Below are positions 1 through 64,000 of a stretch of DNA of 64,000 bases, one piece after another. The stretch comes from Turnera subulata (Eukaryota > Streptophyta > Magnoliopsida > Malpighiales > Passifloraceae), in contig JAKUCV010002763.1 of the NCBI GenBank assembly GCA_028386065.3, positions 124,001-188,000 of the forward strand, written 5' to 3'. The notes under the pieces were generated by a model that saw nothing but the letters and a program-made list of their open reading frames with translations, ran no database searches and was not told the origin of the DNA. The position numbers were made by a program, and so were the translations under genes. The first letter of the stretch is position 1. The number at the start of each line of letters is the position of its first letter.

Positions 1-238
1 TTTTTGTTATTTAACCTCTTTATGCTTTTATTGCAGTTTCCAGTTGCATCTTAATTTTACCTGTCAACTCCCTCTTTGGAAGAAAAAAATTTGTTCCCAA
101 AAAATTATCCTTTCACAATCTTCAATGATCATCAATTGAATTTTTTATATACTTATCATTTAGTTTACCTGATAATTATTTTAATTTGCTTACATTAATT
201 AAAAGTGAAATAAGGATAATCATTTTAATTTGCTTACA

Positions 239-890
239 ACAGTTTGTCAGGTAATATTGTTTACCTAGCTGCTAGGCTTAAATTACAATATTTTGGCTTT
301 CATCATTATATATCACTCTATCTGTGCATGGAAATCTAACAATGTTTTTCAATTGACGGAAACAATACCTTCCCATGTAGTCAATGTCCCAAACTTGCAA
401 GAATTGTTTTTACAATCTAATAATCTAACAGGCAACATTCTCCGCAAGTGTGTTCAACATCTCAACTTTAGTCCGGATTTCTTTAGACGGGAATAGACTC
501 TGAGTTTGAGAGATCTCCAAGTCCTTTCTTTGCAAAAGAATTTCTTGAGCAATGACCCTTCCAATCCTGAACTTAATCTTTTCACCTCCTTAGCAAATTA
601 TAGAGCCTTGAAAATGCTGTACCTGGACAACAATTTATTCAGTGGCATCCTTCCACAATCCGTAGGAAATCTCACCTAACCTATTTGAATTTGTTATGCG
701 AAATAACAAGTTGGTGGGAATTGGCAACCTGAGTGGCTTAATACGCTTGTCCTTGAGGGGAAACAATTTGAGTGGAGCTATTCCAACAACTGTGGCCAAG
801 ATGGGAAATTTTCAACTTATGGATATTTCTTCAAACAAGATCAATGGCTCGATTCCCGTTGATCTACTCGTTACGCAAGAAGCTTGAGCG
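239..890 (+). pseudogene. Leucine-rich-repeat receptor kinase fragment
   Basis: Three separated stretches read as plant extracellular LRRs: NVPNLQELFLQSNNLTGNI near 390-440, ALKMLYLDNNLFSGILPQS near 608-660, and LIRLSLRGNNLSGAIP followed by MDISSNKINGSIP near 740-860. The LxxLxLxxNxLxGxIP spacing is that of LRR receptor-like kinases (class XII type), which sense ligands at the plasma membrane. The frame changes and stop codons separate the repeats, and there is no signal peptide, transmembrane segment or kinase domain. It is a relic only. It abuts the 3' end of the broken OPR gene on the opposite strand. The family call is solid; the exact subfamily is not. Confidence 0.75.
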
Positions 891-999
891 AAGTAAATTT
901 GCAAGAAAATCATTCAGAATCATCGTTCTTTTTGCAATTCCTTTAGCTCATTCATCCCATTGTCATTGTGGGGTCTTAAAGATCTTATTATTTTGTCCT

Positions 1000-4465
<3,466 letters not shown>

Positions 4466-4469
4466 CAGG

Positions 4470-5033
4470 CATTGCCTTGTCTTTGAATGTTATTTTCTTT
4501 TTTCTCTGGTTTTCAAGATTCTGTCTTGTGGGTAAAACTAAGATAGGAAAAAAATCAAATAGTTATTTAATAACCAAACAAAAATTAAAATTAAATGTGG
4601 CTCCTTCACTATAATAATCAAAATCTTAGTAATTAGTTTAAGAAATATGAATCATTTAACTAAGGGTAATGTTGCATTACTTTTTTTAAAGTTAAAAGTT
4701 AATATTTAAATCCTATTATAAAAAAGAGTTATATTTAAATTCCATGCTAATATCACGCAAATACAACAAGATATTATTGTGATTTTAAAAAATTTCACTA
4801 AAATACAATTAGCTAGTTTAATTCATCTTAATTTTTTGTCTCTAATTTCTTCGCGAAACTAATTCAATTAAATTTGTAAGGACTGTATTGGTTAGATTAT
4901 TCATTAGAGAAGAATATTTTTTTATCATCTGAAATAATAAAATTATTTGATTTTGCATATTTATTATCCGAATAAATGTCTACATAAAATGATTAGATTG
5001 TCCGAATTAACGAGAGTTTTTAAAACTTGGGAT
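4470..5033. other. AT-rich intergenic DNA
   Basis: No coding, RNA or repeat signal was recognised. It is AT-rich and lies upstream of the OPR pseudogene. Its last bases form the left copy of the LINE target duplication. Confidence 0.5.
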
Positions 5034-5050
5034 AACAATTCTATTTAATT
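5034..5050. repeat. Left target-site duplication of the LINE
   Basis: AACAATTCTATTTAATT is repeated at 22791-22807 with the same following T. The two copies bracket the LINE and are still identical, although 17.7 kb now separates them. Confidence 0.9.
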
Positions 5051-5159
5051 TTTTTTTTTGAGAAGTGGACGATTTCATTATTGAAAGAAGTCAGTGAAGT
5101 ACATCTTGACGAGCATAGTCCAGAAGAGAATGGGGAAAGTCCTCTATTACAACTATTTC

Positions 5160-7069
5160 CTAGGAGCAAAATCTAGCTAATTTAGCAGTTTCATGAGCTA
5201 GATAATTGGCAGTGCGTCTAATATGGGTATAGGAAATGGAGCGCAAATTGCTGCTTAATTGTGGTAGTTCAAGGAGTAACAACCCCAAGTAGGTGTCCAG
5301 GGCTTGCGGGTGGAGGATAGCTTGGACAACAAAATAGCAGTCAGATTCAATGTCTATAGATTCAATGTCTATATCCATGAAGCCTAGGGAGGCTGCAGTT
5401 TGCAAGCCATAGATGACAGCTTGAAGTTCCGATAATTCCACAGTCAATTGTTGTGGTAAGAGTGTGTAAGCAAGGGCATGAATATCTTCATTGGCATCCC
5501 TGATAGCCACTCCCAAACCACAACCTGCATCCTCAAAACAACCAGCATCTACATTTACCTTGTATCTCCCCTCTGCTGGTGGACTCCATTTGGTAGGGGA
5601 TGGTCGGGATGGAGAGCCAGAGGGTGCTTTTTTCTGGAGGGACAAAGCCTCCTGGTAGCCATAGTACAGTCTGTTGGCCATATCCACGACCTCTTGTTCA
5701 AGTAAAACTTCCACTGGAAATGCAACATTTTGCGAGAATACCACATACACCACATTAGGACAACCCATCGTTCAACCTGGGTTTGATCAAAGCTTTGCCA
5801 TACATTGTGAAACCAGCTTCGGAAGCTGTCCACAGGGTCTGTCAGTAGCGGGTCAGCTGCCTCTTTTTCCCAAATATTTCGGGTATAGTTACAGGCCAGG
5901 AAAATGTGCTTAGGGGTCTCAAAATGTGAACGGCATCTCTCACATGTGGGATCAATGGACAGGCCTCTATGACACAGGTTGGACTTAGCCTGCAGGGAGT
6001 CTAAAAGAGCACGCCAGAGGAAATGTCTAACCTTAGGAGGAATGTGAAGGGTCCATATTTGGGGCCAACAAATGTCATCAGTCCCGTCCCCACTACTTGT
6101 ACTAGCATTCTGAGCTTGGTGCTTGGAAAAGATTACATGGTAAGCGGACTTAACTGTAAAGTAGCCCTTTGGGTTGAAGCTCCAGAAACGGGTGTCTATA
6201 GTTGGAGTTCTACTGATCGGCAGTTGGAGGATTTGTTCAGCCTCAAAGGCTAGAAAGGTGTTTCTAATCAGGTCCTCATTCCACTGTCTGCTATCAGGTA
6301 GGAACAAATCGTTAACTGTGTAAAGATCATTGTTCCCCAAATTCGGGCTCCATAGTTTGCCTCCATTCTGTATGAGAATCTAGCGGTCCTCCCATATCTG
6401 AACTCTGTCCCCATTCCCGATTCTCCACCGCGATCCCTCCCCTATAATTTCTTGTGCGCCAGTATGCTTCTTACCATGTAGCTGACGGGTCCTTTGGGCT
6501 TAATTTGAAGCAAGCAGGCCCTTTTGCAGTACTTAGCTCTGAGCATTTTGGCAAGCAGAGAAGATTCATCCCTAAGAAGGCACCAAAGTTATTTGCAAGG
6601 AGTGCTAGATTGAAATTATGGAGGTCGCGAAAGCCCATCCCCCCATTCTTTTTTGGCCGACACATTTTCTTCCAACTCACCCATGCCATTTTATTCTCCT
6701 CCTTTTGTTGGCCATACCAAAATCTCACAATGATGCTCTCCAAATCCTTACATAGTTCTTTGGGCAATAAGAAGCAACTCATGATGTATGCCGGAATTGA
6801 CTGCGCGACAGCTTTGATGAGAACTTCCTTACCAGCGAAGGATAAGTCCTTTTCCTTCCAGCTCTTCAGTTTCTTCCAAATTCCCTCCTTTATAGACGAG
6901 AATAACTGTTTTTTAGCTCTACCAAGGACTGTTGGTAAACCTAGATACTTGTCATGTACCTCCACTCCCTTTACTTCTGTTCTTCGGAGAATGTGATCAA
7001 TAATCGATTCTTGTGCATTGCAGCTAAATGAGATAGATGACTTATCAAAGTTTATTTGTTGTCCTGAAG
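5160..7069 (-). pseudogene. LINE ORF2, 3' part: RT thumb, zf-RVT, RNase H
   Basis: This continues the reverse transcriptase after the gypsy insertion. VHDKYLGLPTVLGRAKKQ and the GMGFRDLHNFNLALL region (6965-6471) follow the RT palm. The zinc-binding zf-RVT stretch (VRHFLWRALLDSL, then CERCRSHFETPKHIFLAC) lies about 6070-5900. A C-terminal RNase H domain of the RVT_3 type (KVNVDAGCFEDAGCGLGVAIRD, then ELSELQAVIYGL, ending ANYLAHETAKLA) lies about 5575-5160. The three blocks are in different frames, so at least two frameshifts exist. A 15-bp in-frame tandem repeat near 5346-5375 duplicates the residues DIESI. These domains normally finish cDNA synthesis at the nicked target. Confidence 0.88.
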
Positions 7070-7183
7070 TTTCTTGTAACGCCCCAGATTTTCATAATTT
7101 AATTTATGGAATTTTCGGAATTTTTATTCCAATTTTGCCCCTGAGGAATTTCCGGATTTTTTTTGGACTAGGAAAATAAATTA

Positions 7184-7439
7184 GGATTAAAGCCTTTTTT
7201 CATCCTTGTGTTAGACCATAAAGTTGAAAGTCATCCTTGTATTGGTTTTGGTCTGTTTTCATCCCTCTGTCCATGGGTTTTGGCTTGTTTTCATCCCTCT
7301 AAATAGGCCAAAAAGGCGAACACAGGGATGAAAATAAGACAAAATTCACAAATAGAGGGATGAAAACAAGCCAAAATCTAATAGAGGGATGACTTCCAAC
7401 TTTGAGGTCTAATACAAGGATGAAAAAACACTTTATTCC
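7184..7439. mobile_element. Mutator-like MITE inside the 5' LTR
   Basis: The element is 256 bp. It is flanked by AAATAAATTA on both sides (7174-7183 and 7440-7449), while the 3' LTR keeps a single uninterrupted copy of this sequence near 15538-15547. Its ends are inverted repeats of about 70 bp: GGATTAAAGCC then TTTTTTCATCCTTGT at the left, and the complement of ACAAGGATGAAAAAA then CTTTATTCC at the right. The 9-10 bp duplication and the TIR length fit a Mutator-type MITE. The empty site in the other LTR proves that it inserted after the gypsy element did. Confidence 0.93.
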
Positions 7440-8811
7440 AAATAAATTATTTTACCTTGGTTATATCAATATTAAGTCGTTAGTGTGATGGGTACGGCTT
7501 TCGTTGGAGTCAAAACGGTTTTCGGGATGAAACGCGGGGTTTACCGTAGTGCTGGTTAAAACTACATCGTTTTGAGTTTGGAAAAAAAAAAGAGTTGACT
7601 GAGCAGCCAGGGTTGACCGCGCCTAAGTGAACGACAAGTCGTTCACCCAGGCCAGCCAAACCCTAGCCGCCTCCCCCTCCTTCTTTTTCTTTTCTCTTTT
7701 TTTTTTCTTTCTCCCTTCTTCCTTCTCTTTTTCTTCCGCCGCAGCCGACCCCCCTCTCTCTCTTCCTCTTCTCCTCTCCTCTCCTACAACTCTCTCCCCA
7801 AATCGATCCATTCCGTTCCTTAAACACTAATCGCCGCCTCCTCGTTCTTCTTTCCTCTCCAAAAAATCCGTGAGCCGCTTCCACCCTCGTCGCTCTCGCC
7901 GCACCGCTACTCGGGGTAGAGCCGCCGCCGCCTGCTTCGAGTCATCGGTGAACCGCTGGCCTGCTTCGAGTCATCGGTGAACCGTTGCCGACGCGTGTAG
8001 GAGGGAGGGCTGTGCGGGACATGGAGCCTTTGTGCACGGACATAGCCGCCGCCGCGTCCGTTGATCGCCGGTAAGCCACACGCACCTTTCTTCTCTTCTT
8101 TTTCCTTCTTGGGTTGAGGTTGCTGTGCTAACCCGATTTGGGTTTTGTTTATGGTGGTTGGCGTGTGTGTTTGGGCGGTTTGGTTTGGATTGGTGGCGGG
8201 CTTGTGTGTGTGACGGGGGCTGGACGGCGGTGGATGGTGCAGCGGGTGTGGTTGTGGTCGACGTGGTTGCTACCGGCAGTGGTGTTGTGTTCGGGCAGGG
8301 GCCTGAGTGCTGCTGTTCCATGGATCCGGGTCGAAACGGTGGATATTCCGGTAAGCATGCTAAGCCCTTTTCCTCCTTCTATTCGTTTTTATGGTGTATG
8401 TGTTGTTGAATTGGGGTTTCTGGGCTGTGGCAGTGCTGTTGTGGTTGTTTGGTTCTTTGGGTGAATTCTGCCGGCAAGGTTGACTGGAATCCAGCGAGGG
8501 CTCGGGTATTTTCCGGCGAACAGAAATCTTCGCGGATTATTTACGGTATTTATTTCCGGGTTAAGACTCGGTTTTATTTGTACATAAACTAATGTTATCG
8601 GCACATGTACATTTAAACATTAAAGAGGTTAGTGGAATACCGAGAGTGGGGTGTGAGAGTGTGTGGCCGGAAATTTACCGACACGGGTAGAACCATATGC
8701 CGGAATAGACTTGGGCTTGGGAATGACCTTAGAACGGTATTTAGGAAAAACCGGGCCCAGGCCTAACTAACTAACTTGAAAGACCTTAAGACTTTGATGG
8801 ACCATAAGATA

Positions 8812-9061
8812 TGGGCTTGAGGCCCAATGACTTAATTGGTTAACCTTTGGACTTGGGTAACGGGCTTTAAGCCCAACTTCATAATGGGCTTTAGGCCCGG
8901 GATTCAGTTTTAGACTTAGATGGGCTTTAGGCCCGGGGACTCGTTATGGACTTTAAGGAATGGGCTTTAAGCCCAAATTCTTAAATTGGGGTAATTGCAG
9001 ACTTGTGGAAGTGGGCTTTAGGCCCGAGAGGTTATTTTGAATTCAGATGGGCTTAAGCCCG
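8812..9061 (+). repeat. Seven GGGCTTTA(A/G)GCCC palindromic boxes in the LTR
   Basis: Near-palindromes of the form TGGGCTTTAGGCCC or GGGCTTTAAGCCC occur about every 20-80 bp (starts near 8812, 8865, 8885, 8921, 8963, 9012, 9049). The 3' LTR has the same series at about 16938-17190. The half-site TGGGCY is the plant site II motif known to bind TCP-type factors. A role in LTR transcription is inference. Confidence 0.6.
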
Positions 9062-9776
9062 GTTAACCCAAGATCCTTGTGTTTTGGAGTTTTTAGTGAG
9101 GAGATATACCCTTTTGGGCTTAGACCCTGAAATTACTTAACTGGGTAGTTTGGGTCCGGTTTCACTCAGTTGAGCATATAAGTATCATGCATGCACGGTT
9201 TGCTATAATTGTTTCGTAATTTTTGTGTGTGCCGGTATTCAGACACGGGTAATACCTCGGGAGCTGGAGGATCTGTCTTGGGGAAGGCTCCACAGGATAA
9301 TCGTCGTTGAGGTGACTTTATAAGTCTTTTTATGTTTGTATGCATGTGCTTGTTAGATTGGTTTGTCTGAGTTGCATGCCTTGTTTGCTAACATGCCATG
9401 ATCTGTATTGTGTGCCTGTGTGTTACTTGTTGCTTAATGAGCATGACTGTTAAATTGTTATGGAATATAACATGTGGAATGATTTTGGGTGATCTGTGTG
9501 ATGTACTGTGGGTTGGAGACCCGAATGCTTGATTGAGTTAATAATTCACACAACCCTGTTAGATCACAACTCTTGGCACACATGAACTCTTAAGTATGAA
9601 CAAGAATAATGTACAGTAGAAGATAGGCTACTGTGTGCTGAAGACCGGTTGGTTCGAGCGGGAAGTGATACCCCTCGGGTTTGCATGCGGGATAGCATGG
9701 TATATGCGGATTAGCATATGGGTCTGTGATGACCGGTTCTTCCTCCCTCCTTCTTTCTCCCCCTTTCTACCTCCCT

Positions 9777-9812
<36 letters not shown>

Positions 9813-10555
9813 ATGGTGATATTTGGGCTTTATGCCTGGTTATATTGGGCTTTCGCCCTGGTTGTCTCATGAGACGGGACCGAGCTCGACGCACACAGTA
9901 GGGGGCTCTGAATAATAAATATAATAATAAAACTTAACACACAAACAGATGTAAACCATAAATTGATTGCTTAAATGCTGTTGGCATGTTAGTACTGGTT
10001 ATTGTGTGTTTGCTTACTTGTGTTTGTTTCTCTACTTTCCTTTCGAACTTGCTTTGCACACCTACATAACTAGATTTATACTGCTCACTGAGTAGGCGAC
10101 TCACATAATTGCCACCGTTGTTTTTCAGACTCTTAGTTAGCGTGCAGTCTCCCTCTTCTTTTCCAGAGTACGGACGTGGTTATCCCTGCAGGTAGCTGTG
10201 CTTCTCCCGGTTGGATCTATAAAGCCGACTTGCATATCATATTCTTCTTTTGTTTTTATTTTATCCTTATTTTCTGCTGCATTGGATTTTGTTGAGATGT
10301 CATTTTTGATTTTGATTACTTTATCGGCGGGTTGCTGGGATTTGATACCTGATGATGTTTCGGCGGATTGCCGGGTTGACTTATGGCTTGATAAGCCGGT
10401 TTTCTCTTGTACTTTATGACATCTCGTCTTATTAAGATTTTATTTTCAGATAATGTTTTGGTATTGGATTTCGTGTCCCGGGTTTCAGGGGCATTTTGGT
10501 AAATTCCTTTGTTTAAGTATTTTATTTGTAAAATTGGGACACGGGTGTTTCAGCT

Positions 10556-10568
10556 TGGTAGCGGAGCG
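10556..10568 (+). other. Primer-binding site (initiator Met tRNA type)
   Basis: TTGGTAGCGGAGC lies 2 nt after the 5' LTR end. It resembles the usual plant initiator-methionine tRNA primer site TGGTATCAGAGC. Confidence 0.6.
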
Positions 10569-10697
10569 GGCTTCAGATCTTTGGTTTTAAAAGTGTTTTA
10601 AACCTTGTTTTCAAAGTGATTTCTGTGTTTAAGCCTCTTTCCGGATTTATAACCTTAAAAGTGTTTTTGACTCATTTGCATTCATGTAGGCATTGAT

Positions 10698-12017
10698 ATG
10701 GATCACTAGGGGCAGCACAATGCTGAGGATGACGCCACTACTCATGTGTCCGACAGTGTGTCGGTGATGCAGGTTCCCGTTGGTCAGGGGAACAGTAATG
10801 CAGCAGGGAATAATGCTGTAGGTGGAGGAGAACAGAATGTTGTGCCACCCGTACCACCTATTGTGGACCCAGCGTTCCAGCAGTATCAGGCTTTCTTGCA
10901 GAGGCAACAGTTCCAGCAGTTTCAGCAGCAGCACCAGGGTGCCCAACCGGTAGCACCTGGTGCGGCAGGTTGTATGAAGAGTGGGTATAAGCATATGGAT
11001 AAGTCAGCAGTCAATGAATTCTCTGGTAAAGAGGGCAAAGCCAAGGAGTTTGATGATTGGTTCCGCCAGGTGGAGAATGTTCTGGAGAAGTTCACTTGTG
11101 CACCTGAGCAGAGGGCTCGATTTGCGGTATACAAGTTCACGGGATATGCATTGACATGGTGGCAGGAACTTGTGGCCAACCTACCGAAGCCTGTGGAGAT
11201 GCCATAAGAGGATTTCAAGGAGAAATTCTACAAGGAGTTTCTCACTATTGGTTTTCTGGAGGAGCACAAAAAGCAGTTTCTCGAGGTGAAGCAGGGACTA
11301 GAGGAGTCGGTGTCAGCATTCAGGATCCGATTCAGCATCCTTCTCTCTTATGCTAGGGAGTTTGTGCTTGATGAGGTGACTAAGTGTAGGCGGTTTGTTA
11401 ACGGCTTACGTATAGAGTTGGCGTTAGCTGTGGCTGGTGGAGGGCACAAGACTTGAGAGGCAGTTTGTGAGGCTGCTTTTGATGCTAAGAGAGTTCAGTT
11501 GATCGGGAAGGAGGCTCGGACAGCCGAGCAGAGGAAGCAATCATCAGCTTCAAGACAGAAGAGGCAGTATTCTGATGCCGGAGATACAGATTATTCTGGT
11601 GGGCAGGGTTCTTCTTACCGAGGTTCGAAGAAGTCCCGAGGGCAGAGTTATCAGAGTGGACCAGGCAGATCCTTGGGAGGACGGTCCTATCAGTCTGGAT
11701 CTCAGGGACGGGGTTCCTCGGCGCGATTCTCGGGTACATACTGGTAGTGCAATAAGCCGGGACACCAGAAGTCATCTTGTTACAAGTGGATTAAGGATTG
11801 TGGTGGCAGTGGTTCCTAGTATACAGTACAGAGTTCTGTGGCTAGTGGTGCTGTTTCTTCTGGTCCGAACAGGGGTGGCGGACAGTAGGGTCGAGGTCGT
11901 GGGGGTTCTGGAGCTCCGAACCGCGGGGGTGCGACTCAGTCTGCTGCAGCTCCTAGGGTTTACGCCATCAACTGGGAGGAGGCTGCTGATGCTCCAGAGG
12001 TTATAGCAGGTACATTT
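10698..12017 (+). pseudogene. Tekay-like gag (capsid/nucleocapsid)
   Basis: The frame starts at ATG 10698 and stays in phase with pol. It has a Gln-rich N-terminal region, then the capsid-like retrotransposon gag domain (FSGKEGKAKEFDDWFRQVE, YALTWWQEL, FLTIGFLEEHKKQF, RIRFSILLSYAREF). After it comes a basic Ser/Gly/Arg-rich linker and a damaged zinc knuckle (CNKPGHQKSSC, first Cys lost). In-frame stops are at 10707 (TAG), 11205 (TAA), 11454 (TGA), 11745 (TAG), 11817 (TAG) and 11886 (TAG). There are no frameshifts. It would normally assemble the virus-like particle. Confidence 0.9.
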
Positions 12018-15000
12018 ATGGTTTTTGGTCAGTATGCACATGCTTTAGTTGATCCAGGCTTAACACTCTCTTTTGTATCACGTGCATTCATGACCACTCA
12101 TACCATAGAAGATGATAACCTTAGTAGACCCCTGAGAGTCCGTTTACCCACTGGTGATATAGTAGTTGTTGATCGAGTTTGTAGAGATGTATCAATAGAG
12201 TATGATAGTGAGAGTTTTCCCTCTGATCTTGCTGTTATGGACTTGGGAGAGTTTGATGTTATCTTAGGCATGGATTGGTTGTCAAAACACCAGGCAGTTG
12301 TTGATTGTCGGGCCAGGGAAGTGTCTTTGTCTTCTCTATTGGGGCGTAGATTGGTGTTCGTTGGAGAGCGTAGAGCCCTATCGGCGTGTTGTATCTCGGC
12401 CATCCAAGCTTTCAGGATGATCCGGGAGGGTTGTGATGCTTTTCTAGCGCATGTGGTCGATTCTTCGGTGCCAGTACCTGGAGTGGAGGATATTCCGATT
12501 GTTCGGGAGTTTCCTGATGTATTTCCTGATGACTTACCTGGGTTGCCTCCGGAGCAGGAGGTGGTGTATACAGTTGACTTGGTACCGGGAGTTGCACCTA
12601 TTTCTATACCACCTTACAGGATGGCTCCGACGGAACTTCATGAGTTGAAGAAACAACTGGAGGAGTTATTGGATAAGGGTTTCATTAGACCGAGCAACTC
12701 ACCTTGGGGTGTCCCGGTCTTGTTTGTGAAGAAGAAGGATGGCAGTATGCGGATGTGTGTGGACTATAGACAGTTGAACAAGGTGACTGTGAAGAACAAG
12801 TATCCTTTGCCTAAGATCGATGACTTGTTCGATCAGTTGCAGGATGCATCTGTATTTTCGAAGATTGACTTGCGATCTGGTTACCATCAGGTTCGGATTG
12901 CAGAGCAAGACATACCGAAGACTACTTTCCGCACTCGGTATGGCCATTATGAGTTTGTGCTTGTTCCGTCTGGGCTGACGAATGCACTAGCAGTGTTTAT
13001 GTGTATGATGCAACAGGTCTTCCATGAATTTCTGGACCGGTTTATGGTAGTTTTCATTGATGATATTCTTGTCTACTCGAGTAGTAAGGCCGAACATGAG
13101 GACCACTTGAGACAGGTTTTGCAGAGGTTGAGAGAAGAACAGCTCTATACCAAGCTCAGCAAGTGTGAGTTTTGGTTGGATGAGGACGCGTTCCTTGGGC
13201 ATATTGTGTCCGGTGAAGGCATTAAGGTGGACCCGGCCAAGATTAAGGCAGTCATGGATTGGGAGCCACCGAAGAGTGTATCGGAGATACGGAGTTTTCT
13301 TGGACTTGCTGGTTACTACCGGAGGTTTATTGAGGGTTTTTCCTTAATAGCGGGTCCCATGACTAAGCTGTTGAGGAAAGACCGTACTTTTGTTTGGGAT
13401 GACCGTTGCCAGAAGAGTTTTGATAAGTTGAAGAGTCGGTTGACTTCTGCACCAGTTTTGACTGTTCCGAGACCCGGAGTGGAGTACACGGTGTTCAGTG
13501 ATGCTTCTGGTTTGGGCTTGGGATGTGTTTTGATACAGGAGGGTCGGGTGATTGCTTATGCCTCCAGGCAGTTGAGAACCCACGAGCGGAATTATCCGAC
13601 CCATGATCTGGAGTTAGCTGCTGTGGTCTTTGCTTTAAAAATCTGGAGACACCATTTGTACGGTGAGAAGTGTCGGATTTTCACGGATCACAAGAGTTTG
13701 AAGTACATCATGACCCAAAGGGAGCTTAATATGAGGCAGAGACGCTGGAGTGAGCTTCTGAAGGATTATGATTGTACTATTGAGTACCATCCAGGCAAGG
13801 CCAATGTTGTTGCAAATGCATTGAGTCGGAAGAGAGTGGCTTCTGCGGATGAGGACCCGGTTTCTTATGCTTTGCCTTCCTTGGTGGAGCTGAGGTCGTT
13901 GGATGCACAGTTGAAGGTGGATGTTACTGGGGCGTTGTTAGCCAGTTTGAGCATCCGGCCGACCTTGCAGGATAAGATCTTGGAGTTGCAGTTTGGTGAT
14001 CCTCATCTAGCGGAGTTGCGGGGTAAGGCTCTCGGTGGAGAGAGTTCTAGTTTCTATGTCCGGGAGGATGGTGCTTTGATGACCGGTGATCGGTTGTGTG
14101 TTTCGGATGTCGATGTTTTGAGGAGGTGGATCATGGATGAAGCGCATAATGCGCCATATGCTATGCATCCGGGTAGCACCAAAATGTACCAGAAATTGAA
14201 GAGTCATTATTGGTGGCCCGGGATGAAGAAGGATGTTGCGGAGTTTGTGGCTCGTTGTATGACTTGTCAGCAGGTGAAAGCCGAGCATCAGGCTCCTGCC
14301 GGCAAGTTGAGATCCTTGACTATTCCGCAGTGGAAGTGGGATCATATCACTATGGACTTTGTGATCGGGTTACCGAGGACCCGGGGTCAACATGATGCTA
14401 TCTGGGTCATTGTTGACAGGTTGACCAAGTCAGCTCATTTCCTACCGATTCAGCAGACGGATACAATGGATATGCTGGCGAGGTTATATGTTTCGGGTAT
14501 TGTCCGTCTACATAGAGTTCCACTATCCATTGTGTCGGACAGGGATCCGAGGTTTACTTCCCACTTCTGGAAGAGCTTACAGTCAGCTTTGGGTACTAAG
14601 CTGAATTTCAGTACTGCATTCCATCCGCAGACCGATGGGTAGTCGGAGAGGACTATACAGACGTTAGAGGATATGCTTAGAGCTTGTGTGCTCAATTTCA
14701 GTGGTTCTTGGGATGAGACATTACCGTTAGTTGAGTTTGCTTATAACAACGGGTATCATTCTAGTATCGGTATGGCGCCTTATGAGGCTTTGTATGGGCG
14801 GAAGTGTCGTAGTCCGATCTGTTGGGATGAGGAAGGTCTGAGACAGGTGGTTGGTCCGGACCTAGTCTAGGAGACTGTTGATCAGGTCGAGGTGGTTAAG
14901 CAGTGCATGAGAGCTGCTCAGGACCGGCAAAAGAGTTTTGCTGATAAGCATCGTCGGGAGATGGAGTACAGTGTAGGTGACAGAGTTTTCCTCCGTGTTG

Positions 15001-15389
15001 CTCCATGGAGAGATGTTATCCGGTTTGGGAGGAAGGGCAAGTTGAGCCCTCGTTATATTGGTCTATATGAGATCTTGGAGCGGATTGGTCCGCTGGCCTA
15101 CAGGTTGGCTTTATCGGAGGAGCTGTCGCGCATACATGATGTATTCCATGTTTCGATGTTGAGGCGTTATCGGTCTGATCCTAGTCATGTTGTATCCCCG
15201 ACAGAGGTGGAGGTTTCTGAGGATTTGACCTATGTTGAGGAGCCGGTGGAGAATTTGGCTCAGGAGGTGTGGCAGTTGAGGAGTCGTACCATTCCTATGG
15301 TTCGGGTCAGACGGAGCTGTCATTCTCCGAATGAGGCTACTTGGGAGGTTGAGTCCCATATGAGAGAGCAGTATCCATATCTGCTCTGA
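12018..15389 (+). pseudogene. Tekay-like pol: PR, RT, RNase H, integrase, chromodomain-like tail
   Basis: It is one frame continuous with gag. The protease site reads ALVDPG near 12051 where D-S/T-G is expected. RT follows with [20 protein letters not shown] and the catalytic FIDDILVYS at about 13053-13080. RNase H follows ([23 protein letters not shown]), ending ANALSRK near 13815, where the usual final Asp of ADALSR is Asn. Integrase has its HHCC region ([24 protein letters not shown]) and D,D-35-E residues in [14 protein letters not shown] and the SER motif. In-frame TAG stops at 14640 (DG*SER) and 14868 break it. The C-terminal tail (about 15221-15386, EEPVENL to ATWEVESHMREQYP) fits a chromodomain that targets integration. 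Confidence 0.93.
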
Positions 15390-15440
15390 TTTTCATATTT
15401 TGTAATTTCGAGGACGAAATTTTCTTAAGTGCGGTAGAAC

Positions 15441-18400
15441 TATAACGCCCCGGATTTTCATAATTTAATTTATGGAATTTTCGGAATTTTTATTCCAATT
15501 TTGCCCCTGAGGAATTTCCGAATTTTTTTGGACTAGGAAAATAAATTATTTTACCTTGGTTATATCAATATTAAGTCGTTAGTGTGATGGGTATGGCTTT
15601 CGTTGGAGTCAAAACGGGTTTCGGGATGAAACGCGGGGTTTACCGTAGTGCTGGTTAAAACTACGTCGTTTTGAGTTTGGAAAAAAAAAAAGAAAAGTTG
15701 ACTGAGCAGCCAGGGTTGACCGCGCCTAAGTGAACGACAAGTCGTTCACCCAGGTCAGCCAAACCCTAGCCGCCTCTCCCTCCTTCTTTTTTTTTTTTTT
15801 CTCCCTTCTTCCTTCTCTTTCTCTTCCGCCGCAGCCGACCCCCCCCTCTCTCTCTTCCTCTTCTCCTCTCCTCTCCTACAACTCCTCTCCCCAAATCGAT
15901 CCCTGCCGTTCCTTAAACACTAATCGCCGTCGCCTCGTTCTTCTTTCCTCTCCAAAAAATTCGTGAGCCGCTTCCACCGTGGTCGCTCTCGCCGCACCGC
16001 TACTCGTGGTAGAGCCGCCGCCGCCTGCTTCGAGTCATCGGTGAACCGCTGGCCTCTCTTCCTCGTGTGCGTCCTCGTGCTCTCTGCCATCGCCGACGCG
16101 TGTAGGAGGGAGGGCTGTGCAGGACAAGGAGCCTGTGTGCACGGACATAGCCGCCGCCGCATCCGTTGATCGCCGGTAAGCCACACGCACCTTTCTTCTC
16201 TTCTTTTTCCTTCTTGGGTTGAGGTTGCTGTGCTAACCCGATTTGGGTTTTGTTTATGGTGGTTGGCGTGTGTGTTTGGGCGGTTTGGTTTGGATCGTTG
16301 GCGGGCTTGTGTGTGTGACGGGGGCTGGACGGCGGTGGATGGTGCAGTGGGTGTTGTTGTGGTCGACGTTGGTTGCTACCGGCAGTGGTGTTGTGTTCGA
16401 GCAGGGGCCTGAGTGCTGCTGTTCCACGGATCTGGGTCGGAACGGTGGATATTCCGGTAAGCATGCTAAGCCCTTTTCCTCCTTCTATTCATTTTTATGT
16501 TGTATGTGTTGTTGAATTGGGGTTTCTAGGCTGTGGTAGTGCTGTTGTGGTTGTTTGGTGCTTTGGGTGAATTCTGCCGGTAAGGTTGACCGGAGTCCGG
16601 CGAGGCTCGGGAATTTTCTGGCGAGGGCTCGGGTATTTTCCGGCGAACAGAAATCTTCGCGGATTATTTACGGTATTTATTTCCGGGTTAAGACTCGGTT
16701 TTATTTGTACATAAACTAATGTTATCGGCACATGTAAATTTAAACATTAAAGAGGTTAGTGGAATACCGAGAGCGGGGTGTGAGAGTGTGTGGCCGAAAA
16801 TTTACTGACCCGGGTAGAACCTTATGCCGGAATAGACTTGGGCTTGGGAATGACCTTAGAATGGTATTTAGGAAAAACCGGGCCCAGGCCTAACTAACTA
16901 ACTTGAAAGACCTTAAGACTTTGATGGACCATAAGATATGGGCTTGAGGCCCAATGACTTAATTGGTTAACCTTTGGACTTGGGTAACGGGCTTTAAGCC
17001 CAACTTCATAATGGGCTTTAGGCCCGGGATTCAGTTTTGGACTTAGATGGGCTTTAGGCCCGGGGACTCGTTATGGACTTGAAGGATTGGGCTTTAAGCC
17101 CAAATTCATAAATTGGGGTAATTGCAGACTTGTGGAAGTGGGCTTTAGGCCCGAGAGGTTATTTTGAATTCAAATGGGCATAAGCCCGGTTAACCCAAAA
17201 TCCTTGTCTTTTGGAATTTTTAGTGAGGAGATATACCCTTTTGGGCTTAGACCCTGAAATTACTTAACTGGGTAGTTTGGGTCAGGTTTCACTCAGTTGA
17301 GCGTATAAGTATCATGCATGCACGGTTTGCTATAATTGTTTCGTAATTTTTGTGTGTGCCAGTATTCAGGCACGGGTAATACCTCGGGAGCTGGAGGATC
17401 TGTCTTGGGGAAGGCTCCACAGGATAATCGTCGTTGAGGTGACTTTATAAGTCTTTTTATGTTTGTATGTATGTTCTTGTTAGATTGGTTTGTCTGAGTT
17501 GCATGCCTTGTTTGCTAACATGCCATGATCTGTATTGTGTGCCTGTGTGTTACTTGTTGCTTAATGAGCATGACTGTTAAATTGTTATGGAATATAACAT
17601 GTGGAGTGATTTTGGGTGATCTGTGTGATGTACTGTGGGTTGGAGACCCGAATGCTTGATTGAGTTAATAATTCACACAACCCTGTTAGATCACAACTCT
17701 TGGCACACATGAACTCTTAAGTATGAACAAGAATAATGTACAGTAGAAGATAGGCTACTATGTGCTCAAGACCGGTTGGTTCGAGCGGAAAGTGATACCC
17801 CTCGAGTTTGCATGCGGGATAGCATGGTATATGCGGATTAGCATATGGGTCTGTGGTGACTGGTTCTACCTCCCTCCTTCTATCTCTCCCTTTCTACCTC
17901 CCTCTTTCTCTCTGTCTCTCTCTCTCTCTCTCTATGGTGATATTTGGGCTTTATGCCTGGTTATATTTGGCTTTCGCCATGGTTGTCTCATGAGACGGGA
18001 CCGAGCTCGACGCACACAGTAGGGGGCCCTGAATAATAAATGTAATAATAAAACTTAACACACAAACAGATGTAAACCATAAATTGATTGCTTAAATGCT
18101 GTTGGCAAGTTAGTACTGGTTATTGTGTGTTTGCTTACTTGTGTTTGTTTCTCTACTTTCCTTTCGAACTTGCTTTGCACACCTATATAACTAGATTTAT
18201 ACTGCTCACTGAGTAGGCGACTCACTTAATCGCCACCGTTGTTTTTCAGACTCTTAGTTAGCGTGCAGTCTCCCTCTTCTTTTCCGGAGTACGGACATGG
18301 TTATCCCTGCAAGTAGTTGTGCTTCTTCTCCCGGTTGGATCCATAGAGCCGACTTGCATATCATATTCTTCTTTTGTTTTTATTTTATCCTTATCTTCCG

Positions 18401-18675
18401 CTGCATTGGATTTTGTTGAGATGTCATTTTTGATTTTGATTACTTTATCGGCGGGTTACCGGGAATTGATACCTGATGATGTTTCGGCGGATTGCAGGGT
18501 TGACTTATGGCTTGATAAGCCGGTTTTCTCTTGTACTTTATGACATCTCGTCTTATTAAGATTTTATTTTCAGATAATGTTTTGGTATTGGATTTCGTGT
18601 CCCGGGTTTCAGGGGCATTTGGTAAATTCCTTTGTTTAAGTATTTTATTTGTAAAATTGGGACACGGGTGTTTCA
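15441..18675 (+). repeat. 3' LTR of the Tekay-like element
   Basis: It starts TATAACGCCCC (the 5' LTR has TGTAAC, so one G-to-A change) and ends GGGTGTTTCA. It is 3,235 bp and colinear with the 5' LTR except for the MITE. It keeps a block CTCTTCCTCGTGTGCGTCC (about 16053-16090) that the 5' LTR lacks. The GGGCTTTARGCCC boxes are at about 16938-17190 and the CT microsatellite at about 17904-17933. Confidence 0.92.
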
Positions 18676-20831
18676 CTTCTTCATACTTGCGAAGGATGGA
18701 GAGCAAATGATCCATTTCAGTAGTAGTGGCTCGGGCAAAAAGGAGACTACCATCCGCAAAAAAGAGGTGGGATATGGCCGGTGCATCCTTTGAGATTTTA
18801 ATGCCAAGTATATCACCCTGTGCCTCCACCTTGGTTATCATCGCTGAAAAGCATTCTACACATAGGAGAAAAAGGCAAGGCGATAGAGAGTCTCCTTGTC
18901 GGAGTCCCTTTGATGGGAGGAAAGTTGGAGAAGGGGTTCCATTAATAAAGTGTGAATAGGAAACACTCGTGACACATCTCATGATAAGTTGGACCCATGA
19001 ATTAGCGAAACCCATTTTTAACGTAGCTTTCTCAAGAAAAGGCCATTCTACACGGTCGTAGGCTTTACTCATATTGATTTTAAGGGCTAAGTTGCTGATA
19101 CGGCCTTTTTTCCTCTTCTCATATAGTGAAAAATTCCAAAGACTGCAAGGGCATTATCTGTGATAAGACGGTCGGGGACAAAAGCACTTTGGTTCGGTGA
19201 GATGATGTGGGGAAGGACTGTTTTAAGGCGGTTGGCTATAGTCTTATCCACCAATTTAAAGATCACGTTACAAAGACTTATAGGGCGAAATTAGGTTGGG
19301 GTTTCCGGTTCTTTCACTTTTGGAATTAGTGCAATGTGGGTTTGGTTAAGGCAAGCTGGGTTTGTGTTATTATTTAAGATATTCAAAACAGTGGGCAGTA
19401 CATCAGACTTAACAATATGCCAATATTGTTGAAAAAAGAGGACGGGTATACCATCAGGGCCTGGGGCTTTGGTTGGGTGCATCTGCTGAAGTGTCGTCTC
19501 CACCTCAGCTTCGCTAAAGTGCCTTGTAAGGTTCTGGTTCATCTCAGGACTGATACGAGTATGGACACACTCCAGTACAGCTTTTGTGTTGACTGCCGGT
19601 GTAGAAGTGAATAAACCTTGAAAATATGTCTTCAAGATACCCTCGATCTGACCCCTATTGTGCACCCACACCCCACTTGCATCTTTAAGCTTAGATATCT
19701 GGTTGCGTTTGCGTCTGTTGGAGGCTTTATTGTGAAAGAAGCTTGTGTTCTTATCCCCTTCTTGTAGCCAGCTAATGCGGGAATGTTGTTGGTATAGAGT
19801 TTCTTCTGTAGCCGCCAAATCCTCAATACTGTCCTCCATAGCTTTTTGCTATTGATAATTAACTGCCCCGGTAGAGAGTTTTTGCAACTCGTCCAGCTGC
19901 TTCCTCAGTTTGGATAGTTGCGCTCGAACATTGCCGAAAGAGTGATAATCCCATTGTTAGAGCTGCTTACCACAATGGTCTATTTTGGATGACATTTCGG
20001 CAGAATGTAGATTAGAGAATGCCTACTTGATAACATCCTCACAGCCACTGTTACCAGTCCACATCGCCTCGAAATGGAAAAGTCTAGTTTTAGCAGCTTC
20101 TGATTCCTCTTCAGCCCTTAAACGTAATAGTATTGGCGCATGATCGGACCTTTCCCGATGAAGATGTCTGATGTCATAGTTGAGAAAGGTAGTCTGCCAG
20201 GCCGAATCGTGTATGTACCTATCCAATCTTTCGGAAACAATATCCCCATTTCCAATTCTCTGACTCCATGTGTATGCAGCACCAAAAAAAAGTTCGTGTC
20301 AACCAGATTGCAGTCATTTAATGCCTGTTGGAAAGTTTGAATAGCATGATTGGATCGGGGGTTGCCTCCTGTTTTCTCAAAAGGATACAATATTTCGTTA
20401 AAATCTCCACCTAAGAGCCATCTTCCTGTCTCCTGTCCATATAGCAGCCGTAACAAATCCCAAGTTTTATATTTATTACCTGTCTCTGGCCAACCATAGA
20501 CTCTTGTGAACCTCCAAGGGTGCTCTGACTCTCACTGCTCCATGATAACATCGATGTGGTGCAACAAGTATGATCTGAGAGAGATATTGACATCATCACC
20601 CCCACAGGAGGGCTAAGCCTCCCCTTCGTTCCCTGTCTGATCCATCACAATCCACCACAACACCATTTAGGAATCAAAGGTTTGTTCGAATCCCCTCCAT
20701 AGCTCCCTACTCTCCAATCTCGTCTCCATTAAGAAAACCATTGTGGGACCGTGTTTGTGCACATAGGCACTCAGTGCTCGAATTGTGGGTCGGTTCCCAA
20801 GTCCCCCATAATTCCAACATAGGATACTCAT
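18676..20831 (-). pseudogene. LINE ORF2, 5' part: endonuclease and reverse transcriptase
   Basis: It starts at ATG 20831 (MSILCWNYGGLGN), the usual first motif of the apurinic-type endonuclease. Endonuclease motifs GGDFNEIL (about 20400) and RSDHAPILLRL (about 20140) follow. The linker WLQEGDKNTSFFHNKAS and the RT motifs TKAPGPDGIPVLFFQ (about 19470), MSKAYDRVEWPFLEKA (from 19072) and GLRQGDSLSPCLF lead to the palm box HLFFADGSLLFAR near 18735-18770. The normal F-A-D-D box is F-A-D-G here, so one catalytic Asp is lost. At least four frame changes occur. Translation breaks at 18675, where the gypsy element entered. Confidence 0.9.
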
Positions 20832-21077
20832 GGCTGTCAGCGGGACTGCACCGCAGTCTCCGCCGTTGACTCTCTTGATTTTTTCTGTCCACAATAAAGC
20901 TCAAAATCCATCTCTTCAAACTCGTCATCACACTCTTGCCTTCGAAAGCCAGGTGGGACAATGATGGTAGGAGAGGTATCAGTTGTAGAATGTGCTAATC
21001 TTTTCCATTTTTAGGAGGGGTTTGCTTCTGTGGTCGGAGGGGATGGTGTGGGTAAGGGGGCTTGGTGGTGGAGGGTC

Positions 21078-22575
21078 TCAGAAGGTGGCCTGAGAAAGGG
21101 AAGTGGTGGTGTTGGAATTGAGTAATTGGTCTGATTTATTATAGTGTTTCTGCTTCGTTGTTGGTGGGGAGGGGATCGGGTCGGTTGGGGTTGCAATAGG
21201 CGAGGCCAAGGGCAGGGTGGTGGCAGTAGGACGGTGGGATGCAGTGATGGTCTCCCACGGCCTAGTGGCAGTAGGTAAGGAGTGATCCGACAGTGATGTC
21301 TTTGCGTGGAGTTGGTGGGTGTCTGTTATGGTCTGGGATAAGAGAGGGGAGGTTGTTGTTGTGGTGGAGGTATGAGAAGGTAAGGGGCTCGGGGCGGGAG
21401 AGTAGGTGGTGGGCTGGAGGATGTCAGTGGGCCTGGTGTGTTCAAGGGTGTGGGCTGGACCAAGTGTCGAGGGTATGAGGCTATAGGTTAGAGTGAGTGG
21501 GTCCAATCGGTTAGGGTGAGTATTATTGGTATGGGCGGGCTGTGGAGTATGTTGGGTAAGGCTTTGGATCTCACTTGGTCCGGGAATGGAAGTTTGATTC
21601 TCAGTACCTGATTTGCCGGCCAAAACATGCTCCTTTGTAATTACTCTTTCCTCTGTCTGGGGCTGACTCTAAGGACGCAAATTGCTCTGTTAACTCCGTG
21701 ACTGTCTCATTAATCGGTTTTCCTTTTTGGGCTCGAGTCTTGGCACGGCTCATCAGCAGGTGATTTGGGTATCCTTTTTCGGTAGAGCCTTCCTTTCGGC
21801 GACCGGTGAAAGGCGGAGCTTTTGACATGGACAATTTTCTGCGGAATGGTGGCGCCCGGATCTCCTCATTGTATCGAATATGTGGTTTCTCCTCTTCGTC
21901 GTCATCGGAGCCATAAGTGCAATCCTTCATTGTGTGACCCAGCCAACCACATACTAAGCAAAAATTGGGAAGGCCTTCATACTTAAAAAGAACATAGAAA
22001 GGCTCCCCCTGTGGAAGAGAAACTGTCAGCGACCTGTGGAGGGGTTGGCCCAAATCAATCAAAACTCTGACTCGAAAAAACGTTTCCATATCCCATCCCT
22101 CTTCTTCATAAACCTCCATAAGGAATCCCAACTTCTTCCCAATCATCATCGCAATTTTTGGGTCCCTATATTGGAAAGGGAGATCGTGTATCTGTATCCA
22201 GAAAGGGGTTTGGAATAGTTCAATTTCTGACTGCTATTCCGAACCTTCAACTGGATGCAGTACCAAGACATGGTGATCAAAGTGCCATAGTTCCCCATCC
22301 AGGACCTTCTTCTTGTCTCTCTCATCGGTAAACTTGAACATGAATAGATTCTTTGCTAGTTCACTGATCTGGAGATCCTTCTTTACTGCCCATAGCAATG
22401 TCATCGTTTGCATAAAAGCCCTCCCATTAAAACCTCGTTCAGACCATAGCTTTCCAACCAGAATCAAAGTGGGTTTCGGTGCGCATAGGGTAGGTGTGTG
22501 CAGGGGTAGGACGAGGGTATCTTCATCCCCTTCTTGGTTGGTATGGCCTTGTCCATTCACTTCTACACCTGCCAT
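21078..22575 (-). pseudogene. LINE ORF1 (DUF4283 plus CCHC zinc knuckle)
   Basis: From ATG 22575 (MAGVEVNGQGHTNQ) the N-terminal DUF4283-type region includes LVGKLWSERGFNGRAFMQTM and LFMFKFTDERDKKKVLDG. An in-frame TAG stands at about 22231. The frame resumes with MMIGKKLGFLMEV and a CCHC knuckle CLVCGWLGHTMKDC (about 21970-21930). A frameshift near 21620 leads into a Pro/Ser/Thr-rich tail of about 180 residues. Plant LINE ORF1 proteins of this kind bind the element RNA. It precedes ORF2 by about 250 bp. Confidence 0.88.
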
Positions 22576-22790
22576 GGTGGAAACAAAGAGGAAGCAATGG
22601 AAAAGATAGCGAAAACAAGAATAATAACACAGAAAACCAGTACCAGACTGGACGATACTCGAATAAATCAAGACGATAAACCTGTAGATCACAAGACAAA
22701 AACCTCTACTCGGGGGAGAAGGGCTCTAGAGATGAGACTCGAAAGAAAACCTAAACCCTAGGAGAGGACTCTAGAGTACAAGGCCTTTTT

Positions 22791-22808
22791 AACAATTCTA
22801 TTTAATTT
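22791..22808. repeat. Right target-site duplication of the LINE
   Basis: AACAATTCTATTTAATTT is identical to the copy at 5034-5050 (plus the adjoining T). Confidence 0.9.
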
Positions 22809-23190
22809 AGTTTAGTTAGAAAACTATCTAGTGTTTTGGTGAATTTTTATGAAAACAATAGGTGGATATGTTAAAGATTATTAGGAATTTAAATACTAAT
22901 CTTGACTAATTAAGAAAACTAAAACCTTATTAAATTAGAATTCTTACAAAACTACACAACTACAACTATTTAGGGAAGTAACAAACTAAGGAAGGTGATA
23001 AAATATAACGCAATCCAAATTAAAATATAAATCTAAAATTCACATTCCTAATCAAAACACTAATCATATATTTTTACTGTTATAATAATACTTTTTCCAA
23101 AAATCTAGTGTAGTCACATGCCTACCGTGACTACATGTTGGATCCGTCACTGATGGTCGGCCTGGTTGAGCTGGGACAAGGTCGGTGGAT

Positions 23191-23800
23191 GAGGAGAAGC
23201 AACGTCAATAAAATCGGGTTTTGTAAAAGTTAAAACTAAAATATTGGATTATTAGATTGGGCTTTGTTATATGGGTTGAATGAATATCTATTATCCAAAT
23301 CATATATACCCATAATTTTGCGGATTAAGTTGGAATAATTATTCATTTGGACCTAAATAAAAGTTACACTCACCTAACCATAACTAAATACCCATAACTA
23401 AGTAACTTACTGAATATCAGTCCATTTCACAACTCACCATAAATAGTATTGGTTTAGCCGTTGAGGGCCAAAAGCAAACCTCCAAAACTTACCTTTTGCA
23501 TTGTACAATTTTCGCACGGACCCCACAGGATCAGACCTTTTACAGGTGATGGATCGAAAAGGTGATACACTTTACGTCGCACAGCATTACCTTTTCCTTG
23601 GAAAATAAAATCCATCTCATCAAAGTTCGCTTTATATAAACAACAAAAACACCGAGACTAGATACTAGAGATAGAACGAACGATTGATAAATGGGACACT
23701 GTTTTTCCATGTCTAAAAGATTAAAGATTAGTATTAAATGGCCGGGGCCCCACATAATCAAACCCGATCAATTTAAAAACAAACCTCTCTTTTCCTAACT
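23191..23800 (+). repeat. Direct duplication, copy A
   Basis: Shared words in the same order with 25308-25798 include AACTAAAATATT, TTAGATTGGGCTTTGTTAT, CATATATACC, GACCTAAATAAAA, TTACACTCA, CCGTTGAGG, TTACCTTTTGC, GGACCCCACA and AAACCTCTCTTT. Identity is uneven, so it is an old duplication or two copies of a degraded family. Confidence 0.6.
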
Positions 23801-25307
23801 AGTTACGGAAAAAAGAAAAATTTAGCGAAATTCAACAAAAGCAAATCTCCTTGATATCCTCTACTCATATAGTTTATGTTTATGCCATTTTTCTTTTGGG
23901 GGTTTTTATGGCAGAAAATTGCTCTAGGCTTTGTTGTGCGATGGTTTTCTTAACCACCTGAATTCAATTTTTTTTAGACTATTCACCACCCGAATTCTAT
24001 AATTCATTGAATTAGACTGATATGTTAAAGAAAAAAATAGGTTTCGGTCAACAAATAACGTCAGGTGGCCAATTACAAAGTTTGGAAAAAAAAATCATGT
24101 AATAATGAAAGCCTTGCCTCCAATTCTTTGGTCACCCCTCTCTCCCTTGCATTTCCCTTCACTTACTTTACTCCTACCAAAAACTGTACAACCTACCACA
24201 CCATTTTCCCCAATGATTCCCGCCAAGCCAATTCTAGTGTATATACAAAGCATGAGTAACCTCACTCATAAAATTGGTGAGGTAGACTACAGATTTTCCT
24301 AATTGAAGTTTGTAACCATAGAAATGCGAGGGATGGGCCCTTGAAGAGAAGACAGACTACTCTAAAAATTATGCTCTCAATATTGTTAAAATTAAAGAAA
24401 AATTAGAGTGAGATTTTCTTAAACCCAGAGAAGATACATTCCATCGGATGCAAAGTTCAAGAGGTTAAAAGACATAACAGCCAGTGGCATTCAAAGGGGA
24501 AAATAATAACAATAAATTGGTTTAGCTTGAAATAATTAGCTTTTACTTATGAGAAAACATGAAAAAAATGGAGAAAGAATCAATCATGAACAATAGATTA
24601 AGACTTAAATGATACAATTTGTTAGGCTCGATTAGGTTGCAAACTTTTTTTTTATGCTAAAAAAAAAAAACATAATGGGCTACCCAAGCTGAGTTCTAAT
24701 TTTCGCAGAGCCTATATCGAATAACTACGGAATAGCTTTATTGGGCTACACCCTCTCTTTACAAACATAATGATCAAGTTATTGTGTATAATTGAAACTC
24801 AAAAGTACACAAACACACATACAACACTCTATTTTTTCAAATTCGTAGGTCGACTTTCTGAATTTACAGTAATTTATGAATTTCTTCCCCTTTTTTGCTT
24901 TTCTTTATGCAAAAATTAAACAATTTGGTAATTTCTATTATTAGTATGAGCAACTTTGCTTGTGCCTTACCAACCACTGACCCTGACATCGATTCCGACC
25001 ACGACCCTCGCCTGGACCTTGAGACCATAAAATGTGATGCTCTCCTTTGACCCTGACCCTATCGTCATCCTGACACAGCCACGTCGCTTCTCCTTGTCTA
25101 CCGATCCAGCTTAGTCCAAGCGGGCCCACTTGGGGTCGAGCTGTGCATTAAGTTGTGGACCCACTCAGACTGGGTCGATCTAGCCCACTGGATTGGGTTG
25201 GGTCGGGCCCAAACCATCCAATATCAATTTGGATCGGGCTGCATGATCAGGCCATCTAGCCCATACAGGCCCACATTAGGCCCGCATGGGCTGGGTCAAA
25301 ACGACGT

Positions 25308-25798
25308 ATGATGAGAAACAAACCCCGGCGAAATTAAGTTTTTTAAAAAATTGTAACTGAATAGTTAGAAAACTAAAATATTAGATAATTAGATTGGGCT
25401 TTGTTATCCATTATCCAACTCATATATACCATAATTATGTGGCTTATCCATTTAATTAGACCTAAATAAAAATTACACTCATCTATCTATACTTAAATAC
25501 CCATAACCAATATAAGTTGGGAAGGTATAAGGGTATCTGACTCTCTAGTAGAATTCCTTGGGTCCGTTGAGGTGAATCCCAAAATCAAATCAGCAAAGAT
25601 TACCTTTTGCCCCCATTTTATTAATAGTTGGACCCCACAAGTTCAGTCCAAAACCCCACGGTCCCTTTCCTCGGCAAAAAACACAAAGTTTTTGCACATC
25701 ATTTTCCTTCCTCTTATGCCAGACCTGCCCCAGTTCAGGACCCCAGCCCCACACAACCCAGTAAAGGACATACACAAACCTCTCTTTCATAACATAAA
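25308..25798 (+). repeat. Direct duplication, copy B
   Basis: It is the partner of 23191-23800, with the same ordered words. It ends about 240 bp before the truncated copia LTR. Confidence 0.6.
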
Positions 25799-26260
25799 CA
25801 CTTTATTTATGATAGATGAAGGGACCTTGGACATATAAGAGTTCAGGGACTGTACATAGCATATATAGGGGTGTAAAAAATGGAGAGGGAACAAAGTCAC
25901 CGAGTATTTATGGGTATTTTGAATTAAAATGGAATTCTTGTTGACTTTACCAAGATCATACCTTTACAAAAGGATGGGGGAGTTCAACGTATTATGGACC
26001 TAGCTAGTTATAGCTTTGGAGCAACTAGTGCAGCTTGTGGAACACCTTAAGGGAACTAACCTCCCTTAAGGTGTATAGCAATACAATCACTCAAACAAAG
26101 GCTCTCACATGAGTAGATATGAGTTATAGAATTTAAGCTCAAAAAGGCAACTCTCAATCCTCAAAGGATATTGGCTCAACAAAAATTGATTTGAATGTAT
26201 GAAATGAATGCTTGAATATAGAGAGTTGATTCTCTTTTTAATCAGAGCTGAAAATGTTCA

Positions 26261-26267
26261 ATTTATA
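26261..26267 (-). promoter_or_regulatory. LTR TATA box
   Basis: TATAAAT on the minus strand lies about 97 bp past the last palindrome of the array. It is preceded by CCAAACGGCCACATAA, as the TATA box at 53462 is preceded by CCAACGGTCATATAA. Confidence 0.6.
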
Positions 26268-26363
26268 GGTCTAAAAAATTATGTGGCCGTTTGGAATCCA
26301 CTTAAGAAACACCTTTAGACAAGACATAGTGGATACTGAAAAGTTGTCAGAAATAACGGCCAC

Positions 26364-27200
26364 AACATCGATGTTTTAAGGCTCAACATCGATGTTTTGT
26401 CTAGTAAATTTGAATTATTGGACTAACGGTAACTAAAACATCGATGTTCACCAACCCAACATCGATGTTATTTTGATTCTGTGTAAAATCCTTTAAAGCA
26501 TCATGTGAAGAACATCGATGTTTCAAAACCAACATCGATGTTATTTTGCTTCTGTGAAAATGAGATGAAAACTGATCATTGAAGAACATCGATGTTTAAT
26601 TTACAACATCGATGTTATTTTGCTTCTGTGAACAAGAGTTAAAGATTGATCATTGAAGAACATCGATGTTCACTCGACAACATCGATGTTATTTTGCTTC
26701 TGTGAAAATGAGTTTAAAGAACCAATTTGAAGAACATCAATGTTCTAAAGCCAACATCGATGTTTTGCTCATGTAAAAATATTTTCAAATGCAACGGTCA
26801 TGAGAACATCGATGTTTAGGAAGCCAACATCGATGTTCTGAGCCTTCTGCCAATTTTTGGAAAATTCTTTGAAGGCAGGAACATCGATGTTTAGATGACA
26901 ACATCGATGTTTTTGAGCTACTGCCAACTTTTGGAAAAAAAATGGTTGAAACCAAGAACATCGATGTTTGGGATGCCAACATCGATGTTATTTTGGCTCG
27001 GCAAAAACGATTTTAAAGTCGACTTGAAAGAACATCGATGTTACTAATCGGAACATCGATGTTATGACTAATTTTAAAAGCAACGACCATTATAACAACG
27101 ATGTTATGGATTCCAACATCAATGTTATTTGCCTACTGCCAATTTTGGAAAATTGTTTAAAGGCATAACATCGATGTGCCAAGAACACAACATCGATGTT
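26364..27200 (-). repeat. Array of 12 paired AACATCGATGTT palindromes
   Basis: There are twenty-four copies of the 12-bp palindrome, 20 perfect and 4 with one change, arranged as 12 pairs. Within a pair the two copies are 8-12 bp apart. Pairs start near 26364, 26436, 26511, 26585, 26659, 26733, 26804, 26880, 26957, 27032, 27093 and 27167, mostly 71-77 bp apart. Spacers share words such as TATTTTGCTTCTGTG and CTGCCAATTTTGG. Because each copy is self-complementary, the two copies of a pair can also pair with one another as a 12-bp stem with a short loop. The array lies in U3, upstream of the TATA box. Confidence 0.95.
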
Positions 27201-27520
27201 ATTGACTCAGAAAACGTTTTTATGCATGAGCAAGAATTATGTGATGCATGAACAAAGTTGTTTTAATTTTGAGCCAATGTCCTAGAACAGTTGAGTGTTA
27301 TACCTTGTACATTTTATGTAACTCTTCTTTCTTGGCTCTTCAATTCTTGTGCTCTTTCACTTTGATCCTTTGCTCTTGATTTGTTTCTTTTGCTTGAAGA
27401 TTGGCTTGCCTTCATTTGCTTGGAGGATTGGTTAGCTGATTTCTTTTTGCTTCATCTTTGTCATGATCTTGAATTGGTTTGTCAATTATCAAAACCTGTA
27501 ATGAGCCATGAGTTCTAACA

Positions 27521-27850
27521 ACAGACCTACCCTTAGCAACTTTCGCCACTAACATACCGTTAATGACTTTAGACCGATTGATCTTCTCGACCATATCCTC
27601 CACACAACCTTTCGACTCAATCCTGACGAAACCAAAGCGGTTTCCGGCCAAGTTCCTCTTCCCAGGAATGTAAACATTCAGAACGAAACCCACTTTGGAC
27701 ATATCTAAAAACAAGTCTACAGCATTCCAATTCATCGAAATGTTCTCAGCAAAAACTGTAACTGCGCTCTTGTTCACCAACGCCCTCTGCACTTGATTCC
27801 TCGGCCATCTAAAGAAGAAAGATGGTTTGCTATTATCATACCGAAATAGG
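27521..27850 (-). pseudogene. RRM-domain fragment next to the LTR
   Basis: On the minus strand this reads VTVFAENISMNWNAVDLFLD, then VGFVLNVYIPGKRN, NRFGFVRIESKG and NGMLVAKVAKGRS. VTVFAENI and NRFGFVRI sit where the RNP2 and RNP1 motifs of an RNA-recognition motif belong. This form of RRM, with a linker like IPGKRNLAGNRFGFVR, is found in ORF1 of some plant LINEs. The fragment ends directly at the LTR start (27520) and begins about 20-40 bp after the second ORF's stop. It looks like foreign sequence joined into the element. Confidence 0.7.
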
Positions 27851-27871
27851 GGCATCAGTCGGGTGAAGGCA

Positions 27872-29590
27872 TCACTCATCATCACTATCCGGCTCAGGAA
27901 GTGACGCAACAATCTGGTCGAGAGTTTCCATCACTCTGGCTTCAAAATCGGTCAACTGGTCTTGAATAGCATCCAACTGTTCTTCTATGGCAGAAACTCG
28001 AGCAGCCAAGTCAGGCACCTGAGACACTTTCTGTTTGGTCTTCTTGGTTACAGAAAAGGTTCCATCTTCGTTTGGTTTGATGAGCATTTTTCCAAGAGTG
28101 GCTGAGCTAATAAGTTCAGGACTGACTGGTTTTTGCACATCAATTGGGGTCTTGGAAAATTTCAGCACAGCAGAGTGATTAGACTTCCATGGCAAGGAAC
28201 TTTGCATGTTGCCAAGTGATGCAGAATCAGAGTGCCTTAGCAGATTGGAGTCTTCTTCAAGAGACAGGCCAGAGTCCATTGGTCATAGAGCTTGACTGTG
28301 GTTCGATGATGTGGTCGGGGCAAAACCACCCTTGTCAACATGTACATCAGAGCACGATGTTGAGGAGACAAAGTGCTATATGTGTCTCGTTTCCTAGTGC
28401 TTCCAAAGAGTAGTCTATTGCCTTCGGCATCGGTTGGAGTTCCTTTTTCGTGTTGGTCATTGACATAGACCACCTTCAGTTTGCCTGGTTTCGGCTTCAG
28501 AACCTTGATAATATCATCAGCAGTAATGGTGACCATCTTTCCATTTGGACTAGTGGTAATGGAGTCAGTGGCTCTTGAAGCATTTTGAGTGGACTCCATG
28601 TGCTTGAAGAACTCCCTAAATATTATCCTATATCCTTTAGCTTTGGCCAAGAAGTCGAGCTGTGCCTTCTTTAGTATTTAAGAGACACTAAGGGCCTCAA
28701 AATCTTCCAATATGACAGTGTGTGGAGTATAGAAGGCAGCAAGGTTGATCACTCTCTTCTTTTCAGCTGATTTGCATTTGGGCACTCCCTTGGCTTTCTT
28801 CTTCGGTGGCTTAGCAGGTGTCTCGTCCTCATCATCTTCTTCCTTCTCTTCCTCATCAGCGTCATCTTCACTATCTTCTTTATCATCATTATTCCCCTCA
28901 TCTCCAGCACTGTTTTCCTCCTCATCATCCTCATCCGTAGAAAAATCAGAATCATCATCATCATCGTCCCTCTTTCTTTTCTTGGAGGCTTGTGATTCTT
29001 TTTGGTTCAACCTCTTTAGAAGATTCAGCAACAGAGTCATCATTCTCGGAGTCAGATTCATTGTCTGACTTATCTTCATCTTCAGGTTCAGGCTCAGGTT
29101 CTAGCTCACCAACTTTCCTTTTTTCCTTCAGCTTTGGACATTGGTTTCAAAATTGGTTTCTTTGTAACCACTGTTGGTGAAGGTTCTCGAATAGACACAC
29201 CAGTGTATTTCCTCAGCTATTTCTTCTGAGGTGTTTGGGATTCTTCAGGGGATTTCTCAAATAGAGCAGGTTCAAAGGATGGAAGTGAATCAACTGCTTT
29301 TTTACTAATCTTTAGCACTTTCTCCATCTTAGTTTCACTATCCTCAGTGTGCTGTGGAAGGATTAGATCCACAGTTGGTTGCTTCTTGGTCACAGGTGGC
29401 TTGGTTTTAGGGGAAACCATCTCAGAAACCATGTCTGAAACCACTTCTGAAATCACGGATGTTGTCTGCTTTGCCTTGGCAGTAGCTTCCAGCTTCTCAA
29501 CCTCTACATACTGCTTCAGATTATACTCCTTCTTTTCTTGCTCAGTGGGTTCTTTGATAAGGCTTTCAAAGGGTTCATGGCTTTCAAGGG
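27872..29590 (-). pseudogene. Second (acidic, plant-transposon-protein-like) ORF of the first SIRE-like element
   Basis: The reading frame is broken into at least four pieces. From right to left: a Lys/Glu/Thr-rich stretch (EVEKLEATAKAKQTTSVIS), a long acidic run with KKRKRDDDDDDSDFSTDEDD (about 28980), NLAAFYTPHTVILEDFEAL (about 28700), FREFFKHMESTQNA (about 28600), LSPQHRALMYMLTRVVLP (about 28340), and a C-terminal coiled stretch LAARVSAIEEQLDAIQDQL ending PEPDSDDE (27872). The layout matches the ORF at 59491 in the other element only in general character. The function is unknown; it sits where SIRE-type elements carry an env-like ORF. Confidence 0.6.
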
Positions 29591-29599
29591 CTTTCAAGG

Positions 29600-31625
29600 G
29601 GTTCTTTGAATGTCCCCTGGGTACTCTCACATCTCTATGAGATGTAGATCCATGATCAGCATTACATGATTTTTCACTAGGACCACTTGGTTTTAGATCT
29701 GGTTCCAGGCTTAGTTGGATCGTTGGTTCTTGTATGGGCTGAGGAAGAAGCTCTATTTCAGGTGGTTCATCCTCCTTTTCATTAACACCATCGATATTAA
29801 TGATTTCTGGTTGAGTCTCTGGTGTATCATCTGCATCTATGTCATCACTTACAGTACACGGGTCAACTTCATCAAAGACAGCATGCATGGCTTCTTCAAC
29901 AACCAAGGTTCTCTTATTGTAGACATGATATGCTTTACTAGTTAAAGAGTATCCAAGAAATATACCCTCATCAGATTTAACATCAAATCTATCCAGGTTA
30001 TCCTTAGTATTAAAAATGAAGCACTTGGACCCAAAAACCTAAAAGTAGCTGATGTTTGGTTTCTTATCAAACCATATCTCATATGGGGTCTTCTCAATCT
30101 GAGATCGTAAAGATACTGTATTTAAAATATAGCATGCTATGTTCACGCCCTCTGCCCAGAAATAAGCAAGTAACTTATGCTCATTAAGCATAGTTCTAGC
30201 CATTTCTTACAAAGTTCGATTCTTCCTTTTAACAACCCCATGTTGTTGAGGTGTTCTAGGAGTCGAAAAGGTGTGCACTATGCCATTTTGCTCATAGAAG
30301 TAATTGAAGGTAAGATTATCAAATTCTCCCCATGATCACTCCTCATTTTTGAAATTTTATAGCCTTTTTCATTTTGTAATTTGCTAACAAGTGTATCAAA
30401 AGCATTGCATGCATGATCCTTTTGAGCAAGAAAAAGTACCCATGCATATCTTGAATAGTCATCTACTATTATGAATGTATATTTTTTACCTCCTAGACTA
30501 GTAGTTCTTATGGGACCAAACAAATCAATATGCAACAATTCAAGAGGTCTAGATGTAGAGATGGTATGCTTTGGTTTAAAGAAACTTTTAATCTATTTTC
30601 CAAGTTGACAAGCTCTGCAGGTGTTTTCTTTCTCAAACTTGAGTTTAGGCACTCCTCTTACCAACTCCTTCTTGGACAGATTTGCGATCAGCTCTAAATT
30701 TGCATGACCAAGCCTTCTGTGCCAGAGGGTTGGTGTCTCTGTCCTTGCATTAAGACACGTGAACTCAGGATTAGAAACATTTTTCAAGTTAATGGAATAT
30801 ATGTTTCTTTTTCGTTTACCAGTAAAAACCACTTGATTTTTGTTTGTGACCAAGCACTTAGATGCTTCAAATATAACTTTATATCCCTTGTCACACAGAT
30901 GACTGATGCTTAACAAGTTTTATTTCAGATTATCTACCAACAAGAAACGCTCAATAGCAGGATAGGAGTCAACATTACCAAGACCAAGAATTGTACCTTT
31001 TGACTTGTCACCAAAAGTTACATTATCTCGGTCTTTTTCAGTTAGGGATGAAAACATAGATGAGTCACCAGTCATGTGCCTTGACATCCACTGTCCAAGA
31101 TCCATTAATCCCTGGTATCCTGTCATCATAGTCAAGCTTTAGGTACCCAAACTGATTTGGTCCTTCAGGGTTAGGCTTGGTTCCTTTCGGAACCCAAATA
31201 TACTTCACATTGTAGTTTCTCTTTTTGAACCAACAAGTTCTAACACTATGTGTAGCCTTACCACATAAATGACATGTGATATATGATGGTTCAGAGCTAT
31301 GTGTATGCATACGAGGTCTTCTCATATAAGAGTGAGTGTATGTCCTAGGTATATATGATCTTCCAGACCTGGTTTGAACAAATGGCACATATTGGTTTGG
31401 TTTATCAGAAACCATTCTGGAACCATTTGGTTTATATGCTTTGTTGAAGACCATGTGTCTATATTGCAACCTAGAACCAATTTTAGCATTCTTTTCAGAT
31501 TCGTATGGTTTGTTAACATCCATATGAGTAGTAATAAGTATGTCAGATCCTGCCTTGACAAATTTCACTAGAGTACTTGGTTTCTTGAAAACCACATGGG
31601 TAGCTCCTATACCTTCCTTTTGCAT
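29600..31625 (-). pseudogene. Copia gag C-terminus, protease and integrase; RT missing
   Basis: A CCHC knuckle CHLCGKATHSVRTC (about 31270) is followed by WVPKGTKPNPEGPN. The protease motif LDSG lies near 31090, with a 1-nt loss immediately after it. The pre-integrase motif LWHRRLGHANLEL (about 30720-30680) and the zinc-binding CRACQLGK follow. The integrase core has HIDLFGPI (about 30530), IIVDDYSRYAWVLFL, and MRSDHGEN. The third catalytic residue is changed: the motif reads VVKRKN where VVERKN is expected. After EEAMHAVFDE (about 29880) the frame runs through RDVRVPRGHSKN (about 29610) straight into second-ORF sequence, so RT and RNase H (about 1.5 kb in the other copy) have been deleted. 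Confidence 0.85.
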
Positions 31626-31634
31626 TGAGTGCCT

Positions 31635-32335
31635 CTACTCTCCTAGCAGTATATTCAGGTTTTCAATTTCACTAGTAAATTTCTCAAGAGAGTGTTTCAG
31701 ATCACTGACATTTTCCTTAAGCTTGTCATTTTCCTTAGCCAACACGTCATTCATAGCAATACTAGAAGCACATTTCTTTTCTAGTTCATCATAAGCATTT
31801 TGCACAACAACTTTTTCAGTTTTAAGAGCTTCATAGGACTTTAGCATCTCAGTATGAGGAGTGTCAAGTTTTTTATACTCATTCCTATATGCTTCAGCAT
31901 CATATTCCAATAGTTCAATTTGTTTCTTATGTGCTGAGTTCTTTTTAAGTGCTTGTTTATACTTATCATGCAATTCACTAAAAGCATCCTGTAACTCATC
32001 AAATATAAAGTCAGGTGAGTCATCTACCTCAGAATCTTCTTGAGCCATGAGACACAAGTTTGTTGCCTTCTCTGTTTCTGAATCACTTGAAGAGTCTAAG
32101 TCATCCCATGCAACCATGGCCTTCTTTCCTTTGGTTTTTAAAGAATCATATTTGTTCTTATTTTGATGAGGACATTCTGATTTGATGTAACCAGGGCGAT
32201 TGCAACCAAAGCAGATCAAGGGATCCTTTTTAGGCTCATCAGTTTTAGTACTCCTAGGAGCTTTTCCCTTGAGTTGTTTCCTCATCTTGAGAAATCTCGC
32301 AACTCTTTTAGTGAGCATGGCAACATCTGGATCAC
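31635..32335 (-). pseudogene. Copia gag fragment (first SIRE-like element)
   Basis: The frame enters at SDPDVAMLTKRVARFLK and continues with a CCHC knuckle CFGCNRPGYIKSECPH, an acidic SSSDSETEKATNLCLMAQ block and a long coiled coil (ELLEYDAEAYRNEYKKL to SDLKHSLEKFTSEIENL). The N-terminal UBN2-type capsid region is missing: at 32336 the sequence changes into LTR DNA. The same order of knuckle, LCLMAQE and coiled coil is seen in the gag at 54062. Confidence 0.85.
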
Positions 32336-33406
32336 TGTAATCATGCACCCGCTGATTTGATCGTACACTTATGCAGAAACTTGAAAGAATAGAAGCAAGA
32401 GTAAATGACACAGAGATTTTAGAGTGGTTCCCCCTCACTAGGCACCTCCACTACCTAAAGAAACTTCCTTTAGGATTTCAAACTCTCACTATCAGGCTTT
32501 TACGAGATCAGCCTTAACCGATTACAAACACCAAGCTTTTGTAGGCTAAGCTCAAACCTTTTATAGAGACAAGCTTTTGCAGGCTAAGCTCTAACCTTTA
32601 CAAGTTTTTCCCAAGGCTAAACTCTAACCTTAACACAAATCTAAACCCAGATTTGACTAACCCAACAAGACAATACTAGTCTTGCCTAAATACTACCCTT
32701 TTGTTTTGATTTAAAAGCTAATGTAACAAAAGCAACAAGAACTCAACAAGTGTAAGCACAATCTAAATCTCAAAGCACTTTTTCAGACAATAACTGGGTT
32801 GATTTTCCAAGAGACCTTGGCCTTCCTTATATAGTGCTTAAGTAAGTGGGAGTAGGTAGGATATTTCTCTCTACCTTCAACGACTACAATCTTTAAGAAA
32901 GCATCAGAATTGCCCATGATGCCTTGTAGGATATTGCTGCTTCATTTTCAGGAAGTCTACTCTTCAACTACCTCCATAATTTAAAGACATTCCTTGTATA
33001 GCAAATCTGGACCACAAATAAGCCCCACAAATAGGACCACATGGACCACCTCATATAATAGAGCTAAGAAATGAGAGATAAGGGTTGAAAGTCTTCTTCT
33101 CTGTGTTGGACCACTCTCTCTGCCCGATAGAGTAGTTGGGGGTTGGTTTTAATTGCTGTGAGAATCACTGGGACCACTCAGCCACTTGCAACTAGGACCA
33201 CGATGTTAACAGTTACGTGCAGTTTCTTCAGAAACCATGCCATTTGGTTTCAATATGAAACCAAGCTGCATATATGATCAACACAAGTATATATACAACT
33301 AATCTGTTTTGTTAATCATCAAAATCAATATGTATCAACATACTAAATATGGTTAGTTATAAATTAACACTTAATTAGCACATTAAGCCCATGTTTAGGC
33401 TAACAA
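32336..33406 (-). repeat. Orphan copia LTR of a different family
   Basis: On the minus strand it starts TGTTAGCCTAAACATGG (33406) and ends GGGTGCATGATTACA (32336). It is about 1.07 kb. The end region (GAGGGGGAACCACTCTAAAATC, read in two parts) has the style of SIRE-type LTR ends but is not the same sequence as the LTR at 52605. No primer site follows and no polypurine tract precedes, so it is a solo LTR. I found no matching 5-bp flanks (ATCAC at the left, ACAAG at the right), which suggests that the join to the gag fragment is a rearrangement. Confidence 0.55.
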
Positions 33407-33589
33407 CAAGTTCTAAGAAAATGGCTAACAGCAAGTACTTCAAGAGAATGTCTCATGGTGTCTCCTGAACTGGTGTTCTCTCCTGTCGATGTTCGTGCAA
33501 GATCTTCTCCCTCACTCCCCACTTGGCTACCACGGTGAGACGGTCCTTGGTGGGTCTGATAATCCTACTCAAGAAAGATCTTTGTGACT

Positions 33590-36432
33590 GCAAAATACTG
33601 CCACCCATACTTTCAGTGATAGGATGTGATCTTAATCTGGAAAACCATATCCCTCCCCACTATTTCCTCAAGCTGGGTTGGTATTTCATCCTTCTCACCG
33701 TTGGTGCTGTCCATCAATTCCATGGCCGGAATTTTAATGAGCCATTCAATTTTCCGATCAAACAAAGTTAGAGTGACCTCACCACTCTGATCGGCTACCA
33801 AGACTTCAACCTTATGCCTGCAAAAAAAGGCCATTCAATAATCCTAGAACCCGATGTTTTAAACTATACTATTAAACTTGCAACCTTGTATTTTTGGGAT
33901 GCATCATATATTACAATATTTTCAATAATACTATTTCTTGGAAACAACTAACCTTATTGCGGGAACTGTCCACTTGGAACTGCATGACAGGCAAAACTTA
34001 GAAGGATCATGGCGGTCAATCTTTTTCCAGCAATTCGGGCAGGCAAAATAACACCATCCACATCGATTATGCACCTCCTTTTAGGGGAGAGCAAAATAAC
34101 CGTACCGTTCATACCGAGCCGATACCGATGGTATCGGTTCGAAATTTAAGGGAATCCTAGAGCCTCCCTACCAATTTGTACCGTGCCGAATAATTGGGTT
34201 TAGTAATCAGTCGGCATCGGGTTAGACCATCGGTTTTCGGCATGAGCCGATACCGACCAGCCCAAGACACCCAATCTTACCCAACCCAACATTCACACTT
34301 CTCAAGCCCACCAAATTACACTAGCCATGACCCAACCCACCCAACAAAATACTAACCCAAAAAATGCAAACTCTAAAATCACTCATTTTCTCTCCCTCAC
34401 TTTTGCTCATCTCTCTCCCCGTCTCCCACGCCGCTGCCACTCTTGTCACCCTCCCCATCCTTCATTTCTTCTTCTCCTCCATAATCATTGTTTTTACATC
34501 ACTCTTTTCTCCTTTTTTTCTTTTTTCCCATCTACCTTCTCCTTCTCCGACCCTCACGCCCCCTTCGTCTCTTCCCTTAGTCCTTTTTTTTGCATCTCCT
34601 CCATCTCCTCCCATTCTTGTTGGATAGTTTCTTTTTTTTTTTATTGGGGATCGTTGCTATTGTGATGAACATGAGTCATGGTAGGTTATTGGGCTTAATT
34701 TTTTTAAGTGTTTTATGGATTTTTTCTTGGTATGTGAATCATGATTCTCTGTGATTTTTTGTAAGTGATTAGGCTTGAAATAGGTATTGGGAAAAAAGAT
34801 GGATCTGAACCAGTTGATTTAAAAGATTGGATTGTGCAAAAAAGAAAGCAAGTTCTTTCCTTTCGTCCTCTTCCTATTTTTTACCTTCATTCTCCTGGTG
34901 AAGATGCAAATCTGGGCTTGAACTTGTTTAGTGTTCGGTCGGCTTGCTTACCTACCAAACCGACATCGGTATTGATCGGTATGACACCGATCGGTGTAAT
35001 ACAGGAGTCAGCAAGGCATCGGTCGGAATTATAGGTCGTCGGAAAAGTCGGTATATCAAGCAATCAGTACGGTATATACGTGCCGACGTTTTGCTCACCC
35101 TTACCTCCTTTATCTCTCCTACAAAGGCAATCCTTTGATCGGTTTCCTCCACTTCCTCACCCTCAGTAGCTTCCAACACTTCTGAAGCAGTCTTGTGGTT
35201 TTCAGACATCTGTTTCTCAATAGGAAGGGTTTGGGAACCAAGAGCCTGAGACAAACATATACCTTCTTCCACTGGACAAATGGTACAAAAAGGTAACCAA
35301 TCAATATTAATTAATCTAACACATCTTGGGATATAATTTTACGTTCAGAATCTACCTTTCCAACATCTTTGCCACCTCTGGAATATCAGGGTTATGATAT
35401 AACTTGGTAGCAAGGGTGGACGACAAAGTGTTTGTCCCTGCATAACATTACTACATATAATTAGTGCAGCTAAACTTCAGGCTTATATGCAGTTAGTCTT
35501 CTCTACAGCTTACTCAAGAACATCATGCTCAGCAATGAAGTCAACACCACCACCACAGGTTTTTCTGTAGCTTCAATGCTCTCATCAGTAATCATTTCCA
35601 CCTGCTTGCCCCACAAAGTGACCTGAAAATTCTGTCCCCTACACAACACAACAATTCTAAGCGCACCAAACCGAACCCAAAGAAGTACAAAACAGAAGAT
35701 ACATAGCATTTGATATAGAAACCATAATGCCACTCCACACACTTTGATAAAGTCACCACCATGCTCCGCTTCTGTGTTTTCCCGCTGCTTGTCTCTATAG
35801 GCTCTATAGGACCAAATGAATTCAACTGTCCTACGATCTGCATGTAGAAAGAAAATAACAGAATAACAGTTATCAAAGTTCATTTCATAACACTGTGTTT
35901 TCCACCGTAACATTTCCCAAAACATTTCATTTACCAGAAAAATAAGTATTCTTGTTACATCTGTCTAAAAGTGTATCTGCATCAACAACCTGGAACATAA
36001 ACTGCGGTATTCGACGAACGTTACATTCAATACTTGCAACTTTGGAAAAGTCAAAGAATTGAAGCTTCATTTTGGCCACAACAGGTCGGTATGGGCTGGT
36101 CTCTATAAGAACGCAGAAATTACTGATCCGATAAGCCATTCCTTCCTGTATTTTGGAACAAAAGCGCTCTACCTGCATCTTCCGGACAATAACGTGCATC
36201 ATACTCCCATGTGCCGAATAATCGTCATCAGGTAATGCACCAATTATGAATGTTCAAAGACATATACCAACAACAACAGGATTCTCACCTGTTCATCCGG
36301 TAAAATAGCATTTAAACTGATCACTTGTTCTTCAACTTTTGTATTCAGCGATTCCCACATCCTAATCACTCTAACTTCAATTTTCCAGGAATCCTGATCT
36401 GGAGACAGCTCATTAAGGAAACTAATGGCCAT
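33590..36432 (-). pseudogene. Replication protein A large-subunit-like gene, broken
   Basis: OB-fold proteins of this family bind single-stranded DNA. Exons read leftward from ATG 36432: MAISFLNELSPDQDSWKIEV and WESLNTKVEEQVISLNAILP, with donor GTGAGA after 36289; VIVRKMQVERFCSKIQEG and KLQFFDFSKVASIECNV (to 35935); VGQLNSFGPIEPIETSSG (about 35845); FQVTLWGKQVEMI (about 35630); LSSTLATKLYHNPDIPEVA (about 35420); QRIAFVGEIKE (about 35120). A zinc-finger exon CPNCWKKIDRHDPSKFCLSC follows (about 34050), then VEVLVADQSGEVTLTLFDR (about 33830). A hAT element splits one exon, and an in-frame stop follows KITSYH (about 33613). Helitrons also carry such genes, but no Rep/helicase is present. Confidence 0.8.
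34082..35103. mobile_element. Non-autonomous hAT element inside the RPA-like exon
   Basis: The 1,022-bp element is flanked by a perfect 8-bp duplication CCTCCTTT (34074-34081 and 35104-35111). The left end TAGGGGAGAGCAAAA and the reverse complement of the right end TAAGGGTGAGCAAAA are inverted repeats. An 8-bp duplication and TAGGG-type ends are hAT hallmarks. Subterminal regions are rich in CCGATACCGA-type words in both orientations (for example GATACCGATGGTATCGG). No transposase is encoded; the CT-rich middle (34380-34640) has only chance open frames. Confidence 0.92.
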
Positions 36433-36529
36433 CAAGACTTCGAAATAATAGTATACTGCACATGAAAAAACAAACTCACTGCACATGAAAATAAAGATAC
36501 ACAATGCTCTCTGACTTGAACGGAGCGGA

Positions 36530-37020
36530 TGCGCAGGCGTCGGTATGAAGCGTAAACTGGAATCAATGGAGTTACATCATACCTATATTCGTATGAAACT
36601 GGTATGTGAATCTGGAAAGCAACGACAATAGAGGTAGCAACAACAACAAATTTGCAGCAAAAAGCAAAGCAGAATAAACCAAAACAGGTCAGCATCATTA
36701 CCTCGTAGGACTGCATCTTAATTTTACATAAGCTTGGTTTGAGTTCTGACCGGTTTCCCTATACAGTATTGCTTCTCTCCGCGTCCAAACTGGTGGAAAC
36801 TGTCTGATTCTAGACGGTAACGACAACATAGGCAACAACAACAACAAATCTGCAGCAAACACCAAAGAAGGACAAACCAAGACAGGTCAGCATGATTGCT
36901 GTATAGAACTACTTCTTACTGTTACACCCCCATGGTTGGATTACTCACCAATTTAACTATACTGTATTGCTTCCCTCAGGATCTGAAATGCTAGAAAGTG
37001 AGACTGCGATTGATGATATA
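36530..37020 (-). repeat. Diverged tandem units upstream of the RPA-like gene
   Basis: About 36590-36716 and about 36780-36898 share AACAACAACAAAT(T/C)TGCAGCAAA, ACCAA(A/G)ACAGGTCAGCAT and GGTAACG/AGCAACGACAA words. The spacer between them and 36900-37010 shares TATACAGTATTGCTTCTCTC or a near copy. The unit is about 180 bp. It may be promoter or 5' UTR sequence duplicated in tandem. Confidence 0.5.
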
Positions 37021-37470
37021 GTACAAACCAATCGATGCTGCAATAATTGATGATGTCTCTTCGGCAGCTTCCAAAATGTACAATGCGGCTCTTACTCTTC
37101 TCAGCCACATCACAAATGCTCCCAATAAAAACTATGCGGGGAAGTTTAAGGGAATTCCTTGTACCGGACTATGGCATTTAATTAGGTTCCATGTACTTGA
37201 ATTTTCCATTATTAGGATACATTGTTGATTTTCTTTCTTCACCAAAAAGAGCCAAAATTCCAAATTCAACTGGGGCTATGCAACTGACATTTTAGCATTT
37301 TGCCAAGTGGCATCCTGGTTGCATTTTGTGGCGAGAAGGACACGTGTCAGCCCCAGATTTAGGTCTCTGCTTTAATATATTTACATAGATATCTCTTGGT
37401 TCAATTTAATCATACCAACAACACAGTCAAAAGACTAAAACATCACAAGATCATGAGCAATAACCTCACA
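37021..37470. other. Non-coding, nothing recognised
   Basis: I see no coding exon, RNA gene or repeat boundary here. Confidence 0.4.
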
Positions 37471-37479
37471 AAGAGGTGC

Positions 37480-38440
37480 AATGGAAGACAAATATACGTA
37501 TAATTAATCATCAACAATTATTCATGTCGATTATGGATCCGACCCAAAGCTAAGCAGACCAAGTTACCTGAGCGCATTTATGATCCGCGATCAGTCAATG
37601 TGTGTGTAACAGTGAGGGGGTGAGACTAAAGCACTATCTCATCATAAAATAGATAAACAAAGGTAAACAATTATAAATTAGCTACAAATACACCGGTGTC
37701 TGGAAATACAAGCCATAATGCATAAAAGCATGCCACAGTGCACATTACAAAGTCATCAACATACTTTAATCCCACACTTATCATTAATTGTCTTATTATG
37801 GCTATGCTTTATCATTTATTAGAGTTAAACGTTTTATTAGTGTCTTCTACTGTATGCTAAGGGCTCGGTAGCGATTGGCCAGTCCAGGGCTCAAGCTTTC
37901 TATACTAACATATCAGAAGGGATAGATTCTGATAAACAAATATCCACTGAATTTCTGATAAACAAATATCCACTGAATCACATCGAGTGATCGAGGTCTC
38001 TCTGCGGGTGCACCCCGTATATACCAAAACCAGGTATAAAAAATTAAAAGAAACACTCTTGAGCGATTTCGTAACTATAACTAAGAGTAGCTCAAATGAA
38101 GTGATTTCGAGGTTGTACAGGTATGAAACTGTATAATTGAGAATAGCTTAAATGGTTTGATGAGTAGTAACTATATATCAACAAGGTAAACCCTACCTTT
38201 TCGGTACGCGTTCCATAAAAGTCCCAAAGTTAAACACACTTGACTTGAAACAATTATGAGATGGGTAACTTCCTGAGAAATTTCCCTAAAAAATATACGT
38301 TTGGGAATTGTAAACCGGTGGTGACAAGGATGAGGAGAGTTTTCAATTAAAGGCTAATTTAGGGACGAAGACGGGATCAAACTACCGCCCGAGAGATTAT
38401 GCAAAGATGAGATGAAGAATTTGCGCTTCATAGTTACATA
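37480..38440 (-). repeat. Degraded Ty3/gypsy LTR-like sequence
   Basis: On the minus strand the order of landmarks (GAAGTTACCCATCTCATAATTG near 38270 read in two parts, AAGTCAAGTGTGTTTAACTTT, GACTTTTATGGAACGCG, a GGGGTGCACCCGCAGAG block near 38010, and TAGTGCTTTAGTCTCACCCC near 37630) resembles plant chromovirus LTRs. I found no second LTR, primer site or target duplication. Boundaries are approximate. Confidence 0.4.
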
Positions 38441-38936
38441 TTTAAACTCTGTTTTTTTTTTCATTTTGAACCAATATAATAATGAAATAAAATAAAAGAC
38501 AAAAAATTACTTCTTAAATTTGGAATTTTGGCTATTTTTTTTACCTCTTGGTTTGATATTTAAATTTAACATACAATTTCTAATGTATATTTAGACAATA
38601 GGAAAAATGCCTTATATTGCAAAAATATAGATATTTAAAATAAATAATTTAAGCGCAGTGATCCATAGGGAATGCAAGGGAAGCTGGGATGGGGGCAAAT
38701 TCTCCTCGTCGCTGTGGGAATTGGAGACTTACGGAGTGTTTTCAACAGTAGGGATGAGGAATATTTTAGGCTGCCACTACGTGTCAAGATCCCCCGTACC
38801 TTAGCATCATTTTTGTGTTTTCTTTTTCGTTTGTCATCTGATATTCAAAGTTTTACTCCAACTTATCTAGATCCGACCCAAGGTACAAATATAAGACAAA
38901 ATGAGTTTATATAAATTCTTCATATTAACGATAAAC
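38441..38936. other. AT-rich non-coding DNA
   Basis: It is low-complexity AT-rich sequence. An open frame of 80 codons at 38672-38914 has no domain I recognise and is not called. Confidence 0.4.
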
Positions 38937-39378
38937 TTAGTTTGTTTGGATAGATGGGGAATGGAGGGGAAGGGAGGGGAAGGGAGGGGAAAGGAGGAGA
39001 ATGGAGGAGAATTTTTAATTTAACCTTGTTTGGAAAAGAAAATTAATGGAGGGGAAGGGGAATTTTTTAACCTTCATTCCTCTCCATTCCCCTTAAAATG
39101 TCTCCCCGCCGATTTGGTGGGGAATGGAGGGGAGGGGAATTTTAGAACTAGATGATGACCTAAAATTCCATAATTAGCCTCTTATATTTTAAAAAATAAT
39201 TTATAAATAAGGATATCTATGTAATTTAAAAATATTACCTACCATTCCCTTCCTTTCCCTTTAATGAACATATCCAAACAAGTTAAACTTAAATTTTCTC
39301 CTCTCCACCATTCCCATCTCTTCCCTTCCCATCCATTCTCCTCCCTTCCCTTTCCCTTTATATTTCCAAACAAACTAA
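38937..39378. mobile_element. Fold-back MITE with GGGGAAGGGA arms
   Basis: Terminal inverted repeats TTAGTTTGTTTGGA (38937-38950) and TCCAAACAAACTAA (39365-39378) are perfect over 14 bp. Behind them the left arm is GGGGAAGGGAGGGG-rich and the right arm is its CCCTTCCC-rich complement. A second inner pair, CTTGTTTGGAAA near 39025 and ATCCAAACAAGTT near 39275, makes a nested hairpin. No clear target duplication was found. The type is a small non-autonomous DNA element. Confidence 0.75.
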
Positions 39379-39897
39379 CCCAATGGGAGAAAGAAGTTAT
39401 ACAAATTAATTATTGATAAATATATAAAGTAATTATTATTAATATTATTATTGTTATTCAAAAAAATAATGAACATTATAACTTAACTCATAATAATTGG
39501 TTTTCAAAAAGAAAATAATACTAGTAATTTATTTTTAATTAGAAAAAAATAAGATTATGAGGGATTTTTTTGTAATGTTAAATTTTTTTTTTAAAAAAAG
39601 AATCAATTTTTTTTTTTTTACTTTTCTTGTTTGCTATCCTCTGCCTCTTCTCCGCCTCTCATCACCTTTCCGTCTCTCATCGTTCGCTTACAGTTCTCCG
39701 TCTCATCGTTGTTCGTCTACCGTTATCGTAATTGAGGTATTCATCCGGATCTACAGATCTAATGCTTTTTGTTTATGTTTCTTTTATTCTTTTTTTTCTC
39801 TCTCTCTCTCTCTTCGTTTTCATAATTTTATTCTCTCTCCCTATGTTTGTTTTTTTTTTAAATTATTATTTATGAATCTATATTCTCCGTTCTGCAG

Positions 39898-40506
39898 ATG
39901 AGGGGTTCTACCAGTAAATTCGCCGCCTTTGTGGTATGTAACCCTTTTGCGCCCAAAAACCCTAATTTAGACATTATAAATATATAATTCTAATATAAAA
40001 AATAATAATTAATTTCTTTTTTTCTTGTGACTCCGTGGCTGAATCTGATTAGTAATCCTAATTTGATGATAGCTTGTGTTGCCTTTCATGTTTCCCCCTT
40101 TCGATATCCTATCCTGTCTGTTGGCGGTGTGTCTATTCTGTTGAGAGTGCTGTCTTTCTTATTGTTCTCTGATGATGAGGCTTTTGTGTGTACTGTTTGC
40201 CGCCCTGCCTTTTGTCTTTTGAAGTTGTCTACTGTGATGGGCTCCATTTCGATTTTGTGGTCTTTGTTAATTGGTACTATATGTATTGCTTCGATGATAG
40301 CCTGTGTTGTTGCCCTCATATTCCCCCACTTCTTTTATTCTTTGCAGGAACTTTTACAATGGTGCGCAATTGGTGCTCTTGGCGGCTATTCTTATGTAAT
40401 GTACAAGACATTTAATGAATTGCACGAGATGTACGTGGAAGGAACCAAGAAGCTTGAGGAAAATAGAAAGAGTCTTGTACGACCTGCAACAAACCCAGAA
40501 GGTTGA
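39898..40506 (+). CDS. Small single-span membrane protein, 64 aa, two coding exons
   Basis: The coding sequence joins 39898-39933 (MRGSTSKFAAFV) and 40348-40506 (ELLQWCAIGALGG to RPATNPEG, stop TGA 40504). The 414-bp intron has GTATGT and TTTGCAG ends and is phase 0. A second intron lies in the 5' UTR (GTATTC at 39737 to TTCTGCAG at 39897), so the ATG is the second base after an exon join. Residues about 8-29 are hydrophobic, then a charged helix (FNELHEMYVEGTKKLEENRKS) follows. This is a small tail-facing membrane protein; I do not recognise the family. An alternative reading straight through the intron from 40027 is less likely because consensus splice sites and the UTR intron support the model. 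There are no breaks. Confidence 0.65.
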
Positions 40507-40574
40507 GCAAAGGTCTGGGAAGATTTCGGGAAATGAAAATAGTTAAGTAGGATGCTTATGTTGGCCTCTATGTT

Positions 40575-40902
40575 GGGCAGACAAACTATGGCAAGTCAGT
40601 ATAATTTTGTTTGAATGTATTAAGATATGAAACTGTAGTGTCTCAATTGACTCGTGATTTGCATGTGCTTTGAATGTATTAAGGTATGATACTGTTGTGT
40701 CTCAATTGACTGTTATGTTTTGTAAATCGCGGGCTATTGGGCAGACAAACTATGGCAAGTCAGTATAATTTTGTTTGAATGTATTAAGATATGAAACTGT
40801 AGTGTCTCAATTGACTCTTGTGATTTGCATGTGCTTTGAATGTATTAAGGTATGATACTGTTGTCTCAATTGACTGTTATGTTTTGTAAATCGCGGGCTA
40901 TG
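40575..40902 (+). repeat. 164-bp tandem duplication in the 3' flank of the small gene
   Basis: GGGCAGACAAACTATGG begins at 40575 and again at 40739. The two units are almost identical through TGTAAATCGCGGGCTAT, differing by a few bases. Each unit itself contains two related halves (TTTGAATGTATTAAG, then TGTCTCAATTGACT). It probably lies in the 3' UTR. Confidence 0.9.
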
Positions 40903-41403
40903 TGGTTTGATCGCATTAAGCGAAATCAAACTCATTCCCCATTGGGGCTTTATTGTGTTTCTCTTCCTCCTTGCATGTCACAAAGTCCAATGAAATCTAC
41001 ATAGGTAGGCACTGCCATCCCTTCCAGGCTTTCCCTCCCGAATTTGCCTGGAAGGGAATGAGATCTTTACTCTCTTTTTTTTTCTTCTCCGAAGGAGTCA
41101 GGAGGTGCTAATCTTTAGCATGCCTTTCACAATTCAAGTCAATCTAAGCCCTCTAGTTTCAACTGCTTCCATCTAGTTTGAAGCACTTACTCCACTGATA
41201 CAAAATAATCAGCTCTAGCGGTGAAGCTCTGACCTGCAATCATTTGCATCTCCTATTTGAGACTTGATCAGCCAATCAGATCCTCGGAAGCTAGAGACAG
41301 AATCTTGCGACTCATCTTCGTCGGCCTCCGTGGGCATATAACTTTCATCTTTTTGAGTCGATGCTGACTTATGTTCAATCTATTTGACATATAGTATTAA
41401 TTT

Positions 41404-41635
41404 TATTCAAGCCTCACTGGGATCCAAAGGAGGAAGAAGTGGCTGCCGGAGAGGAAGGAGGAGGGGAGAGGTGTAGGATAACTTTTTATTTCTTTTCTTT
41501 CATAAAAATCCTTTTATTTTATTCAAGCCTCACTGGGATCCAACGGAGGAAGAAGTGGCTGCCAGAGAGGAAGGAGGGGAGAGGTGTGGGATAACTTTTT
41601 ATTTCTTTTCTTTCATGAAAATCTTTTTATTTTCT
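41404..41635 (+). repeat. 116-bp tandem duplication
   Basis: TATTCAAGCCTCACTGGGAT starts at 41404 and at 41520. Both units run through GGAGGAAGAAGTGGCTGCC and GATAACTTTTTATTTC with only a few changes and one 3-bp indel. Confidence 0.9.
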
Positions 41636-41819
41636 TAAAACATGAAATAACAAAAAGAATAAATTTCATCAAACGGTTAAAGTATTGCCACTTTTCGTTA
41701 ATATCTTTTTCCTTCCTCCTCAAACCACAATATGGATATCGATATTTTTTTATTTCTTTTCTACTTTTATTTTTTGTTTGAGTTTTATTTAATTTTGTGT
41801 AAATAAATTCAGTGGACAA

Positions 41820-42003
41820 AATGGACGGCGATGATTAAAACACGTGGCATCAATCTGTTTGTGTGATTGATGGAACCCATCTGCCATTGGACGGAAGCAC
41901 CGATTCGAACCTAAATGAGAGTTCAGGTGGTCAACTGACGGAAAAAAATTTTAGGTGGTGACTGAAAAATAAACCTGAGTTAGGGGGTCAAAATGTAATT
42001 AAC
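41820..42003. repeat. Unpaired Mutator-style terminal repeat
   Basis: The right end AGGGGGTCAAAATGTAATTA, preceded by GTTCAGGTGGTCAACTGACGG and CACGTGGCATC-type words, has the layout of the MULE TIR at 1600 (GGTTCAATACATTTTACCCC, CCACCTG and so on). I found no inverted partner within a few kb, so it may be a solo or degraded end. Confidence 0.3.
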
Positions 42004-42599
42004 CCGAAAAATGGTAAAAAGAGTAGGAGAATGATGTGGAAGTATATGATTGAATCAAAATTTGATAATACAGGTACACTTCGTAGCGGTAATCTTTTCA
42101 TCAAAATTCATTCCTTAGAAAGAAGGATGAATTTGAGAGAAAGAAAGCATTTATAAAGGATTTTGATGCCCCATGTTTAGCAAGTCATATTTATCATCAT
42201 TGGAAATTTATCATGAGACATTTATAATCATTATTGAAAGGATTTATCATCATTATTGAAAAGACTCATCATCATTGAAACAATCCTAATCAACGAAGGC
42301 GCATAAAGCATCAAGATAGCAGAGAGCGGAGATATTAGTCCGGAAAGGCGATGTTATTAAACCCGAACCGGCCCAGTCGGTTGAACCTGATTAATTGTGA
42401 TCTTGCTAGTTTTTTGGGCCAACAAATTCTTTGTAAATTTTCGGTTAAACCCGAGTTCGACCACCTTTTATCCAAAAAAATTGTGACCTGGTGGCCCGAC
42501 CAGGTCAACCTTCAGTCCTGATTGAATAACATCTTTAAAGTGATAATTTGATCAATTAAGAACTTCAGATTGGCTTAGACAAGCTAATTGTCCATCAAA

Positions 42600-42817
42600 A
42601 CCAACTTGTTGTTGTAGTGGAGCCAAATATCTCGGCTCGTATACACAGAATACATATCAAAAGAATACACTAGTTAGTAAATGAGGATGAATAGAGACTA
42701 GACCAACATTTCATGGCCTCCCAAAATACCATCCCAAATTCCTTATTCCCACTTATATCCATCCATGAATCAGTCCGTACTTCTCTTACTAACAACATCG
42801 GCTGCCTAGTAGAAGTT
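42600..42817 (+). pseudogene. Endogenous pararetrovirus-like relic, left piece
   Basis: This degenerate sequence is continuous with 50043-50960 once the copia element and its AAGTT duplication are removed. It encodes readable pieces such as HESVRTSLTNNIGCLVEVTQ across the join. It has no intact frame. Confidence 0.45.
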
Positions 42818-43136
42818 TGTAGGAAAATAGTGAGTCCACCTATAAGGGGTGCTCACTTAAGCCCAACTAGGCCCAACTAGTGCATTATATAAGCCACCAC
42901 AAGGGGAGGCTGATATATAGTATTTTGTACACATATGTTGGGTAAACACTGAGATAACCTGCATACTGCATTCTAGGGTTTAGACCGTGGAAACTAGGAG
43001 GCCGATCTGACATACTGTGATGGTCTCCACCGACCAGTGATTCAAGCCGTGGCTCCCGATCCTAACAACGCTTCCGCTTCACTCTTATAGATAAGTCTTC
43101 TTCTCTATGTTATGTATATGTACATGAATTCCTTCA
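42818..43136 (+). repeat. 5' LTR of the 7.2-kb copia element
   Basis: It starts TGTAGGAAAATAG and ends GAATTCCTTCA. A TATA-like TATATAAG lies near 42885, and TTGGTAGCGGAGCC follows 1 nt after the end as the primer site (43138-43151). Confidence 0.93.
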
Positions 43137-44340
43137 TTGGTAGCGGAGCCATTAGGCTTGTTTTCTGGTTAAATTGATATGTTCAGTTTGTTCAATCCAT
43201 AGGAATTGATTTGTTCAATTCATTAGTCAATTTGATTAATTCTTGGATTGTATATTTGTGTGATTTTCTTTTTATGTTATTAATCATGGTTGATTTCCTG
43301 TATCAAATTATACAATATATGATTGTATATGATCTGTGTATATTTATTAGATGATTAATTTTGTCTAATTAATCGTTGGTTTATCATCGATTCATATGTG
43401 TTATTGATGATTGGAAAATGTACTGTTCTATTGGTGAAATACTGGGTTTTTTTTTTGGAACCTCTGATGACAAGCTCAAACTCACGACCACTGTCCACGG
43501 TTGCTCACGACAACCAAACCCGTCTCATTGTGGAGACAAAGGTGCGCTGCTCAATGCGGCATGAAAAGAGACCAGCACCCTCCGGTTTTTCCACTGCACA
43601 CGGCGGCGGCAAGGACAGGAGTCGCTGCTCACAGCGACAGATCCAACCGACAAAGCAAGAATCGCAGCAGCGTCACAGACGGTGGACGTGCGACGGCGGG
43701 GCGATTGCTCGCAGGGGCGATGGAGGCTCACGAGGTTGTGGTGCATCGACGTACACGTCGTCAACTGCGACTACTATTTAGCGATGGTTGAGCGAATCGA
43801 GGAGACGGCCGGAGCAGAAGCTGGCGGCGTTCGTTGCTGTCGAATAGCTCCGCCGCTCGTGCTTTCCTCTTCGCTCGTCGTTGCTGGCTGGGATGGGCGG
43901 CGCAGGTTGCAGGGGCGCGATTGGTTCACGTGTCCGGTGGCACCCGCGGCTGCGAGCGAGCATCGCTGTTGCGTCCTTTTTGGCCGCTGCAGCCTCGCCC
44001 ACCGTTGGTTGCCATTACAGCTGCGGCGGCAGCGATGCAGCTCCGGTGGGAGTCTCTTCACAAGGTGGCAGCAGCTCTTGTGGGTTGATGGAGAAGATGA
44101 TGCCTAGGGCATCCTTCACAAAACGAACGGCTGGGATTGATCCGATCGTGTGGCTGTGAGCCATCAAAAAAAAAAAGGAGGAAACCTGCCAGGCCGGACT
44201 TGGGCCGCTGAGCCTATGGGCTTGTGAATGAATTTGGACAACTGGGTAGTTCAATTCGTTGGGCTTTAGTGGCACGATTTTGGACTACTGGGTAGTGTAA
44301 TTTATTGGAATTAGTAGTCTATATTAACTAGATTTGGACA
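43137..44340 (+). other. Copia leader and GC-rich possibly captured segment
   Basis: After the primer site comes AT-rich leader, then a GC-rich block (about 43460-44160) with many short overlapping frames rich in Arg, Gly, Ser and Cys. It has no gag motif. The GC content contrasts with everything around it, as a captured host exon or promoter would. The origin is not recognised. Confidence 0.4.
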
Positions 44341-44369
44341 AATTTATTGGGCACAAGGCCTATTATGGA

Positions 44370-45060
44370 CCATTATTTAAGACATAAGGTCTTACTAATT
44401 TTATTTTGTATGGCCTATATTAAACATATGGTTTAATTAAAATTAATTTAGGCATATGGTTTAAGTTAATTTCTCTTTTATGTGTCCTATAAAAATAATT
44501 TTGACTTATTTTAGACAGACGGTCTAAAATTATTTTTCTTTCTATCAACATATGGTTGAATAAAATAATATGGAATTATTTTAGACATATGGTCTAAATT
44601 ATTAATTTTTATTGGGTTTGAAACCTAATAAGAAATAACTATAAGTCTAATGTTATTTTACGAAAGAGATGGTCGTTTTAGACATATGGTCTAAATCAAA
44701 TTTCTTCTATTGACATATGGTCAAAGAAAATATAATAATAATCGACTCCTTTTAGACATATGGTCTAAAAATTAATTTATTTTGGGTTTATGACCAGAAT
44801 AAAATTAAATTGTCCATCTTAGATATACGGTCTAAGTAAGTTTTATTTTATGGGGTTATGGCTTAAATAAAATAAAATTAATCAGGACAAAAGTCTAACA
44901 TTATTATATTTTTTAGAAGAGATGATCGATAACAAAATAATTTTTCTAGACACACGGTCTAAATAAATTTTATTTTTATATCTCATGACCTTAGTAAAAT
45001 TTGTCCATGCTAGACATATGGTCTAATTAAATTTTATTCTATGACATACGGCTTAGAATA
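44370..45060 (+). repeat. Array of TTTAGACATATGGTCTAAA-type inverted motifs
   Basis: About 15 near-palindromes of the form (TTT)AGACATATGGTCT(AAA), with compensating variants such as AACATATGGTT, TGACATATGGTCA, AGACAGACGGTCT and AGACACACGGTCT, recur every 30-75 bp, separated by AATTTTATTT-like spacers. In several variants the change on one arm is matched on the other (GACC/GGTC, AAC/GTT), so pairing is kept although sequence is not. Confidence 0.75.
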
Positions 45061-46865
45061 AAATTATGAAGGGTTCCAATATTTTTCTTAATAGATCCAG
45101 AAAAAGTACTTAGTCACACGGACTATTTATTTTGACATAAATTTTGTGTTTATGTTTTATCACCAATAAAATACAATCCGAATATTTCTAGACCATTTTC
45201 TTTGTGAATTTGGCACGAGAAATATTTACCCAACTGTTCAAGCATGAGTAATATACGATTACTTGCTTTAATGTTAATTGGATTAACATTATGAATTAGT
45301 TGCTATTTAGTTTAGCATCACATGTTAATTAGTTTAACATTGTTGGGTTGTTCAACTTAATTACTACTTCATAAGTTATTGTCGCTTAGCTCAACAAAAG
45401 GTTGATGCTTAATGACAGTAACTATGAAATTTGGAATTTAGTATTCCAATATGTGCTGGTAGAGCGAAAGTGCTCTTGTGATCATCAATGTAGTCATGAA
45501 AGTTGAAGACAGATCAGTACGACAAACCATACAATGCAAAGTACTGTTGTAACAAAAGTGTTGCAATGATGACCAAATGGGTCATTTTCCAATGATGAAA
45601 TTGGATAGTACGATGTGGTACTTTACTTTGCATGAGCTAGCAAACTTTGTGTTTGCGGCTGTTTTATTTTGTGCGTAACTGAATATAATTCTTAGTGAAT
45701 TATTGACTTAGTAGCCACACATTATATTGTATGGAGATGTGATAACTAATCAATGTTAAAGTCTCACATGGAGATTAAATACTTTGACATGTAAGTGGCA
45801 ACAATAAGGTGTTGCTTTAATACTCATAGCCTACAAGTTAGTGTTGTGTAATATATGAGATGTGATCTTACATGATGGGTGTCTTTTCTGACATGTCTTG
45901 GTTTTAGTAACCATACATGCTTTCATGACAAATTATAAAATTGATTCTGGTTCAATTTTATATGGCTTTAGTCTTATTACCGAATAATCCTAGAATTGGT
46001 CATACGGACCAACAAAGAATGCCAAGGTTAGCAAATAATGTTTGCTTCCTAGCATTATATAAGTAAAATTGTCTGCTTGTGAGTGTTATCTAGCTGATTA
46101 TTGACCATCCGGTAAAGTGATTGAAGCCAACTCTTCACTGTTATTTGTCCACCTGGACAACTGCGGATCCATTCACGTTTGGACTAGGCAAACGCATGTA
46201 ATTCATCATTTTATTCATTATGCCCAATTATATCTATTTAATTTTCTATTTTTGAGGCATTAAGTTGTTTCTAAAGCTATATGAGCTTAATAGAAAATTA
46301 ACTAGATATGAAGATACAAGATCATCACGTTAATTGTGATCATTTTGTCGATCCAATCAGTTGGGCATGTGATGAAAGGAGTGCTTTGGTTGACTATTCC
46401 TAACAATCTATGGCAAAATGTGTTATAGAGTGACATGATGGAATGCTTCTGTAACAGTTAAGTAAACGAGGGCGCAAACCTTATTGCCACATGGGTAATA
46501 TTTAATTGGTTGCTGCCTATATACTTAACAATATGCCTATATAGTCAGTTACAACTACTCTGCATGTGTTGTAGACTAGAATGCTACCCACCAAGTGTTT
46601 TAGTAACCTTGGAAGTTGTGCTGCTTATACACATTATTTCTCTCTGGCAAGATGTACCTTCAGAGGAAGACAAGTGTCTTATGAGATACTCACTAACCTT
46701 AAGGGTTATATGTTTATAAGCCAGCAAAACAGTGGGAGCGTAACTGAGTTTAAACTAACAGATGTCACATTCTTAGTGAATGAGTTTCTTAAGAAGATTG
46801 AGATAGGTTAAGGCCTATCTTTATTTGAGGAAGAGGATTAAAACATGCAAGTATTACTTCATTCG

Positions 46866-47012
46866 AGTGGGAGGATTTTAGCAGATGATGAATTAGTTTC
46901 TCATCAATAAAACTTCCCCATCATCAAGTCCGAATAAAAGTGGGAGGATTTTAGCAGATGATGAATTAGTTTCTCATCAATAAAACTTCCCCATCATCAA
47001 GTCCGAATAAAA
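46866..47012 (+). repeat. 73-bp tandem duplication
   Basis: AGTGGGAGGATTTTAGCAGA through CATCAAGTCCGAATAAA occurs twice, from 46866 and 46939, with identical sequence. AGTGGGAG-type purine motifs recur at about 46732, 47040, 47072 and 47100 as well. Confidence 0.92.
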
Positions 47013-47219
47013 GTAATCTTGTTGTAATCTTGTTGTTCCAAGTGGGAGCAATAGAGATAGATCTTGTTCTTAGTGGGAGCGAGATTAACGTTTTAATCCG
47101 AGTGGGAGCCATGTTGACCCAAATGGGAACAACATACTTGAATCACAATTTAGTGTGATTCTTATAAAAGACTATCGTTGATGATTTGACATCAAAGATA
47201 GTGGGCCTTTTATGATATT

Positions 47220-48680
47220 CCTACATGATGAGCCTAGAAGAGGCTGCCTCAAAATCCTTCTAAAGAAAAATGGATAAAGCCACGTGAAGAAAAGATGGAG
47301 TCAATGAGAGTCAGTAAAGTTTAAAACTGGTTGATCTCATTTAAGGACACAATGCCAATGGGAACAAATGTGTTCTCAAAAGCAAGCTTATGGCTGGTGC
47401 ATAGTTGAGAAATTTAAGACTCAACTAATAGGTAAAAGGTACACTGCAGAAAGAGATAGATTACAAGAATCAATCTCAGTTTCTGTAAGTTTTACCTATG
47501 TATGGATATTTCTAGCTATTACTTCAAACTTAAAGTTTGGATTACGCCAAACGGATGTAATAATGCCTTTCCAAATGAACATTGAATGAAACAAATTGTG
47601 TTTCAATGAAGAGGACCACAAACATACGGTTTGTAGACTTTGAAGTCTATATTGGTCTTCTAATCCTCAAGGCATGTACCAAGTAAGTTTGTAATTTACA
47701 TATAGTATGTATATGACATACTTATAGAAAAAAATGATATGGAGTTTAATTAACAAGGTAAAAAAAACCTAGTTGTCATCTCAATCGAGATAGATGATAT
47801 GGATAAAGATTGCATATAAACTTGAAAATAAGATTTCAAGATATTATTGTATTTCTCGTAAGAGAATTACAATAATAAAGCTTTGAAATAATACTATATG
47901 CATCAAAGTAATCCTATCTAAACTCCTATCAATAAATGCCATACTTTGAGAAATCGTGTATCCTAAGACTCCTGATGAGAGTGATGAATAAGCCAAGTTC
48001 CATAACGGAGCATAGTCAAAAGTTTGTTGTACACTATAGTGTACGATAGACTAGATATTGGCTAAGAAAATGGCTTAACAGATAGATGTCAATCCGATAT
48101 AGGCATAGCACATTACAAGTAGTTAAAAAGGATCATGGGATGTCTAAAGAAGTCCGCTGATGACAATTTTGTCTCCAAGTAGAAAGATGTCCTTCTCGGT
48201 TGAATGCAAAAGACTTGGTCATGGAAAAGATCTAGATGGTAGAAAAGTCTACATCTGGATATATATGTTCTTACTTAATGATGGCTCCATATCATAAAGT
48301 AGTAAGAAGTGATCATGTGTATTCTTGTCTACGATTGAGGCTAAGTGTGTAGCTCTCGCTTCAACAGTATAAAAGTCATTTGGTTGAATAAGTTCTTGGA
48401 TTTGTAAGATGGATAATCCATAAAACATTGATCTAGTGTTAGTCGACTATGATAGTGAGGCTGCAACTTCCATTGCCAAGAATGGTTAGTTTCACCAAAT
48501 AAGTAGACATCTGATACAACTATGTAGATGGCATTATTGTATGCAAGGTTGTGAATGTGAAGTATCTGTCTATAAGAGACAAGTGATTAGATGCATTGTT
48601 TAAGCCTTTACCTTGGGATGTGTTTGTAGAACACATTGGGTATTAAAATTGTGTAGGCTTAAGTACTTCACTTGATGCTT
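47220..48680 (+). pseudogene. Degenerate copia reverse transcriptase and RNase H
   Basis: Readable islands in changing frames keep copia order. EKMESMRVSKV (about 47290) is the start of RT. A RHVPSK/DMDKDC region follows near 47680-47810, then CPKTPDE (about 47960). RNase H islands are LSTIEAKCVALAST (about 48330), SEAATSIAKNG (about 48450) and the tail KPLPWDVFVEHIG near 48605-48640. Many stops and frameshifts are present and none of the frames exceeds about 75 codons. Confidence 0.75.
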
Positions 48681-49723
48681 ATCTTTTTCCCAAAACTCAC
48701 AACCTATGTTTAATATTCTTGCTATCAAATAAGTTGATTTGCATACATACATATGGATGAATGTTATGTACATTCTTCATTTATTTGTTCAAGAATGTTG
48801 GGTGGGCACGAGGTTAGCCCTCTCACACGGGTAACCGCCTTCTTTTCTTAGAGATATGTGGAGATGAGACAGATTTTAAGCAAAATTATCAGACATATAA
48901 TTTGAGAGCTTGTGGCTTAAAATCATAAATGCCGACTATATAATGACAGAAGGTCATTTTAATGGTGGAATACGTTCACCAAGTCTACTTAGTGGGCCAT
49001 ATGTGAGCTCAAGTTGATGTGTAGATCGAGGAACTCAAATTTGGACAAATATGGTGTCTAAATATCATCTGTACAACATTCCATATGGGAAAGACATACG
49101 CTCCATGGGAAAGGAGAAAATGCTGTGGCACATGTTTCATACCATGTGTGCGTTTTTGTCGACCAAATGGGTTTACATAAGTTCAATCTCCGCTTACTGT
49201 TGTGTGAGACCCAGAGCCTTTATGGTGGCTCTATCGTGTACCCTCAGGACTCTGATCAGGTACTTGAGATTCAGTTTGATGTTTGCTATCTTAGTGTGTT
49301 GCCAAAGGACCATGGACACTGATTCGGTCTGGCGGGACATGCCTAAAAAAGCAAGTCATGTTGAGTTAAGGGGATCGTGAGAAGAGGATGATCATTGACC
49401 GAAATCACATTAGTTTGTATTCAACGGTGCACCAATTATGACATACAGTTATAATTGTGAATACAATGTATCTTTAAAAGAGAGATCTTCGACAGATTTC
49501 TAATGTGATTTATGATCTAGGGTATTTGCATACTTTTTTTGACCTACTTGCAGGTTTATTCCAGATGAGAGGCTATATATTCCTAACAGATGTATAGCAT
49601 TTAGCTCTCACAGTATGCTGGTCGCACAGTTCTACTTCCTTGTTTGGATGTTTGTAGTTTCTTATGAGAATTTATTTCTCATGATTGTTTTTATGAGCAC
49701 TCCCATTATGTGTGAGTGGGAGA

Positions 49724-50042
49724 TGTAAGAAAATAGTGAGTCCACTCATAAGGGATGCTCACTTAAGCCCAACTAGGCCTAACTAGTGCATTATATAAGC
49801 CACCATAAGGGGAGGCTAATATACAGTATTTTGTACACATATGTTGGGTAAACACTGAGAAAACCTGCATACTGCATTCTAGGGTTTAGAACGTGGAAAC
49901 TAGGAGGCCGATCCGACACACTGTGACGGTCTCCACCGACCAGTGATTCAAGCCGTGGCTCCCGATCCTAACAATGCTTCTGCTTCACTCTTACAGATAA
50001 GTCTTCTTATCTATGTTATGCATATGTACATGAATTCCTTCA
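49724..50042 (+). repeat. 3' LTR of the 7.2-kb copia element
   Basis: It starts TGTAAGAAAATAG, ends GAATTCCTTCA, and is the same 319 bp as the 5' copy. The purine tract GTGAGTGGGAGA directly precedes it. Confidence 0.93.
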
Positions 50043-50960
50043 AAGTTACTCAAATACCCGAAGAAGATGGGGTTGAAGAATCTTTCTCACTTTGGTTAAT
50101 CCTTATATGATTTCCAAAAAGGATTCTATTTCTCGTTCTATTAGAATTCTGATTTCTAGTAGACGACTTATTGTGAAAGAGTATATCCGATCCTTCAAAT
50201 TGTCCCAATACACATTGAATTCTTCAACTATTGAATAATATGTTAGTTTAGAAATCCCTCGGGAGCCCATTTTCAACAGCAAAGACAACACAATTGTCAT
50301 CGACACCTAAGGGCTATGTGTTTGGTCCTCTATTACCATGACAGAAAGGGTTTACTTGTTACGGCAGTGCTATCTTTGCTGGATACTAGGTATGTCAAAT
50401 TTGACAAAGCCGTAATTGGTACCATCTTGACAACATTGAATGCGTAGACCATAGTTCTCACTTTCTTCCCCAATTTCAATATGTCTTTGGATGATGCACA
50501 CCTTCGTGCTGTATTCAAAATCCAAATCCAAATCATTAGTGGAGCAAAGTTGCTAATGCAATTTCAGCCACGTTACATCACCAAATGGTGTCCAGACTTC
50601 AAGATCTATGCAGATACAGGGTCCACATCAACAATTGTCCAGATCCCTCGACACTTATCAAAGGAACAACTTTTAAAGTTTATTCCTTTAGATTGGGTTA
50701 CCAAACATGAAAATCTACACCAAAATACTCAGCTTGTCCAAATGTCAAAATTAAACTTTATTCGTCAGATTATGGAACGGTGAGAATTGTCTATCAGGAA
50801 CCTCATCTAGAGAGATTTTCCACTCTTGCATGATTAGACCAGTTCCCACTCATGGAAATGACAAAATTCCAATTGCCTATTTTAAACCAAATGGTTCTTA
50901 CACATATGTTCCCCAAATAAATGGTTATTTCATCTAGGATATTCACACATAAGTGGCCAT
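50043..50960 (+). pseudogene. Endogenous pararetrovirus (Caulimoviridae-like) relic, right piece
   Basis: A readable frame at 50481-50783 has FPNFNMSLDDAHLRAVFKIQ and later HLSKEQLLKFIPLDWVTKHE. Upstream islands read LEIPREPIFN, and a downstream island in another frame reads AYFKPNGSYTYVPQINGYF (about 50880-50935). The order resembles the movement-protein and following region of plant endogenous pararetroviral or related polyproteins. Several stops and frame changes break it; it cannot be expressed. The class is inferred from motif style and needs a profile search. Confidence 0.5.
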
Positions 50961-51600
50961 TTCACCAAATTGGATTACAGAAAAATTATAAATAAAGCTA
51001 AAACTTATAAAAATTCTGAAGAAGAAGATAAAGAAGTCTGAAGAATATTTACCTTCGTTAAAGTTGTTAAAAATTAGTATACTACATTAATCATTAAGTA
51101 ATAGATTTACAAGTTTAAAAATTTAATAATTAGAAAGTTAAGTTAAAGATAGAGAAATATAAAAAAATTAATATAAAATGTGTAAGAAGGTGCATAAAAA
51201 ATTCAGAAAATTGACTTATATAAAGTAAATGTTATAACTAAGTTATGACTAAAAGTAAAAAAGTAAATGTTGTATAAAAATAATTATAAATAAACATAAA
51301 ACCAAATGTAAAAGGTATTTAATTAAATTTGTGAAAGAATTATTAATATTTTCACTATTTATTCTTATTCAATTTATTCATAATAAATTAATTTACTATT
51401 TTTTATATAATTTCATATTAATTTTGATACTAGTAATAATGATTTTTTTAAAAAATATATCATGTGCATCATGCACAATAAATATAAAAGAATTGATGGA
51501 AACCCTCAAACACACCCACAGAAGGTACTAGTTTCTATTAGTTTTGTTATTTTGAACCACTAGACATTCGTCGGGACACCTTAAAAGCAATGGCAGTTAG
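50961..51600. other. Very AT-rich non-coding DNA
   Basis: It is low-complexity A/T-rich sequence with no recognisable feature. Confidence 0.5.
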
Positions 51601-51603
51601 GTG

Positions 51604-52604
51604 ATGTGTCAAATCTGCAAGTGCACAGATCGCAGTAGCACACAAGGTCGTATCCACAAGGACTAGGCAAAATAATCAATTAACAGACTCACTCCGTTAA
51701 GCTGAAAACAATAGAAGAAATAATGATTTGAGGATTTTGATTTGAAATTGTGATAAACAATAAAATAAACGATGTTAACTATAAATAATACGAAAAGATC
51801 AGATTATGAAAGATCTAGAATAACCAGGATTCACTACTCTATCCTTTTATGCTTTAGCTATCCTCCCGATTTGTCAACAGAGTGACTCTTTTTTTTTTCT
51901 GTAAAAAAAAAAAACCTAGGATAAGAGCAAAGACTCTGTCTATGTCTGCGACAGGGTAAACAAGTTAACTAAAACCTACAGCTCTCTACTTGATTTCTTG
52001 ATGGGTAACAACCTAGGATAAGATTATCGATTTTTTGCAGTATAATCTCGTCTCAAAGGTCAATCTAGCTACTGTCGTAGACTAAACCTATTCTTAAGAG
52101 CAAAGAAGTTCTTTGTTGTTACGGATTCCACAATAACCTACTGCTTTTAGCGTCTAGATTAGGGTTGATTTATGTTTTTCCAGCACTAAACATCTCTTGT
52201 CGGTACTTAGTTTAATACCTAAGACAAGTAGTAAAGATGGTCAATCTCTAAACTTGGATAAAGCTCAAGCATACATAAATCAATCAAGAGATCAAATAAA
52301 ATAAACACTTTAAGGATTAATTAAACCACAAAAGTATTCGAGTAGCTACATCCCTTCGATCTAGAAAAGAGTATTTAGTTCATAGCTAGAAAGCAAACAA
52401 ACATGGAGAAATCATCTATAACAAACCGAAAATAAAACTAGCAAGAACTTCGACAAAAGTCTCTGCCTTTAGTTGCTGCTGCTGTCGTCAAAAGACGCCA
52501 ATCCAACATGCTGTAGCGACTTTTCTTTTTATTCCCTAGAAACCCTAATATTAATTCCTAGAAGTTAGCTTAGGTAGCTAAAATCTTGAAACTAATGTTT
52601 CTAG
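51604..52604. repeat. LTR-retrotransposon-like remnant (Tat/Athila style)
   Basis: The stretch TCTGCAAGTGCACAGATCGC followed by GGTCGTATCCACAAGGACTA near 51615-51665 is a phrase seen at the end region of many plant LTR/LARD elements. The rest is non-coding, and no paired LTR is visible. The SIRE-like element begins inside it at 52605. Confidence 0.35.
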
Positions 52605-52936
52605 TGTTAGACAATATTGCTTTGCTAATACCTCTTTGTCTCATACAGGTTTTGATATTGATAAACCAAGCCTGATTCAAAATGACAACAAACCGAGCAA
52701 AAAGAAATCACTCAAGGAGCACAAATGTGAAGCAAACAAGAGCACAAGATTTGAAGTCATAAATTAGAAAAACTAAGAACTCAATTGTACAAGGTTAACA
52801 CTCAAATTCTTCTAACTCAATTGTACAAGGTTAACACTCAAATTTTTCTAAGATATTAGCTCAAACAAAATCAATTTTTCTCATGCATTTCCTCATCAAT
52901 TTTAAAATGATTTTTTTTAGCACCAAAAATACACTG

Positions 52937-53364
52937 AACATCGATGTTCTATTTAAAAACATCGATGTTCTTGTTATCAAAAACTTTATGGAAAATTGGC
53001 AGAAGCTCAAAACATCGATGTTGAGTCTGTAAACATCGATGTTTTGATGACCGTTGCACTTAAATGCTCATGTTTTCAATTGCTTCATAAAAAATTGGCA
53101 GTGGCTAAAAACATCGATGTTGGGATTCCAAACATCGATGTTGTGATGACTATTTCACTTAAACGTTTTGGCAGTAGCTCAAAACATCGATGTTTTGCTT
53201 TCCAACATAGATGTTCTTACAAAACTTTGTTTTTGAAATGTTTTTGGCAGTAGCTAAAAACATCGATTTTCATTTTCCCAACATCAATGTTCTCTTAACC
53301 GTTGGCTCCAAAATTTCATATTTCCTGGCCAAACATCGATGTAACATTACTAAACATCGATGTT
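52937..53364 (+). repeat. Array of 6 paired AACATCGATGTT palindromes
   Basis: Twelve copies, 8 perfect and 4 with one change, are arranged in six pairs. Copies in a pair are 8-9 bp apart. Pair starts are near 52937, 53011, 53109, 53182, 53259 and 53333, spacing 73-76 bp with one of 98. Spacers repeat TTGGCAGT(A/G)GCT(C/A)AAA. The array is the same module as at 26364-27200 and ends about 98 bp before the TATA box. Confidence 0.95.
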
Positions 53365-53461
53365 GTGCCGTTATGTCAGAAACCTTTTTGCAACTTTCCA
53401 AGCTTATCTTATCTAAAGGTATTCATAAAGGTTTCCCAACGGTCATATAAGTTTTCAGACT

Positions 53462-53469
53462 TATAAATA
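53462..53469 (+). promoter_or_regulatory. LTR TATA box
   Basis: TATAAATA lies 98 bp after the array. It is preceded by CCAACGGTCATATAAG, a block also seen before the two other TATA boxes of this module. Confidence 0.7.
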
Positions 53470-54007
53470 GAAGTGTTAAACCTCTCTTGAGCTTTAATCA
53501 ACTCTTCATACATTAAGCATTCATTGATATACATTCATACACATTTTTATGAGCTAATACCTTTGAAATTTAAAGTTGCCTTATAGTGCTTACTTTGTTG
53601 CTCAATATCCACTCTTTAACAAAGTTTTTGTTTTGAGTATTGTAAGTGTTGTTATACACCATCTGGGAGGTTAGTTCCCTTGTTGTAATTCATTGGGAGA
53701 GGTTTTCTTTCTGTGAGAGAAGTCTTGAAGTGAGGTATCTTCAAGCAAGAGTGTTGAGGTTCGTGTGACTCGAATTCTCAAGCTGTAAATGGTTTGTTAA
53801 GCACCTGAAAGCCTAACGTAGATAGTGAAATCTTCGAGAGAGTCTCTCGAAGGTCTGGCCTAGCCACAAGTTGTGTGTGAACCAGGATAAAAATTTGGTG
53901 CCTCCTTTCCTTCTCTCTTTTAATTCTGCATTCATTCCTGCAAATTTCTATTTCGTCCGAAAAACGCTATTCACCCCCCCTCTAGCGTAGGGCGTATATC
54001 ATAACAA

Positions 54008-54020
54008 TTGGTAGCGGAGC
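54008..54020 (+). other. Primer-binding site
   Basis: TTGGTAGCGGAGC follows the LTR end by 1 nt. It is the same initiator-Met-type sequence as in the gypsy element and the 7.2-kb copia element. Confidence 0.65.
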
Positions 54021-54061
54021 CTAACTCTCGAAAAGACTTAACCGTTTGAGAGGAATCATCC

Positions 54062-55411
54062 ATGGCTTCTTCAAGTAATTTATATGCAGGAATCATTGAA
54101 GGATAATCCACTACCCGTCCACCTCTCTTCGATGGCACCAACTACACATATTGGAAGGAGAGGAAGAGAATCTTCCTCCAAGCCAACAATTATGCTCTGT
54201 GGCTAATAATGAAGAATGGAGAACAAATTCCAACAAAGAAGGTTGGTGAAGCCATCGTAACAAAGACAGAGGCGGAGTACGATGCTGAAGACATCAAGAA
54301 GGTTGAAAATAATGCCAAGGCCATCAACTTGCTCTACTGTGCAGTAAACCCAGATGATTATAGAAAAATCTCATGTTGCACTACCGCCAAGGAGATGTGG
54401 GACAAGCTAGAGATTAACTATGAAAGAACCGATCAAGTCCGTGAGGCGAAGATTGACTCTCTCACAGCAGAACATGAACTCTTTCGTATGAAGGAGAACG
54501 AGAAGATTGAAGACATGTTCGAACAATTTTCCAAAATTGTGAACAATCTTCATGCTCTGAAGAAAGTCTACTCCGATAGGGACTTGGTTCGAAAAATTCT
54601 TAGAAGCCTCATACCCAAATGGCGTTCCAAAGCCGATGCCATCTATGAAAACATCGGGTTTTCAAACACAACTATTCACGGGCTTAGAGGTAATCTCCTC
54701 ACTTATAAAACCACCATTCTTAAGCCTTTTGTGCAGGAACCAAAGAAGAAAGACATAGCTCTAAAGGCCTCCACTTCCTCAACCCAAGAGTCAACCGAGA
54801 AGAACTCCAGTGACGATGATCAAGAGTTCGAACTTGTCATCCGAAAGTTCCACAAGTTCATGAAAAAGGAGTTTGAAAAGAAAGGAAGAAAGCAATCCGG
54901 TCCGCCCAAGTGCTATGGGTGCGGAGAACTTGGGCACATCAAACCCAAGTGTCCTAAAGCAAAAGAAGGCAAGAAGCCTTACAAGAAGCAACGGGCATAT
55001 ATCTCTTGGGGAGGTGATTCCGGGGATGAGTTAACCGATAGCGAGGAAGAGGAGATTGCCAACCTTTGTCTCATGGCACAGGAAGAACCACCGGAAGATG
55101 TAAGTACTACTCTCCCAAATGAAATTTCTGCTTTTGAAGAATTACAAAATGCCTTTGTTGAACTCTATGGAGAATATATTAGTGCTGCTAAAATCAACAA
55201 GGACTTAAAGAAGCAAATTACAACATTAGAAAAGGATGCTAAGAAATTAACAAGTGAAAATGAAAAACTTAAAGAAGAAAACAATTTTTTTAGAAAAAGA
55301 TGTTGTAACAAGCCTGAAAGTTCACCTAAGGAGTGTTCATCATGCAAGTCCTTAAAGAAACAAGTTGAGGAACTTGAAACCACCTTGAAAAAGTTCAATA
55401 CTCCACATTAG
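54062..55411 (+). pseudogene. Copia gag (UBN2 and CCHC) of the second SIRE-like element
   Basis: ATG 54062 (MASSSNLYAG) is followed by an in-frame TAA at 54104, then RPPLFDGTNYTYWKERKRIF and the UBN2 gag domain (TAKEMWDKLEINYERTDQVR, DSLTAEHELFRMKENEKIED). A CCHC knuckle CYGCGELGHIKPKC lies near 54910-54950, then an acidic stretch with NLCLMAQEEPPED and a C-terminal coiled coil (KQITTLEKDAKKLTSENEKL). The single stop (a likely CAA to TAA change) leaves 400 open codons after it. The frame then runs on past TAG 55409 with a second knuckle CHYCNRIGHIAPVC (about 55605) before the protease. Confidence 0.9.
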
Positions 55412-55766
55412 AACTTGAACTCTAAGTTAGATAACTTGCAATCGACTAAGCATGGATTAGGTTTCAAGAATGAACCTAAGAGGAAGAAATTCGAACCTAA
55501 GAAATCTAAGGCTTAAACTAAGGTAAACAAGACCAATAGAATAAATAAGCATGGACAATCTAACAATTACTATCACCCTAGGAGAATGCATATTCCTAAT
55601 GTTATTTGTCATTATTGCAATAGAATAGGACATATTGCTCCTGTTTGTTTCATTAGGCACAGGCATTGGGCACAACAAGAAGCTCACTACTACTATGCTT
55701 CTAACACTCAAGGACCCAAAATGGTTTGGGTATCAAAAACTCATTGAATTGCTTATGTAGGTATGC

Positions 55767-57390
55767 TTGAAGGCATCAAGTGTACTTTGGTACCTTGATA
55801 GCGGATGCTCCAAGCACATGACCGGAGAAGCATCAAAATTCCTACAAATAAAGCCATCAAATGGAGGAAACATTTTCTTTGGCGACAACAACAAAGGAAA
55901 GATCATCGGCATTGGGTCGGTTAGTAAAAATGAATCCTCCTCTATTGATAATGTGTTACTTGTTAAAGGTCTTAAGCATAACCTCTTGAGCATAAGTCAA
56001 TTATGTGACAAGGGAAATCGTGTGATTTTTATTCTAAGTCATGCACCGTAGAATGTCCTAGTGATAATAAGACTATTCTACATGGTGAAATAATTGACAA
56101 CATTTATATGGTTAACTTAGAAAATTCCTCATCAAATTTTTCTAAATGTCTCATGAGTAAAGAGGATAACATGTGGCTATGGCATCGTAGAATAGCTCAT
56201 GTTAATATGAACCTCTTAAATAAATTAGTTTCTCAAAACTTAGTAATTGGCATTCCAAAAATTAAATTTGAAAAGGATTCTATTTGTGATGCATGTCAAA
56301 AGGGGAAACAAGTACGAGCATCGTATAAATCTAAAAACGTTGTTTCAACGTCTAGACCACTTCAACTCTTGCACATGGATCTTTTTGGTCCCTCACAAAT
56401 CAAAAGTTTTGGTGGAAACTACTATGCTTTTGTGATTGTTGATGACTACTCTAGGTTCACTTGGACTTTATTTCTTACCCATAAAAGTGAAGCATTTAAT
56501 GTTTTCAAGAGTTTTCTTAAGAAAGTCCAAAATTAAAAAGGCTCATCAATTGCTTGCATTAGAAGTGATCATGGAGGAGAATTTGAACATGATCATTTTT
56601 CAAACTTTTGTGATGAATATGGCATTGAGCATAACTTCTCAGCCCCTCGGACACCACAGCAAAATGGTGTTGTTGAACCTAAGAACCGTTGTCTTGAGGA
56701 AATAGTAAGGACTATGCTCAATGAGGCAAATATTCTCAATTATTTCTGGGCAGATGCAATGAGTACAACATGCTACGTATTAAATCGAGCAATCATTAGG
56801 CCAATACTCAAGAAAACGCCCTATGAACTTTATAAGGGAAGAAAGCCTAACATTTCCCATCTTCGTGTCTTTGGATGCAAATGTTTTGTTCACAATAATG
56901 GGAAAGATAGGTTGGGAAAATTTGATGCAAAATCTGATGAAGGAATTTTTCTTGGTTATTCATTACGTAGTAAAGCATATAGAGTCTTCAATAGACGTAC
57001 ATTAACTGTTGAGGAGTCTCCTCATGTAGTATTTGCAGAAAATGATACTCGCTTGGCGAGAAAGGATTTTTGTGATGATTTTGCAGATACTCTTGAAAAG
57101 ATGTCATTGGATGATGAAGGAGAAGATCAAGGCAACTCAAACGAGGAAAACACTCCTGCGGAATCAACTTCTCAACCATAAGTAATAAATGAAGAGCAAA
57201 ACACGCAAGATACAACGGTTGATATCAACCAAGAACTTCCTAGAGAATGGAGAGAGTCGGAAAGCCATCCTCTTGACAAGGTAATAGGTGATATCAACCG
57301 CAGGGTAAGTACTCGTAATTCTCTTAGAAACACCGTAGGTCACATGGCATTTGTTTCACAAATTGAACCTACAACATTTCCGAAGCAATT
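55767..57390 (+). pseudogene. Copia protease and integrase of the second SIRE-like element
   Basis: Protease has the active-site motif WYLDSGCSKHMTGE (about 55785-55830). GAG-pre-integrase LWHRRIAHVNMNLLNKL and CDACQKGKQ follow from about 56173. The integrase core has LLHMDLFGPSQIK (about 56367), VIVDDYSRFTWTLFL, IRSDHGGEFEHD (about 56560) and VVEPKNRCLEEIVRTML (about 56670), so D, D and E are all present. A frame change separates protease from integrase, and an in-frame TAA stands at 56534. After PREWRESESHPLDKVIGDI (about 57235) another shift near 57390 leads into RT. Confidence 0.88.
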
Positions 57391-58895
57391 AACGATGAAA
57401 ATTGGAATTTGGCTATGCAAGAGGAACTAAATCAATTCAAACGAAATGACGTTTGGGAATTGGTTCCAAAGCCCGATGATCATACGATAATTGGTACGAA
57501 ATGGGTGTTTCGTAACAAACTAGATGAAAATGGAATAATTACTAGAAACAAAGCCAGGCTAGTAGCCATAGGATATAATCAAGAAGAAGAAATAGACTTC
57601 GAAGAAATATATGCACCAGTTGCACGATTAGAAGCTATTCGTTTATTACTTGCCTTTGCATCATCCATAAATTTTAAAATTTACCAAATGGATGTTAAGA
57701 GTGCTTTTCTAAATGGTTTCATCCAAGAGGAAGTGTATATTGATCAACCCCCAGGCTTTGAAGATCATGCATTTCCTAATCATATCTTCAAGCTTAAGAA
57801 AGCACTCTACGGTCTTAAGCAAGCTCCCCGAGCTTGGTATGAACGTTTGAGTAAATTTCTTTTGGACAATGGATTCAAAAGAGGGAAGGTTGACACCACA
57901 CTCTTTTTCCAGCATAAAAACAATGACATCCTTTTGATACAAATATATGTTGATGATATCATTTTCGGTGCTACTAATGTGTCTTTGTGCAAAGAATTCT
58001 CTGACATGATGACCAGTGAATTTGAGATGTCCATGATGGGAGAATTAACCTTCTTCTTGGGCTTACAAGTTAAACAAATGAAGGAAGGAACATTCATCTC
58101 TCAATCAAAGTATTGCAAGGAATTGCTCAAACGCTTTGAAATGGACCAATCAAAGGAAATGGCCACACCAATGAGCACTTCTGAGTACTTAGACAAGGAT
58201 GAGAAAGGTAAGGCAGTAGATGTCAAAAGGTATCGAGGTATGATCGGCTCTCTTCTTTACTTAACAGCAAGTAGACCAGACATCATGTTTAATGTTTATT
58301 TATGTGCATGGTATCAATCCTGTCCTAAAGAGTCACATTTAAAGGCAATAAAATGAATTATAAAATACCTTATTGGCACAATAAATGTTGGACTATGGTA
58401 TCCCAAAGGTTCTACACTACAACTTATAGGTTACTCCGACTCGGACTTTGCCGGATGTAAACTAGATCGTAAAAGCACAAGTGGAACATGTCACTTGCTT
58501 GGGAGTTCCTTATTTCATGGTTTAGTAAGAAGCAAGTCAGTGTAGCATTATCTACCACTGAAGCGGAATTTATAGCCGCCGAAAGCTGTTGTGCTCAAAT
58601 CCTTTGGATGAAACAACAACTTGAGGACTATGGTCTTAATGTCGATCATATTCCTCTTAGGTGTGATAATACTAGTGCCATAAGTTTAACGATGAATCCC
58701 GTTCTTCATTCAAGAACTAAACATATTGACATTAGGCATCACTTCATTAGAGATCACATTCTCAAGGGAGATGTAGCTATTGAATTTGTTGAAACAAAAT
58801 TTCAACTAGTAGACATTTTCACAAAACCCTTAGAGAAAGAGTCATTCTTTCGCATTCAAAGTGAACTTGGCATACTTGACTCTACAATGATCTGA
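57391..58895 (+). pseudogene. Copia reverse transcriptase and RNase H of the second SIRE-like element
   Basis: RT begins [20 protein letters not shown] and continues with [58 protein letters not shown] and the catalytic [10 protein letters not shown] (about 57947-57975). [13 protein letters not shown] and [10 protein letters not shown] follow. An in-frame TGA (58354, KI*IIKYL) and a shift near 58515 break the frame. RNase H then reads ALSTTEAEFIAAESCCAQIL, DNTSAISL and KHIDIRHHFIRDHI, ending ILDSTMI at 58895. Most catalytic residues remain, so decay is modest. Confidence 0.9.
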
Positions 58896-59027
58896 ATTTA
58901 TACATCTAGCATCATTTCATTATGTTACAAATTGCTAACTTGAGCGTTGGAGGGTTTTTCTAAGTCTGTTTTGCAGGTACCCTCACTTAGGCCATAAGAA
59001 ATGGGGAATAAGGCTTGCTGTGAAAAT

Positions 59028-59320
59028 AACATCGATGTTGGAAGCATCAACATCGATGTTGCAAGAATTTCAGAACACACCAAGTTGGATAGAAGAAAAT
59101 AACATCGATGTTGTGAGTGTCACCATCGATGTTGCAAGAATATCAGAACGCACTAAAGTTGGACAGAGGGAAATAACATCGATGTTCTAATCATAAAACA
59201 TCGATGTTTAGGGAGTCTACTTCGTTCCAGAATCATCTCAACACAACATCGATGTTCTGCCGTTGGAACTCAATTCTGAGAGCTTGAAACATCGATGTTT
59301 GCATACTAAACATTGATGTT
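59028..59320 (+). repeat. Internal array of AACATCGATGTT palindromes
   Basis: Nine copies (7 perfect, 2 with one change) lie at about 59028, 59049, 59101, 59122, 59175, 59197, 59245, 59288 and 59309, mostly as pairs 10-13 bp apart and pairs about 73 bp apart. Spacers repeat CAGAACRCACYAA(A)GTTGGA. This is outside any LTR, between the end of pol and the second ORF. Confidence 0.93.
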
Positions 59321-59394
59321 TGACTGTTAATTTAAAAAAAAATAGCCGTTAGAGGCTGCTTTAATGCTCCAACGGCTCTATTCTTGTGTCCATC

Positions 59395-59402
59395 TATAAA
59401 TA
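59395..59402 (+). promoter_or_regulatory. Internal TATA box before the second ORF
   Basis: TATAAATA lies 74 bp after the internal array. It is preceded by CCAACGGCTCTATTC, like CCAACGGTCATATAAG before the LTR TATA box. The second ORF's ATG is 89 bp downstream, after a CT-rich leader, which is the spacing expected for a promoter, short 5' UTR and start codon. Confidence 0.6.
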
Positions 59403-60402
59403 CTTGCTCTATCTTTCACTTCTACACACTACATTCATACCTTACTCTTTCTCTTCTCTCAAAATTCCATTCTTCTTACAATTCTCCAGCATGGCAGGTG
59501 GAAAGAAAGGATCGAAAGGAAAAGCTCCCATGATAGAAAAACACTCAAAGAAAAGAGGAGGTTCCTCAAGCTCAACCCCTCAATCTACTGTAGAAGGAAC
59601 TGAGGTTTGGTTTTCTTCCAGAAACAAGCTCAATCAACTCCAGTCAATCTTCACCAAACGAGCAATTGCACCTCCCTGTTACCTTCCAAACACTTACCCA
59701 ACAGAAAAGAAATTCAATCACCTTGAAGGCCATCTTCGGGAATCCCGGTTGTGGGAATTTGTAACCGGGAGGAAGTTCCAGTACAATGCAGTATGTGTGC
59801 GAGCCTTCTACTCCACTCTCCGCAGAGATGACGACGTTCTTTATGCTCACGTCAATGGAGTCACCATAACTATGACCTTGGAAGAATTCGGCATGCTTGC
59901 CCAATTGCCTCACCAGGGTGAGGATATTTCTTCATATAGGGGTGACCATTGGCTTACAAACTATGAAGCAACCCTTCTAAATGAGCTTGGCTTCACGGAA
60001 GTTGTTCGCAACCAATCCGGAAGGCCAACCATTCATTCCATCAACCCAGAATACTGCGTCATCTTCTACCTTGTCACTCGGGTGATAAAACCCAGAATTG
60101 GGAATCACACAACCATGTCTGTTGAAGATGAGAAGGTCCTTCACGCTATCATCCACGGGGCACAAATCAACTGGGCACGATTCATGCTTGTGCTTATGAC
60201 AGAACACGCATCCGCATTCTACGAGCATCCTCTTCCCTATCCCTTCTTGGTGACAGATATCTTGATGAACGCAGGTGTAGATACCCAGAAAAGGCGCTCA
60301 AATTCCTTACTCCAAGGTTTGGGAGATAAGTGATGCCACATTTCCAGCCGGATCATCCCAGGAAGGACGCAGGCCTACCCGAGCAGAAGGTCCTCGAGCA
60401 TC

Positions 60403-61712
60403 TGTTAGGAACAATAGACTAAAGCTATAGGGGGGGTGAATAGCTTATGACCGAAAATTTAAAACTTTGCAGGAAATGAAGTGCGGAATTGAAAAATAGA
60501 AGGACACAAGAGATTTTTATACTGGTTCACACACAACTAATTTGTGGCTAATCCAGTCCTTCAAGGTACACTTGAAGAGTTCACTATCTACCGTTAAGCT
60601 TCCGGGTGCTTAACAAACCGTTTACAGCCTAGGAATTCTAATCACAAGAATCCTANNNNNNNNNNNNNNNNNNNNNNNNNNNNNNNNNNNNNNNNNNNNN
60701 NNNNNNNNNNNNNNNNNNNNNNNNNNNNNNNNNNNNNNNNNNNNNNNNNNNNNNNNNNNNNNNNNNNNNNNNNNNNNNNNNNNNNNNNNNNNNNNNNNNN
60801 NNNNNNNNNNNNNNNNNNNNNNNNNNNNNNNNNNNNNNNNNNNNNNNNNNNNNNNNNNNNNNNNNNNNNNNNNNNNNNNNNNNNNNNNNNNNNNNNNNNN
60901 NNNNNNNNNNNNNNNNNNNNNNNNNNNNNNNNNNNNNNNNNNNNNNNNNNNNNNNNNNNNNNNNNNNNNNNNNNNNNNNNNNNNNNNNNNNNNNNNNNNN
61001 NNNNNNNNNNNNNNNNNNNNNNNNNNNNNNNNNNNNNNNNNNNNNNNNNNNNNNNNNNNNNNNNNNNNNNNNNNNNNNNNNNNNNNNNNNNNNNNNNNNN
61101 NNNNNNNNNNNNNNNNNNNNNNNNNNNNNNNNNNNNNNNNNNNNNNNNNNNNNNNNNNNNNNNNNNNNNNNNNNNNNNNNNNNNNNNNNNNNNNNNNNNN
61201 NNNNNNNNNNNNNNNNNNNNNNNNNNNNNNNNNNNNNNNNNNNNNNNNNNNNNNNNNNNNNNNNNNNNNNNNNNNNNNNNNNNNNNNNNNNNNNNNNNNN
61301 NNNNNNNNNNNNNNNNNNNNNNNNNNNNNNNNNNNNNNNNNNNNNNNNNNNNNNNNNNNNNNNNNNNNNNNNNNNNNNNNNNNNNNNNNNNNNNNNNNNN
61401 NNNNNNNNNNNNNNNNNNNNNNNNNNNNNNNNNNNNNNNNNNNNNNNNNNNNNNNNNNNNNNNNNNNNNNNNNNNTGATTGAAATGTGTTTTGTTTGAGC
61501 CAATGCCTAAGAGAAGTTGAGTGTTTTACCTTGTACAAATGGGTCCTAACTTCTCTTGCTCTTCTTTGCACTTCAACTCTTGATCATATCTTCACTAGAG
61601 TTCTTGATCACTTTGGTTGAGTGCTTGTTTGCTTGATTTCTTTTTGCTTCATCTTGGTTATGATCTTGGTTTGTCATTTATCAAAACCTGTAATGAATGA
61701 ACCATGAAGACA
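60403..61712 (-). repeat. Inverted related solo LTR containing the assembly gap
   Basis: The left end (TGTTAGGAACAATAG, then GGGGGGGTGAATAGC, TTCACACACAACTAATTTGTGG and CTTAACAAACCG) is the reverse complement of the LTR end region seen at 53790-54006. The right part (AACCTGTAATGAATGAACC, GTCATTTATCAAAACC) matches the LTR start of the first SIRE-like element. Total size with the gap is about 1.31 kb, near the 1.40 kb of the 5' LTR. Flanks GCATC and TAGGA do not match, so no target duplication is claimed. Confidence 0.75.
60656..61475. other. Assembly gap, 820 N
   Basis: There is a run of N only; open frames computed through it are meaningless. Confidence 1.
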
Positions 61713-61843
61713 TAGGACGATCAATTGACAGGATTGACATGGAGGTTCAAAGACAGGGTCACGCCCTTCGGTCCTATTTTGCTCATGTCAACTACTTGCC
61801 CCCACCAAATCACACCACATTTCAGGGATTCAACCTTGAAGAC

Positions 61844-61845
<2 letters not shown>

Positions 61846-61885
<40 letters not shown>
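61846..61885 (+). repeat. GAT trinucleotide microsatellite
   Basis: About thirteen GAT units in the second ORF encode a poly-Asp run. The correct frame appears to change just after it, near 61905, so repeat slippage or a nearby indel has shifted the acidic tail. Confidence 0.9.
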
Positions 61886-61888
<3 letters not shown>

Positions 61889-62149
61889 GATGATGATGAG
61901 GACTATTCGGGAATGAGGATGCTGATCCGATGGATGTGGAGGATGAAGAGGACCAAAATGATGATGAAGAAGAAGCAGCTCTTGATGGGGAGGAATCTGA
62001 GGATGATGACGGGAGCCAAAGCCCACTTTCTGAACTCTTATTTTTAGTTCTAGTCTTATACTTCTTTACTTCTATCTTTAGTATGCAATTGTCATTTCTT
62101 TTTGCTAATACCAAAAGGGAAAAGATCAAAGAGTATGTGTAATCAAATT

Positions 62150-64000
62150 AACCTCAGTTTCGTCGTTAATTCAAAAAATCATATGCATCAAGTTAAGGGA
62201 AATCAATTTGGAATTTGTGAATACCCGACCCAAAATCACTTGGACCCATTCACCTTTCCCTTACACCTTCTTCATAACCGTCATCCAACATCTTTGGAGT
62301 CGCCACCCAAATTTTATTAAGGGACAAAAACTTGGGAAAACCCCTTTAGGTGACTCCATTTAGGCTACTGAATAGCGAACCAAAGATGCTGGACCCGGGG
62401 ATTCGTCATGGATGGGAAGGTGTTATGCACCCATCCATATTGGGGCAAAACTTTGTGCAATTAGAGGATTTTGTATGCCTTGTCCAAGTGTGCAAATGTG
62501 AGCAGCAAAACACATAGTAACTGAATATTAGAAAGAAAGGGGAGAAGAAGAAGATTGGGCTTGAGTATCCACCACTAGAAACCACCTACGTACCCCTGCG
62601 ACCGGGTTCAAAGCCCACGTAGTTCTTGACATGGCATCACAACAATCACATCATCATCAACATCAACATCTCAACAATAGTTGGTCAGACAAAAAGGGAT
62701 TAGGATTACCTCTTGCAACCCTCCTCTAGCTTCTTGATTTGGGTTGTGCCTCCCACACAATTTCTCCCACTCCTCAACTCAATCTTGGAGTTCTTCTTGA
62801 TTTTCCCCCTTTGCTGTCTTCAATGGATGATGCTACCCACGAAATTCTCCCAGAGTTTTGCCTATGGAACTATTTCTTAATCTTGGAGAGATAGAGTTTC
62901 TCCAAGCTTCAAAGCGTTATGAAGAGTGTTTGTGCAATAGCATGTGTCTCGTGGAATGTGAGAGAGGGGTCCTATTTATAGTATTCTGGGTAACCTAGGG
63001 GCGTGGACCAACTTATTGATCAAGGTAATGGCCAAAAATCTGGGCCAAAACCGTGTAGAATCAGATTACGGGCGAAAATCGGGGAGAAAACGCGTTTCTA
63101 GGTGTGCATGACTGCCATGGCCGGCAGTCATCCTATGGATGACAGCCAGGCCGGGCGGTCATGGGTGGAAGACCACCCAGGCCCGGCGGTCATCCCGAGT
63201 TGGCCGCCCGTGCCTACGCGTCTCATCCGTCCTTTCCTTTTTTAGTCCCGATTCTCCCCTAATTCCTCCCTGATTGATCCTACCGCTTAATTAACCCGTA
63301 GACTGCCCAGAATCCCCGGCTTTCTTGATTACTACTCCTCTCAATCCTCTCCTAATTGACTAATTACACATTAATTCCTCATTTTATGCCGAAATCATAC
63401 CAAAAACATTCTTGCTATTAAGGAATGATATAACTCTAATTTTCCACAAAAATCAGAGCTAAATTTGTTTGCAAGCAAGGTGTTAATTGGTCGTGCAACT
63501 CTGAAGAAAAGTCCATACCTTATTAAATTGGACCCTTACATTTATCTTCAACCCAAGAATAAATATAATCAGGTTTAAATAAATAAACAAGCCCAAATTT
63601 AATGAGATAAAAATACATTTTAGCAATTTAGTCCTTAACATATCCTATGATTAGATCGTCTCACTAATCCTAGGCATATAAAAGTCTTAATTACTATAAG
63701 ATATGAATTCTACCAAAATTAAACTCCATTCATGCTTCAACCCAAGTCTTACTCATCAATCTTATGATTCAGACATGTCTGGAGTCTAATCTCAACATAA
63801 TTTTTATGGGTCAAATTTGGGTGTTCACAAATGCCCCTCGTTGGTGAATCTTTAAGACTTAAAGACGAAGCAACGCAAGGAAGGAACAACCAAATTTGGA
63901 TAACGAATGTGAGTGTTGTGGACCAATGGTTGGATCATCACATGCTCCACCTCGAGAATCATCTCATTCCGGGGTTTGTGATTGACTCATCTCATCTCTT
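62150..64000 (+). repeat. Probable Ty3/gypsy Tat/Ogre-type LTR, incomplete
   Basis: Landmarks are GGAGTCGCCACCCAAATTTT near 62296, GGGAAGGTGTTATGCACCC near 62416, a C/G-rich inverted-repeat patch (GCCGGCAGTCATCC, GGCCCGGCGGTCATCC) at 63115-63205, and AATGCCCCTCGTTGGTGAA near 63830. These phrases occur in large plant Tat/Ogre-lineage LTRs and their neighbourhoods. There is no protein-coding domain, and the second LTR is outside the window. Boundaries are uncertain. Confidence 0.4.

Follow-up and report, generated by a model that had tools for sequence, protein, structure and literature searches.

How does a plant retrotransposon express an open reading frame (ORF) that lies downstream of pol? 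The question is raised by a 64,000-nt stretch of the Turnera subulata genome (G000; 518.7 Mb in 7125 contigs), hereafter the window (C2515:124001-188000), in which an element carries a second ORF (ORF2) in the position of an env gene. The segment at 59028-59425, which precedes ORF2, is probably a promoter for RNA polymerase II that lies inside a Sirevirus, and it would yield a separate mRNA carrying ORF2 alone. The first-pass annotation had proposed that the second ORF has its own promoter; this stands as the best reading of 90 genomic copies of ORF2, with read-through from pol excluded, and is tempered by the 11 copies that lack a TATAWA motif and by the 73 that keep an acceptor-like site. 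For the expression of genes downstream of pol in Sireviruses, the segment offers a concrete candidate whose predicted start sites can be checked by ordinary 5′-end data and to which splicing is a clear alternative. The second gene of the element may, in other words, be switched on independently.

The element and its second open reading frame

The ORF2-bearing element is, on sequence grounds, a decayed Sirevirus (Ty1-copia), a placement based on its copia-type reverse transcriptase (RT), its Sirevirus-like primer-binding site (PBS) junction (CAATTGGTAGCGGAGC at 54005, with 2 mismatches relative to the Sirevirus form CA/ATTGGTATCAGAGC), and a C7 run at 53974, about 25 nt before the end of the long terminal repeat (LTR), as a polyC-rich integrase signal. 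The LTR at 53 kb on the plus strand is the 5′ LTR of this element, and the one at 26 kb on the minus strand is part of another, rearranged element and not the second LTR of this one. Within the window no 3′ LTR of the ORF2 element was seen, nor does 58896-62250 hold an exact polypurine tract AGGGGGAG, the element being interrupted and its 3′ LTR being absent from the window. The window copy is dead: gag-pol is broken by stops, and ORF2 is split by a piece of LTR in reverse orientation that contains an N gap. Between ORF2 and the 3′ end of the element, positions 62190-63830 form an LTR-like segment of another element (ends set by eye). The ORF at the end of pol, named from its position (Table 1), gave no Pfam match.

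In a protein search, ORF2 was related to a Turnera subulata protein (63%) and to proteins of Cuscuta campestris (39-45%); the relatives used here are P0001 (Turnera subulata) and six Cuscuta proteins (P0002-P0006 and P0008). All eight aligned ORF2 proteins open with MA(G/D)GK, which supports the ATG at 59491. The maximal hydropathy over 19 aa is 1.08 for the part of ORF2 in the window and 1.06-1.75 for five homologues; as these values reveal no clear membrane segment, "env" serves for ORF2 as a label of position. The AlphaFold model of ORF2 (pLDDT 41.8) was too poor for use, and the viral contigs scanned with ORF2 and RT yielded no relatives. Most of the 120 matches from a second protein search were reductases or epimerases caught by the tail of P0001 and were set aside. 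The gene model of P0001 itself looks fused, its last part matching cinnamoyl-CoA reductase and the rest corresponding to ORF2. Since the median dN/dS is 0.24 (range, 0.17-1.18, across 66 pairs drawn from 12 of the 35 stop-free ORF2s; median dN, 0.133; median dS, 0.568), ORF2 has on the whole been under purifying selection during replication of the elements.

Table 1. Features of the ORF2-bearing element in the 64-kb window, with coordinates counted from the first letter of the window
Feature	Position	Strand	Basis
5′ LTR of the ORF2-bearing Sirevirus	52605..54006	+	sequence, PBS junction, C7 run; ends by eye
LTR (U3) array, 12 palindromes at no more than 1 mismatch, six pairs 21 bp apart	52937..53364	+	
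LTR core promoter CCAACGG-N19-TATAAATA	53436..53469	+	
Reverse transcriptase RVT_2	57409..58356	+	Pfam PF07727, E=3.4e-76
End of pol (RNaseH region, name from position)	58488..58895	+	ORF; homologous piece upstream of ORF2 in 20/90 copies
Acceptor-like site CTAAC..TTGAGCGTTGGAG..TTTTGCAG/GTACC	58935..58976	+	matrix rank; YAG/GTA kept in 73/90 copies
Internal array, nine AACATCGATGTT palindromes	59028..59320	+	sequence and shuffles; array in 90/90 ORF2 copies examined
Inverted MSA-type box TCTAACGGCTA, exact YCYAACGGYYA	59343..59353	-	exact in 70/90 copies; column conservation 0.94
Second AACGG box TCCAACGGCTC, 1 mismatch to MSA	59368..59378	+	AACGG 19 nt upstream of TATAAA
Internal TATA box TATAAATA	59395..59402	+	TATAWA at -130..-85 in 76/90 copies
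Predicted C/T-rich leader, ATG-free	59425..59490	+	start expected near 59425 (inferred)
ORF2, first part, "Putative plant transposon protein"	59491..60333	+	Pfam PF20167, E=9.2e-14
Reverse-orientation LTR piece inside ORF2, with N gap 60656-61475	about 60412..61710	-	ends by eye
ORF with downstream acidic part of ORF2	61697..62047	+	likeness to P0001 by eye

Parts of the module upstream of ORF2

Nine palindromes lie upstream of ORF2 (at 59028, 59049, 59101, 59122, 59175, 59197, 59245, 59288, and 59309), seven of them exact; the other two (59122 and 59309) each carry a single mismatch. Farther downstream come CCAACGG (59369), TATAAATA (59395), and the ATG of ORF2 (59491), and the last stretch is rich in pyrimidines (74% C+T in 59425-59490) and free of ATG (59420-59490). 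The order described in the first-pass annotation, namely a nine-copy array, CCAACGG, a TATA box, a CT-rich leader, and the ATG, is therefore present in full. When 58896-59490 was shuffled (n=1000), the mean number of such palindrome sites was 0.004 and the maximum was 1; in 20,000 shuffles of 59321-59490, AACGG-N19-TATAAA never arose, and a pair with 15-23 bases between its members arose in four. These outcomes indicate that neither the array nor the pair is a product of chance. A search of both strands of the window found AACGG-N19-TATAAA three times (53438+, 59371+, and 26291-), each time adjoining a palindrome array, and only two other AACGG..TATAAA pairs with 0-60 bases between, both of them N34. 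The claim that the same order recurs in both LTRs holds in that this pair lies beside the arrays of each; the two LTRs that had been compared belong to different elements on opposite strands.

Copies of the module were gathered by a search of the same genome with ORF2, in which 1012 candidates gave 138 scored matches; upstream DNA was taken from the best 90 of the 138 (the 30 best plus the next 60), including the window copy. This sample is biased toward near relatives (63-100% identity), and its members are related by descent, such that counts of copies are not counts of independent events. All 90 carry 6-16 palindromes upstream (with no more than one mismatch each), the median distance from the last of these to the ATG being 188 nt. 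TATAWA falls at -130..-85 in 76 copies and at -170..-60 in 79. No other 45-nt window between -1300 and -130 has it in more than 4 of the 90, and among mononucleotide shuffles it appears in 244 of 4500 (5%). The motif is absent from 11 copies, 6 of which belong to the 35 whose matched part of ORF2 is free of stops; near-variants (e.g., TATACATA or TATTTAA) are present in several of the 11. As to the first-pass check that every intact family member keep both array and TATA, the array is present in every copy read and TATAWA in most. Conservation of the TATA columns (0.87) hardly exceeds that of their flanks (0.85 before and 0.80 after), and retention of the TATA box may therefore in part reflect common descent. 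In two of the 11 copies without TATAWA (L037 and L070) the array directly abuts the ORF, and in nine of the 90 an ATG occurs within the last 68 nt before ORF2.

The longer form YCYAACGGYYA we take to be an MSA-type box. It occurs in exact form on the minus strand at -230..-95 in 70 of the 90 copies. Of the 67 copies that have both CCGTTRGA and TATA, 58 show a distance of 48-50 nt from the former to the latter. The shorter AACGG or CCGTT is present at -200..-100 in 82 copies; counted in 60-nt windows, it is found in 0-8 of 90 copies from -1300 to -280 and in 48-52 from -280 to -160, a rise explained by the CCGTT that also follows palindromes in the array. At the position of the second AACGG box, many relatives have AACAG instead. 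AACGG is given as the site of MYB3R4 in one study (PMC4560428).

The sequence preceding the array differs among the 90 copies, which fall into five groups: 20 with RT and RNaseH of pol upstream; 46 (class B) with a different common upstream region, 42 of which match the RNaseH end into the linker; 10 (class C, e.g., L013, L014, and L017) in which gag is joined to an integrase piece and RT and RNaseH are missing; 8 with a further common region; and 6 that are single. TATAWA is kept in 19 of 20, 38 of 46, 10 of 10, 6 of 8, and 6 of 6 copies of these groups, respectively, within each of which copies share descent, indicating that the ORF2 module travels with its array and TATA box in several backgrounds, nonautonomous ones included. 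In 9 of the 10 class C copies, the integrase piece gives way to linker at 58953-58962; the junction types differ slightly. That such pol-deleted copies have kept ORF2 along with the module before it suggests a usefulness of ORF2 by itself.

Class B copies (e.g., L034, L058, and L086) also hold an antisense ORF, which points away from ORF2 and lies some 780-1500 nt in front of it, beyond the upstream side of the RNaseH-end remnant. An antisense ORF that begins with ATG and is at least 100 aa long is present in 28 of the 46 fetched pieces; 18 of these 28 have TATAAA within 120 nt before that ATG, and a 145-aa piece gave no Pfam match. With ORF2, this antisense ORF would form a divergent pair of genes carried by one retrotransposon.

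Splicing and read-through as routes to ORF2

A spliced mRNA that starts in the LTR, in the style of BAGY2 or Athila, might supply ORF2 from an acceptor at 58975 or, less likely, at 59488, with the array being passive or acting on transcription in some other way; we judge this to be rather unlikely. The AG at 58975 ranks first among the 380 in 54063-59600 (by a rough matrix) and is accompanied by a CTAAC branch-like motif. In 73 of the 90 copies (16 of 20, 39 of 46, 8 of 10, 7 of 8, and 3 of 6 in the groups as listed above), YAG/GTA is found no more than 140 nt upstream of the first palindrome. Pol-deleted copies are among these, with deletions that stop immediately short of the acceptor-like site. 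We had considered that the ten pol-deleted copies had lost the acceptor, and this was rejected: the upstream half, TTGAGCGTCGGAG, is missing from all ten, yet YAG/GTA is present in eight, and one more has TTTTGCAG without GTA. Because the site is kept in these copies, one argument for an internal promoter was dropped and the probability that we assign to that promoter was lowered. Set against splicing is the fact that the entire array would be part of an mRNA spliced in at 58975, as would the ATGs of -700..-100 (median, 16 per copy), and efficient translation of ORF2 from such an mRNA is hard to see. Furthermore, the acceptor columns are no better conserved than the sequence after them (0.86 versus 0.88), such that their retention may be due to common descent, and the AG at -3 before the ATG of ORF2 is a poor acceptor (AAG in 74 of 90 copies and CAG in 2), making splicing just before the ATG unlikely. 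Splicing also leaves unexplained a TATA box and an MSA-type box at a fixed mutual distance. As the internal start would lie downstream of the acceptor-like site, both splicing at 58975 and an internal start could be present. The site resembles a strong 3′ splice site; a search of the open-access literature with its motif returned a single match, unrelated by title.

Read-through from pol of the kind known from SIRE1 is excluded by the stops that close the ORF2 frame: all 90 copies have an in-frame stop in the 300 nt that precede ORF2, and there are several in the ORF2 frame of the window. SIRE1 is likewise a Sirevirus with a second ORF after pol, and PMC2829016 describes that ORF as expressed by suppression of a stop codon, whereas here a gap of about 600 nt separates pol from ORF2. 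BAGY2 and Athila, as presented in that source, also have a second ORF after pol and produce a spliced env-like mRNA, in which regard the acceptor-like site is a point of likeness; they differ in being Ty3-gypsy elements, and their description there includes no internal TATA promoter. Among mechanisms, the paper on MASiVEdb lists both stop suppression and an internal promoter (PMC3414828).

An internal promoter at 59028-59425 would work as follows. The phased AACATCGATGTT palindromes would serve as upstream activating sites, next to which one or two AACGG (MSA/MYB3R-type) boxes stand, and the TATA box, roughly 100 nt upstream of the ATG, would set a start, followed by the pyrimidine-rich leader. 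Given the same grammar in the LTR, one set of host factors would probably drive both the genomic RNA and the ORF2 mRNA. The parts themselves, the order in which they stand, their persistence across copies, and the phasing are observed; the transcript start within the segment, the factors that bind it, and the regulation shared with the LTR are what we infer from them.

Palindrome phasing and the grammar shared with the LTR

Palindromes are arranged in pairs, all 22 of which are spaced at 20-22 bp in the window, where 59245 is unpaired. Distances between neighbors in the 90 internal arrays (n=1025) cluster at 21, 42-44, 51-54, 63-66, and 73-74 bp, with a vector strength at 10.5 bp of R=0.796 (1025 distances; locus bootstrap, 0.778-0.813), and the between-pair distances (>23 bp) alone give R=0.678. 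Of the distances, 88% deviate by no more than 2 bp from some multiple of 10.5, versus the 38% expected. Arrays in the rest of the window and in L041-L044 have a vector strength of 0.81 (97 distances). In the window, the palindromes of internal and LTR arrays are 95-97% alike and the spacers 31-33%. This helical register suggests that protein binds on one face of the DNA, and the phasing, along with conservation of the palindromes beyond that of the spacers, favors such binding over RNA hairpins.

An action of the palindromes as RNA or chromatin, in which hairpins lead to small RNAs, silencing, or recombination and the TATA box is incidental, strikes us as very unlikely. It would fit with the strong fold of the RNA of 59020-59330 (z=-7.0) and with the CpG transitions among palindrome substitutions (in the window, 4 of 10; in the copies, 111 of 503, where end positions change oftener still), which methylated DNA would be expected to show. 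It would also fit with the other array segments sampled (40 kb), of which only one in nine is flanked by TATAWA at 160 nt or less on either side (two of the nine being one split array), a finding that likewise tells against the promoter reading. Hairpins, however, have no need of a 10.5-bp phasing between pairs, and the TATA and AACGG boxes recur at fixed mutual distances. The 12-mer AACATCGATGTT occurs 76,101 times in the 518.7-Mb genome, compared with 63 times for a reversed control, and a phased palindrome present in some 76,000 copies in one genome points to a DNA-binding factor.

Matches to the paired palindrome elsewhere were judged unrelated: one was in a viral contig (a few 22-nt repeats), and the others were in five bacterial contigs, of which the four inspected hold 21-nt tandem repeats that are probably coding. 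Those of L003-L005 (bacterial bin Kiruna_bin-04925) and L002 (Tannerella) are 21-nt tandem repeats with the same palindrome pair, presumably by coincidence.

Palindromic boxes upstream of the TATA box of Sirevirus LTRs, which appear again before the env-like gene in nine env-containing elements, are described by Bousios et al. (2010, PMC2829016), who place 77 of 79 linker copies of the boxes before ENV in these nine elements. An internal promoter had been proposed by Peterson-Burch and Voytas in 2002, as cited there, and the 2010 account takes the boxes as support without conclusively identifying a promoter. The novelty that the first-pass annotation saw, relative to expression solely from the LTR or by splicing, is to this extent reduced: LTR-type boxes and the idea of an internal promoter date from 2010 at the latest (PMC2829016), in an account that identifies no promoter conclusively. 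The arrays described here resemble those repeated-motif (RM) boxes in placing palindromes before both the TATA box of the LTR and an env-like ORF, and they differ in their core, which is CGG-CCG in 12 of 13 RM boxes and ATCGAT here. The nearest RM box, ACAATCGATTGT of Tnd-1, is the one exception to CGG-CCG and comes from an element given there as lacking ENV and a conserved TATA box. Where PMC2829016 could not conclusively place a promoter before ENV, the present family shows a TATA box, AACGG boxes, constant spacing, and a helical register of the palindromes. Searches of the open-access literature returned no published description of an internal core promoter, no match for MSA, retrotransposon, and LTR together, and, among the matches listed for the palindrome string, nothing on plant retrotransposons by title. 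What is new here is a positioned candidate core promoter in many copies, its helical register, its presence in pol-deleted copies, and its lack of sequence likeness to the LTR. Foamy viruses, which are animal retroviruses, use an internal second promoter for downstream ORFs; we claim no kinship of sequence or factor with them.

The LTR promoter was compared with the internal one in ten LTR copies, mostly on contigs with an ORF2 copy, chosen from 40 scored matches among 1063 candidates. Eight of the ten have CAACNG-N19-TATAWA, the exceptions being L112, with CAGCGG, and L105, with TATAWA and no matching box. Local scores between LTR and internal promoters did not exceed the best of 100 shuffles in any of eight pairs (seven with both members on the same strand of one contig, in one case at a distance of 16 kb, and the eighth, L112/L104, on two contigs); one LTR-LTR comparison scores 248, and one internal-internal comparison 118. 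The LTR and internal promoters have a common grammar and do not share sequence. A functionless LTR fragment, recently captured, would account for the shared motifs and is to be rejected as extremely improbable, given this lack of likeness and an array present in all 90 copies and in several upstream contexts. The internal module may have arisen in parallel or be of very old origin. Tentatively, and with some doubt, we suggest that the two promoters, unrelated in sequence and alike in grammar, each combining an array of 12-bp palindromes in 10.5-bp helical register with MSA-type AACGG boxes and a TATA box, may answer to a single host regulator, possibly together with a G2/M-phase MYB3R, that would turn on the genomic RNA and a separate ORF2 mRNA at once, even in nonautonomous copies without pol. 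A further point against the promoter reading comes from one LTR (L042:4685-4918, on contig C8), whose array appears by eye to be placed downstream of the TATA box and ahead of the PBS, i.e., in the transcribed part.
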